From Arenicola marina (taxonomy: Eukaryota > Annelida > Polychaeta > Arenicolidae): 64,000 nt of DNA. This document shows, piece by piece, positions 1-64,000 of the stretch (the stretch's first letter is position 1; every line of letters begins with the position of its first letter). The notes beneath the pieces were generated by a model that ran no database searches, was not told the origin of the DNA, and saw only the letters and a list, made by a program, of their open reading frames with translations. The translations under genes were made by a program, and so were the position numbers. The stretch is taken from assembly GCA_964019135.1 (NCBI GenBank), contig OZ025255.1:26079708-26143707 (forward strand), written 5' to 3'.

Positions 1-109
1 CCGATTTAATTCACTCGTGAGACTGGCTGAAGAAGGTTTCCGAAGGGATCCTAATTTGGACGCAGGCAGAAATAAGCCACGTACATAAAACTACTAACTG
101 TGGTTTGAG

Positions 110-700
110 TATCAAGTTGTTTAGCATATTATTTGCAGATGACTCAACTTTTTTATTACGGGAATGACATAGAAGAAAATGATCTTAACAGTAAACTTAT
201 AATTAGAGTTGGACAACATAAAGCATTGGCTCCAGGTTGATAAATTAACGCTTAATCGTAGCAAGACCAAAACTGTGATCTTTAAATCCCCTCGTAGCAA
301 AAGTGTCCATCTTATTCAAAGTTAAAATTTATTGAGCAGGTCTGGTGCATAAAGTTTTTAGGGGCTCAACTCGATAGTAGCATGCCCTACAAATAACATC
401 TACAATACATTAAATGCAAGATTGCAAGGGGTCTAGGGGTAATTACTCGGGCTCGGAAAGTGTTCACACATGATACATTGCGTAGCCTATATTTTTCATT
501 TGTTTATCCATATCTTGCGTATGCACAAGAAGTTTTGGATGCGGCTTATTAGACCAATTTACAGCCGTTGTTTTATCTTGCAGAACAGAGCTGTTCGCAT
601 AATTACAGGTGTCACAGCAATTAACTCGTCCTTAGTAAATTACAATAGGCGAAACATTATATTGATATATATTCTGCAAGATACGATGTTAAATTAATTA
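110..700 (+). mobile_element. Decayed LINE reverse transcriptase fragment (CR1/Jockey-like)
   Basis: Across shifting frames the translation shows the order of a LINE RT: LFADDSTF (catalytic FADD box, near 135-160), then DKLTLNRSKTKTVIF (near 240-285), then LYFSFVYPYLAYA (near 484-525) and LQNRAVRIIT (near 580-610). This order is typical of the RT palm and thumb of CR1/Jockey/L2-type non-LTR elements. Several frameshifts and stops break it, so it is an old copy. The 3' end resembles the end of the fragment near 14.4 kb (both contain a YN-R--NI--IYI-QD type ending), so the two probably belong to one family. No flanking duplication is visible, and the 5' side continues beyond the window edge. 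Confidence 0.85.
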
Positions 701-2860
701 CTTGTGGTAAAAAGCCTGCTACTGCGGCCCTTTTATATTAGTTTGTTGTTCTTTTTTTTTCCTTTCTTTTTTTGTGGAAGAGGGTTGTGGGGGTGAGTGG
801 GTAGGTATCTGTCTTTATCTACTTGTGAAGTTACACTTTATGTTAGCATATAATCTTCGGCTTCTGCTATTGTCTAGGTTATTTTTGTCCAAGTTTACGC
901 TAGATGCATACCTCTGGACAAACATTACACTACTACTACTGCTAACTGTGGTTACGGCGCAGTTTGCAAGACAAACTCATATAGAAGAAATTGAAACACA
1001 AATAGAGCGGCCAAGTAGATTGTCTGACTAATTCTGACAAGTGGTGACATTGCAGCACGCACAAGAAAATGCAATTGTTTATATCGGACAACAACCGAGC
1101 GAAAGATGTTTTTTTGTAATGCGCTGTATAATATATGATTTTTTGATAATGAAGGGAGGAAAACGTTTTGTATGTGGTGTTATCGAAAGGCGTCTTAGAT
1201 TTCCCAATTCAGTCTGCTTTGCTTAAACTGAAACAGCCCCTTTAATGTTGACAAGTTGCCTAGTTTATGTGACATGAAAGATTACCATTCACATTTAGCG
1301 GAACAGTATCATTTGCGTCAAAGTCAATGTGAAATAGGACCAAAACTAAGCTATGTGTACCGCGTCACCGATTTGTGGGTAGTCCACAAGTTTATTTCAT
1401 ATTTTTAAAGATGCAAAGCCGGCCTCAGGCAATTAATGTTAGTAAGTACAGATTTTGCTTCCACTAATCAAGCCATAAAATCACACAAATTCCGAAGCTT
1501 AAATGATTTGAGATGGAAGAAGCGGCTGGAACAGCTTTGAGGTATACCGGGTGAGAAAAAAATTTGTAGGCTTGGGGCCGAAATAAATAAAAAAAGAAAA
1601 ACAGGTCCGAGGCTCCTGGCATGACTATATTCCCAGCACATCGCGACTGGTCTTCGCATTCAGGGCCCGACAACCACGCCACCCGACAATACTCACCCCG
1701 GGGGTCTGAAGCTTATTCGATTTGTTTGCAACGTTATATTAAACAGTCTAACGCAACAATTTTGGTGAGCCCTGAGTGAGAATAAACGAAATTCTGGCAT
1801 AACTTTGGCCTTATGGTAAGTGCAAGGGAGGAGGTGGGGGTACACACGGATTTGCTACCACACACGCCTTTTGACAGTAAAAACCGACGAATTCAGCGAT
1901 AAATGGATGAGCGATTTCTTTCGATGAGAACTAGGTCCCCTCATTCGAAAAGCCGTGGGCGCAGACAGGGCAGGCCGGCCAGTGACCATCGAGTTTGTCC
2001 ATCGTGGGGTGTCTTTTTCTGTGGCTAGAGCCCTTCGTACTGCTGGCCAAAAAATAGTGGCCGTTTTACTTTCCCTCATAAACACCCACCGGCCTTTGCG
2101 AAAGTGTCCTACGGCATTGGGATTACAGATTCATTTGAGGGTCTCGGCGTAAACATAATATATGTCCACTGGTGATCGAGCCATGCAGCAAGCTTCCGGC
2201 AGGCGAGTTGAATCCACGCAATACTCACGCCACTTGTGAGGCCCGTCTTGAGATGTCTGAATCAACGGGGAAACGTTGGTACAGTTAGTAGCGTCGACAT
2301 TTTGTGACGGCAGCAGCGTTAACACAGCCTGTGTGCATGCACCCTGAGTGGAGGGCGGGATGCGGGAAGGGGTGCGGCGGGGGGGGGGGGAGTAAAAGAC
2401 CCACACCTAGGCACTTTGGGGCTGAAGCAGACTTCGCGCCGTCCGCGTTACACGCCCGGTTGCGTGCCATAGGCCTCGCAGTCGGTCACTTCCGGTGGAG
2501 AGTGGAACTAGCACAGTAGGGGGCGTTGTTGTCACGGCAGGCAAACTGACGTAGACACCCTACCGGCAGGACATGGTATAATGGATGGGCGGCCAGTGAG
2601 TGGGTCACCAGACTGTGGGTGGTTGGATGTGAACCTTGGGGGCTTTGAGAGTTTTGACGTATAGGTGGGTGTGGACTTTTGAGTGGATGGCTGCGAGACT
2701 CAATGTGTGGATTTCCCCATTCTACACACATTACTCTCTCAAGAAAACCTGGGTGGGCTGCGTTAAAGACTGAGTACTTTGTACGGCATTGACGTCAAGC
2801 TACTGATCAAACCGCAATGCAATGATAATCGCAATGCAAAAACATATATATTCCTCTTTC
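700..2860. other. Intergenic stretch, no supported gene
   Basis: Only short unconvincing ORFs occur on both strands. A G-run lies near 2380-2392. The stretch ends in a pyrimidine tract followed by CAG at 2871-2873, which looks like a splice acceptor, immediately before the 45-bp repeat. Confidence 0.5.
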
Positions 2861-2873
2861 CCCGTCCTCGCAG

Positions 2874-5165
2874 CTAACATTGGACACATCTCACGAGATA
2901 AACGACGGTAGCTCAAACCGCCACAGATCAAACGGTCGTAGAACAAGCGACTTTAGCTCAAACCGCCGCAGATCAAACGGTCGTAGAACAAGCGACTTTA
3001 GCTCAAACCGCCGCAGATCAAGCGGTCGTAGAACAAGCGACTTTAGCTCAAACCGCCGCAGATCAAACGGTCGTAGAACAAGCGACTGTAGCTCAAACCG
3101 CCGCAGATCAAACGGTCGTAGAACAAGCGACTTTAGCTCAAATCGCCGCAGATCAAACGGTCGTAGAACAAGCGACTTTAGCTCAAACCGCCGCAAATCA
3201 AACGGTCGTAGAACAAGCGACTTTAGCTCAAACCGCCGCAGATCAAACGGTCGTAGAACAAGCGACTTTAGCTCAAACCGCCGCAGATCAAACGGTCGTA
3301 GAACAAGCGACTTTAGCTCAAACCGCCGCAGATCAAACGGTCGTAGAACAAGCGACTGTAGCCCAAACCGCCTCAGATCAAACGGTCGTAGAACAAGCGA
3401 CTTTAGCTCAAACCGCCGCAGATCAAACGGTCGTAGAACAAGCGACTTTAGCTCAAACCGCCGCAGATCAAACGGTCGTAGAACAAGCGACTTTAGCTCG
3501 ACCCGCCGCAGATCAAACGGTCGTAGAACAAGCGACTGTAGCTCAAACCGTCGCAGATCAAACGGTCGTAGAACAAGCGACTTTAGCTCAAACCGCCGCA
3601 GATCAAACGGTCGTAGAACAAGCGACTTTAGCTCAAACCGCCGCAAATCAAACGGTCGTAGAACAAGCGACTTTAGCTCAAACCGCCGCAGATCAAACGG
3701 TCGTAGAACAAGCGACTTTAGCTCAAACCGCCGCAGATCAAACGGTCGTAGAACAAGCGATTTTAGCTCAAACCGCCGCAGATCAAACGGTCGTAGAACA
3801 AGCGACTTTAGCTCAAACCGCCGCAGATCAAACGGTCGTAGAACAAGCGACTTTAGCTCAAACCGCCGCAGATCAAACGTTCGTAGAACAAGCGACTTTA
3901 GCTCAAACCGCCGCAGATCAAACGGTCGTAGAACAAGCGACTTTAGCTCAAACCGCCGCAGATCAAACGGTCGTAGAACAAGCGACTTTAGCTCAAACCG
4001 CCGCAGATCAAACGGTCGTAGCACAACCGACTTTAGCTCAAAACGCCGCAGATCAAACGGTCGTAGAACAAGCGACTTTAGCTCAAACCGCCGCAGATCA
4101 AACGGTCGTAGAACAAGCGACTTTAGCTCAAACCGCCGCAGATCAAACGGTCGTAGAACAAGCGACTTTAGCTCAAACCGCCTCAGATCAAACGGTCGTA
4201 GAACAAGCGACTTTAGCTCAAACCGCCGCAGATCAAACGGTCGTAGAACAAGCGACTTTAGCTCAAACCGCCGCAGATCAAACGGTCGTAGAACAAGCGA
4301 CTTTAGCTCAAACCGCCGCAGATCAAACGGTCGTAGAACAAGCGACTGTAGCTCAAACCGCCGCAGATCAAACGGTCGTAGAACAAGCGACTGTAGCTCA
4401 AACCGTCGCAGATCAAACGGTCGTAGAACAAGCGACTTTAGCTCAAACCGCCGCAGATCAAACGGTCGTAGAACAAGCGACTTTAGCTCAAACCGCCGCA
4501 AATCAAACGGTCGTAGAACAAGCGACTTTAGCTCAAACCGCCGCAGATCAAACGGTCGTAGAACAAGCGATTTTAGCTCAAACCGCCGCAGATCAAACGG
4601 TCGTAGAACAAGCGACTTTAGCTCAAACCGCCGCAAATCAAACGGTCGTAGAACAAGCGACTTTAGCTCAATCCGCCGCAGATCAAACGTTCGTAGAACA
4701 AGCGACTTTAGCTCAAACCGCCGCAGATCAAACGGTCGTAGAACAAGCGACTTTAGCTCAAACCGCCGCAGATCAAACGGTCGTAGCACAACCGACTTTA
4801 GCTCAAAACGCCGCAGATCAAACGGTCGTAGAACAAGCGACTGTAGCTCAAACCGCCGCAGATCAAACGGTCGTAGAACAAGCGTCTTTAGCTCAAACCG
4901 CCGCAGATCAAACGGTCGTAGAACAAGCAACCTAAGCTCAAACCGCCGCAGATCAAACGGTCGTAGAACAAGCGACTGTAGCTCAAACCGCCGCAGATCA
5001 AACGGTCGTAGAACAAGCGACTGTAGCTCAATCCGCCGCAGATCAAACGGTCGTAGAACAAGCGACTTTAGCTCAAACCGCCGCAGATCAAACGGTCGTA
5101 GAACAAGCGACTGTAGCTCAAACCGCTGTACATCAAACGGTCGTAGAGAAAACGGCAATGGCTAA
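2874..5165 (+). CDS. Possible terminal exon encoding 15-residue basic repeats
   Basis: From a good acceptor-like site (pyrimidine tract then CAG at 2871-2873), one frame stays open through the whole minisatellite to TAA at 5163-5165, about 763 codons. It repeats a 15-residue peptide, consensus SNGRRTSDFSSNRRR, which is rich in Arg, Ser and Asn and resembles an RS-like low-complexity protein. There is no ATG at its head, so it would need an upstream exon. I see none, and no AATAAA follows closely. A second forward frame encodes an Ala-rich, helix-like repeat (QTVVEQATLAQTAAD). It continues beyond the repeat as EKTAMAKAAANVSATNQ but has a stop at 4934-4936 and an upstream stop at 2899. Substitutions between units are mostly nonsynonymous in every frame. 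The likeliest reading is a non-coding minisatellite that happens to be open, so this coding call is weak. Confidence 0.2.
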   Translation, partial: LTLDTSHEINDGSSNRHRSNGRRTSDFSSNRRRSNGRRTSDFSSNRRRSSGRRTSDFSSNRRRSNGRRTSDCSSNRRRSNGRRTSDFSSNRRRSNGRRTSDFSSNRRKSNGRRTSDFSSNRRRSNGRRTSDFSSNRRRSNGRRTSDFSSNRRRSNGRRTSDCSPNRLRSNGRRTSDFSSNRRRSNGRRTSDFSSNRRRSNGRRTSDFSSTRRRSNGRRTSDCSSNRRRSNGRRTSDFSSNRRRSNGRRTSDFSSNRRKSNGRRTSDFSSNRRRSNGRRTSDFSSNRRRSNGRRTSDFSSNRRRSNGRRTSDFSSNRRRSNGRRTSDFSSNRRRSNVRRTSDFSSNRRRSNGRRTSDFSSNRRRSNGRRTSDFSSNRRRSNGRSTTDFSSKRRRSNGRRTSDFSSNRRRSNGRRTSDFSSNRRRSNGRRTSDFSSNRLRSNGRRTSDFSSNRRRSNGRRTSDFSSNRRRSNGRRTSDFSSNRRRSNGRRTSDCSSNRRRSNGRRTSDCSSNRRRSNGRRTSDFSSNRRRSNGRRTSDFSSNRRKSNGRRTSDFSSNRRRSNGRRTSDFSSNRRRSNGRRTSDFSSNRRKSNGRRTSDFSSIRRRSNVRRTSDFSSNRRRSNGRRTSDFSSNRRRSNGRSTTDFSSKRRRSNGRRTSDCSSNRRRSNGRRTSVFSSNRRRSNGRRTSNLSSNRRRSNGRRTSDCSSNRRRSNGRRTSDCSSIRRRSNGRRTSDFSSNRRRSNGRRTSDCSSNRCTSNGRRENGNG
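2901..5152. repeat. 45-bp minisatellite, about 50 units
   Basis: The unit is 45 bp and contains GATCAAACGGTCGTAGAACA followed by a segment reading AGCGACTTTAGCTC. The register never slips: equivalent bases at 2941 and 5101 are exactly 48 units apart. Units differ by recurrent substitutions (CTTTA/CTGTA, CCGCAG/CCGCAA, CCGCCGC/CCGCCTC, ACGGTC/ACGTTC). A set of variants recurs in the same order in 3535-4060 and 4385-4830, so a block was duplicated within the array. Because 45 is a multiple of 3, three of six frames are free of stops in the consensus unit. Confidence 0.95.
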
Positions 5166-5179
5166 AGCTGCCGCTAACG

Positions 5180-5930
5180 TAAGTGCAACCAATCAAACCG
5201 CAGCATGTATATACAGATCACAGCATATTCGGTCGGCGAGCTAAACACGATTAGATCGCCAACCCGCGGTACAAGATAACTTCGCCGATAAAGCTCCTAT
5301 AGTAATAGGGTACTTGCCGTTAGCAGATACTTCCCTAACTTTGGATGAAAAGTAGTAATGGAGCCTTCGCATCGTACCATGATACAACAACAAAGTGCAT
5401 GGATGTGAATTATAGACATTATCATGGCAAATTGACTGACTGCCAATGAATATCTGACAGTCAAAATTTATCGCTGTCCCTGAGCATTCTCTTCGAGTCC
5501 ATGAACTGCACTGATGCTGCTGGATTACTATCTAATCTTATTGATATACCTCATCTACTTTCCCGTTGGCGTGCACTTACTGAAGACCGTCGGTGTCTAG
5601 GTTTTTTATGTAGTTCTCCGGTTACGTAGTAACGGATACAGAGCGTAATCGTTGAAAAGAATGTCGTATTTGATAAATCATGATTGGTACTAATTGTGCG
5701 AGTTACTGCTGGATCCAGTACTGCATGGCAGTCTATACCCCGCATCAGTACTCAGAGCTATCTAGAATTCGTTGGATTAATACACCCGAACCTTTTATGG
5801 AGATGTGATGGTGAGTGAGGGCGATGGGTTGTAGCAATTAAATACACATTTTGGATTGACAACTGCGGCAAGAAATGAGTTCATAAGACAATCAGCAAAT
5901 TGGCCTTCCAATTAAGGTATCAGTGTCTGT
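5180..5930. other. Spacer between two minisatellites, no gene seen
   Basis: A strong donor-like GTAAGT lies at 5179-5184 right after the 45-bp array. The rest is unique sequence without a supportable ORF, RNA gene or repeat. Confidence 0.5.
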
Positions 5931-8900
5931 AAGGACAACGCCGTCAGTCACTGTCAGGGTCTGTAATGACAACGCCGTCAGTCACTGTCAGGGTCTGTAA
6001 TGACAACGCCGCCAGTCACTCTCAGGGTCTGTAAGGACAACGCCGTCAGCCACTGTCAGGGTCTGTAAGGACAACGCCGTCAGTCACTGTCAGGGTCTGT
6101 AATGACAGCACCGTCAATAACTGTCAGGATCTGTAAGGACAACGCCGTCAGTCACTGTCAGGGTCTGTAAGGAAAACATCGTAAATCACTGTCAGGATCT
6201 GTAATGACAGCGCCGTCAGTCACTGTCAGGATCTGTAAGGACAACGCCGTCAGTCACTGTCAGGGTCTGTAAGGCCAACACTGTCAGTCACTGTCAGGGT
6301 CTGTAAGGACAACGCCGTCAGTCACTGTCAGGGTCTGTAAGGACAACGCCGTCAGCCACTGTCAGGGTCTGTAAGGACAACGCCGTCAGTCACTGTCAGG
6401 GTCTGTAAGGCCAACACTGTCAGTCACTGTCAGGGTCTGTAAGGACAACGCCGTCAGTCACTGTCAGCGTCTGTAAGGACAACGCCGTCAGTCACTGTCA
6501 AGGTCTGTAATGACAACGCCGTCAGTCACTGTCAGGGTCTGTAATGACAACGCCGTCAGTCACTCTCGGGGTCTGTAAGGACAACGCCGTCAGCCACTGT
6601 CAGGGTCTGTAAGGACAACGCCGTCAGTCACTGTCAGGGTCTGTAATGACAGCACCGTCAATAACTGTCAGGATCTGTAAGGACAACGCCGTCAGTCACT
6701 GTCAGGGTCTGTAAGGAAAACATCGTAAATCACTGTCAGGATCTGTAATGACAGCGCCGTCAGTCACTGTCAGGATCTGTAAGGACAACGCCGTCAGTCA
6801 CTGTCAGGGTCTGTAAGGCCAACACTGTCAGTCACTGTCAGGGTCTGTAAGGACAACGCGGTCAGTCACTGTCAGGGTCTGTAAGGACAACATCGTCAGT
6901 CACTGTCAGTGTCTGTAAGGACAACACTGTCAGTCACTGTCAGGGTCTGTAGGTACAACGCCGTCAGGATCTGTAAGGACAACGCCGTGAGTCCCTGTCA
7001 GGGTCTGTAAGGACAACGCCGCTAGTCACTCTCAGGGTCTGTAATGACAGCGCCGTCAATCACTGTCAGGATCTGTAAGGACAACGCCACCAGTCACTGT
7101 CAGCGTCTGTAAGGACCACGCCGTCAGTCACTGTCAGGATCTCTAAGGACAACGCCGTCAGTCACTGTCAGTAGCTGTAAGGACAACACTGTCAGTCACT
7201 GTCAGGGTCTGTAGGGACAACGCCGTCAGGATCTGTAAGGACAACGCCGTTAGTCACTCTCAGGGTCTGTGATGACAGCGCCGTCAATCACTGTCAGGAT
7301 CTGTAAGGACAACGCCAACAGTCACTGTCAGCGTCTGCAAGGACAACGCCGTCAGTCACTGTCAGGGTCTGTAAGGACAACGTCGTCACTCACTGTCAGT
7401 TTCTGTAAGGACAACACCGTCAGTCACTGTCAGGATCTGTAATGACAGCGCCGTCAGTCACTGTCAGGATCTGTAAGGACAACGCCGTCAGTCACTGTCA
7501 GGGTCTGTAAGGACAACGCCGTCAGTCACTGTCAGGGTCTGTAAGGACAACGTCGTCAGTCACTGTCAGTTTCTGTAAGGACAACAGCGTCAGTCACTGT
7601 CAGGATCTGTAATGACAGCGCTGTCAGTCACTGTCAGGATCTGTAAGGACAACGCCGTCATTCACTGTCAGGGTCTGTGAGGACAACGCCGTCAGTCGCT
7701 GTCAGGGTCTGTAAGGACAACGCCGTCAGTCACTGTCAGGATCTGTAAGGACAACGCCGTCAGGATCTGCAAGGACAACGCCGTCAGTCACTGTCAGGGT
7801 CTGTAAGGACAACGCCGTCAATCACTGTCAGGATCTGTAAGGACAACGCCGTGAGTCCCTGTCAGGGTCTGTAAGGACAACGCCGTCAGTCACTGTCAGG
7901 GTCGGTAATGACAGCGCCGTCAATCACTGTCACGATCTGTAAGGACAACGCCATCAGTCACTGTCAGCGTCTGTAAGGACCACGCCGTCAGTCACTGTCA
8001 GGATCTGCAAGGACAACGCCGTCAGTCACTGTCAGGGTCTGTAATGACCACGCCGTCAGTCATTGCCAGGATCTCTAAGGACCACGCCGTCAGTCATTGT
8101 CAGGATCTGTAAGGACAACGCCGTCAGTCACTGTCAGAGTCTGTAAGGACAACGCGGTCAGTCACTGTCAGGATCTGTAATGACAGCGCCGTCAGTCACT
8201 GTCAGGATCTGTAAGGACAACGCCGTCAGTCACTGTCAGGGTCTGCAAGGACAACGCCGTCAGTCACTGTCAGGATCTGTAAGGACAACGCCGTCAGTCA
8301 CTGTCAGGGTCTGTAAGGACAACGCCGTCAGTCACTGTCAGGATCTGTAATGACAGCGCCGTCAGTCACTGTCAGGATCTGTAAGGACAACGCCGTCAGT
8401 CACTGTCAGAGTCTGTAAGGACAACGCGGTCAGTCACTGTCAGGATCTGTAATGACAGCGCCGTCAGTCACTGTCAGGATCTGTAAGGACAACGCCGTCA
8501 GTCACTGTCAGGGTCTGCAAGGACAACGCCGTCAGTCACTGTCAGGATCTGTAAGGACAACGCCGTCAGTCACTGTCAGGGTCTGTAAGGACAACGCCGT
8601 CAGTCACTGTCAGGATCTGTAATGACAGCGCCGTCAGTCACTGTCAGGATCTGTAAGGACAACGCCGTCAGTCACTGTCAGGATCTGTAAGGACAACGCC
8701 GTCAGTCACTGTCAGGGGCTGTAAGGACAACGCCGTCAGTCACTGTCAGCGTCTGCAAGGACAACGCCGTCAGTCACTGTCAGGGTCTGCAAGGACAGCG
8801 CCGTCAATCACTGTCAGGATCTGTAAGGACAACGTCGTCAGTCACTGTCAGCGTCTGTAAGGACAACGCCGTCAGTCATTGTCAGGATCTGTAAGGACAA

Positions 8901-9808
8901 CGCCGTCAGTCACTGTCAGCGTCTGCAAGGACAGCGCCGTCAATCACTGTCAGGATCTGTAAGGACAACGTCGTCAGTCACCGTCAGCGTCTGTAAGGAC
9001 AACGCCGTCAGTCATTGTCAGGATCTGTAAGGACAACGCCGTCAGTCACTGTCAGCGTCTGCAAGGACAGCGCCGTCAAGCACTGTCAGGATCTGTAAGG
9101 ACAACGCCGTCAGTCGCTGTCAGGGTTTGTAAGGACAACGCCGTCAGTCACTGTCAGGGTCTGCAAGGACAACGCCGTCAGTCACTGTCAGGATCTGTAA
9201 GGACCACGCCGTCAGTCACTGTCAGGGTCTGTAAGGACAACGCCGTCAGTCACTGTCAGGGTCTGCAAGGACAACGCCGTCAGTCACTGTCAGGATCTGT
9301 AAGGACAACGCCGTCAGTCACTGTCAGGGTCTGCAAGGACAACGCCGTCAGACACTGTCAGGATCTGTAAGGACAACGCCGTCAGTCACTGTCAGGGTCT
9401 GCAAGGACAACGCCGTCAGTCATTGTCAGGATCTCTAAGGACAACGCCGTCAATCACTGTCAGGATCTGTAAGGACAACGCCGTCAGTCACTGTCAGGGT
9501 CTGTAAGGACAACGCCGTCAGCCACTGTCAGGGTCTGTAAGGACAACGCCGTCAGTCATTGTCAGGATCTCTAAGGACAGCGCCGTCAGTCACTCTCAGG
9601 GTCTGTAAGGACAACGCCGTCAGTCACTGTCAGTGTCTGTAAGGACAACATCGTAAATCACTGTCAGGATCTGTATGGCCAATGCCGTCAACCACTGTCA
9701 GGGTCTGTAATGACAACGCCGTCAGTCACTGTCAGGGTCTGTAAGGACATAGCTGACAATCACTGTCAGAATCTGTAAGGACAACACCGTCAATTTCTGT
9801 CAGCTTCA
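5930..9808. repeat. 34-bp minisatellite, about 114 units
   Basis: The unit is 34 bp, running GGGTCTGTAAGGACAACGCC then GTCAGTCACTGTCA, with many point variants and occasional short units. It has higher-order structure. A distinctive run of variants around 6104 recurs at 6648 (544 bp, 16 units). Another recurs from 8119 to 8401 (about 8 units). A four-unit block near 8794 recurs 136 bp later. The unit is not a multiple of 3 and carries stops, so it is not coding. It lacks the unique spacers of a CRISPR array. Confidence 0.97.
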
Positions 9809-9809
9809 A

Positions 9810-12800
9810 TGTTGCCTTATAGCACTAAACTCTAGACATCGGATTGCCACACCAATAGGTAAGTCGGCTTCCGTTCCATCGTAGGAAGCTACGTGACAAG
9901 GGAAAAGTTGAAAGGATCATGTCTTTCAGCAAGTGGACATGAGTAGTCACGTGTAGCTTTGTGCTTCCATAAATATATTGCCGTTATCGCGGTTAACATT
10001 TACATAATGAAGGTTATTTTTCTTGACCCACAGAAATTATTTTGAAAAGATTAAATTACCGGAATATGTTTTATAAGGCTATAACTTGTTAAGGTAGAAA
10101 ACGCAAAAAAAAGTTACATGCTCACATTGTATTGATTATAATTCCTCTGCCAGTTTCCGCCCTTGATATTGGATAATGAGCCAATGACATCAATAAACCA
10201 CCGCGACAGAAACACACGGGTGAGTAACAACACAAGGCTTAAATACTCACTCTGATAAGTGTCGTAAATGGTTAGGGGTGACAAACGTGCCGTGGTTGTA
10301 ATTTGGCGTATAAGGTAACAAGAAGGATGGCTTTGATCTCCACTCCCCTCCCCCCCGCCCCTCCCCCAACCACCCTCCGTCAGCCCCTCTTCCCACCCCC
10401 AACCCCACTTCGTCAGCCCCTCTTGCCCCCGTCATCCCCCCCCCCACCCTCCCCCTCGCCCTCTCGTAAAAAAATGTCCTGCCTCATACATAACGTCTGA
10501 CGGTAAATGAAATGGAGCAGCACGGCGCCCATGCGACGGTCGGCAGTCAACTGGAAACACGGACGTCATAACGCGGAGGGAGAGCTATTACTGCCGGCGA
10601 GGAGGCACTTCACCTTCACGTCCACGTTGACGTTCACGTAGCAGTCCCGTCGTAATGTACGTAGCATGCATTCCTTTTCCCGGGAGAGATAGACGACCAG
10701 CAAAAAAAACACGGAAATCCTACAGGGGTCGGCGGCAATTTGGGCTCTTGATATCATCTAGCCGTTGGGCGGGGGCCGCCTGGGGTGTGTTAGGGGGAGA
10801 ATGGAGGCACTGAGGGGTGGATGGGGGGGGAGGGGGGGGTATTGGCGGCGGGGAGGACGGTTGACAGGCTAGAGACAGGCGCTTCTGATTGGGCCCCGAC
10901 GTCAGCCCGAGGGGCTTGCGACCCCCTCTGATTATGATCCATGCCTGGCCCAGAATCTCGCTGCCGACGTGATTCGACTGAGGTCGCGAGAGGAGCCGGG
11001 AGGCGGTAAGGGTGGAGAGTTGAGAGGGGGTGGGGTGTCGAGGAGACGGGAGACGGGATGTATGTGGGGGTGGAGGTGGAGGCGAGGAGGGGGAGGGCGG
11101 GGGCGGTGAGATTCACTCCATCCACCCGTACATGGGTAGGTACCCTCCACCCTCCCTCCCTCCCCGCTCCCATTCGCACCCCTCTCCCATCCTCACCCCC
11201 CCCCCTCCTCTCCTCGTCTGCCAATTCCGTCTATTGGCTGTCTGTCTTGCTTCCAGCAGGATTCCATTGCAACGTGCTGTCCATTATTGTACACAGATGG
11301 CCATCCACCATTTCATATGGAGCGGGTGATAAGGCCGGCCGATCTCACTGATGAACAAGAACAAACAGACCGTAAATCATCTTGTCCTCGACGCCGGGCG
11401 GCACAGTCCGAGCGCGCTAGCCAAGGGAATGGAACACGATGCCTGTGGGGCATTCATGGACAATGGGAGAAAGACAAAAGATTGTAAAAAGAAACGATAA
11501 GGAACGAGTGTCACGATGTACAGCGGGAAAGGACGAGAACGAGTCAGGGGGTACCATGGGGGTAAGACAATAGAAAATATAACTGAAAGAAAGGGGGTTA
11601 GGCACACCGTTCAAACCGCAGAAGGAAAAAAATGTCCCATGCCATCGACCAGATATTGCGCATGGTTCTGAGACAGGCCCATTTCTCTCAATGCGGCCAT
11701 GACAAACTGCAGACTAAACCGGAAAAAGCACGAATGCGCCAAAAGTATTATTGCACAAAAAACAATGACGCTTCCATTTATCATTGGTTACGTCAGCCAA
11801 TAATGACCTGATCTGATCTGACCGTCAGGCATTGGCGACTATCATTCTCATGTTGCTCCTCTCAATCTGTGACTACCGATGGGGAAGCAATCAAATATAT
11901 TTCCAATAAAAGAAGATATGGATTACCCAGCAAGCATCGTTTTTTTTCCTCCGCGCCGGTCGCCGGTATTTTTACAAGAGCACGCGTCCTCGTGTTCTCG
12001 TCCGACTCCCGGCCTACATTTCAACATGGCGGCTGTTGTACTAGAATGACAGCTCTGGTTAGAAAGCACATGGACTCATGACCGGATCGTACTACATCTC
12101 ATACTGTACTGTACTTATGTGTATTCGCTATTGCAAACCTCCAGAAATAAATGATGTTTAAACAAAAAAAATACTGTACTTTGCCATTAATTACCTATGC
12201 TGGCAAAAGCTTCATTACGTAAAATTTAAAGTAAGATCGACTTGGGGACCATTAAGCGGATAAAATCATTTCTGAAATGTGACGCTCCCATAAGAAATAA
12301 CTTTCCATACCAAGTATCGGTGTTTAAATTTTACATCAGAATCATGTATGTAAGTCCAAAAAAAACTCTCAATGACGTCATTCGAGTGGAAAGTCCCGTC
12401 TGGTTTCATCCGCGCTCCGGAGAATACTTCTCAAGTCGTCCCATTCGCCAAGAAATCATCCAAGACTTACAGTGGATGTTTATCTGCGGCAAGTGGCCGA
12501 AACACTTAGATCGAGCGCCGAGATACACCGCACCGTGAACCCAGGTGGAAATCGCGGCATTAATCACTCGATTTTAACCCGTTGATAAAGTGCCGAGGTA
12601 TTGCCGAGATTGCGATCCGCGCTCCACTGCACTTGGTATATCCGGTTTTAGCTTCTACCGAGGGCAGGACTGGGGGAGGTAGGCGGCGGAGGGCGGTTGG
12701 GCGGGCGGGGAGAGGGAAGAAGGCGGGGGGGGGGGGGCGTACGGTGAGGTGGAGGGACGATCAAGGACAGACAGAAGACGTCCTTGAGATGTCATGTCTT

Positions 12801-14050
12801 TCCGAGACAGAAAAAGATCATGGCTCTCCAGGAGGGGTTATACAGGATGTGGGGACGACGTCATTCCGGTCATAGGGGCTTAGGTTAGTCGCACGGTGAC
12901 TGAATACTGATAGGATTGTACAATAGATAATGTATTTATTACTTAATCTATATGAAATTTTGGTGCTTTTCTTGTTGCATTCTGGTAAATGTTATTAATA
13001 CAACATTTGAATGCGCATCAGTTTGAATCAGACGGGGTTCCATTGCAGTACTATGCTGGTTAGGGGTCGGAGCCTCTTATAAAACTAATGGGGCAGATTG
13101 GGGCGTACATCCTTAAAAACAGGATGAGGTGCAAATGTACATGGCCACGTGTTCGGATATGTGCGGAGTCTTGTCTAAGAACGGAAATATGCGCGATAGC
13201 GGGTGGGGTGCGGTAGTGCTGCAGACATGGTGAGATGATGGTAGACGTCTAAGGGATTGGACCAAGTAAACACAGACAGGATGCGACTATGAAGGGGCGT
13301 GGGGTAGAAAAGTTAGTAGAGGTGTTGGGGGTGGGGCGGTGGGGCGGTTCTGGTGCAAGGCGGGGGCGAGAAACTGTCTGAGGGGATAGCGAGTGTCTGT
13401 AAGTTGCCGCCAGTACGTACTAACCGGGCGTCCCTCAATAGTGACGGGCCGAAGACATTGGTATGCGCGCGGGAACGCTATGGAACTCTATACCGAGGGT
13501 TGGCAAAGACATTACTAATGGAAGGCATTGATCGGAACAATTAATTTAATTTAAGCCCTATCCCAGCGTACGTGATTCCATTCAGAGCCACCAATAGTGA
13601 CCCTGGTAAACCATCAAGGAAACAGACAACCAATCCGGGGGGGGCGTTGTTAGGGGGGGGGGTGGAGTTAAGGAAGCACGTGACGGGCGGGGCGTTGTCC
13701 CTGGCAACGGAAGTGGTCAAGGTGGCATGGTCTCCATTACAGCGGAATGGCTGCAGAGCCAATCATGGAGTTGTGGGAGTCTATGGAGTGAGCGGAGCGA
13801 TGTGACGTGGCCAAGGTCAGTCAAAGGGAGGCTTCCACATGGGGCGCTCCAACGAGACATCCATTAAGATCTGGTTCCGCCATCAGTGTACGCAAAGCGA
13901 AATTTGTTTGTGGTGCAGATAAGGAAAGCCAGCCACATCAGACCAACAGTATAACGGTGCATTGGCGGAACATAATGTAAGGTATTGATCGAGGTCCATG
14001 TCATTATTAAGCTGCAAGGGACACATGGCCTAACAAGGCCGCGTCCTCCA
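9810..14050. other. Intergenic stretch with G- and C-rich low complexity
   Basis: No gene is supported. C-rich tracts lie at 10335-10470 and 11140-11215, and G-rich tracts at 10770-10860, 12660-12745 and 13620-13670. A full CRE palindrome TGACGTCA lies at 12373-12380. ORFs of 60-144 codons here are explained by these low-complexity tracts. Remaining sequence is unremarkable. Confidence 0.5.
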
Positions 14051-14059
14051 ATAATTTAA

Positions 14060-14430
14060 AAATACAGGTAATTCCCATATTTAAGACAGGTGAAACTACC
14101 AATTGCAAACCCGTATCAGTCATTCCAGCCAGTTTAAACATATTTTACAAGGTATTGTATAATAAGCTACTAAAGTTTATAAATAATCACCATTGGTTAC
14201 ACGAACATCCGTTTGGTTTCAGACCCAAGCATTCCACGACTTTGGCTTTGATTTTACTAATCTTGATCAAATGGCCTCTGCCATGGACTCAGATATAGAA
14301 TCAGCACTAGGAAGCACTAACTCATCTATCAAGAGAACCATTAAATCGTGTATTGTTATATAATAGCCGCAGCGGGAACATTAAAGTTATATATATTCCG
14401 CAGGACAATCAAGCCACGTCCTTAGCATTA
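14060..14430 (+). mobile_element. LINE reverse transcriptase fragment
   Basis: Translation reads VIPIFKTGETTNCKPVSVIP, then LNIFYKVLYNKLLKFINNHH and HPFGFRPKHSTTLALILL. This is the N-terminal RT palm of a CR1/L2-type LINE (canonical NYRPISVLP, then QFGFR-HST). It is 5' and 3' truncated and degenerate after about 14270. Its last part ends in NIKVIYIPQD, similar to the end of the fragment at 110-700. Confidence 0.85.
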
Positions 14431-14667
14431 ATTATTTGAAGTAAGCCGGTTGCCCCGGTGCGGTAAAAGATGCAAATGTACCAAATTTATGGTGAATTTA
14501 TCCGCAAATTGGTAAAAAAGGCTTCATAAAATGATTGCTGAAGCAAATCTGGCACATATCGATATTAATACTGGTCTTTCAAGTCGGACAAGAAGCTCAT
14601 TAATACTGAATTAAAAAAGCTCAAACCCATATCGTATCGTATAGTTCTTTCGTCTTCACCTTACAGT

Positions 14668-15232
14668 TACTGACGTCGTGATCACAGTGTCTGTCGTCGT
14701 GATTACAGTGTCTGACGTCGTGATCACAGTGTCTGACGTCGTGATCACAGTTACTGACGTCGTGATCACAATGTCTGACGTCGTGATCACAGTTACTGAC
14801 GTCGTGATCACAATGTCTGACGTCGTGATCACAGTTACTGACGTCGTAATCACAGTGTCTGACGTCGTGATCACAGTTACTGACATCGTGATCACAGTAT
14901 CTGACATCGTGATCACAGTGTCTGACGTCGTGATCACAGTGTCTGACGTCGTGATCATAGTTACTGACGTCGTGATTACAGTGTCTGAAGTCGTGATCAC
15001 AGTGTGCGACGTCGTGATCACAGTGTCTGACGTCGTGATCACAGTGTCTGACATCGTGATCACAGTTTCTGAAGTCGTGATCACAGTGTGCGACGTCGTG
15101 ATCACAGTGTCTGACGTCGTGATCACAGTGTCTGACATCGTGATCACAGTGTCTGACATCGTGATCACAGTGTCTGACATCGTGATCACAGTGTCTGACG
15201 TTGTGATCACAGTATCTGACGTATCTATTGCT
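14668..15232. repeat. 21-bp minisatellite, about 27 units
   Basis: The 21-bp unit contains GTGATCACAGTGTCTGACGT plus one base. Each unit carries the palindrome TGATCA and a TGACGTC half-CRE-like word. As 21 is a multiple of 3, open frames appear on both strands (VITVSDV on plus; SDTVITT and HCDHDVR on minus). None has a supported start context or flanking exon, so I treat it as non-coding. Confidence 0.95.
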
Positions 15233-15239
15233 GCTACAA

Positions 15240-16595
15240 TCATATCGGAGTAGGAATGGCATGTAGAACACAGCTGTCCGTCTGGTTTATGAATAACGGC
15301 CATGAGGGGCGATTCTAAGAAATTCGTGGGTGTCGAGACGTTTCTTCTCGGCCTAATGTAAGAAATGTAAGTGCAATCACGGGGTGAATACGCTAGTTAA
15401 AACCTCCAACCCCTGCGGCCCATTCTTCCGTCATAAGTGAAAGCCATCATCGATTGTCAACTTAGGTTTTTTCTGTTCCAGTCTCGAGTAGTGTTTTCCT
15501 TCCTGATTAACAACTGCAGGAAACCTGACGCAAAGGACTAAAGCTTGTCCATTGGTTTGACACAAAAAAAACACATCTGGATTTTTTCCATAGAAACATG
15601 CAAAATGTGTTGTCATGGTGATCGATTACGCGATAAAACGACCAATGCACCTATTTAATGGTTAATTGCGAATCGTGATATCACAAGCATTTTCCGCATT
15701 ATTGTTAATTCAAATATTGACGCAATTATGGGTCCATATTCTTGTCATTATGGTGTGCACAGTTATGGGTCCTTGCTACTGAATCGATTTAGGGCATTTA
15801 AGACACCCCGAAGTCCACTGCAGTCCAAAAAAGCGGAACTCTTCCTGCGTACTACTGCACCGCAAACCCAAAGAAACACGCTATTGCCTGGAAAGATAAG
15901 TAGAATTCATACGTTTATCAAATCATTTGTGACTCAGACTTGGAGTCCCTTATAGAGTGTAACCTAGGGGACTACAGAACCTGGGCGAACATCTAGAACG
16001 CTATCAACTGAACTACGAACACATTTGTATCCTTAATGAAATACATTGATGCCTCAGACTCAGGGCCCCGTGTACGTAGGATATTAGGAGGATAATATGA
16101 CTGAGCTACGGAGGTTTGCCCTTAAGCGCATATATTGGCTGCCGGCAATTGGAGTTCCTTGTACTGTAGATCTGTGAATGTGGAGTGGTGGGAGGTGGGA
16201 TGGTGTAAGATGTGGAAAAAAATCACTTCATTATTATGCCGGACAGGGGTGCCATATGCCCCACCCACGCGCCACGCCCGACAGGCATATAAACCATCCC
16301 CACCATCCCCGTCTCTACCCACCGCACCACTCCAGATGTTCAGCATTATCGCTTCGTGTTACATCACCCCGCTGTTATGTTATACCACACATCACGGCCG
16401 TGCAGGGTTACCTGCCTCTTCAATTACACGACCCTTAACGCCCTCCCCTCCACCCACCCCTGGCCCGTGGCCGTTCCATGCCACACATATTCCTCACTCC
16501 CCAAAAAACCCACCTTCCCTCAAAAATCACCTACAGACCGGAAGTCCAGAGGCGGAAGGAGTTTCCATTGCGGGCGGAATGCACATCGTGTTTGC
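15240..16595. other. Spacer, no supported gene
   Basis: Unique sequence. A C-rich, low-complexity stretch at 16255-16530 produces Pro-rich ORFs that I do not regard as genes. Confidence 0.45.
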
Positions 16596-16600
16596 CATTT

Positions 16601-16851
16601 TGATTGCTTCTGGCTGGTCTGGCGTTCTGACGCTGATCGTGTCCTTTGATTGCCTCTAGCTGGCCTGGCGTTCCGACGCTGATCATGTCCTTTGATTGCC
16701 CATAGCTGGCCTGGCGTTCTGACGCTGATCATGTTCTTTGACTGTCCCTAGCTGATCTGGCGTTCTGACGCTGATCGTGTCCTTTGATTGCTCCTAGCTG
16801 GCCTGGCGTTCTGATGCGAATCGTGTCCTTTGATTGCCCCTAGCTGGTCTG
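16601..16851. repeat. 46-bp tandem repeat, about 5.5 units
   Basis: Five and a half units built on TTTGATTGCCCCTAGCTGGC followed by CTGGCGTTCTGACGCTGATC. Units differ by a few substitutions. No coding meaning is evident. Confidence 0.9.
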
Positions 16852-16859
16852 TTAATCTA

Positions 16860-17535
16860 TATACGATATTATGTATATGTTGTAACCTAAAAATGCAAGT
16901 GTTCCCAAAATTAATTAATTTCCCTGTACAAACTGATACTCCTGCCGAGAGCTTTAGTTTATTATCTACGCATTTTCACCATTCGTCACTGTCATCCCTT
17001 GTCCTTTGATGGGCTTACCTACATTAAGGTGTTATGCGAATTTAATGGAAGCGACAAATATATGTTGTCACTCCGTCACCGGAGTGGCGCCACTGTCGTC
17101 GGTTGGAGAATGGGTGCCTGGGCTCCTTTAATACGTCGTTGCCACGTCCCGCGTTAGGTTCATTACCCGAAGCCATGTGGCCGTGTTAAGACCTGGTGGG
17201 AGGGCAAAGCAGGCACGAACCTATCCCATCAGAGCTCCACTTACAAGTCACATTAGAAATGACGGCTATGGTGAGACGGTAAATTTTTTCTGGTTCCGCT
17301 TCTGAAGCTCTCGCCCGGTACTCTCGTTTGGCCCACGATAGTACCGCTAATTAAAGATGCTTACCTTGCGTAGCCTGGATGATGAGGGGATGTCAGGGAT
17401 GGGAGCCTCAGACCCCCCACACTCCCCCATATCACGCACCCACGTGCCACTCTCATCAGTTTGCACTACACATGACCTTTATTAGGAGACAATGAAAGCT
17501 TAATAAAAGTGAAGTTTTCTGTCTCGTTGAGTACG
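16860..17535. other. Spacer, nothing recognised
   Basis: AT-rich then mixed unique sequence with no ORF, tRNA or repeat that I can support. Confidence 0.4.
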
Positions 17536-17539
17536 AGGC

Positions 17540-17960
17540 AGTATGGTTAGAAGACGACAATGTCCATGTTTTGCTCCATCAAGTGTGTTTACCCAAAGAC
17601 AATGTAAATGTTTTGTCCATAGATCAAGTATGCTTAGCTAAAGACAATGTGCATCTTTTGTCCCATCAAGTGTCATCCTCAAATGAAAATGCGTAAGTCT
17701 TCTCCAAGTATGTCTAGCCAATGACAATGTACACGTTTTGTTCCATCAAGTATGTGTAGCTAAAGACAATGTGCATGTTATGTCCCATCAAGTATGTTTA
17801 GCCAATGGACACGTTTTGTCAGAGCAATTATCATTAGCCAATAACAATGTAAATGTTTGATCACAGCAAGTATGATCAGCAAATTACAAGTTAAAGGCTT
17901 ATTCATAGCAAGTAAGATTAGTAAATTACAATGCAAATGTATTTTATTCGATATACATGT
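17540..17960. repeat. Degenerate ~45-bp tandem repeat
   Basis: A theme of GACAATGT, then GTTTTGTCC, then ATCAAGTATG and TTAGC recurs about nine times with 43-50 bp spacing and strong divergence. It is clearly older than the other arrays. Confidence 0.75.
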
Positions 17961-18068
17961 AGCTTTAAGCCTGCCATAGGCAATATGTCTCGGCAATGAC
18001 ATCGTTGTACACAAACGCAGACATTGCACATGTCATTTAAGTTTAATACAATCGGCACTGTATGTGTG

Positions 18069-18182
18069 TTGCACTACCACTTGCAAGGCGAACGGATCTG
18101 TATCAACATATTGAAATGATTACATTGCAGCACCCATCAATATATTGATGCAGATCCGTTCGCCTTGCAAGTGGTAGTGCAA
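18069..18182. repeat. Long inverted repeat (45-bp arms, 24-bp loop)
   Basis: The left arm 18069-18113 and the right arm 18138-18182 are reverse complements with only two mismatches. The arm begins TTGCACTACCACTTGCAAGG. The loop is 18114-18137. Transcribed, this would form a stable hairpin of a size compatible with an siRNA or pre-miRNA precursor. As DNA it could extrude as a cruciform. The arm sequence does not recur elsewhere that I noticed. Confidence 0.95.
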
Positions 18183-18189
18183 TGTACAT

Positions 18190-18405
18190 CATTTCTGAAA
18201 GATGCGTCCCAAAGTTGATGGATGTTGCATTGACAAGTCTCATATTTGGACGCTGGTTTGACAAGTTAATGGATGCTGCAACGACAAGTTGATAGAGCAT
18301 GGATTGACCAGTTAATAGTCGCTACATTAACCAGTTGACGGACGCTGTATTGATCAGTGGATGGGTATAGTTTTGCCCAGATGGTTGAGTTCGTGGGCAA
18401 TGTTG
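18190..18405. repeat. Degenerate outlier of the 23-bp repeat
   Basis: Motifs such as GTTGACGGACGCTGTATTGA and CAGTTAATAGTCGCTACATT are diverged forms of the 23-bp unit found after 19.18 kb. The block at 18409-19164 therefore interrupts what was one array. Confidence 0.65.
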
Positions 18406-18497
18406 GTCAAGTAGAACGCTTTCACATGGCAGGTCACATGATACGAAACGGAACGGCCAAGTTAGAGAAGAGCCATGTCCCCGGGGCTGTGTAAGGG

Positions 18498-18575
18498 CCA
18501 CTCCGATAGCTCAGTGGCTTAGAGCGCTCGCATTGAGAGTTGTGGCCACCTGAGAACCTAACTGGGCGTTCGTTC
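18498..18575 (+). mobile_element. tRNA-like head, probably of a SINE
   Basis: GATAGCTCAGTGGCTTAGAG fits a Pol III A box, and GGGCGTTCGTTCCGA about 60 nt on fits a degenerate B box. The anticodon arm does not fold as a normal tRNA, so a tRNA-derived SINE head is more likely than a tRNA gene. The downstream body (to about 18700) is not recognised. Confidence 0.4.
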
Positions 18576-18862
18576 CGAGATCGGTCTTAGCTCAACACGT
18601 GGTGGCGAAGGCAATGAGGCGAAACGCAGTGGTTGAAGTTTCGAAGATTAAAGCTCAAATTCAACCAGTTACCAACTCCGTTAAACGGTGTGTCACTTAC
18701 CTGGCAGCAGTTGGTTCATAGGCCCCCAGCCCCTCTCTCCGCACGGCGGTCAATCCGACCAAAATCCCTTCTAGCTTGCTAACTGAAACCCGTCCTCCCT
18801 CAACGCCGCTGACTAACTAACTGACTGCTAAACTCAACCCAAGCGGCGACATCATCGCTGTG

Positions 18863-18876
18863 GTTGCTATAGCAAC
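18863..18876. promoter_or_regulatory. RFX-type X-box
   Basis: GTTGCTATAGCAAC is a perfect 14-bp palindrome matching the X-box bound by RFX factors, which drive ciliary genes in animals. It sits 20 bp upstream of the ATG at 18897. Confidence 0.5.
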
Positions 18877-18896
18877 TCACGCGAGCAAACTACAGT

Positions 18897-19136
18897 ATGG
18901 CGCAAATATATGGACCTAGAATACCGCACACGGATTACTCTGATCGTATGGTGGAAGGTCTTGAAAGTGATGTACATTGCTTTTTGGCTAATGTGAAAAC
19001 AAAAGAAAAGCAGAATTGGTTAAAGCGACCTGAACATACAAAGTATCAACCAAAGTACTTTCTGCAAAGGACGACGTTATCCTGCACCCACATGGACTTG
19101 TGCGCAGGTGTGGCTCGAACCTCGCACCGGTCATAG
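18897..19136 (+). CDS. Short ORF after an X-box; possible first exon
   Basis: A 79-codon ORF starts with a true ATG and begins MAQIYGPRIPHTDYSDRMVE. The first ~65 residues are mixed, charged and protein-like (including NVKTKEKQNWLKRPEHTKY), with no low complexity. After about residue 65 the DNA turns into a tRNA-like sequence (a B-box-like word on the minus strand near 19108-19120), so the real coding part probably ends or splices before that. CAG|GTGTGG near 19105 is a possible donor. The X-box just upstream suggests a cilium or sperm-flagellum gene, or a retrocopy of one. I do not recognise the family. No second exon is visible; the 23-bp satellite follows. Confidence 0.35.
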   Translation: MAQIYGPRIPHTDYSDRMVEGLESDVHCFLANVKTKEKQNWLKRPEHTKYQPKYFLQRTTLSCTHMDLCAGVARTSHRS

Positions 19137-19174
19137 CTCAGCTCACTTGACAAAAGTAGAACGCGCTGCAATAG

Positions 19175-20800
19175 AGCGATGACACTGATGGACGCTTTAT
19201 TGACCACTTGATAGAGGCTACATTGATCACTTGATGGACGCTACATTGACCACTTCATGGACGCTACATTGACCACTTGATGGAGGCTACATTGACCACT
19301 TGATGGACGCTACATTGACCACTTGATGGACGTTACATTGACCACTTGATGGACGCTACATTGACCAATTGATGGACGCTATATTGACCACTTGATGGAC
19401 GCTACATTGACCACTTTATGAAGGCTACATTGACCACTTGATGAAGGCTACATTGACCACTTGATGGCGGCTTCATTGACCACTTGATGGACGCTACATT
19501 GACCACTTGATGGACGCTTTATTGACCACTTGATGGACGCTACATTGACCACTTGATGGACGCTACATTGACCACTTGATGAAGGCTACATTGACCACTT
19601 GATGAAGGCTACATTGATCACTTGATGGAGGCTACATTGACCACTTGATGGCGGCTTCATTGACCACTTGATGGACGCTACATTGACCACTTGATGGACG
19701 CTTCATTGACCACTTGATGGACGCTACATTGACCACTTGATGGACGCTACATTGACCACTTGATGAAGGCTAAATTGACCACTTCATGAAGGCTACATTG
19801 ACCACTTCATGGACGCTACATTGACCCCTTGGTAGACGCTACATTGACCACTTGATGGAGGCTACAATGACCACTTGATGGAGGCTACATTGACCACTGC
19901 ATGGACGCTACATTGACCACTTCATGGACGCTACATTGACCACTTGATGGAGGCTACGTTGACCATTTGATGGACGCTACATTGACCACTCGATGAAAGC
20001 TACATTGACCACTCGATGAAAGCTACATTGGCCACTTGATGGAAGCTACATTGACCACTTGATGGACGCTACATTAGCCACTAGATAGAGCCTACATTGA
20101 CCACTTGTTGGACGCTACATTAGACACTAGATAGAGCCTACATTGACCACTTGATGGCGGCTTCATTGACCACTTGATGGACGCTACATTGACCACTTGA
20201 TGGACGCTACATTGACCCCTTGGTGGACGCTACATTGACCACTTGATGGAGGCTACAATGACCACTTGATGGAGGCTACATTGACCACTTGATGGAGGCT
20301 ACATTGACCACCTGATGGACGCTACATTGACCACTTGATGGACGCTACATTGACCACTTGATGAAGGATACATTGACCACTTGATGGACGCTACATTGAC
20401 CACTTGATGGAGGCTACAATGACCACTTGATGGAGGCTACAATGACCACTTGATGGAGGCTACATTGACCACTTGATGGAGGCTACATTGACCACCTGAT
20501 GGACGCTACATTGACCACTTGATGGACGCTACATTGACCACTTGATGAAGGATACATTGACCACTTGATGGACGCTACATTGACCACCTGATGGACGCTA
20601 CATTGACCACTTGATTGACGTCCATTGACCACTTGATGGACGCTACATTCACCACTTGATGGAGGGTACATTGACCATTTAATGGACGCTACATTGACCA
20701 AATGATGGACGCTACATTCATCACTTGATGGACGCTACATTGACCACCTGATGGACGCTACATTGACGCCTTGATGGACGCTACATTAAAAACTTGATGG
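19175..20800. repeat. 23-bp minisatellite, about 70 units
   Basis: The unit is GACCACTTGATGGACGCTAC plus ATT. Frequent variants are GGAGGCTAC, GAAGGCTAC and GGCGGCTTC. Higher-order structure is present: the GGCGGCTTC variant recurs at 19461, 19645 and 20151 (8 and 22 units apart), and a TTGACCCCTTGG block recurs 391 bp (17 units) apart. ORFs here are artefacts of the repeat. Confidence 0.97.
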
Positions 20801-21290
20801 ATGCTGCATTGACCAGTTCATGCACGCTACATTTACCAGTTGGTAGAGACTATATTGAACAGCGGATGGACGCCACACTTGCCGGTTGCTTTATGCTACA
20901 TTGGTCAATTAATGAATACTGCATTGATAACTTGATGAACGCTACTTTCTCCGGTTGGTAGAAGCACAATTGACCGTTTTATTCACGAAATATATTTACT
21001 AATGAATGGCGGCTACATGGACCACATGGTGGAGATAGATTTATTACTGTATTGACCAGTTATAAGCATAATATTGTTCAGTTAATGCACGCTACACTGG
21101 TTAGACTACATTGACTAGGGAACAGTCGCTACATTGACCAATTGATGGAGTCTGGTTTAACCAGTTGAAGTCTGGTTTAACCAGTTGATGGAGACTAATT
21201 AGACCAATGGATGGAGTATGGTTTGACCAGTTGATTGAGTCTGGTTTGATCACTTGATGGAATGGTTTGACGTAGGGTTGGTAATTTGAT
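20800..21290. repeat. Decayed tail of the 23-bp array
   Basis: Unit-like words (ATTGACCAATTGATGG, TTTAACCAGTTGA) persist with increasing divergence and irregular spacing to about 21280. This is the usual decay pattern at the edge of a satellite. Confidence 0.7.
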
Positions 21291-22447
21291 GACTGAATGC
21301 AGCATTTAAATGTGACGTCACTATGTACACAGTACGAAATAGACGGTGCGTATGGAAACTATACCTCTTACAACATTGACAAATCCCGCCTCGGCTTTTG
21401 GAGGGAGGACGGAAGTTACCACTCAATCAGAAATCTTCTAAACTGAATCCTTACAATCTCCACAGCAGACTTGGCGGCTCTTTCCGTAACACATGTGCAG
21501 AGGTGCAGATTGGCTTACATTTGTGTCTTAGCATTCGGTTTTAAATCAAGCGACTGGCATATTTACATGAAACCCCATGCGATTTGGCCGCCATGACACA
21601 GAAACGGGATCTTTCTCATGGACACAAGCCGTCTGGCTTGTCCCAATACAGCCCTGAGTGAGTTCTTACAGCTATTTGTCAGCGGCTGGACCATATGTGC
21701 CAATCTGGTTAGAGAAAACTCTAAGTGGCTCAGTCGGTCAATGGGTTGAGCTACGGACCAACAGCTCATGATATCCAGGGGTGGGGTGGGGCTATGGTTT
21801 TAGGATGGAGGAGGCACAAATATTTTGAGCTTCGACGAGGGTTAAATTCCTTTTTTGATGGCCTTTTGTTATTGGTGAAATGTATTCAATTTAATAGTGG
21901 TTTGTTTTTTGAAGACAAGTTGTTTTTTCGTCACAGGTAACGTAAAATTCTGTAAAAACAAAATGAAGATTTATTTTACCTAAAAAAAACTCCACCCACA
22001 GGCCCTATATATCAAATGGTCCATCCCTAAGGATGTAGTTTAATATGGACAGACTCCACCGGTAACAGAGATGGAAGAAGATGAAGCTACCTGGTCCCTA
22101 AGGAGATCATTTGTCATTAGTCCTTCGTCTAGACTGCGTATAATGCCACTTAGGCCACCCCAGCAGGAGGAACAGGATTCATAAAGCCTTGTTTAAAATG
22201 CACTGAAAGTAATGCCAATGAACTGAACTAATTTTACTGAAGAATAGTTTGGAGCTAGGATTAACTCGGCTTTGCTGCACCCACTGAATGTTCTGTATTC
22301 CGGCATCGCCCCCCCACCCCCACGATGGCGGGAACGGACTGGTCCTCATACCTCCAGTCAAGGCACAACGTTCATTTTTCTATCATGGGACTACGTTATA
22401 TTTCATGCAGGGAGTCACAGCTTTATAGATTCGAAAGATTGTGTGCG
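21290..22447. other. Spacer before the macrosatellite
   Basis: No supported gene. A CRE palindrome GTGACGTCAC lies at 21312-21321. A weak tRNA-like stretch at 21724-21850 (GTGGCTCAGTCGG, later AGGGTTAAATTCC) may be an old SINE head. Confidence 0.35.
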
Positions 22448-23302
22448 TCTCGCATGTGCAAGTATTGTTTATTATGTATAATGCATAATTTGCTATGCAT
22501 AACGAACTTAAGCTCATCTTTTATAAACCCACAAATTGTTAATTGTAGTAAATGGTAAGCGTGGGCCAATAGACAGATCCAGGGGGTCAATCATTCTCTG
22601 ACGTCACTGTTGCTTCTTGTACTATTTTTCCAGTTTTTATAAATGAAACAGTAATACAAGAATGTTGAAGGTATCAAAGTGACTGAGCAATGTAGAATCC
22701 GACTGTCAAGTGTAGAACGGTGATGACGCAATATGACGACGTGAACTAAACCTTATACATCACCTCTTTACCTAAACCAATCTAAATAAATATTGGGACT
22801 TAGTCTTAAGATATGGGCGTCTGTTTAGAAGGAAGTCAATGTCTGTCAGTCTAATCAGTCGTTCCGTACTTTTCCTGTCATAGTCAAATCAATAAGTGTC
22901 TGTCTTTCGCGCCAAAACCCCTGTCGTGCTGCTAATCACGTGACACGACCAACCCCGAACCCACTCGTACATAGTCTGGAGTTTCCGTAGGTTTTACCTT
23001 TCGCCGCACCACTACACTTTTATCCAATCATGTGATAAAAAGTCTTCCACGTGCGTTATCTCAGACAAACAAGTCAGACAAACAAAACAGCATGTCACTT
23101 TCTTGTTCTTGTCAGTTTCAGAGATGAGTACTTCTCACTTGTACCTACCATCCGCTATGATTGTCAATTTCATACTCACGATTGAGGAAACAGAACTCAA
23201 TCGTGGGCGGGGCTTAGTATCGGAGTATGGATCGGTCTATATTGGTCGCCCTGGCATAGAAGAACGACCTAATGTGTACTAGTTAAAGAACGAGCTGGAG
23301 TG

Positions 23303-23358
23303 CATTCGCCAAAATAAAGGACGAGACGCGATAGCGTCGAGCGCTTTATTTTGGGAAT
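23303..23358. repeat. Hairpin inverted repeat in the unit 1 insertion
   Basis: CCAAAATAAAG (23309-23319) pairs perfectly with CTTTATTTTGG (23344-23354). Pairing extends outward with one bulge (ATTC/GAAT) and inward in GACGC-GATA-GCGTC. The result is a two-storey hairpin. Confidence 0.85.
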
Positions 23359-25629
23359 AAACGACAGCGAATAAAATTGTTGTAACAAGGCATTAGTTCT
23401 GCTCATGATTTGGGGGGTCCATTTGCCATGTTTGGACACAAGAAATCGACTTTTGTATCAATTACACTGCAGGACTAATACTAGCATGAGTGAGCGTTCG
23501 GGAAACAGCGGTTTGCTTTAAAATAAAATAAATAAAATGAAACTGCCGATCAACTAATGCACCAGTCAATGTGAAGCCCCAGGGTGGAGGATGGAATGGG
23601 AAAGGGGTAGCAGATATTTTGAAAATATGTTTTTAAATCCCCACATAAGGGTGAAGTGGTCCTAAAACAACTCCCCCGGAAAAGCAGTGTTAGGGAATCA
23701 ACGCTTTTACTTTAAAATAGATCATACATTTGTGTCACGCCTTTTGTCAGTAGACGGTCTACCATTCGCAGGCGCCACCGGAAATATATGCAATTGACAA
23801 CTGTGGAATTTCCAGTGACACTCCATTGTTATAACAACATCAGACCATCTCAGATTGGCTCAGCTAAGCTGGGCTCGATTGATTAAACCGCGCCACTTAA
23901 CGGAGTCAGTATTAGCAACAACTGTTCATTATGATAATAATGCACAGTTTTGTTGTTCTTTATTTAAATAACGCACACTTACGTTAATAAAACACGACGG
24001 TCTGTTTTCCGGTGCATTATTCTAGATTAAGAACACTTAAGACAAAGGAGTGACGTCACACAATTCTTTAAATAGAATGATTCGATCCAACAAAGTGCCA
24101 TAAAATTAGTAGGGCAGGTTTGTTGGGGCCGAACATGTCCGACTACCAAAAACGTCCTACATAGCTAAGAAAAAAACTAACAGTTACGTTTGACGTTACA
24201 ATCCTACACAATCTGACGACATGAAACCGCAATACGCTCGTTTTGGAGTATTTTAAAGCCTTAATTGGCCTCTTTGTGCTTTATGGGAGTTGTCTAATTA
24301 AAACGATATTTATGCGAGGGCGGGACCACCTTAAGGGCATGGACAACATCTGGTCATGGTTCTTGGGATATATTTATTCTATGATACTCGTGTTGTATCT
24401 AACTGTGCATTATGTTATAGGTGTGAAAGTCATGATGCTGGCCCGTTTTGGGCAGTCGGACGTTTTCGGCTCTCACACACGTTCGTTCTATTTATGTTAA
24501 GCCCCTGTAATTACCTTGTTGTAGTAAATGGTAGGCTTGAGTCACATGTGAGAGCCCTAACATGGAAGGACCGTCGGACCTTTCGGCAACAAATAGTGTA
24601 TTTCATCTACAGGCGGGACCTCAGCTTTGCAACCTTGATGAATGCGTTATTAGTGACTGCATGAAATAGAGACGGTACCTTTTTATTGAAACACATTCTT
24701 ATAGGTTTATATTTAATAGACAAAGTTAACTTCGAACTAAGCAACAACTTAGCACTAACACTTTAACTGGCAGTGTTAAGGCAGACATTGCACTAGTTAG
24801 AACACATGTCCCCACGCCTATTTCATGTCGTCCGTCGCTTTGCTGACATGTCCCGGCTCTCTTGGCTCTTTCTTTATTCATGTCTCTATATCTTTCTGTA
24901 TCTACGTATCTTGCTTCTCGTCGCTCGGTAGATGTCTCTCTATCCCAATCTCTCTGTTGAAAAATCATTATACCCCATTTATATCTGTCCATGTCTTGAT
25001 CATCATTTCTCTGTATCTATTTCTCTTGCCCCCTTATCTCTCAGACGACGTAGCTATACCCCCACCACTCTAGTTATGCGTATTTGTGCCCATCTCTCAA
25101 TGTTCACGTCTTTGGCTCTCCATCTCTCCATCTGTCAGCCGACGTCTCGTTCTCCTATCTCTTTCTATCCACGTTTTGTTCTCACCATATTAGGTTCGCG
25201 TCGCTTTATCTTCATGTATCTCCGTCCACGCTTCTTTTACTCTTACTATCTGTCAATGTGTCTCTCTCGAACCATGTGTCAGTGCATGTATTTTCTCTCA
25301 ATCTCCCTCAGTTCATGCATCTGTCTCTCTGTCTACGCTTTTTCTCCCATCGCTCTCTGTCAAAATATGTTCTCTCCATCTCTCTCAGTCTACGTCTTGC
25401 ACTTCTCATCTCTTTGCTTCATCTATTCCTATTTCATTCTCCTACTTGTCCTTACCAACCGACCATTTCTCTCTATTCCGTATAGCTATTTGTTATTTAG
25501 TTTTATCCTCCCTCCTTTGAGAGTGTAGAAAAGGACTATCTGCTTAAAATATCCGTCGGGGAGTCAGACAATTATTGTGAACGGCCAGCTTCATCCACCA
25601 GGGACCACATGACCAAGGGGGACCACCGG

Positions 25630-25640
25630 AGCGCCCCCTG
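25630..25640 (-). promoter_or_regulatory. CTCF-like core, unit 1
   Basis: AGCGCCCCCTG on plus is CAGGGGGCGCT on minus, the core of the animal CTCF motif. It lies just after the polypyrimidine tract. Confidence 0.35.
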
Positions 25641-28600
25641 CACAGAGAACGCTCTCGCTGTTGACATAAATCACAGACGGTCCCACGGGGGTTGAGCGTT
25701 CCACGGGAACCCCCTTCCCATCTCCCTTCCCCACATCTCTGACACATAATTGCCTTATTGTAGAGTTTATGTGGCCATCATGCTAAGCCCATTGGGGCGG
25801 CCGGGTGAGTCGTCCGCTACTTCTTGAAGCATCAGCAACAAGCAACAAGCACCATAAACTTGACATTTATTTCGTACTATCTGCCAGCGTACAGTAACAT
25901 ACCTCAGCAACAGTACATACAGGTTATCAAACCATTGACAATATCGGGAGCAACACATAGAGGCCCATTCGTTTTGGCCAAGTGCCATTCAATGGATCAG
26001 TTTTATTTTGTTTCGCGTTAGAATAACTTAAATTAAAGAATAATAAAAGTATATTGCGAAGATGCAACCTACATCTCGTTGTAGCCCATGGAGCTTCACA
26101 ATAATAACATGTTACTGGCGTACATCGGCAATGCCACATTATATGACAAGTTCCATGAAGCGTGCGAGATAATTTAATTAAAACTTACGTTGCTTTCAGA
26201 CCTCATTTTAAGCCAGCGTACTGCGCAATGGTAGATATGTCGGGGCGTTTATACTGCACTTCTAACTAGGACTCTCGCCATCTAATATGATAAATGGACT
26301 TTCTGAAACGTGTATTGATCAAAATTGCCTTAATATGCGCTTCCCAGTTTTCGCCACCGACCAGCCTTCTCTGTTTTGTGTAATATTTGCACGACTGCTG
26401 TGATCGATCAGGTGATAGGAAGGGATGGCACGACAAAGGGGAATGACGCAAACAACATCCCAATGTATCATATTTAGACCTTGTACCGTGCCCACGAGGC
26501 CTAGCATCGATTTCAGTCGCCCATTAGCGTTCATATCTCAATAATGATCTTGGTATATCTCGAAATGAATATTATCTCGTTAGTGAGCAAAATATTTAAT
26601 TACGCTTCGTGTTTCAGTATGCATTGGCTTTGGTATATGGAGGCATTAGGGATGAATGGGGTGGTGGTGCAGACAATGTTATTATCGCATTCGATAATTA
26701 AAGCATTATTTGATACATTATTTATCTCGTTTGTCCGATGACACTCGTCTAGTTCGTCATGAACTCGACGTAACTGCCATCAATGAACCGCCTTGTGATT
26801 CTCAATGCCCAGCAGTATCCTAGGGGCTCACAGCTCAGCACAGATATATCTATGCGCTAATAATAACCAGTGTGTACAATACATTTTGTTACTTCCAGTC
26901 CCAGATTTGTTACTTCCAATCATAGATATACCGGCATATTCCTCTCCATTCCCAACGCAGTCGACGTTGTAATAAGATTCAGCTCAAACCCAATATGACG
27001 ACGGGAGGAAGGTTCACAATAGAACTAAATGCAGGACGTGTGTAAATAAAACTCCAAGGAGAAAAAGTCTTTATCGGAATCATACCAGACAATATCAGAA
27101 CGCCGATTCCAATTCACGTTAAAAAATCCGCATAGTACATTATTTTACGGCATTTCGGCGGTACGGGCTACATCCAATATCAATCCGCAAGTTCCCACAC
27201 AGAACCCCTGGGATAGTTGAAATGGCGTTCGGAAGAATAAGGGGGAGGGGGCATTCGATTTATGTATAACGTTGGAGCTCTCACCTTAAAATAAAAGTGA
27301 AATTCTCTTACAGGCATGTAGTAAATGCCGATAGACTCTAAGTCTCATTTTCACTTCCACCGTCATTCAGAATATTTGGTATATTTTATTTCATTTCTAT
27401 TGAATCGCCCCTCCTCTGAGGTTTATGTCGCGAAAAAGGTCCCCCGCATACCAATAATAACAATTGCGGTTGGAAAAAAAATACCTGTATTTCGAATCTA
27501 CTAGCCATCAGTCCTCGTTCCAGTACCCGGCCAGCCCCTGTCTATTTGATTACTTGTGTCTTACGGGCGTCAAACTCCTCACCATGTAGCCCAGTAAGGA
27601 GTATAATAAAGATGGCTCCGGCAGACACGACACGGTGGCCTCAAACTGCCCCGGCGAGGACGCCGTCTGGGACAGGGAATGACTCCTCATGGTCTCACCA
27701 TAGTTTTACAGGCGATGACGTCAAGTGATTCAGAGTGTATATTTATTCACGGTGAAAAGATCCCCAGATACGGATGAGTGGGTTTCGACTGGGAACAGCA
27801 TATCAGACCCGGGTGCTTGTGCTTAGTATCAAGGATCCAGCGTCTTGATGAATGTTTTCTTTTGCTGTTTTAAATATATTTAAATATTTCGCTTACAGTT
27901 TCTTACGTATCAATTAATCTGATAAGAGGACAAATCTGGTATGGTCAGCTGTTTTAATGCATGAATTATCTATATTATTCTAGTCACTTTCTCGATGGAT
28001 AACCTTCCCTCTATGGAGCCGCCAAAATACGGGTATCTGGATCTTCGCCCCGCGCGCAAAGGCGCAAGAGCGGAATTGAGAGACGCCGCTAAAATGTCTC
28101 GGCCAACAGTATTTGCTTTCCTCATCCAGAAAAGGAGACAGAATGTTTGACCAGTCTTTGCGCCCAGCACGAATTCGGCCCCCCATGCTTCCACACGGTC
28201 CTCGCTGACATCCCCTACGATATTATATATAGACCTCCCCCAAGTCCCCAACCTTCTCAACCCCTTCCGGCCACCACCTGCATAACCGTTGTGCATGTTA
28301 CCCATTAACCATGTGTGGCCTGCATTTGTTTCGTCTTGACCAAAGAACATATAATATTCTCAGTGTCTCAACACTGAATAACACCTATACGTTCAGAACG
28401 TGCTTATGTTTGAACTATCTTTCAACATGTACACCCCATGTGATACTTTGCATATCCGCTCTCTATGGGCCTCTCTGTCATCATAAATATGCGTTCTATA
28501 GGGGTATCTTCTTTGTCCGCTGTGTGACATCTCGCATGTGTAAGTAGTGTTTATTACGTATAAAACATAAGCTGTGATGCCTAATGAACTTACGCTCATC

Positions 28601-29485
28601 TTTCATGAAACAACGAATTGTATATTGTGTTAAATGGTAGGCGGGATTCATGCGTGAAACATGCTGGGACAATAGACCGATCCAGACGGTCAATCATTCA
28701 CTGACGTCTTCCACGTGCGTTATGTCGGACAAACATGTCGGACGAAAAAAACAGCATGTCACTTTCTTGTCAATTTCAGAGATGATTATTTCTCACTTAT
28801 AATTAACTATAATTGTCAATTTCATACTCACGATTGCGGAAAAGGGACTCCAGGGTGGGCGGGGCTTTGTGTCGGAGTACGGAATGGTCTATATTGGTCG
28901 CCCTGACATAGAAGAACGGCCTAATTGATATATAAAACGACCCAATCCAACGAAGTGCCATAACAATTAATATGGCAAGTTCGTTGCAATTATTTAACCC
29001 CAAATAATAACATCATTGTAGTAAATGGTAGGCATGAGTCATACGTGAGCTGTATTGAGACAATGGTTTGCTCTCACATAGAAGAGCCATCGGTACCTGC
29101 AGCCACAAATAGTTTATTTCATCTACAGGCCGGATCTCAGTTGTGCAGACTTGATGAATGCGTTATTAGTGATTTCATGGAATAAAGACAGTAACTTTTT
29201 ATTGTAATACATTATTATGGGTTTATACTCACTAGCCAAAGTTGACTTCGCACTAAGCAATAACTTAGCACCCACTTTAACTGGCAGTGTTACGGCAAAT
29301 GTTGCACTAATTAGAGCACATGTCTCTCTCCGAGTCCATCTCGCCAAATCTTAAAGTTCTGGTTTTGTCCATGCGTGTAAGGAAATTGGTCTGACATTTT
29401 AGACATTTTATCCTTGGAGCTGTCAAGCAAGGTGAACCATTAAAACAGTGTATGCAGCTGAAGCTCAGACAACGGTTTGGTTTAC

Positions 29486-29697
29486 ATACTCACCTTCCGG
29501 TGGCGCTGGTTCCAAGTACCGAGGTTATTTAACGAGGCGCGGTGCGAGCTGAGAGTCGCAGCCCCACGGCCGGCGAAGATTGACTTGGTTAATCCCCAGG
29601 TGGCGCTCTGAGTGCCTGGGACCTCACGGCAGTCGCCGATCGGCGTTTATCACGGAGCCATTTCCATGCATTGTCCGCCGCGCCGTGAATGAATTGC
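29486..29697 (+). other. GC-rich structured block, U1/U4-like words, unit 2
   Basis: Begins ATACTCACCT (units 4 and 5 have ATACTTACCT, identical to the first ten bases of U1 snRNA). It then has GAGGTTATTTAACGAGGCGC, close to the U4 5' stem-loop (GAGGTTTAT-CCGAGGCGCG). It also contains a CCCAGG/CCTGGG hairpin, the palindrome CGCCGATCGGCG and a terminal T-run. It may be a degenerate snRNA-derived sequence or simply GC-rich structured DNA. Confidence 0.3.
29594..29607 (+). promoter_or_regulatory. CTCF-like site, unit 2
   Basis: CCCCAGGTGGCGCT matches the CTCF consensus CCASYAGRKGGCRS closely. A second GGTGGCGCT core lies at 29499-29507. Confidence 0.35.
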
Positions 29698-30558
29698 AAG
29701 TTTTTTTTTTGTTTTTTTTTTATTTCCACCTGTTTTGCCCTTTGCTCAATCAACGTCTCTTTACGCCACGCCTATTTCATATCGTCTGTCGTTTCCTTGA
29801 CATGTCCCGGCTCTCCTGGCTCTTTCTTTATTTACGTTTCTTTATCTCTCTGTATCTACGTATCTTGCCCCTCGTGTCTCAGTAGATGTCGCCTTATCCC
29901 AATCTCTCTGTCCAAATCTCTATACCCCATCTCTCTCTGTCGAAGTCTCTATACCCCATCTCTCTCTGTCGAAGTCTCTATACCCCGTCTCTCTCTGTCC
30001 ATGTCTCTTCATCTCCATCTCTGTATCTATTTATCTTGCTTCTCATCTCTCAGACGACGTTTCTTTACCCCAGTCGCACTCTATTTGTGTATGTGTATGC
30101 CCACCTCTCTATGTTCACGTCTTTGGCTCTCAATCTCTCCATCTGTCAGTCGACATCTCGTTCTCCTACTGTCCTATTTTCTGTCTATCTCCTCGCACCA
30201 TCTCGCGCTCCACGCATCTACCAACCTCCATCAGTTCATGTCTCTTTCTCCCAGCCTCTCTGTCTAAGCCTCTTTCTTTCCATTGCTCTCTCAAAACCAG
30301 TTCTCTGCATCTCTCACAGTCAACTTCTTGTTCTTCTCATCTCTTTATTTTGTCTATTCCTATTTCATTTTCCTACTTTCACTTATTATGCAACTATTTC
30401 TCTCTATTCAGTACTATTTGATATATGTTTTTTAACATCCATCCCTTGGGAGTGTAGCAAAGCAATATGTGCTAAAAATATCCGTCTTGGATTCATACAA
30501 CTGTTGTAATCTGCCAGCTTTATCCACCAGGGACCACGTGACCGAGGGAGACCACCGG

Positions 30559-30569
30559 AGCGCCCCCTG
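30559..30569 (-). promoter_or_regulatory. CTCF-like core, unit 2
   Basis: AGCGCCCCCTG on plus, in the same position of the unit as in unit 1. Its orientation is opposite to the upstream site at 29594, so the pair is convergent. Confidence 0.35.
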
Positions 30570-32445
30570 CACAGAGATCGCTCTCGCTGTTGACATAAAT
30601 CATAGATCGTCCCACGAGTGTTGGGCGTTCCACGGGAACCCCCTTCCCACCTCGTCTCTCCACGTCTCTGACACATATCTACCTTCTTGAAGAGTTTATG
30701 TAGCCATCATGCCAAACCCATTGGGACGGTCGGGTGAGTGGTCCGCTAGTTCGTGAAGCATCAGCAACAAGCAACAAGCACTTTAAACTTGACGTGTATT
30801 GTGTACTCTCTGCCAGCGTTCAGTGACATATCTCAACGACAGTACATACGTGTTATCAAGCCATTGCAATTGTCGGGAGCAACACATTGAGACCCGTTCG
30901 TTTTGGCCAAGTGCCATTCAATGGATCAGTTTCATTTCATTTTGCTCTACAATTTAATTAAACTAAAAAATAACAACATTTCGGAAGATGCGACCTACAT
31001 CTCGTAGAGATCTCGCTGTAGCCCATGGAGCCGCTCAATAATAACATCTTACTGGCTTACATTGGCAATGCCGCATTATAGGACCATGAAGTTCCTTGCA
31101 GCGTGAGAGATAATTAAAACTGGTGTTGCCCTCAGACCTCACTGTAAGCCAGCGTACTGCGCTATGGTAGCTATGTCGTGGCGATTATACTACACGTCTC
31201 AGTCTCAGTTAGAACTCTCACCATCCAATATAATAAATGGACCTTCTGCAACGTGTATTGATCAAGATTGCCTTAATATGAACTTCTCTGTTTTTGCCAC
31301 CGACCAGCCTTCTCTGTCGGTGTCATGATTGCACGACTGCTGTGATCGATCAGGTGATAGGAAGGGATGGCAGGACAAAGGGGAACGACGCAAACGACAT
31401 GCCAATGTATCATATGAAAACCCTGTACCATGCCCATGAGGCCTAGCATCGATTTTAATAGCCCATGAGCGTTCATATCGCAGTACAGATCTTGATATAT
31501 CTCGAAATGAATATTATCTCGTTAGTGACCAATATATTTAATTACGCATCGTGTTTCAGTAAGCATTGGCTTTGGTATATGATGGGGGAAGGGATGAAGG
31601 GGGTGGAGGTGGATATTACCGCATTCGATAATTAAAGCATTATTTGATACATTATGTATCTCGCTTACTCGATGCAACTCGTCCAGTTCGTCATGAACTC
31701 GACGTAACTTACCATGATTGGACCGCCTTGTGATTCTCAATGTCGAGCAGTATCCTAGGGGATCAGAGCTCAGCACACATATAACTATGCGCTAATAATA
31801 ACCAGTGTGTAAATTACATTTTGTTACTTCCGATCCCAGATATAACGGCATATCCCGGTTCCATCCCAACGCAGTCGATGTAGTAATACGATTCAGCCCA
31901 AAGCCAATATGACGACGGGAGGAAGGTTAACAATAGCACTGAATGGAGGACGTGTAAATGAAACTGAGAGGAGAAAAAGTGTGCAATCTTTATCGGAATC
32001 ATACCAGACAATATCAGAACGCCGATTCCAATTCACGTTAAAAAAATCCGCTTAGTACATTAATTTACGGCATTTCGGCGGTAGGGGCCACATCCAATAT
32101 GAACCCGCAAGTCCCCACACAGAACCCCTGGAATAGTTGAAATGACACATGCGTCTGTTACACTCTTTACCGAAAGAGGGAGGGGGCGGGGGGGGGGTGC
32201 ATTCGATTTATGTATAACATTGGAGTTAGGATCATCCGAGCTCTCTCCTAAAAATGTAAGTGAAGTTTCCTAATGTAGTCAATGCTGATAGGCTCTAAGT
32301 CTCATTTTCAATTCCACCATCATTCACAATATTTGATATATTTCATTTCAAGACCTTTTGACTCGCCCCTTGCTCTAAGGTTTAAGTCGCGAAAAACGTA
32401 TATTATTCTAGTCACTGTCTCGTTGGATAAGCTTTCCCATTAGTC

Positions 32446-33048
32446 GGCCGGCCAACTCAGGTAAATGTCATTAAAAAAACTGTTGATGGCATTTTTTGTT
32501 ACAAGTGGGTACCTATGTGGAATAATATCTACAAGAGGTGTGCTTTCGAACCAGGGCGGTTACCACCTTAGATTTGACCTTGGAAGGTCATTTAGAGGTC
32601 ATTTGGTGCAAATTGGGTGAAAAAAATATTTTTATTCCTTTGGAATCCTTATTGTCTGGGCTTACGAGCTCATAGAGAATGCAGGGTGTACATATGATAC
32701 TAAGGTTGCAGTAGCAAGTTGAAATTGATGTTTTGTATAGGCTATAGTGGGTACGCGATCTAAAAAATGCCAATTATCTCAAAAGTATGCATAAAGCAGA
32801 AAATGGTCGCACTGTTTTGATTGTTCTTTGTAAGCAGGTTATTAGGCCACATAAAGAGGTGAGTACTGTTTTATATAACATTTTGCGTCTATATTGTATT
32901 CGTCACAGTTGTCATGGAAACCAACATTTAGTGGCACGCGACTTTCGTCAGGTGATGTTGACTACGCGTCTATTAGAAAGATTATGTAATTAGTAGGGTA
33001 ACTAGCCACCATGGCCACCATGGCCACCATGGCCCCGTTTGGCCGGCC
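32446..33048. mobile_element. Private ~0.6-kb insert in unit 2, flanked by GGCCGGCC
   Basis: The 8-bp word GGCCGGCC stands at both edges (32446-32453, 33041-33048). The intervening sequence is absent from the other units, which read straight through. An 8-bp duplication would suit an hAT-type DNA transposon, but I see no terminal inverted repeats and the word is absent from the uninterrupted units. The insert holds a 68-codon ORF (32787-32993, MHKAENGRTVLIVLCKQVIR), a DR5-like motif and a GCCACCATG triplet repeat at its right end. Confidence 0.4.
32575..32601 (+). promoter_or_regulatory. Nuclear-receptor half-site cluster (DR5)
   Basis: AGGTCA at 32585-32590 and 32596-32601 are spaced by TTTAG, a DR5 arrangement typical of RAR/RXR elements. 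An everted TGACCT lies at 32575-32580. Function is inferred only. Confidence 0.35.
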
Positions 33049-34720
33049 GACTACATATGAAGCCGCCAAAATACGGGTATTTGGATCCTTGCGGCGCGCG
33101 CGTAGGGAATTCTCTAAGTATATCGGTCAACTGGAAGGTGAGTGCTGCGTCCCCCTGGCGGGCACTTCCGTGCCCCTCAAGAGCGGAATGGAGAGGCGCC
33201 GCTAAAATGTCTTGGCCAACAGTATTTGCTTTCCTCATCCAGAAAAGGAGATCGAATGCTTGACCAGTCGCTGCGCCTAGCATGAATTTTGCCCCTCATG
33301 CTTCCCCGCGGTCGTAGCTGACATCCCCTACGATATTATATATAGACCTCCGTAAAGTCCCCAACCTCCTCAACTTCTTCCGGCCACCACCTGCATAAAC
33401 GTTGTGCATGTTACCCGTTAACAATGTGTGGGCTGAATTTGTCTCGTCTTGACCAAACACACTATCATCACACTGTCTTAAACCTGAACAGCTTGTATAC
33501 GTTCAGAACGTACTTCTGTTTGAACTATCTTTCAACATGTACGCCCCATGTTATGCTTTACATATCCGCTCTCTATGGGCCTCTCTTTCATCATAAATAT
33601 GGGTTCTATAGGGGTATCTTTTTTGTCCGCTGTGTGACATCTCGCATGTGTAAGTAGTGTTTATTACGTATAAAACATATTAAGCTGTGATGCCTAATGA
33701 ACTTACGCTCATCTTTCATGAACCAACGAACTGTTTATTGTGTTAAATGGTAGGCGTGAGTCATGCGTAAATCATGCTGAGACAATAGACCGATAGAGGC
33801 TGTCATTCATTCACTGACATCACTGTTGCTTTTATCCAATCATTTGATACAAACAAAATCTGCCATGTGCGTTATTTCGAAAAAACAAGTCGAACAAACA
33901 AAGCAGCATGTCAGTTTCTTATAAGTTACAGAGATGAGTACTTCTCACTTATACCTAGCTATGATTGTCAATTTCATACTCACGATTGAGGAAAAAGGAC
34001 TCAAGCGTGGGCGGGGTTTAGCGTCGGAGCATGGATCAGTATATATCGGTCGCCAAAACACAAAAGAAAGACCTAATATATAAAATGACTAGATTCAACA
34101 AAGTGCTATAAAATTCGTAGGGCACGTTCATTGCACTGACGTAAACTCCATGTAACTATATTATTGTAGTAGATGGTAGGCTTGAGCTGTATTGAAACAA
34201 TGGTTAACGCCCTCACATGGAAGACCCCTCGGACCCTGCCGCCACCAATAATTTATTTCATCTGCAGGCCGGACCTCAGTTTGCAACCTTGATGAATACG
34301 TTATTAGTGATCCCATGGAATGAAGACATTTTAACATTTTATTGAAACAAATTCTTATAGGTGTATATTCAATAGACAAAGTTAACTTCAAACTAAGCAA
34401 TAACTTAGCACTAACACTTTAACTGACAGTTTTACGGCTAATATTGCACTAATTAGAGCAATTAGTGTTGTCCCCGCAACACTCTCAACAACACTCTCTG
34501 CAAGTCAATCTCGCCTATTCCTATTTCATTCTCCTAATTCCCTCACCAACCGACCATTTCTCGCCATTCCGTACATCTATTTGATCTATATTTTGATCAT
34601 CCCTCCTCTTAGAGTGAAGAAAAGCAATATCTGCTTAAAATATCCATCCGGGAGTCATACAACTGTTGTAATCTGCTAGCTCCATCCATCAGGGACCACG
34701 TGACAGAGGGGGACCACCGG

Positions 34721-34731
34721 AGCGCCCCCTG
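34721..34731 (-). promoter_or_regulatory. CTCF-like core, unit 3
   Basis: AGCGCCCCCTG on plus, conserved at the same unit position as in units 1, 2 and 5. Confidence 0.35.
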
Positions 34732-36537
34732 CACAGAGATCGCTCTCGCTGTTGACATAAATCATAGACCGTCCCACGGGGTTTGGGCGTTCTACGGGAA
34801 CCCCCTTCCCACCTCGTCTCTCCACATCTCTGACCCAAAAAAATCCTTCTTGGAGAGTTTATGCGGCCATCATGCCAAGCCCAGTGGGGCGGCCGGGTGA
34901 GTAGTCCGCTACATCTTGAAGCATCAGCAACAAGCAACAAGCACCTTAAACTTGACGTTTATTGTGTACTATCTGCCAACGTTCAGCGACATGTCTCATC
35001 GACAGTACATACAGGTTATCGAGTCATTGGAAATGTTGGGAGCCACACATTGAGACCCGTTCGTTTTGGCCAAGTGAAATTCCATGGATCAGTTTTAATT
35101 CGTTTTGCGCCAGATTTTAATCCAATTAAGAAATTACACAAATAATTTCGGAAGATGCCACCTACGTCTCGTAGAGATCTCGTTGTAGCCCATGGAGCTG
35201 CACAATAATAACATCTTACTGGCGTACATCGGCAATGCCACACTATAGGACAAGTTCCATGAAGCGTGCGAGATAATTTAATTAAAACTGATGTTACTCT
35301 TAGACCTCACTGTAAGCCAGCGTACTGCGCTATGGTAGCTATGTCGCGGCGTTACTACTGCACTTCTAACCTAGAACTCCCACCTTCTAATGTAATAAAT
35401 GGACCTTCAGCAACGTGTATTGATCAAAATTGCCTTAATATGAGCTTCCCAGTTTTCGCCACCGACTGGCTTTCTCTGCCGGTGTCATATTTGCACGACG
35501 GCTGTCACAGTGATCGATCAGGTGATAGGAAGGGATGGCAGGACAAAGGGCATCGACGCAAACAACATCCCAATGTATCACATGAAGATCCTGTACCGTG
35601 CCCATTAGGCATATAGCATCAAGTCCAGCCACCCGTGATCATTCATATCTCAATACAGATTTTGATATATCTCGCAATAAATAATATCTCGTTAGTGAGC
35701 CATATCTTTAATTGCGTATCATGTTTCAGTAAGCATTGGCTTTGGTATATGGAGGCAGTAGGAATGAAGGGGGTGGAGGTGGAGGAGGTAATGATATTGA
35801 CGCATTCGATAATTAAAGCATTATTGGATACATTATTTATCTCGCTTGTCTGATGCCACTTGTCTAGTTCGTCATGAAATCGACGTAACTGGCCATGATT
35901 AAACCGCCTTGTGCTGCTCATGGCCGAGCAGTATCCTAGGGGATACCCCACACCGTTGCTAAGTGATATGAACTTCCAAAACGAAGACGAGTTCCCCTAT
36001 CTGAATTATATTCCGGCGTTCTATAGGGAAGTGATTCTGGCTTATAATAGGGCAAAGAAGGATATCAAGCCAACAAATATGGAAATGTTAAGGAATCAGG
36101 TTTTGTGGGGAAACCGGTTGTTAACATATAATGATACCAGGAAACTTAAACAGGATTTTTTTAGCATCCTGGGGGATAAATCGGATCACTATATAGTGAG
36201 AGCACAAGTAAAGCAAGCAGTCTAACCATATATGAAAGCATTACATAGCGTAATATCTCTAACACAAGACTTGCAGTCGCAACCTATATTAGGTTATGCA
36301 AAAACTATGGATTTCTATCGTTACTATATTGATCAGAAATGTCTTAATCCAGTTGCTGAACAAAGATGGCGGGATGAACTGCAGATGCCTGACCAGGACT
36401 TTTCTAACTTCTACAGGAATCTCATTTTTGGTATTAGTGACCCTTTTATCGCAGAGTTTAATTTTAAGTGTTTCAATCGCTATTTGCCAGGTGGTTCTAA
36501 CCTGTTCAGATGGAACAGACCTGAGCACAATATGTGT

Positions 36538-38596
36538 AAGTTGTGTAAAGTTATGACCTTCTTGTAAATATCGATATAAGCAAAGCGAGCGGTTACGATG
36601 GAATTAGCCCTAAAATGTTAAAGGAGGCTGGCTCGACCATATGTAAACCATTAATGAAACTTTTTAATATGTGTCTGTTTGAATGTAGAATGCCAGTTTT
36701 ATGGAAAAGAGCGAATGTAGTTCCCATTTACAAGAAAGGAAGTCGTAGTCATTTAAGCAATTACCGTCCTATATCTCTCTTAAGTTGCACCGGGAAGTTA
36801 CTCGAACGCATTATATTTAGACATACTTTCAACTACCTTCGCGACAACAACATATTGTGTAGATTCCAATCAGGATTTATCCCCGGAAATAGTACAGTCA
36901 ATCAACTAGCGGAATTGTATCATGTTTTTAGTGAGGCGTTGGATAAGAAGAAAGATGTTAAAGTTGTATTTTGTAATATATCCAAAGCGTTTGATAGGGT
37001 ATGGCACAAAGGTCTCCTGAAGAAATTAAGCGGTATAGGTATATCTGGCAATTTACTTTGTTGGTATGAGGACTATATGAGGGATCGATATCAGAGGGTT
37101 ACCATCAAGGCTGAGGCGTCCGAGTGGGGTCTTATAAATGCGGGGGTACCACGGGATTCAGTTCTTGGACCGCTATTATTTCTTATTTATATAAATGACA
37201 TAACTGAAGGTCTGGAATCCAACATACGGCTGTTCGCAGATGACACCACACTTTACATTATCTCAGGGGACAATATTGATAGCAATGATATTTTATCTGA
37301 AGATTTATTGAAATTAGAATGCTGGGCTGACAAATGGTTTGTTACATTTAATGCCTCGAAAACAAAGACTATGGTAATATCCAATAAGTTATCTGACACT
37401 CAGATGGAGTTATGCATGGGTTCACAGAGACAGGTCATCCATGATCATAAACATCTCGGACTAACGCTAAACAGCAAATTATCTTGGTCTCCTCACATTA
37501 ATGAAATATATCATAAAGTTATGAGAAGAGTGGATATGCTCTCGCGATTAAGGTATAAGTTGGGTCGTAGGTCCCTGGATATTATGTACAAAAGCTTCAT
37601 TAGACCGTCAATGGAATATGCTTGAGTGGTATGGGACGGCTGTTCGCAATCAGACTCGGATCGATTAGAATCGGTGCAGCTGAGGGCGGGTAGGTTGGTT
37701 TGTGGAGCTATTAAATATACAAGCTATCTCCATATTTATAATGAACTGGGATGGGAGACACTGGCCACGCGAAGGGAGAGGTTTAAACTATTGCTTTTTC
37801 ACAAACTATTGTATACTAGAGTTCCAGAATATCTGTTTAATTTAATTCCGCCAACGGTCGATTCTAGAACTTCCTATGCTCTACGAAACTCTAATACAAA
37901 CAGTGTCACACCTATCAGGGCAAGATTAACTACGTTTTACAATTCTTTTGTTCCCAGTACAATTAGAAGGTGGAACGAACTGCCCGCTCATATTCGAACA
38001 ACTACCGATTTCAATGAGTTTAAAAGACAACCTTGTAAGAAAACAGACGTCCACAGTTTAAGGAAGCTTTATTATCTAGGAAGTCGGAAGACGAATGTCA
38101 TTCACGCGCGACTAAGGATGAATTGCAGTACTTTAAATGCTCATCTATTTCATATGCATATTGTCGACAGCCCGCGGTGCAACTGCGGTGCTGCTAGCGA
38201 AGATAGCGTTCATTTTTTCTATTCTTGTCCAACATACACAAATGAGCGCGAAATACTGATGGGAAAAATAGTTACTCATACCCCGATGTCACTAGGCACA
38301 CTTCTTTTTGGTAACCCATCCTTGTCTTACGATACAAATGTAGAACTCTTCACAGCTGTACATAAATATATCGAAAATAGTAAACGCTTTAAATAGACAT
38401 CAAGTGTACCTATTGCTGCGTGGTTAAATTATCGAACTATTGGCCAACATAGTGTTAATTCTTTGAATCTGAATTTACTGGTGTGTGTGTGTGTGTTATA
38501 TTATATATTATTATTATGTGCAAAAGGAATTAATATAGGCCTTGCCTGTTTTCCGATTGTGAAATAAAAATATGTTTAAACCAAGTTGTGTAAAGT
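36538..38596 (+). mobile_element. Jockey/CR1-like LINE nested in the Tx1-like LINE
   Basis: An exact 14-bp duplication AAGTTGTGTAAAGT flanks the insert (36538-36551 and 38583-38596), so the inserted DNA is 36552-38582. It is 5'-truncated, starting inside the RT domain (LVNIDISKASGYDGISPKML). The 3' end is complete, with AATAAA near 38562-38572. Its only stop in over 600 codons of RT and C-terminal region is TGA at 37623-37625. Confidence 0.95.
36552..38396 (+). pseudogene. LINE reverse transcriptase ORF with C-terminal Cys-rich domain
   Basis: RT motifs in order: NYRPISLLSCTGKLLERI (36762-36815), QSGFIPGNSTVNQL (36870-36910), motif A VFCNISKAFDRVWH (near 36966-37007), motif B GVPRDSVLGPLLFLIYIND (near 37143-37200), motif C LFADDTTLY (37230-37256), then the thumb to SFIRPSMEYA. 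A TGA interrupts EYA-VVWDG at 37623-37625. The frame continues with the thumb (LESVQLRAGRLVCGA), WNELPAHIR, and a Cys/His C-terminus (PRCNCG, HFFYSCP), ending at 38396. Two departures from consensus matter. In motif A the first, catalytic Asp (normally LDISKAFD) is Asn (AAT, 36975-36977). In motif B the usual QGS is RDS. With the stop these indicate a dead copy, though otherwise young looking. Confidence 0.9.
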
Positions 38597-39957
38597 GACT
38601 CACACCGTAACACATATGATCTTTGAATGCAAGCAGCAAAGGCAGCGTGGACCGCAGTGGGTGATGTTTTAAATATCGACAACATTGAGGCAAAAGTTAT
38701 TTTTGGGTTTACTCAGAATAAGAAGGTCAATCATTTTATTGTGTCACTCATATCATATTGCATCTATAAATATTGGTTGTTATTGAAGAACCAAAATAGT
38801 AAAAGCAGTGTTAATAAAGTTATAATATAGTATCTGCAGCGAAATAGTGAAATATATAAATTAACGAAACTCGAAGGACTTTGCTCTGATATCAAATTAG
38901 TAATTAATGACTGATATTGTTATCATCTGCGTGTGTATTTGTACGAAAACGTTTAATAATACAAAAAATCCTAGGGGATCAGAGCCCAACACAGTCGATG
39001 TAGTAATGAGATTCAGCCCGAAGCCAATATGACGACGGGAGGAAGGTTAACAATAGCAGTGAATGGAAGATGTGTAAATGAAACTCAAAGGAGAAAAAGT
39101 CGGCAATCTTTATCGGAATCATACCAGACAATATCAGAACGCCGATTCCAATTCACGTTAAAGAAATCCGCATAGTACATTATTTTACGGCATTTCGACG
39201 GTACGGGCTACATCCAATATCAACCAGCAAGTCCCCACACAGAGCCCCTGGAATAGTTGAAATGGCTCATGTGTCTGTTTTACTGTTTACCGAAAGAGGG
39301 GGGGGGGGTAGGCATTCGATTTATGTATAACATTGGAGCTCTCTCCTAAAAATGTAAATGAAGTTTTCTAACAGGCATGTAGTGAATGCCGGTCTCCCCA
39401 CCCCCACACCAATAATACCAATCGCGGTTTGAAAAAATACCTCCAGTCCAAATCTACTAGCCATTTGTCCTCGTTCCGGGGCCCGGCCAATGCCTGTCTA
39501 TTTGATTACTTGTGTCTTATGGGCGTCAAACTCCTCACCATGTAGCCCAGTAAGGAGTATAATAAAGATGGCTCCGGCAGACACGACACGGTGGGCTCAT
39601 CTCGTGAAACTGCCCCGGCGAGGACGCCGTCTGGGACAGGGAATGACTACTCACGGCCTCATCATAGTTTTTCAGGCGATGACGTCAAGGGCGTTAGACT
39701 GTATATTGATTCACGGTGAAAAAATCCCCAGATACGGATGAGTGGGCGACTACTGGGAATAACATGTCAGACCCGGTGCTTGTGCTTAGTATCAAGGATC
39801 CAGCGTCTTGATGAATGTTTTATTTTGCTGTTTTAAATATATTTAAATATTTCGCTTACAGTTCCTTACGTATCAATTAATCTGATAAGAGGACAAATCT
39901 GGTATGGACAGCTGTTGTAATGCATGAATTATCTATATTATTCTAGTCACTGTCGCG

Positions 39958-40057
39958 ATGGATAACCTTCCCTCTATGAGGCCTCCAAAATACGGGTATC
40001 TGGATCTTCGCCTCGCGCGCGAAGACGAATTCTTTAAGTATATCGGTCAACTGGAAG
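39958..40057 (+). CDS. Candidate short exon in unit 3 (MDNLPSM block)
   Basis: ATG at 39958 opens 33 codons (starting MDNLPSMRPPKYGYLDLR, ending KYIGQLEG) that run into a strong donor GTAAGT at 40058. Unit 4 has the same 100-nt block with the same donor. Units 1, 2 and 5 have lost the ATG, the donor or the middle. I do not recognise the peptide and see no partner exon, so a coding role is only possible. Confidence 0.2.
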
Positions 40058-41191
40058 GTAAGTGAAGCGTCCCCCTGGCGGGCACTTTCCTTACACCTCA
40101 AGGGCGGAATGGAGAGACGCCGCTAAAATGTCTCGGCCAACAGTATTTGCTTTCCTCATCCAGAGACGGAGACGGAATGTTTGACCAGTCTTTGCGCCCA
40201 GCACGAATTCTGCCCCTCATGCTTACCCACGGTCCTCGCTGAGATCCCCTACGATATTATATATAGACCTCCCTCAAGTCCCCAACCTTCTCAACCCCTT
40301 CCGGCCACAACCTGCATAAACGTTGTGCATGTTACCCGTTAACCATGTGCGGCCTGGGTTTGTTTCGTCTTGACCCAAGACCATATAATATTTTCAGTGT
40401 CTCAAAACTGAACAGCATGTATACGTTCAGAACGTGCTTCTGTTTGAACTATCTTTTAACATGTACACCCCATGTGATACTTTACATATTCGCTCTCTAT
40501 GGGCCTCTCTGTCATCATAAATATGCGTTCTGTAGGGGTATCTTCTTTGTCCGCTGTGTGGCATCTCGCATGTGTAAGTAGTGTTTATTACGTATAAAAC
40601 ATAAGCTGTGATGCCTAATGAACTTACGCTCATCTTTCATGAACCAACGAATTGTTTATTGTGTTAAATGGTAGGCGTGAGTCATGCGTAAATCATGCTG
40701 AGACAATAGACCGATCCAGGCGGTCAATCATTCAATGACGTCATTGTTGCTTTTATCTAATCAAGTGATAAAAAAAGGTCTTCCACGTGCGTTATGTCGG
40801 ACAAACATGTCGGACGAAGAAAGCAGCATGTAACTTTCTTGTTAGTTTCAGAAAGGAGTACTTCTCACTTATAATAAGCTCTGATTGTCAATTTCATACT
40901 CAAGATTGAGGAACAGGGACTCAAGCGTGGGCGGGGCTTAGTGTCGGAGTACGGAATGGTCTATATTGGTCGCCCTGACATAGAAGAACGACCTAATTAA
41001 TATATAGAACGACTCGATCCAACAAAGTGCCATAAAAATTAGTAGTTCAAGTTCGTTGCAACCCCATATAATAACATCATTGCAGTAAATGGTAGGCTTG
41101 AGTCATACGTGAGCTGTATTGAGACAACGGTTTGCCCTCATATAGAAGAACCAGCGGTACTTGCAGCCACAAATAGTTTATTTCATCTACA

Positions 41192-41403
41192 GGCCGGACC
41201 TCAGGAATGGAATGGAATGTTGGTGTTTTAGGCCACTTTTGTGCACATACAGGCTAAATTGGGCCAAGGAACCTCCCGAGACGATGAAGGAATGAAACAT
41301 GCCCCAGATTAGGTGCCCGAGCCCGGATTCGAACCCAGGACCTATTGATCTGCGGTCTAGTGCGCTAACCATTACACCAGGGAGGCCCCCGGCCGGACCT
41401 CAG
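41192..41403 (-). mobile_element. tRNA-derived SINE with 13-bp target duplication
   Basis: The SINE body is 41205-41390, flanked by GGCCGGACCTCAG (41192-41204, 41391-41403). The other macrosatellite units have the empty site with a single copy. On the minus strand it starts with a tRNA-like head: A box TGGTGTAATGGTTAGCGC, then B box GGTTCGAATCC about 35 nt later. It continues into a non-tRNA body and ends in an ATTCC pentamer tail (reads GGAATGGAATGG on plus near 41204-41215). Insertion postdates the unit duplications. Confidence 0.95.
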
Positions 41404-41750
41404 TTGTGCAGCCTTGATGAATGCGTTATTAGTGATTTCATGGAATAAAGACGGTAACTTTTTATTGTAACACATGATTATGGGTTTATATTCACTAGAC
41501 AAAGTTGACTTCGCACTAAGCAATAACTTAGCACCAACACTTTAACTGGCAGTGTTACGGCAAATGTTGCACTAATTAGAGCACATGTCCCTCTCCGAGT
41601 CCATCTCGCCAAATCATAAAGTTCTGGTCTTGTCCATGCGTGTAAGGAAATTGGTCTGAAATTTTAGACAATTTATCCTTTGAGCTGTACAGCAAGGTAA
41701 ACCATTAAAACAGTGTATGCAGCTGAAGCTCAGTCAACGGCTTGGTTTAC

Positions 41751-41957
41751 ATACTTACCTTCCGGTGGCGCTTGTTCCAAGTACCGAGGTTATTTAACGA
41801 GGCGCGGGACGAGCCGAGAGTCGCAGCCCCACGGCCGGCGGAGATTGACTTGGTTAATCCCCAGGTGGCGCTCTGAGTGCCTGGGACCTCAGGGCAGTCG
41901 CCGATCGACGTTTATCACGGAGCCACTTCCATGCATTGTCCGCCGCGCCGTGAATGA
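41751..41957 (+). other. GC-rich structured block, U1/U4-like words, unit 4
   Basis: Starts ATACTTACCT, the exact 5' decamer of U1 snRNA. It carries GAGGTTATTTAACGAGGCGC, similar to the U4 5' stem-loop, and ends before a T-run. Same block as at 29486 and 46685. Confidence 0.3.
41859..41872 (+). promoter_or_regulatory. CTCF-like site, unit 4
   Basis: CCCCAGGTGGCGCT, identical to the sites in units 2 and 5. A second GGTGGCGCT core lies at 41764-41772. Confidence 0.35.
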
Positions 41958-44900
41958 AATGTATTTTTTTTCTCGTTTTGCTTTGATTTTCACCTGTTTT
42001 GCCCTTGCCTCAATCAACATCTGTTTACGCCACGCCTATTTCATATCGTCTGTCGTTTCCTTGACATGTTCCGGCTCTCCTGCCTCTTTCTTTATTCACG
42101 TATCTTTAGCTCTCTGTATCTACGTATCTTGCTGCGCTGTCTCAGTAGATGTCTCCATACCCCATCTCTTTCTGTCGAAGGCTCTATGCCCCATCTCTCT
42201 CCGTCCATGTCTCTTTATCTCCATCTCTGTATCTATTTATCTTGCTCCTCGTCTCTCAGACAACGTATCTTTACCACAATCTCACTCTATTTGTGTATGT
42301 GTATGCCCATCTCTCTATGTTCACGTCTTTGGCTCTCAATCTCTCCATCTGTCAGTCGACATCTCGTTCTCTTATTTCTTTCTATCCACGTTTTGTTCTC
42401 ACCATCTAAGGGTCGCGTCTCTTTATCATCATGTCTCTCAGCCCACGCCTCTCTCTTGCACTCTTTCTGTCTGTCTCTCTTGCACCATCTCTCAGTCCAC
42501 GCATCTACAAATCATCAGTTCATGCCTCTTTCTCCCAGCCGCTCTGTCTAAGCCTCTTTCCTTCCATTGCTCTCTCTCGAAACCAGTTCTCTCCATCTCT
42601 CACAGTCAACGTCTTGTTCTTCTCATCTCTTTACTTCATCTATTCCTATTTCATTCTCCTACTTTCATTTATTAAGCGACTGCTTCTCTTTATTCAGTAC
42701 TATTTGATATATATTTGTTATCATCCATCCCTTGGGAGTGTAGCAAAGTAATATCTTCTCAAAATATCCGTCTTGGAGTCATACAACTGTTGTTATCTGC
42801 CAGCTCCATCCACTAGGGACCACGTGACCGAGAGAGACCACCGGGGCGCCCGCTGCACAGAGATCGCTCTCGCTGTTGACATGCTTGCTTGAAGCATCAG
42901 CAACAAGCAACAAGCACCTTAAACTTGACATTTATTTTGTACTATCTGCCAGCGTACAGTGACATACCTCAGCGACAGCACATACAGGTTATCAAACCAT
43001 TGACAATATCGGGAGCAACACATTGAGGCCCATTCGTGTTAGCCAAGTGCCATTCAATAGATTAGTTTCATTTCGTTTTGCGTATGAATAACTTAAATTA
43101 AAGAATAATAAAAATAAATTCCGAAGATGCAACCTACATCTCGTTGTAGCCCATGGAGATGTACAATAATAACATGTTACTGGCGTACATCGGCAATGCC
43201 ACATTACATGACAAGTTCCATGAAGCGTGCGAGATAATTTAATTAAAACTTACGTTGCTTTCAGACCTCATTATAAGCAGGCGTACTGCGCCATGGAAGA
43301 TATGTCGGGGCGTTTATACTGCACTTCTAAACTAGGACTCTCGCCATCTAATATAATAAATGGACTTTCTGAAACGTGTATTGATCAAATAGCCTTAATA
43401 TGCGCTTCCCAGTTTTCGCCACCGACCAGCCTTCTCTGTTTTGTGTCATATTTGCACGACTGCTGTGATCGATCAGGGGATAGGAAGGGATGGCACGACA
43501 AAGGGGAACGACGCAAACAACATCCCAATGTATCATATTTAGACCTTGTACCGTGCCTATGAAGCCTAGCATCGATTTCAGTCGCCCATTAGCGTTCATA
43601 TCTCAATACTGACCTTGGTATATCTCGAAATGAATATTATCTCGTTAGTGAGCAAAATATTTATTTACGCTTCGTGTTTCAGTATGCATTGGCTTTGGTA
43701 TATGGAGGCATTAGGGATGAATGGGGTGGTGGTGGAGACAATGTTATTACCGCATTCGATAATTCAAGCATTATTTGATACATTATTTATTTCGTTTGTC
43801 CGATGTCACTCGTCTAGTTCGTCATGAACTCGACGTAACTGGCCATCAATGAACCGCCTTGTGATTCTCAATGCCGAGCAGTATCCTAGGGGCTCACAGC
43901 TCAGCACATATATATCTATGCGCTAATAATAACCAGTGTGTACATTACATTTTGTTACTTCCAATCCCAGATTTGTTACTTCCAATCATAGATATACCGG
44001 CATATTCCTCTCCATTCCCAACGCAGTCGACGTAGTAATAAGAATCAGCCCAAAGCCAATATGACGACGGGAGGTTGGTTCACAATAGAACTGAATGCAG
44101 GACGTGTAAGTAAAACTCAAAGGAGAAAAAGTCTGCAATCTTTATCGGAATCATACCAGACAATATCAGAACGCCGATTCCAATTCAAGTTAAAAAATCC
44201 GCATCGTACATTATTTTACGGCATTTCAGCGGTACAGGCTACACCCAATATCAATCCGCAAGTACCCACACAGAACCCCTGGAATAGTTGAAATGGCATG
44301 CGTCTGTTAGACTGTGTACCGGAAGAATAAGGGGGGGGGGGCATTCGATTTATGTATAACGTTGGGGCTCTCACCTTAAAATAAAAGTGAAATTCTCTTA
44401 CAGGCATGTAGTAAATGCCGATAGGCTCTAAGTCTCATTTTCAATTTCACCGTCATTCAGAATATTTGGTATATTTCATTTCAAGACCTATTGAATCGCC
44501 CCTCCTCTGAGGTTTATGTCGCGAAAAACGTCCCCCGCATACCAATAACAACAATTGCGGTTGGAAAAAAATACCTGTATTTCGCATTTACTAGTCATCT
44601 GTCCTTGTTCCAGCACCCGGCCAGCCCCTGTCTATTTGATTACTTGTGTCTTATGGGCGTCAAACTCCTCTCCATGTAGCCCAGTAAGGAGTATAATAAA
44701 GATGGCTCCGGCAGACACGACACGGTGGGCTCATCTCGTGAAACTGCCCCGGCGAGGACGCCGTCTGGGACTCGGAAGACTACTCACGGCCTCATCATAG
44801 TTTTACAGGCGATGACGTCAAATGGTTTAGACTGTATATTGGTTTACGGGGGAAACTTCTCCAGATGCGGATGAGTGGGCGACTACTAGGAATAACATGT

Positions 44901-45090
44901 CAGACCCGGTGCTTGTGCTTAGTATCAAGGATCCAGCGTCTTCATGAATGTTTTCTTTTGCTGTTTTAAATATATTTAAATATTTCGCTTACAGTTCCTT
45001 ACGTATCAATTAATCTGATAAGAGGACGAATCTGGTATGGACAGCTGTTGTAATGCATGAATTATCTATATTATTCTGGTCACTGTCTCG

Positions 45091-45190
45091 ATGGATAACC
45101 TTCCCTCTATGGAGCCGCCAAAATACGGGTATCTGGATCTTCGCCTCGCGCGCGAAGGCGAATTCTCTAAGTATATCGGTCAACTGGAAG
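45091..45190 (+). CDS. Candidate short exon in unit 4 (MDNLPSM block)
   Basis: Same 100-nt open block as at 39958, reading MDNLPSMEPPKYGYLDLR and ending SKYIGQLEG, followed by GTAAGT at 45191. A near-palindrome (TTCGCCTCGCGC... at 45140-45162) lies inside it. Not recognised; coding role unproven. Confidence 0.2.
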
Positions 45191-46684
45191 GTAAGTGAAG
45201 CGTCCCCCTGGCGGGCACTTTCATTGTCCCTCAAGGGCGGAATGGACAGACGCCGCTAAAATGTCTCGGCCAACAGTATTTGCTTTCCTCATCCAGAAAA
45301 GGAGACGGAATGTTTGACCAGTCTATGCGCCAAGCACGAATTCTGCGCCTCATGCTTTCCCACGGTCCTCGCTGACATTCCCTACGATATTATATTTAGA
45401 CCTCCTCCAAGTTCCCAACCTTCTCAACCCCTTCCGGCAACCACCTGCATAAACGTTGTGCATGTTACCCGGTAACAATGTGTGGCCTGCATTTGTTTCG
45501 TCTTGACCAAAGAACATATATTATTCTCAGTGTCTTCAATCTGAACAGAATCTAGAGGCTCAGAAAGTGCTTCTGTTTGAACTATCTTTTAGCATGTACA
45601 CCCCATGGGATACTTTACATATCCGCTCTCTATGGGCCTGTCTTTCATCATAAATATGCGTTCTATAGGGGTATTTTCTTTGTCCGCTGTGTGGCATCTC
45701 GCAGGTGTAAGTGGTGTTTATTACGTATAAAACATAAGCTGTAATGCCTAATGAACTTACGCTCATCTTTCATGAAACAACAAATTGTTTATTTTGTTAA
45801 ATGGTAGGCGTGAGTCATGCGTGAAACATGCTGAGACAATAGACCGATCCAGGCGGTCAATCTTTCACTGACGCTTTGCTTTGATTTAATCAAGTGATAA
45901 AAACGGTCTTTCACGTTCGTTATGTCAGACAAACATGTCGGACGAAAAAAGCAGCATGTCACTTTCTTGTCAGCTTCAGAGATGAGTACTTCTCACTTAT
46001 AATTAGCTATGATTGTCAATTTCATACTCAAGATTGAGGAAAAAGGACTCAAGCTTGGCGAAGCCTAGTGTCGGAGTATGGAATGGTCTATATTGGTCGC
46101 CCTGACATAGAAGAACGACCTAATTGATATATAGAACGACTCGATCCAACAAAGTGCCATACAAATTAGTAGAGCAAGTTCGGTGCAATTATTTTAACCC
46201 CATATAATAACATTATTGTAGTAAATAGTACGCTTGAGTCATACGTGAGCTGTATTGAGACAATGGTTTGCCCTCACATAGAAGAACCATCGGTACCAGC
46301 CACAAAGAGTTTATTTCATCTACAGGCCGGACCTCAGTTGTGCCGCCTTGATGAATGCGTTATTAGTGATTCCATGGAGTAAAGACGGTAACTTTTTATT
46401 GTAACACATTATTATGGGTTTATCTTCACTGGACAAAGTTGACTTCGCACTAAGCAATAACTTGGCACCCACACTTTCACTGGCAGTGTTACGGCAAACG
46501 TTACACTAATTAGAGCACATGTCCCTCTCCGAGTCCATCTCGCAAAATCATAAAGTTCTGGTTTTGTCCATGCGCGTAAGGATATTGGTCTGAATTTTGA
46601 GACAATTTATCCTTGGAGCTGTACAGCAAGGTAAACCATTAAAACAGTGTATGCAGCTGAAGCTCAGTCAACGGCTTGGTTTAC

Positions 46685-46896
46685 ATACTTACCTTCCGGT
46701 GGCGCTGGTTCCAAGTACCGAGGTTATTTAACGAGGCGCGGTGCGAGCCGAGAGTCGCAGCCCCACAGCCGGCGGAGACTGACTTGGTTAATCCCCAGGT
46801 GGCGCTCTGAGTGCCTGGGACCTCACGGCAGTCGCCGATCGGCGTTTATCACGGAGCTATTTCCATGCATTGTCCGCCGCGCCGTGAATGAATTGT
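46685..46896 (+). other. GC-rich structured block, U1/U4-like words, unit 5
   Basis: Third copy of the block, again starting ATACTTACCT and followed by AATTTTTTTTCG, which resembles an Sm-site-like A/U-rich word. Confidence 0.3.
46793..46806 (+). promoter_or_regulatory. CTCF-like site, unit 5
   Basis: CCCCAGGTGGCGCT, identical to units 2 and 4. Another GGTGGCGCT core lies at 46698-46706. Confidence 0.35.
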
Positions 46897-47806
46897 AATT
46901 TTTTTTCGTTTTGCTTTGATTTTTTACCTGTTTTGCCCTTGTCTCAATCAACGTCTCTATACGCCACGCCTATTTCATATCGTCTGTCGTTTCCTTGACA
47001 TGTCCCGGCTCTCCTGGCTCTTTCTTTATTCACGTATCTTTACCTCTCTGTATCTACGTATCTTGCTCCGCTGTCTCAGTAGATGTCTCCTTATACCAAT
47101 CTCTCTGTCGAAGTCTCTATTCCCCATCTCTTTCTGTCGAAGTCTCTATGCCCCATCTCTCTCCGTCCATGTCTCTTTATCTCCATCTCTGTATCTATTT
47201 ATCTTGCTCCTCATCTCTCAGACGACGTATCTTTACCACAATCTCACTCTATTTGTGTATGTGTATGCCCATCTCTCTATGTTCACGTCTTTGGCTCTCA
47301 ATCTCTCCATCTGTCAGTCGACATCTCGTTCTCCTATTTCTTTCTATCCACGTTTTGTTCTCACCATCTAAGGGCCGCGTCTCTTTATCATCATGTCTCT
47401 CAGCCCACGCCTCTCTCTTGCACTCTTTCTGTCTATCTCTCTTGCACCATCTCTCAGTCCACGCATCTACCAATCTCCATCAGTTCATGCCTCTTTCTCC
47501 CAGCCTCTCTGTCTAAGCCTCTTTCTTTCCATTGCTCTCTCAAAACCAGTTCTCTCCATCTCTCACAGTCAACGTCTTGTTCTTCTCATCTCTTTATTTT
47601 GTCTATTCCTATTTCATTTTCCTACTTTCACTTATTATTACCTATTTCTCTCTATTCAGTACTATTTGATATATATTTTTTATTATCCATCCCTTGGGAG
47701 TGTAGCAAAGCAATATGTGCTAAATATATCCGTCTTGGATTCATACGACTGTTGTAATCTGCCAGCTCTATTCACTAGGGACCAGGTGACCGAGGGAGAC
47801 GACCGG

Positions 47807-47817
47807 AGCGCCCCCTG
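47807..47817 (-). promoter_or_regulatory. CTCF-like core, unit 5
   Basis: AGCGCCCCCTG on plus, the same unit position as in units 1-3, convergent with the site at 46793. Confidence 0.35.
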
Positions 47818-50697
47818 CACAGAGATCGCTCTCGCTGTTGACATAAATCATAGATCATCCCACCAGTGTTGGGCGTTCCACGGGAACCCCCTTCCCACCT
47901 CGTCTCACCACATCTCTGACACATAACTACCTTCTTGAAAAGTGTATGTGGCCATCATGCCAAACTCATTAGGACGGCCGGGTGAGTGGTCCGCTAGTTC
48001 TTGAAGCATCAGCAACAAGCAACAAGCACCTTAAGCTTGACATTTGTTGTGTACTATCTGCCAGCGTACAGCTACATATCTCAACGACAGTACATACGTG
48101 TTATCAAGCCATTGCAATGGTCGGGAGCAACACATTGAGACCCGTTCATTTTAGCCAAGTGCCATTCAATGGATCAGTTTCATTTCGTTTTGCACTTCAT
48201 TTTAATTAAATTAAATAATAAAAACTTTTCGGCGGGTGCGACCTACATCTCGTAGAGATCTCGTCGTAGCCCATGCAGCCGAACAATAATAACATCTTAC
48301 TGGCTTACATTGGCAATGCCGCATTATAGGACCATGAAGTTCCATGAAGCGTGAGAGATAATTAAAACTGATGTTGCCCTCAGACCTCACTGTAAGCCAG
48401 CGTAGTGCGCTATGATAGCTATGTCGCGGCGATTATACTACACGTCTCAGTCTCAGTTAGAACTCTCACCATCCAATATAATAAATGGACCTTCTGCAAC
48501 GTGTATTAATAAAAATTGCCTTAATATGAACTTCCCAGTTTTCGCCACCGACCAGCCTTCTCTGTCGGTGTCATATTTGCACGACTGCTGTGATCGATCA
48601 GGTGATAAGAAGGGATGGCAGGACAAAGGGGATCGACGCAAAGAACATCCCAATGTATCATATGAAGACCCTGTACCGTGCCCATAAAGCCTAGCATCGA
48701 TTTCAGTCGCCCATTAGAGTTCATATGTCAATACTGATCTTGGTATATCTCGAAATGAATATTATCTCGTTAGTGAGCAATATATTTAATTACGCATCGT
48801 GTTTCAGTATGCATTGGCTTTGGTATATGGAGGCAGTAGGGATGAAAGAGGTGGAGGTGGAGGCAGCTATTACCGCATTCGATAATTAAAGCATTATTTG
48901 ATACTTTATTTATCTCGTTTGTCCGATGCCACTCGTCTAGTTCGTCATGAACTAACTGGCCATGATTGGCCCTGTGCTTCTCGATGCTGAGCAGTATCCT
49001 AGGGGATCACAGCTCAGCACACATATAACTATGCGCTAATAATAACTAGTGTGTACATTACATTTTGTTACTTCCAATCCCAGATATACCGGCATATTCC
49101 TCTCCATTCGCGACGCAGTCGATGTAATAATAAGCTTCAGCCTAAAGCCAATATGACGACGGGAGGAAGGTTAACAATAGCACTGAATGGAGGACGTGTA
49201 AATAAAACTCAAAGGAGAAAAAGTCTGCAATCTTTATCGGAATCATACCAGACAATATCAGAACGCCGATTCCAATTCACGTTAAAAAATCCGCATAGTG
49301 CATTATTTTACGGCATTTCAGCGGTACGAGTTACATCCAATATCAATCCGCAATTACCCACACAGAACCCTTGAAATAGTTGAAATGGCTCATGCGTCTG
49401 TTAGACTGTTTACCGAAAGAGGGAGGTGGGGGAGGGGGGCATTCGATTTATGCATAACATTGGTGTTAGGATTTTCCGAGCTCTCTCCGAAAAATGTAAG
49501 TGAAATTTTCTTATAGGCATGTAGTAAAAGCCGATAGGCTCTAAGTCTCATTTTCAATTCCACCGTCATTCAGGATATTTGGTATATTTCATTTCAAGAC
49601 CTATTGAATCGCCCCTCCTCTGAGGTTTATGTCGCGAAAAAAGTCCCCCGCATACGAATAATATCAATTGCGGTTGGAAAAAAATACCTGTATTTCGAAT
49701 CTACTAGTCATCTCTCCTCGTTCCAGTACCCGGCCAGCCCCTGTCTATTTAATTACTTGTGTCTTATGGGCGTCAAACTCCTCTCCATGTAGCCCAGTAA
49801 GGAGTATAATAAAGATGGCTCCGGCAGACACGACACGGTGGGCTCATCTCGTGAAACTGCCCAGGCTAGGACGCCGTCTGGGACTCGAAATGACTACTCA
49901 CGGTCTCACCATAGTTTTACAGGCGATGACGTCAAGTGGTTTAGACTGTATATTGGTTTACGGGACACGGACACAATCCCCAGATCCGGATGAGTGGGCT
50001 GCTACTCTGAATAACATGTCAGACCCGGTGCTTGTGCTTAGTATCAAGGATCCAGCGTCTAGATGAATGTTTTTTTGCGGTTTTAAATATCTTTAAATAT
50101 TTCGCTTACAGTTCCTTACGTATCAATTAATCTGCTGAGGACAAATCTGTTATGGACAGCTGTTGTATGAATTATCTATATTATTCTAGTCACTGTCTCG
50201 TTAGATAACCTTTCCCCTTTGGAGCCTCCAAAATACGGGTATTTGGATCTTCGCGGCGCGCGCGAAGACGAATTCTCTATAAGTATATCGGTCAACTGGA
50301 AGCTGAGTGCCGCGTCCCCTTGGCGGGCACTTTCCTTGCCCCTCAAGGGCGGAATGGAGAGGCCCCGCTAAAATGTCTCGGCCAACAGTATTTGCTTTCC
50401 TCATCCAGAAAAGGAGAGGGAATGTTTGACCAGTCTTTGCACCCAGCACGAATTCTGCCCCTTATGCTCCCCCCGGTCCTCGCAGACATTCTCTGCGATA
50501 TTATATATAAACCTCCCCACCTCCCCCCTCCAGCCACCTCCTGTATATTTGTTGTGCATGCTACCCGGTAACAATGTGTGACCTTGATTTGTCTCGTCTC
50601 GTCACCAAAGACGATATCATATTCGCAGTGTCATAAAACTGTACAGCTTCTACACGATCAGAACGTGCTTCTGTTTGAACTATCTTTTCAACAAGTC

Positions 50698-52270
50698 CCC
50701 CCCCCCCCACCCGTGTTGTTTCTAGAAACTTATATTTAACGAGAGAAGTGCCAAAAAATGAATCGAATCAGGCGCAATTACACCATAAGATCTAGCTCTC
50801 CCACCTCACAAGGGGGGGGGAGGGTAAGGCGGTAGGGTTGGGGAGCAAGGGGGGGGAGGGCAAGGCGGTGGGGGGGGGGGAGCAAGGGGGGGGATGGAGG
50901 TCGCGTTCCCAGATGACAAAGAATAAATTTCTTTATTCCTAGGTCACGATAAATTAAATAGGATAATTCCTAGTATACCTAGGAAGGGCGGTTACATGAT
51001 ATAAATTAGAGATTTCCCGATTCACGGTTATATAATATTAAAATTCCCGGTTCACGATTCATGAAAATCCTTGATAACGGCGGTCGGCTAAGACCCCATT
51101 TACAGCTTACAAAGAATTCTCGGCCTCAGTCCCAGTTCACGGTGAAATGAAAACCCCATTCGAAACTAGTTGCCCCCCCCCCCCACCCCTTCCAAAGTGT
51201 CATGTTTCTCAAAATATATATACTTCACCCCATATTTGTTTCGCTGCTTTAGGTGGTTCCGTAACTTCCAAACCTGACATGAACGTTGGACAATATGTAA
51301 TCGCGTAAAAGCATTTACCGAACGGTATAAAACTAAATCATGATAATCAGGTATGGAAAACCCATCTTAATGTCAGTTTACTAAACTTACTAACCTATTA
51401 AACGAACATGGCATAATTGGTGCAAGCAGCACACTTTGGCATATGAAGCTTATGTCGCACTAATGAGGAGAGTCAAAGATGGAACGGTCATGTCTTCCAG
51501 GAGGATAACCACCTAACTAGTCTTTTCGAAGGACGACATCGGATCTGTATTTTTCATTCAGGTCGAATCCCAGTAGTTGGCCAAGCAAAGCTCCCCCAAC
51601 AAAGCTGCATTACACGAAAACAACCGATTTTGTAAAATGCACAACCGTTGCTCTCGCCAATGCGATATCCTCTACACAAATACATGGCATATTTCGCAAG
51701 CGTTAGTGATAAGAAGTTAATAATTGTGTGCAATATTAGACAAATATTTACTCACCTATGTTTAACGAATGGATTATCCTCGAGGGTTGTAAACAAATGA
51801 ACTTGCATATTAACTTTTCAAGATGTGGCACCGTGCGGGGGCAATCGATCGAGGAACAAGTATCCTTACTTGGTACACCAGCAAACCAACAACAAGTATT
51901 CAATTGAGGGCGAGGATCTAGCAACACGCTTCATGTAACTCGTAAGACGGACGGGGAGGCCCAGGGTGGCCAAGGTCTCTGTCAACGGCACTGGTCGCTC
52001 TCTGGGCTTGGGAGGCGAGCCATCACGCAAATCCCGAAGCAGGGGTGTGGTGATAGAGACGGTTTTTGTAGATGAGGTGTTCGGGTGGGAGATAGGGATG
52101 GGTGTGGGGCGGGGGGGGGGGGGGTAATGATAAGGTGATAGCCCCTGGGATGGCCCGTTGGGATCCGCAGTGGGTGAGGAGAGATGAGCCAGGGTATGCC
52201 CCCCCCCCCCCGCCCGCCAACCCCAACACCCCCCACTCCCCTGACACAGTTCCTGCCGTCTTGCTGTGCG
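50698..52270. other. Spacer with G-rich repeats, no gene
   Basis: A G-rich direct repeat of about 50 bp (GGGAGCAAGGGGGGG theme) lies at 50810-50905. Short repeats of CCCGRTTCACG occur at 51015-51060. The rest has no supportable gene. Confidence 0.5.
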
Positions 52271-52274
52271 GCTT

Positions 52275-52880
52275 GTTGGTCTAGGCTGGCCCCACCCAGC
52301 GCCACCCCAACCCACCACGCCCCGCCCCATCTAGCCCCACCCTGTACTGCCCCGCCCTACCATACCCTGCCCTGCCCTGCAGTACCATACCCTGCCCTGC
52401 CCTGCAGTACCATACCCTGCCCTGCCCTGCCCCACCCAACCCACCCCGTCCCGCTTCATCTGGTCCCACCCTGCGTTGCTCTGCTTTGCCCTGCCCGGCC
52501 CCACCAGAACCCACCCCGGGCCACCCCGACCCACCCCGCCCCGCCCCATCGGGCCCAACCCGGGCGTGCCCTACCATGTCATGGCCTGCCCCAGCTCAAC
52601 CCACGCCACCCCGCGCCACCACATCTGGCCCCAGCCAACCCATCCCGCCCCACTCCATCTGGCCGCACCCTGCTCTGCTCTGCTCTCCTCTGCCCTGCCC
52701 CACCCCAACTAACACAGCCCCGCCCCATCGGGCCCCTGCCGACCCCGCGCCGCCCCATCGGGCCCCACCCAGGCCTGCCCTACTCTGCCCTGCCCGGCTC
52801 CATCCCAACCCACCCTGCGTCACCCCGAGCCACCCCGTCCCGATCCAACTCGGCCCCACCCTCCCCAGCGCTGACCCGCC
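52275..52880. repeat. C-rich degenerate tandem repeat
   Basis: Irregular repetition of CCCCACCC, CCGCCCCATC and a 25-bp CATACCCTGCCCTGC theme repeated about three times at 52350-52430. It produces long Pro/Ala-rich ORFs in several frames and Gly-rich ones on minus; none looks genuine. Confidence 0.8.
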
Positions 52881-52929
52881 GCAGTCTGCCGGCACCTGTC
52901 CCTCCCATACGGACAAGCGCCCACTAACC

Positions 52930-55900
52930 GTTGGAAATGGGTAATGGGTGGGACTTGGTGGGACAAGGCGAGGCAATTCGACACAACGCGGCAATAAATC
53001 GGACTTCGAGAAGAACATCCGACGCCAGGCCAGGATTCAGGCAGATACTTTCTCATCGTCGTGGCAGCTTTCTTTAGCTACATGGTAACATGGTTTCAAT
53101 TGACAGGGCCTCCAAAATGAATAGCTCTGTTTTTTTCAAAGCAAGATTAATTCGTTGATGTTACATCGTTTAACACATACCTGAAGTCCTTTTTTGGCGC
53201 AAAAAACTGTTTGTACTTTGCCACTCTGTACCCGCCCGTCAGTCAGATGTGGCATTCTCATTCCTTCTGCTAAAGGTGAAAACTGAATTAAAATAAAAGT
53301 TACGTATTGTGCTTCAACATGTACACCCACGTTATATGTATATAAGTAGAGAACAAATATGCTGAACAATTACAATTAACGATTTTTTTTTGTTAATGTA
53401 CTTTACAAATGTATTAAGACTAATTTTACATTGTAAATGTGTAAATGTTACATTGAATGTAAATGTTTAAATACATGGCAACTCATATATTTCAGCTTTC
53501 TTTAATGCAGAAGACGACAGGGTGCGACTGGCATTTCACATAATAAAGAGAGAGAAAGAAAACTGAAGAGGGAGAGATGGGTACGAGTTGGTGGAGGGTG
53601 GGGTAGTCAATGCAAGAAGGTCATGACATATACATAGGTGAGAAAGAGACGGAGCGAGAGAGAGAGAGGGGGGGAGGGAGGGAGAGAGGGAGAGAGGGAC
53701 CAAATAACCATATTAGAGAACACGGAAACGCAATACTGCTGCGGACAGAAGAGTCGGGTTAACCGAGGGGAGTTTAATTCGGCAAGGAGAGTGAGTCACC
53801 CGGACAACAGACAAGGAGGGAGGGAAAGGGACAAGGAGGGAGGGAAGTCTCCGTGCAGCCCCAGGACAAAACCACGCAGCAGCATAGAGCAGTGTTTTAC
53901 CTGCGCCCCGTGGGGTTACCAACGTCGGTGGCTAGGGTGGCGAGGTGACGTGCTGAAGTACCTATGGCGGTTGCCGCGTGTCGTGTTCACGTGGGAGTCG
54001 GCGCAGAAGGCATTTCCGGTAGAGAAGTTAGTACGGGCGAAGGACGAAATGGCTTAATGGACAAAAATGCGCCCGAATTCAGACGCTACTAAATGGAAAG
54101 TCACAGCCCCTTAAATCAACACCTGTGGTGTGGGTGTGGCAAGACGACTCTGGAGGACGGAGGGGGTGGCCGCTGATCTGGTGGGGGTGTACCGGGAAGG
54201 GACGGGGGGGGGGGCTAGAAGGGGTGCGTGGCTAGGGCGGGGGCGGGGGCGGGGGCGTCAGCGGAGGCAAAAACGAGCAGGAAAGGGGAGACGAGAGAGG
54301 GGCATCGGCGTGGCGACTGAGGTAGTGAGGTAATGAGAGGATTGGAGAGTTGTGGGCGTGTGGATGTGACTTGACTGAAAAAGGGTCGGGTTAGGGGGCG
54401 GGGGGGGGGGGGCGGGGGAGGCTTGCTAATCCCCCATCGCTAAGTGGTTCCTTGCCAACACTGGCAATAAGGTGAGTCTAATTGTTTCTTGTTTTTTGAC
54501 ACACCGTGGTGACAGACTGACGCCCACGCAGACAGCAGCCACCTATTAACCATCACCATCACCCATGATATCGGCGGTCACGCTGCTGCTGCAACGGATC
54601 GAATACTACGGCATGTCCGTCGAACACATTGAGACCGATAGATTTGCTCAAATAAGGTTTCGGTTCAACGAAAACTACTCGGTCCGCGTTCTCTTCACAT
54701 TCCCTTCAATTTGCCTTTATCGCTTTCGTTTGTTATGAATGAACCGTCGTGTCACGTGGAGCCGTTTCGTATTGCCGTCTCAGCATCCGACGGAGTCATG
54801 GCCCCTGTAGCACGAATGTGAGGCAATTAACACCAGCCGTCACCTGTCATTGTTATATTTAGCCAAATGTTGAATGAGAAAACGAGAGCGTTTGGGTTCA
54901 AGCCACACACAGCATAAACTCAACTATTCTCTGTTATATTATTCTAAAATACTTTAAAAAGTGCAGTAAGTACCTTTCCCTCTATATCCCTCGCCAACCC
55001 GTCCCCCATACATTTGAGGACTAAAGGTTACGTTAGGTCACAAACTTCCGCATCCCCATTGAGATAACCCGATAGTCCATTTAGCGGTCACGCCGAGCCG
55101 TTAACAGCCACTAGAGCGATAGCTGTCCGTTGCTGTACCGGCCACAGCGCCGCCGCCAGCAGTGCACAGAAAAATCCCGGGCAGGTGCGCAGACAGGTGC
55201 CGTACAGGTGCCGCCCAGGTGCGATATTCATTATCCAGATCGCCCCCGATCCAGAACCCTATCGCCTGTAAATTACGCGGCACTGCCCTCGGTGTATCCG
55301 AAAAGGGATTCCGGAGACGAACGATGGACAGGCGGGATTGCTTCTTGACCCAGAGGGCGTACCCTCTTATCTATCTATTGGCAGCGGCGTGCATGCATGT
55401 ATACTAATCAAAGAGTGAGTCACGCACTGCAGAACGCCACGCTATTATCTCGTCATCTCAAACGGCGACTGTGTGGGTTGTAGCTGTCGTTAGATTGAAT
55501 AGATGTCCATCCCAGTCACCGAGTAGAGTTACGTCCCATTGTATTTTCGTCAGCACATCCACTTTGAACTGCAAAGATGAATAAATTTATTAATGCAATG
55601 TCTTTCTCTGTTTTGTCTATTTGTTTTTTAACTTATTTATTTGTTGTGAGAAGATGGCATGACATGCGCTACAAAATTGAATAATAATATTAATGCATTG
55701 ATACATAAACTTATACTATATATATTCATATACGAGGCAAAAACGCTGCAGTAATAGGATCTATCAACATCAAAAACAAATACAATACAATGCTAAGACA
55801 CTTGTTTGGTTTCGCTACAAGGCAATATAAAGACAGATTACCGCTAATCCAGTAAAGTTACAATTGAGATCAGCCTGTGAAAAGATTTTATCAGGTAGCG

Positions 55901-57555
55901 AAACAGAAATAGCGTAAAAAGTGTATAACTTCAGTCCTTATAGTCCTTATAAAAATATGCACCTGCCCAATATATCAAGTAATATCTGTCATTCTCAAAA
56001 GCAACACAATATCCCGATCAATACCAATATCTTAAGCACCTGGTGGTATCATCTATGAGGTCGAAGTAAGTTTGGATATGGCATTGGTGACAACGCAAGC
56101 TGAATCAATGAAGCATAATGGGATCTAGCATTATAAAAAGGGGTGGGGCTCCACTTTGGATGAGGGAAATAGGATAATGGGGGTAATGATCATAGTGAGC
56201 CCTCCGAAAAAGCCCCCCCCCCCCCACTCCGGTCGCTGTGGTGTTGGTTAGAGTGTTGGTTGGGGCGGGGTGGGGGGCGGCAGCGGTTGGGGGGGAGACG
56301 GTGGGAGGAGCGAAAGGAGGGGCGATGGGAGGGGCGGTGTGACGGGCGTTGTGAGGGGAAGTGTGAGTGACGGGGAAAAGGGCAGTGGGAGGGGCGGGGG
56401 GAGATGGTGGGAAGGGCGGGTTCAGGGCGGCGAGGGGCGGGCTGGGGGTTGGGCGTACCCTCTGAGCACCCAGCATTGATCCACTCTTGTTGAAGCCGCT
56501 CTTCATACGTTTATTGCAACTCGGGCGTCAGGCGGCAAGTCATTTTCGATTCATCACCGAACGCCAATTAGCAGTAGCTGTTGCATGCGAAAGAACGGAC
56601 ACAAAGAGGACAAGTGTTTGCAGAGCAATGAACGCTCTCCCCTCCTTGTCAACATTAAAACGATTTCTGTAAGTTTATGCCCCAAATGAGCGACAGTATT
56701 TATCCCACCTAGACGCGATGATATAACAGATGGATGAATTTTCTGTCAGACAGGCGCGTCACCCGCTGTCAGCAGACGCGCTGGTCACCCGCTGTCAGCA
56801 CCCGAGCTCGTCTTCAGGCAAAACGGTGACGCGGTTGCAGGCCACCTTGCTGTGGGCTATCACTTAATCGAATGCGAAAAGTCAAATAACAGGACAGTGT
56901 GACCCCTATTGTGACCCCATTGAGATCGTCAACGACATCTATGCATGTATCATAAGCAGAGTGGCAAAAGCAGTACCACGCGACCGGTGTCTTATTAATA
57001 GCTTAGCAAGAAAACTGCAATTGTCAGACCTACTACTCTTATCTAAGCGGTGCAATTGGGACATTGATCTAATAGTCTCATATCATAATCACCGTTTTTT
57101 ATTAAATATCTGATAACAATTTTAGCGCGACCTGGTTAGTTGATTGCTTTATTTTTTCTGCGAGTCTTTTTTGCCCCCTTATAATGAGCATAGCTCGACT
57201 GATCGTGATCTGACTTACTGTTGTTCCCTTGTTGTACCCCCGTAATGCCCAGATGGTGCATGTGGAGCTGTGGGGACCAAGTTACAATGGCTGGGTTCGC
57301 CACCGCCCCCAAATCTATGGGTCTCTTACCACATTCAGTCCAACTTTAGCGTCGCAACTGACTCCCCCATCCCCATCATGCCGCCCCCATCGCTGCTGTC
57401 AAACACCCACACCCGAAAACGGGGTGTAGGTCTCTTTATTCTAAGTTGTCCCGGATATTGACTTATATACCTTTGAGAAATCCCGGCAAATGGCGTACTG
57501 CTTACGCTATAGTCCCTCTGCTCCGCGTCAAGTTGTATCTATCAACTTTTCCTTC
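52930..57555. other. Intergenic stretch with GA- and G-rich tracts
   Basis: No gene supported. A GAGA tract lies at 53650-53700. G-rich low complexity lies at 54200-54260, 54390-54420 and 56260-56460. Four evenly spaced CAGGTG words lie at 55182-55221. A 17-bp duplication GTCACCCGCTGTCAGCA occurs near 56757 and 56784. Confidence 0.5.
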
Positions 57556-57559
57556 ATGC

Positions 57560-58730
57560 GAGCTAAATTTTTGGTTTGGAAAAGGTTTGGACACAGGGCT
57601 GCAGTTTGGAATACATTGATTTTAACACTTTCATCATATATCCATGCACTCCCTCACTGCATAGCCTGAACTATAGTTGCTTGTGTGGAACTGTCGAAAG
57701 CTTTTGAAGAATCAATAAATGCACCGTAGAATCTTCCCTCTGCGTTTGGCAAATACTTTTGATTCATAGCTTTTGGCGTAAAAAAATTATCAACTGTACT
57801 CCTCTCCTGAAGCCAGCGTGGTCCTCAAGAAATTTGTCTTCAGTGTTATGCCCATAACACATCTTTCATTACAACCTTGGTAAATAAGTTAGCCAAGGTC
57901 GGCAATAGTGAAATACCCCAGTAATTATTTACACTATTTATAGAGCCTGCTTTATGCAACGGAGAAATCATGGCTTCGCACTAACAAGCAGGGTAATATC
58001 CTGGGATCATCATGCTATTGAAGATATTTACAAATATTAGTAACATTACAGATTTACTTCCCTTAATCATATCATTCCCAATACCATCAATACCAGGTGT
58101 CTTTTGATTTGGCGAGTCATTGATGGCTCTACTGACTTCAGCATGAGTTACAACCTCGTTAATTATAACCGGTTCATTATCATGGCATTTCTCACAATAA
58201 GAATCATTATTAACTAACATCGCGTCTACATTTCTTTGTGCGTCACTATCTATATCTGGGTTGCTTCCAAGTACATTTTGAAGTGTGTCTTCCAAATTGT
58301 AGGTGAAATACTACAGATTGTCTTTTTGTTCCTGAGTTGCCGAAAAGCTTTCCAAAAAATTCTCTTGTCCTTCATCTCATTCGTAGGTTTGTCCCTCTGT
58401 CTGCCTGTCCAACTGTCCTTTTTACTAGTGCATAGTCTCTTGAATTCTCTTCAAGTGTTCATCCAGACTTTGTTGGGTATCGCTATACCTGAATACATTT
58501 AAAGCACGGTTTCTACTCTTCTCTGCAATGGTTAATTCCTGGTCCCACCATTTTGTCAAACTCCTAGTTGGTTTGGAGCTATGGTTGCCTTCAGCTGCCT
58601 ACTGCAGCACCAGAGTTAAGTTGTTTACTGCCTGGCCAATATCCCTTTCAGTGAGACTGTATTCAATATTTCGTATAACCTCTAGAAAGTTGTCATAGTG
58701 AGGGGCATAAGACTAACGTTATTAACCTGG
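57560..58730 (-). mobile_element. LINE fragment, minus strand (EN-RT linker and RT start)
   Basis: Reading leftward on minus: KPTRSLTKWWDQELTIAEKS (linker, near 58590-58530), then HAEVSRAINDSPNQKTPGID with GIGNDMIKGSK (58145-58040), FNSMMIPGYYPA, PLHKAGSINSVNNYWGISLL (near 57960-57900), STVDNFF and FYGAFIDSSKAFDS (near 57745-57690). This is the pre-RT linker and first RT motifs of a CR1/Rex-like LINE. Stops and frameshifts are scattered, and the catalytic FADD region is not present, so the copy is truncated and old. Confidence 0.88.
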
Positions 58731-58919
58731 TAATTATTAGACGGAAGCGTACGCCAAGCGGACGCGGTGGCCTACGCGCACTACAAGCGGCGGCTGCGCG
58801 GCGTGGAACCGTTCAGTGGCAGTATTCAAAACTCTTGATAATAGAATTTTTCTGACAAAAAGAGGAGCTATGACAAAGATATGAAGCGATATAGCGGTAA
58901 ACGATGGCAAACCAAAAAC

Positions 58920-59105
58920 ATTATATAGAACTCTATAGACATGTTATAGAAAAATCTATAGAAATGTGCCTTTCTATAGAACTTGTGTACATAATTCTAC
59001 AGAACAATTATTTTCTATAGAACGTAAATATATTTTTTCATAGAAACAATAATTTCCGTAGAATATGTAGAGATACTTCTATCGAACAATTGGTTCCTAT
59101 ACAAC
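58920..59105. repeat. Cluster of CTATAGAA-type words
   Basis: About ten variants of the near-palindrome TTCTATAGAA occur in 185 bp, 10-25 bp apart. They lie 220-410 bp upstream of the TATA box of the EF-hand gene. The stretch may be a decayed short tandem repeat or a regulatory cluster. Confidence 0.75.
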
Positions 59106-59326
59106 GTACATATAGATAATATTTCAAAGTGACCATGCATCTTGCTGAATTTTTATTTTCTTATTGGATCAAACGTCGACAAAAAAAATCGGTATCCTAT
59201 AACTGGGACAGCGTAACATCTGTACTGAGTTGATGTGAATTGACTCCACCGTATCTTATCCGTTGTGGGAGACGAAGTAAAACTTGGAAAGCGGAACACG
59301 CAGACAGATTTTTCCATTAGCTCCAA

Positions 59327-59334
59327 TATATAAG
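59327..59334 (+). promoter_or_regulatory. TATA box of the EF-hand gene
   Basis: TATATAAG lies 67 bp before the ATG. With a start site about 30 bp downstream this leaves a 5'UTR of roughly 40 nt. Confidence 0.7.
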
Positions 59335-59400
59335 TCCGGACAGAAAAGCACGTAGCTATCTTTACCAACAAGCAGACAACAGACAAGAGTATATCTCACC

Positions 59401-60732
59401 ATGCAGTCCATCGCCTTCGTTCTTCTTCTCGTCGCTGCTACGCATGCGTAAGTCTACTAAGCCTGTATCTAGCTTTCTACAAAACCACACCGATAATATT
59501 GAAGTACCGCCCTAGTATAAGATCTGCCTACAAATTTGAATATCGTCGTGTTCTTTATCATCAATCTTCAGGCAGGACTGTCTGAACTGTGACGGTCTGG
59601 CCGTCCGTGAAGACCGCATGTCTTGTCGCGACTTCTGCCAACTGGACGTCGACTGAAATGGCGAAGCGACGACCGCGGAGTTCATTGATGTTTACAACAG
59701 CTGGGGCTGCCCCACGACTGGTACGCCCCTTGTCAAGTAGATTACAAACTAAATTAATACAGAGCTCACTGTACCGTTAGTGCATTGCAAATGCTAAACC
59801 ACTTATCAATTAATTATCACTTAGCGAGGATTTACGTTTAAATAACATTTAGTAACCTGTAGAAAAATGAAAATATTTGATGAAACCGCCAGCAGACACA
59901 ATTCCAGCTCGATGTCGAACTTAACGACATTTAATAGCTTTAAAAGGTATACGTTTAAATACCTGCGGTGAGATATGTTTGTTTCTTGGCCTTCTTACCC
60001 AGGCTGCAACGAGGCTCAGTGGACGGCCGCCGTCCAGCCCGGCTCGCAGATGTGTGACGGTGAGGCCACCGCCTTCTTCAATCGTCTCTCCGTCGCCGAC
60101 TCCAGCAGTGACCCCACCAAGGGGGAGGAGACTGACATGGTGTCCTGGCACTCTAACATCTTGTTCATCGCCGGCGCCAGTAAGTGTGGGCCATAGTCAC
60201 TCCATCAATCAATCTGTATGAAATGTATGCCAACTTGGTAAAATCATCACGTGGCTGCTCGGATCGTAATCTTGGTTTCACCGTTGTATTTCCGACTCGG
60301 CCTCATCATACGGCAATGATAAAAAAGACTAATATTTAATATCCTGTCAAGAAAAGCTATCCTTGCTCGAGGTCCATACTTATTGACATGTGTTCTGCTT
60401 TAGGTATCCTGGATTACCCCGCTTACCAGGCCTACTTCGTCGTGGTAAGTTTACACCGGCCTGCACACGAGTCTGCATGTCGCCCCAACATACCCCCAAA
60501 ATGGTATGCTGAAAGAATTTCATTATTTTGAATGATCGAACTATTTTATTGCTTATTTTGAAGGCAACGAAGAGCGAAGAGTAAACAAAAAGAACAAACC
60601 AATGACGATAACAAACAAACCATGAACCTGGTCCTTTGTGTAAAACGATGTTAGTTGCTTAATAGACTGCGTCTTGTTTCCTTCCAGCTATACTCTGATA
60701 TCGGCGACCCTACCTGCCCGATCGGATTCTAA
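59401..60732 (+). pseudogene. Secreted Cys-rich protein with one EF-hand loop; in-frame TGA
   Basis: Five exons join in frame with GT-AG introns: 59401-59447, 59572-59720, 60003-60179, 60404-60444, 60688-60732. The start has a good context (CACCATGC). The 152-codon product has a signal peptide (MQSIAFVLLLVAATHA, cleavage before QDC) and eight Cys (19, 22, 34, 38, 62, 67, 83, 148), which could form four disulfides. Residues 41-53 read DVD*NGEATTAEF, a canonical EF-hand loop with Asp at 1 and 3, Asn at 5, Gly at 6 and Glu at 12. The star is TGA at 59654-59656, in the variable loop position 4. All splice sites, the rest of the frame, a TATA box and a poly(A) signal are intact. The family is not recognised; a secreted Ca-binding role is inferred from the loop. 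The TGA may be a recent nonsense allele (for instance CGA or GGA to TGA), a sequence error, or recoding. The 3'UTR is too short to hold an evident SECIS, so selenocysteine is unlikely. Confidence 0.85.
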
Positions 60733-60768
60733 GTGATGGCCACCTTGCTCGATGTAGCATTAGGTCAC

Positions 60769-60774
60769 AATAAA
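60769..60774 (+). terminator. Poly(A) signal of the EF-hand gene
   Basis: AATAAA lies 36 bp after the stop codon, giving a very short 3'UTR. Confidence 0.75.
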
Positions 60775-60789
60775 CGTATATTATCTTAA

Positions 60790-63170
60790 GCCTTTTTCAT
60801 GACTTTATTCGCCATGCCGCGACTTTTGAATTCTACACCGCATATTACCCGCAAGAAATGTACATCAAACATACACATACATACCCGATAAAATATATTG
60901 AGTAAATAAGTTATCCTTGCAAGAACCAATTGACCGGAAATCAGACAAAGCAGCTTTCTTTGACACATATTTAACACTACATTACATGTTTCAAGATCCA
61001 ACTATGAGTATATATGTCAATCATTCTGAAAAGGTAAAATACATGTGTACGGCCATGTAGGGTGTTGCACTTCGATACCAAACTTCGTGCCACCCTTCTG
61101 TGAAGGGAACTTGAACATGCATCTCAAATCTTAAAGCTGTAAGACTGGACGCAAAGGCATGACATTTCAAAGGCAGATATATCAATCGAGGGAAGGATAT
61201 GTCCCTACTTTTAGCGAGGCTTCGATTATTAAAACCAGTGTGTTGTCTAAATGAGCTTGTATGAAATATATTATCTAATTGATAGGTTAATATATCAAGT
61301 GCAATAGATTATTACTATTACTCGGGACGACTGCGTAAAAAACGGGCTGATTCCGATGAGCTGTACCGGTCAAGACACAGCGACGTCGCTTCCGGTGGCA
61401 TAGTGGCCATTTTGTGACCGACCTAGACCAGAATTCAATTTAACCATAGCGCCCGTTAGCGGGGCGTTAGGCAATTTTACTGGCCCGACATCAAGCTGTG
61501 CAGCCTTCCCACCATTTTGTGAGCCTGTCGCCTTCTTTACACCATAGTATATCGGTATATCGTGACCAAGAAACGGCACGGGTAGCTAGGCAACTAAGCG
61601 GCTAGGCGGGCCATTTACATCAAGAACCACAATTATTTTGTTCGTGACGTCATGTTTCATTGTTCCACGCCATGTACCTATGGCAACGATTGTCTATTGA
61701 AAGGGCCAACGGGCCGTTTGAGTCAGATTACAGGACTTTGCTGCCTTCATATTTAATGATATTGTACTAGTTAACACGACCATCAACTCGTAATAAGAAA
61801 AGGATTTTCCACCCGACATATGTGCTCGACTTCCTTGTCCCGAAACAAATATGGATATACACACAATGTATGATGTTAAACAAGTGATATATGCTTTTCC
61901 AATGCGGTCCATAAACCACAGTTGGTCCATAAATCAAATATCGATCGGCGATCTCATCTTGGCCCCAATGTGCATTTTGTCTTATTTTGGCGAACTTAAT
62001 CTAAGCATGAATCCATAACAGTGCAACACATCAGGCCTGCTTAACAGCGAGTGTAAGCGAGCTCTTTAATCTGACATGCGTGCATATACGTACAAAATAA
62101 AGAAACTGTTTTCAAAATCCTTCTCAAAGCCTAGAACATGTAGTTTGCTTATCTGCCCGCATAAGACGTTTTTCGAGTTTGCAGTAAAATTTTATGCCAC
62201 CAACCATGTCATCAAACAAAAATTGAAGTTCTAATATTAAGCTTCAATATTAATAATCAAATTATCTACAATAAAAGGGTTACACTTCAAACAATACACG
62301 GAGTTCGTCAGTTCTGCGCTAAACGATCGACCTTGCCACTCTCCCAGCGGGAAAACTGTTGCTCGGCCATAATATATTGACTGTTTCCGCTCTCACTGAC
62401 TGGTTCCCGTCGCAGTCACGAAACGGGTTTTCTTAGTTTCATGGTTTCATCCATTTTTTGTAATTGTATTAATATATTCACTTAACTATCCTGCAGTTTC
62501 GCGTCGGTTTTGTCCGATCAATGAACTCTTAACGTTTACTCAGTAATTCGTCACTCATCACTTCAAATGTTTTGTTAAATGAAATAAACACATTTCCGTT
62601 TGCTTAGACATATATTTTATGTATCCACCGCAATTACAAATTTAAAATACATAGTGTCATAGCCTATATGACTAACAATCTTGTTCGGTTCAACTTATTC
62701 AATAAACAGTTCTTTCCCGCCAAAAATATGTCTGGAATTATAAAATTTATATTTGATGAGATAATTAGTGCAAGAATTATTTAATGCTAACACTTAATTA
62801 TCACTAAAATTGGTCTAAACCTGGTCAGCATCCCTAAAATGGTCAAATAAAGCGGTGAACACTCGCAACTCTATCATGTGCTGTATGTGGCTCCTAACTA
62901 ACGTCCTGGGAACATGTGATGTAACCGGTTGGACAATGTACATTTATTGTCCGTCTTGCCATGACCAATCATGTTGCTGACATATTTACATGTACTTAAT
63001 CTCAAAGGGGGGGGACGCCGTCAAAAGTGAACAGCTTCAACATATATCAAAGGCCAAAGGCCACGTTCGGGGCCTAGTTAAACGATTTATCGACAATGAT
63101 AAATCTTGATCATTTGTTTCCATGATGTCAGACGTATATATATATATATAATTACTGAGTAAACTGACTA
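60790..63170. other. AT-rich intergenic stretch, no gene seen
   Basis: Unique AT-rich sequence on both strands without supportable ORF, RNA gene or repeat. Confidence 0.5.
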
Positions 63171-63175
63171 AACAC

Positions 63176-63227
63176 ATTCACCAAATACACATATATATAG
63201 ATATATCTGTTTGTGTATTTGTTGAAT
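63176..63227. repeat. Short hairpin inverted repeat beside a TA microsatellite
   Basis: ATTCACCAAATACACA (63176-63191) pairs with TGTGTATTTGTTGAAT (63212-63227) at 15 of 16 positions. The 20-nt loop is itself TA-rich. A (TA)n tract lies at 63136-63150. Confidence 0.85.
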
Positions 63228-63239
63228 GACTTCCCTACA

Positions 63240-64000
63240 AATGACAGCTGTGAAGTTTAACGCTGTTGGCCACAACAATGTAAAAACAGCTAAGAATGCC
63301 CTATTATGTGTTGTTCATATAGCATTGGTTTGTATTGCAAGCGATTTCTGCGACCGTGATGCTTTAATCTTTCTTTTCCGGCAGGGTGCCTAAATTAACT
63401 ATTGCTTATAATTAGATTAATCAGTTGGAGCTTTCGACCTTGGTCAGTGAAGAGGTGGAGATGTTAACAACACACGCAGTCCATTTTCCAGTCAGAAGAC
63501 ACCATCTAACGAGGGCCGGATTGGCGTGGGCCGCTACAAACACATTCACATGATTTAAATACTTCAGCATGTTGCTGATTTGTAACCTTGCCTTGCTTGC
63601 GGTCAAGAAGATTTCAGCGGCCGAGTATGCTACGCGGAGCTGGGGGAGCCTTTCTGGACGCCTCTACCAATGCCTTGCTATGCCATTTAACATGAAACAG
63701 ACGGATGGACTTAACAAGGTGGCATGGTGTAAGTGGAAAGGTGATCCGAACGGCAAGATGCGGGTTTTCCGCTTAATGAATCGTAATCGCTTCCAGAAGG
63801 GTGCCCAAGGTGGCTGAGGGAGCATGGTGTTCTTTCTCATCGTGTACGGCATACAGATACATTTTATTATTCATCAGCGGCCCCCGGAGGGCCGCCACAC
63901 GACGTTACTGGGCTACTCTGCAGCCATTTCCTGCCCCCACAACCATTACATAGTAATAGCTATGTTGTATCTGCTGACATAGATTTTAATATATACCCCA
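63240..64000. other. Window end, one doubtful small ORF
   Basis: An 82-codon ORF on plus (63569-63817) begins MLLICNLALLAVKKISA, which could be a signal peptide, and contains WCKWKGDPNGKMRVFRLMN. I do not recognise it, no exon partners are visible, and an overlapping minus ORF is equally long. I do not claim a gene. Confidence 0.3.

Follow-up and report, generated by a model that had tools for sequence, protein, structure and literature searches.

Unprocessed (duplicated) pseudogenes keep their introns, stand at a duplicate locus and carry a disabling codon. The EF-hand is recognised as a helix-loop-helix with a D-x-D/N-x-D/N-G loop and an acidic residue at loop position 12, and a 12-residue calcium loop is found in EF-hand proteins such as the 'calcium-binding protein' of PDB entries 1jfj and 2m7n, presumably from Entamoeba. 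A gene of the annelid Arenicola marina resembles both: it has kept its introns, it has a duplicate on another contig, its exon 2 shares the 12-residue calcium loop and one putatively disabling codon falls within that loop. The gene lies in a window of 64,000 nucleotides (contig C8, positions 26079708–26143707), the whole stretch of DNA that was analysed; coordinates without a prefix are those of the window, and all features of the gene are on the forward strand. The assembly comprises 867 Mb in 762 contigs. Among the matches listed from the annelid EF-hand and invertebrate pseudogene literature, no title dealt with this gene family.

Structure of the C8 gene

The gene on C8 (59401–60732) consists of five exons that join into 459 nt, i.e., 153 codons, with a single internal TGA at codon 44. 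It lies within a block (59191–61505) shared with contig C18 (C18:26529786–26532076; L021:4287–6577) at 81.6% identity. A TATA-like box, ATATATAAGT, is present at 59326–59335 as a putative promoter element, and its letters are identical in the C18 copy. Exon 1 (59401–59447; C18 counterpart L021:4485–4531) carries the start codon and a signal-peptide-like stretch, MQSIAFVLLLVAATHA, and ends at a gtaagt donor; the signal-peptide look of residues 1–16 was judged by eye. Exon 2 (59572–59720) codes for five cysteine residues and the EF-hand helix-loop-helix, and the TGA (59654–59656; C8:26139361–26139363) occupies position 4 of the calcium loop, 64 nt upstream of the exon 2/3 junction. As read from the sequence, exon 3 (60003–60179) contributes two cysteine residues and a degenerate second EF-hand-like stretch, exon 4 spans 60404–60444, and exon 5 (60688–60732) carries the eighth cysteine and the terminal TAA. 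An AATAAA poly(A) signal follows at 60769–60774, as it does in the C18 copy. All four introns are of the GT-AG type, their borders having been read from the sequence, and the eight cysteine residues fall in the same eight columns as those of the C18 copy. The first-pass annotation had described a five-exon gene in which only the TGA was amiss, and this description was confirmed: the frame, the eight cysteine residues, the splice sites and the TATA-like and AATAAA signals are all present. Judged by the exon matches on C18 (E 1.8e-28 and 3.4e-21), the reading frame is not a chance ORF.

The loop of the C8 gene reads DVD*NGEATTAE, and those of its paralogs are of the kind DVDGNGNATPSE. Pfam EF-hand models matched four of the five intact paralogs scanned, all below the cut-off (E 0.01–0.17), and two of the five also matched unrelated Pfam models below the cut-off (e.g., HalOD2, E 0.0089 and 0.1). 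The EF-hand_7 pair model spanned residues 34–113 of the C18 protein, likewise below the cut-off, and the C8 protein, with the TGA read as X, gave no Pfam match at E ≤ 1. When a profile of six paralogs was compared with PDB, EF-hand proteins were found, with a best E of 9.4e-6 (columns 10–46). The EF-hand label given earlier is fair, although every Pfam match to an EF-hand model stayed below its cut-off.

Paralogs of the C8 gene

A search for paralogs in the same species, suggested by the first-pass annotation, found family copies on C9, C17, C18 and C19 beside C8. At E ≤ 1, the protein search of the assembly yielded 29 exon-sized matches on these five contigs, counting the C8 gene itself; with a C9 paralog as the query, there were 29 matches at E ≤ 0.01, again on these contigs. 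When the assembly was searched with the DNA of the C8 locus, only two matches were obtained, C8 itself and the C18 copy, which is the nearest relative of the gene (82% DNA identity over 1.69/1.71 kb, introns included). The C18 paralog (L021:4485–5840) resembles the C8 gene in its five exons, intron positions, eight cysteine residues, signal-peptide-like start and TATA-like and AATAAA signals. It differs in the absence of an internal stop and in exon 2, which is shorter in C8 by one whole codon, in frame; the encoded amino acid differs at 24 further codons, 4 of them preceding the TGA and 20 following it.

Three C9 copies are degenerate, with conserved cysteine residues missing and the frame changed near the end of exon 2. 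Exon 2 of one C9 copy was not found in the ∼1.3 kb searched upstream, nor was that of one C17 copy in a search by motif only. The region C9:25.884–25.919 Mb (L022–L025) is built of a tandem unit of about 10 kb. L022, L023 and L024 hold one degenerate family gene each, and in L023 and L024, as also in L025, exons 2, 3 and 5 of the neighbour of the degenerate gene look intact; no exon 2 was found for this neighbour in L022. It seems that a decayed copy was amplified in this array together with its neighbour. Two C9 paralogs have a short tandem repeat directly 3′ of exon 2 (L029:948–1865 and L030:3883–4245), in which the end of that exon (WGCP) occurs many times over. As read from these sequences, the family of the C8 and C18 genes is one that gains and loses copies.

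Repeats and other features of the window and genome

About 0.85 kb of a unit found in the window also lies upstream of the C18 paralog. The unit is about 5 kb long and is repeated roughly five times at 23017–50703. Because of this shared 0.85 kb, the duplication that gave the C8 and C18 copies may have included the 5-kb array. Three frames from the array gave no Pfam match at E ≤ 0.1. A retroelement reverse-transcriptase frame is present at 36549–37625 (Pfam RVT_1, E 1.1e-27). At 2829–5165, a 45-nt tandem repeat (49.8 copies, 96% matches) contains an open frame of 778 residues made of SSNRRRSNGRRTSDF repeats; since the unit is divisible by three, long open frames occur in its other frames as well. 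Long minisatellite arrays occupy 5920–9803 (34-nt unit), 14663–15222 (21-nt unit) and 19186–20945 (23-nt unit). Elsewhere in the assembly, the mitochondrial contig C762 has the order cox1-cox2-cox3-nad6-cob-atp6-nad5-nad4L-nad4-(gap)-nad1-nad3-nad2, the gap being where the rRNAs would lie; cox1 alone was named by family search and the other genes by eye. We take this order to be the annelid ground pattern. An uncontrolled search of the assembly for Bindin, a sea urchin protein, came back empty.

A stop codon private to the C8 gene among the copies read

Sixteen copies of exon 2 were read, that of C8 and 15 others, three of which are degenerate; for two copies on C19 and one on C17, the TGA column was identified by eye in the translation. 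At this column, all 15 other copies have a sense codon, coding for glycine in 14 and glutamate in one (C9f), and for cysteine in none. Among the copies whose sequence was read, the stop at loop position 4 is private to the C8 gene.

By far the most probable explanation is that the C8 gene is a fairly young loss of an ordinary kind: a duplicate disabled by a nonsense codon that is either fixed or still segregating. A paralog with retained introns lies in the same genome on C18, and relative to this paralog, which has no internal stop, the C8 gene carries a putatively disabling lesion, the TGA at codon 44. This reading is favoured by the absence of an internal stop from the five-exon C18 paralog and by the TGA being the sole stop at its column in 16 copies; against it, the C8 protein matches the family almost as closely as the C18 protein does. 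According to the proposed course of events, the C8 and C18 genes would have arisen by a duplication that took in introns and flanking DNA, and a nonsense codon would later have been gained in the calcium loop of the C8 gene. The C8 message, if made, would then yield the signal peptide and 27 residues only. The stop precedes an exon junction by 64 nt and is followed by three more exons, and under the general rule on stops ahead of exon junctions the message would be expected to undergo nonsense-mediated decay. The loss was probably tolerated, because the C18 and C9 genes remain and could buffer it. We infer that the animal does carry the stop, that the function of the gene is abolished and that its paralogs are redundant with it.

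Age of the stop

The K80 distance between the C8 and C18 copies was 0.115–0.178 in seven of the eight noncoding segments and 0.314 in intron 2, which places the C8 branch near 0.07 neutral substitutions/site (half of 0.13–0.16). For the coding sequences, the NG86 method gave a dN of 0.100 and a dS of 0.188. Neutral decay from the C18 coding sequence was simulated in 6000 runs per depth, with 23 frame-changing indels per 261 substitutions as counted by hand in the noncoding alignment; missense damage is ignored in this simulation, and the in-frame loss of a codon from exon 2 is not scored as a lesion. The probability of a single stop or none, with every other kind of lesion absent, was 0.53 at a depth of 0.01 neutral substitutions/site, 0.28 at 0.02, 0.07 at 0.04, 0.037 at 0.05 and 0.011 at 0.07. 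The death of the C8 gene is therefore compatible with any time from just now to about 0.045 (interpolated, 5% level). As death along the whole branch gives a probability of 0.011, the stop probably arose after the C8/C18 duplication, and for part of the C8 branch the gene was probably alive. Measured against the age of the duplication, this bears out the expectation in the first-pass annotation of greater damage in a long-dead pseudogene. A very recent null allele, one of the options in that annotation, is more than the simulation shows, as depths up to about 0.045 are compatible at the 5% level.

A sub-case of the nonsense-disabled duplicate is a segregating null allele, with the stop on the sequenced haplotype and a sense allele common in the species. 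The light damage suits such a young allele, which we regard as a real possibility, though not the likelier state of affairs. The DNA search of the assembly, with C8 and C18 as its only matches, did not find a second copy of the C8 locus from the other haplotype. This single copy says little on segregation, however, because haplotigs are usually purged from assemblies.

Selective constraint on the C8 protein

Six sequences (C8, C18 and four C9 copies as distant outgroups) were fitted to a codon model with the TGA treated as missing. When all other branches shared one omega, that of C8 was 2.19 against 0.15 elsewhere (p 0.008), and an omega of 1 for C8 was accepted in the same model (2dlnL 0.16, p 0.69). 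When C18 was given its own omega, the values were 0.43 for C8, 0.47 for C18 and 0.14 elsewhere, and an omega of 1 for C8 was not rejected (p 0.54). The C9 outgroups are too distant for synonymous changes to be placed, so that the omega evidence is weak and the loss is not dated by dN/dS. Protein evolution on the C8 branch is compatible with relaxed constraint.

In exons 2–3, with the TGA column and the missing codon excluded, four amino-acid changes were resolved as C8-derived and five as C18-derived, with six unresolved. The family profile score over the same exons was 153 bits for C8 (read with X) and 162 bits for C18. Two of the C8-derived residues, Ser and Gly, stand at columns 81 and 107, which are hydrophobic or aromatic in seven of the seven outgroup paralogs. 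The changes between C8 and C18 number 4 nonsynonymous to 5 synonymous upstream of the TGA and 20 to 8 downstream, an excess that is not significant (p 0.23).

Alternative explanations

The main rival is a base-call or assembly error, in which case the animal would have a sense codon and an intact C8 gene. The rest of the gene is in order, the family fit is good and a single position is at issue, all of which would suit an error. However, the assembly is chromosome-scale, with 44.4 Mb in C8, and what is at issue is a substitution that lies in no long homopolymer run; at such sites, consensus errors are generally rare. An error is accordingly unlikely, and it keeps some weight because the C8 gene was picked out for the TGA itself.

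Recoding of the TGA as selenocysteine, or its read-through, is very improbable. The genome does seem to use selenocysteine, as three of the seven glutathione-peroxidase matches have one in-frame TGA at the expected site, and the C8 reading frame goes on past its TGA. A home-made SECIS pattern also gave one strict or two loose hits within 3.3 kb downstream, but the strict pattern gave three hits in 20 shuffles as well. At five peroxidase loci, the loose pattern gave 0–3 candidates each, of which one lies within a coding exon; such a scan has no power to discriminate. In selenoproteins, the TGA is expected to align with cysteine in homologues, which is the case in none of the 15 other copies (Gly 14, Glu 1). 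Rfam SECIS models gave no match at E ≤ 10 over 59200–64000, although the positive control was weak, SECIS_1 being found downstream of only one of two peroxidase loci (E 5). That sub-threshold match (L044:834–894, minus strand; 19.6 bits) follows a glutathione-peroxidase exon and has the orientation of the gene. A genome-wide search for SECIS_1, in which 150 of 12680 candidates were scored, found none. As for read-through, known leaky stop contexts carry C after TGA, and the base here is A. The stop-codon recoding that the first-pass annotation had listed as an option is disfavoured by the sense codons in 15 of 15 other copies, the lack of cysteine at the column and, more weakly, the lack of an Rfam SECIS match at E ≤ 10 in 59200–64000. 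It is just as improbable that the TGA is translated, by read-through, non-canonical recoding or editing, to give a secreted EF-hand protein in which an unusual or variable loop residue tunes calcium binding in one paralog only.

Least probable of all is RNA editing of the message, by which the UGA would become a sense codon. The exon-2 region folds no more stably than its shuffles (z −1.19; 23/200 fold as well), and in the minimum-energy structure the A of the TGA has no pairing partner, which does not resemble an editing duplex.

Comparison with known systems

As a nonsense-disabled duplicate, the C8 gene would show a member of a family of gain and loss at the stage of one disabling codon, and it would mean little beyond annotation; the stop would be of wider importance only if read-through were shown by RNA or protein data. 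The secreted EF-hand-like family, which reached no Pfam cut-off, may deserve a model of its own. The calcium-binding protein of PDB entries 1jfj and 2m7n differs from this family, which looks secreted and cysteine-rich, has a degenerate second EF-hand and falls below the Pfam cut-offs. Typical unprocessed pseudogenes differ from the C8 gene as well: it shows hardly any damage other than its one putatively disabling codon.
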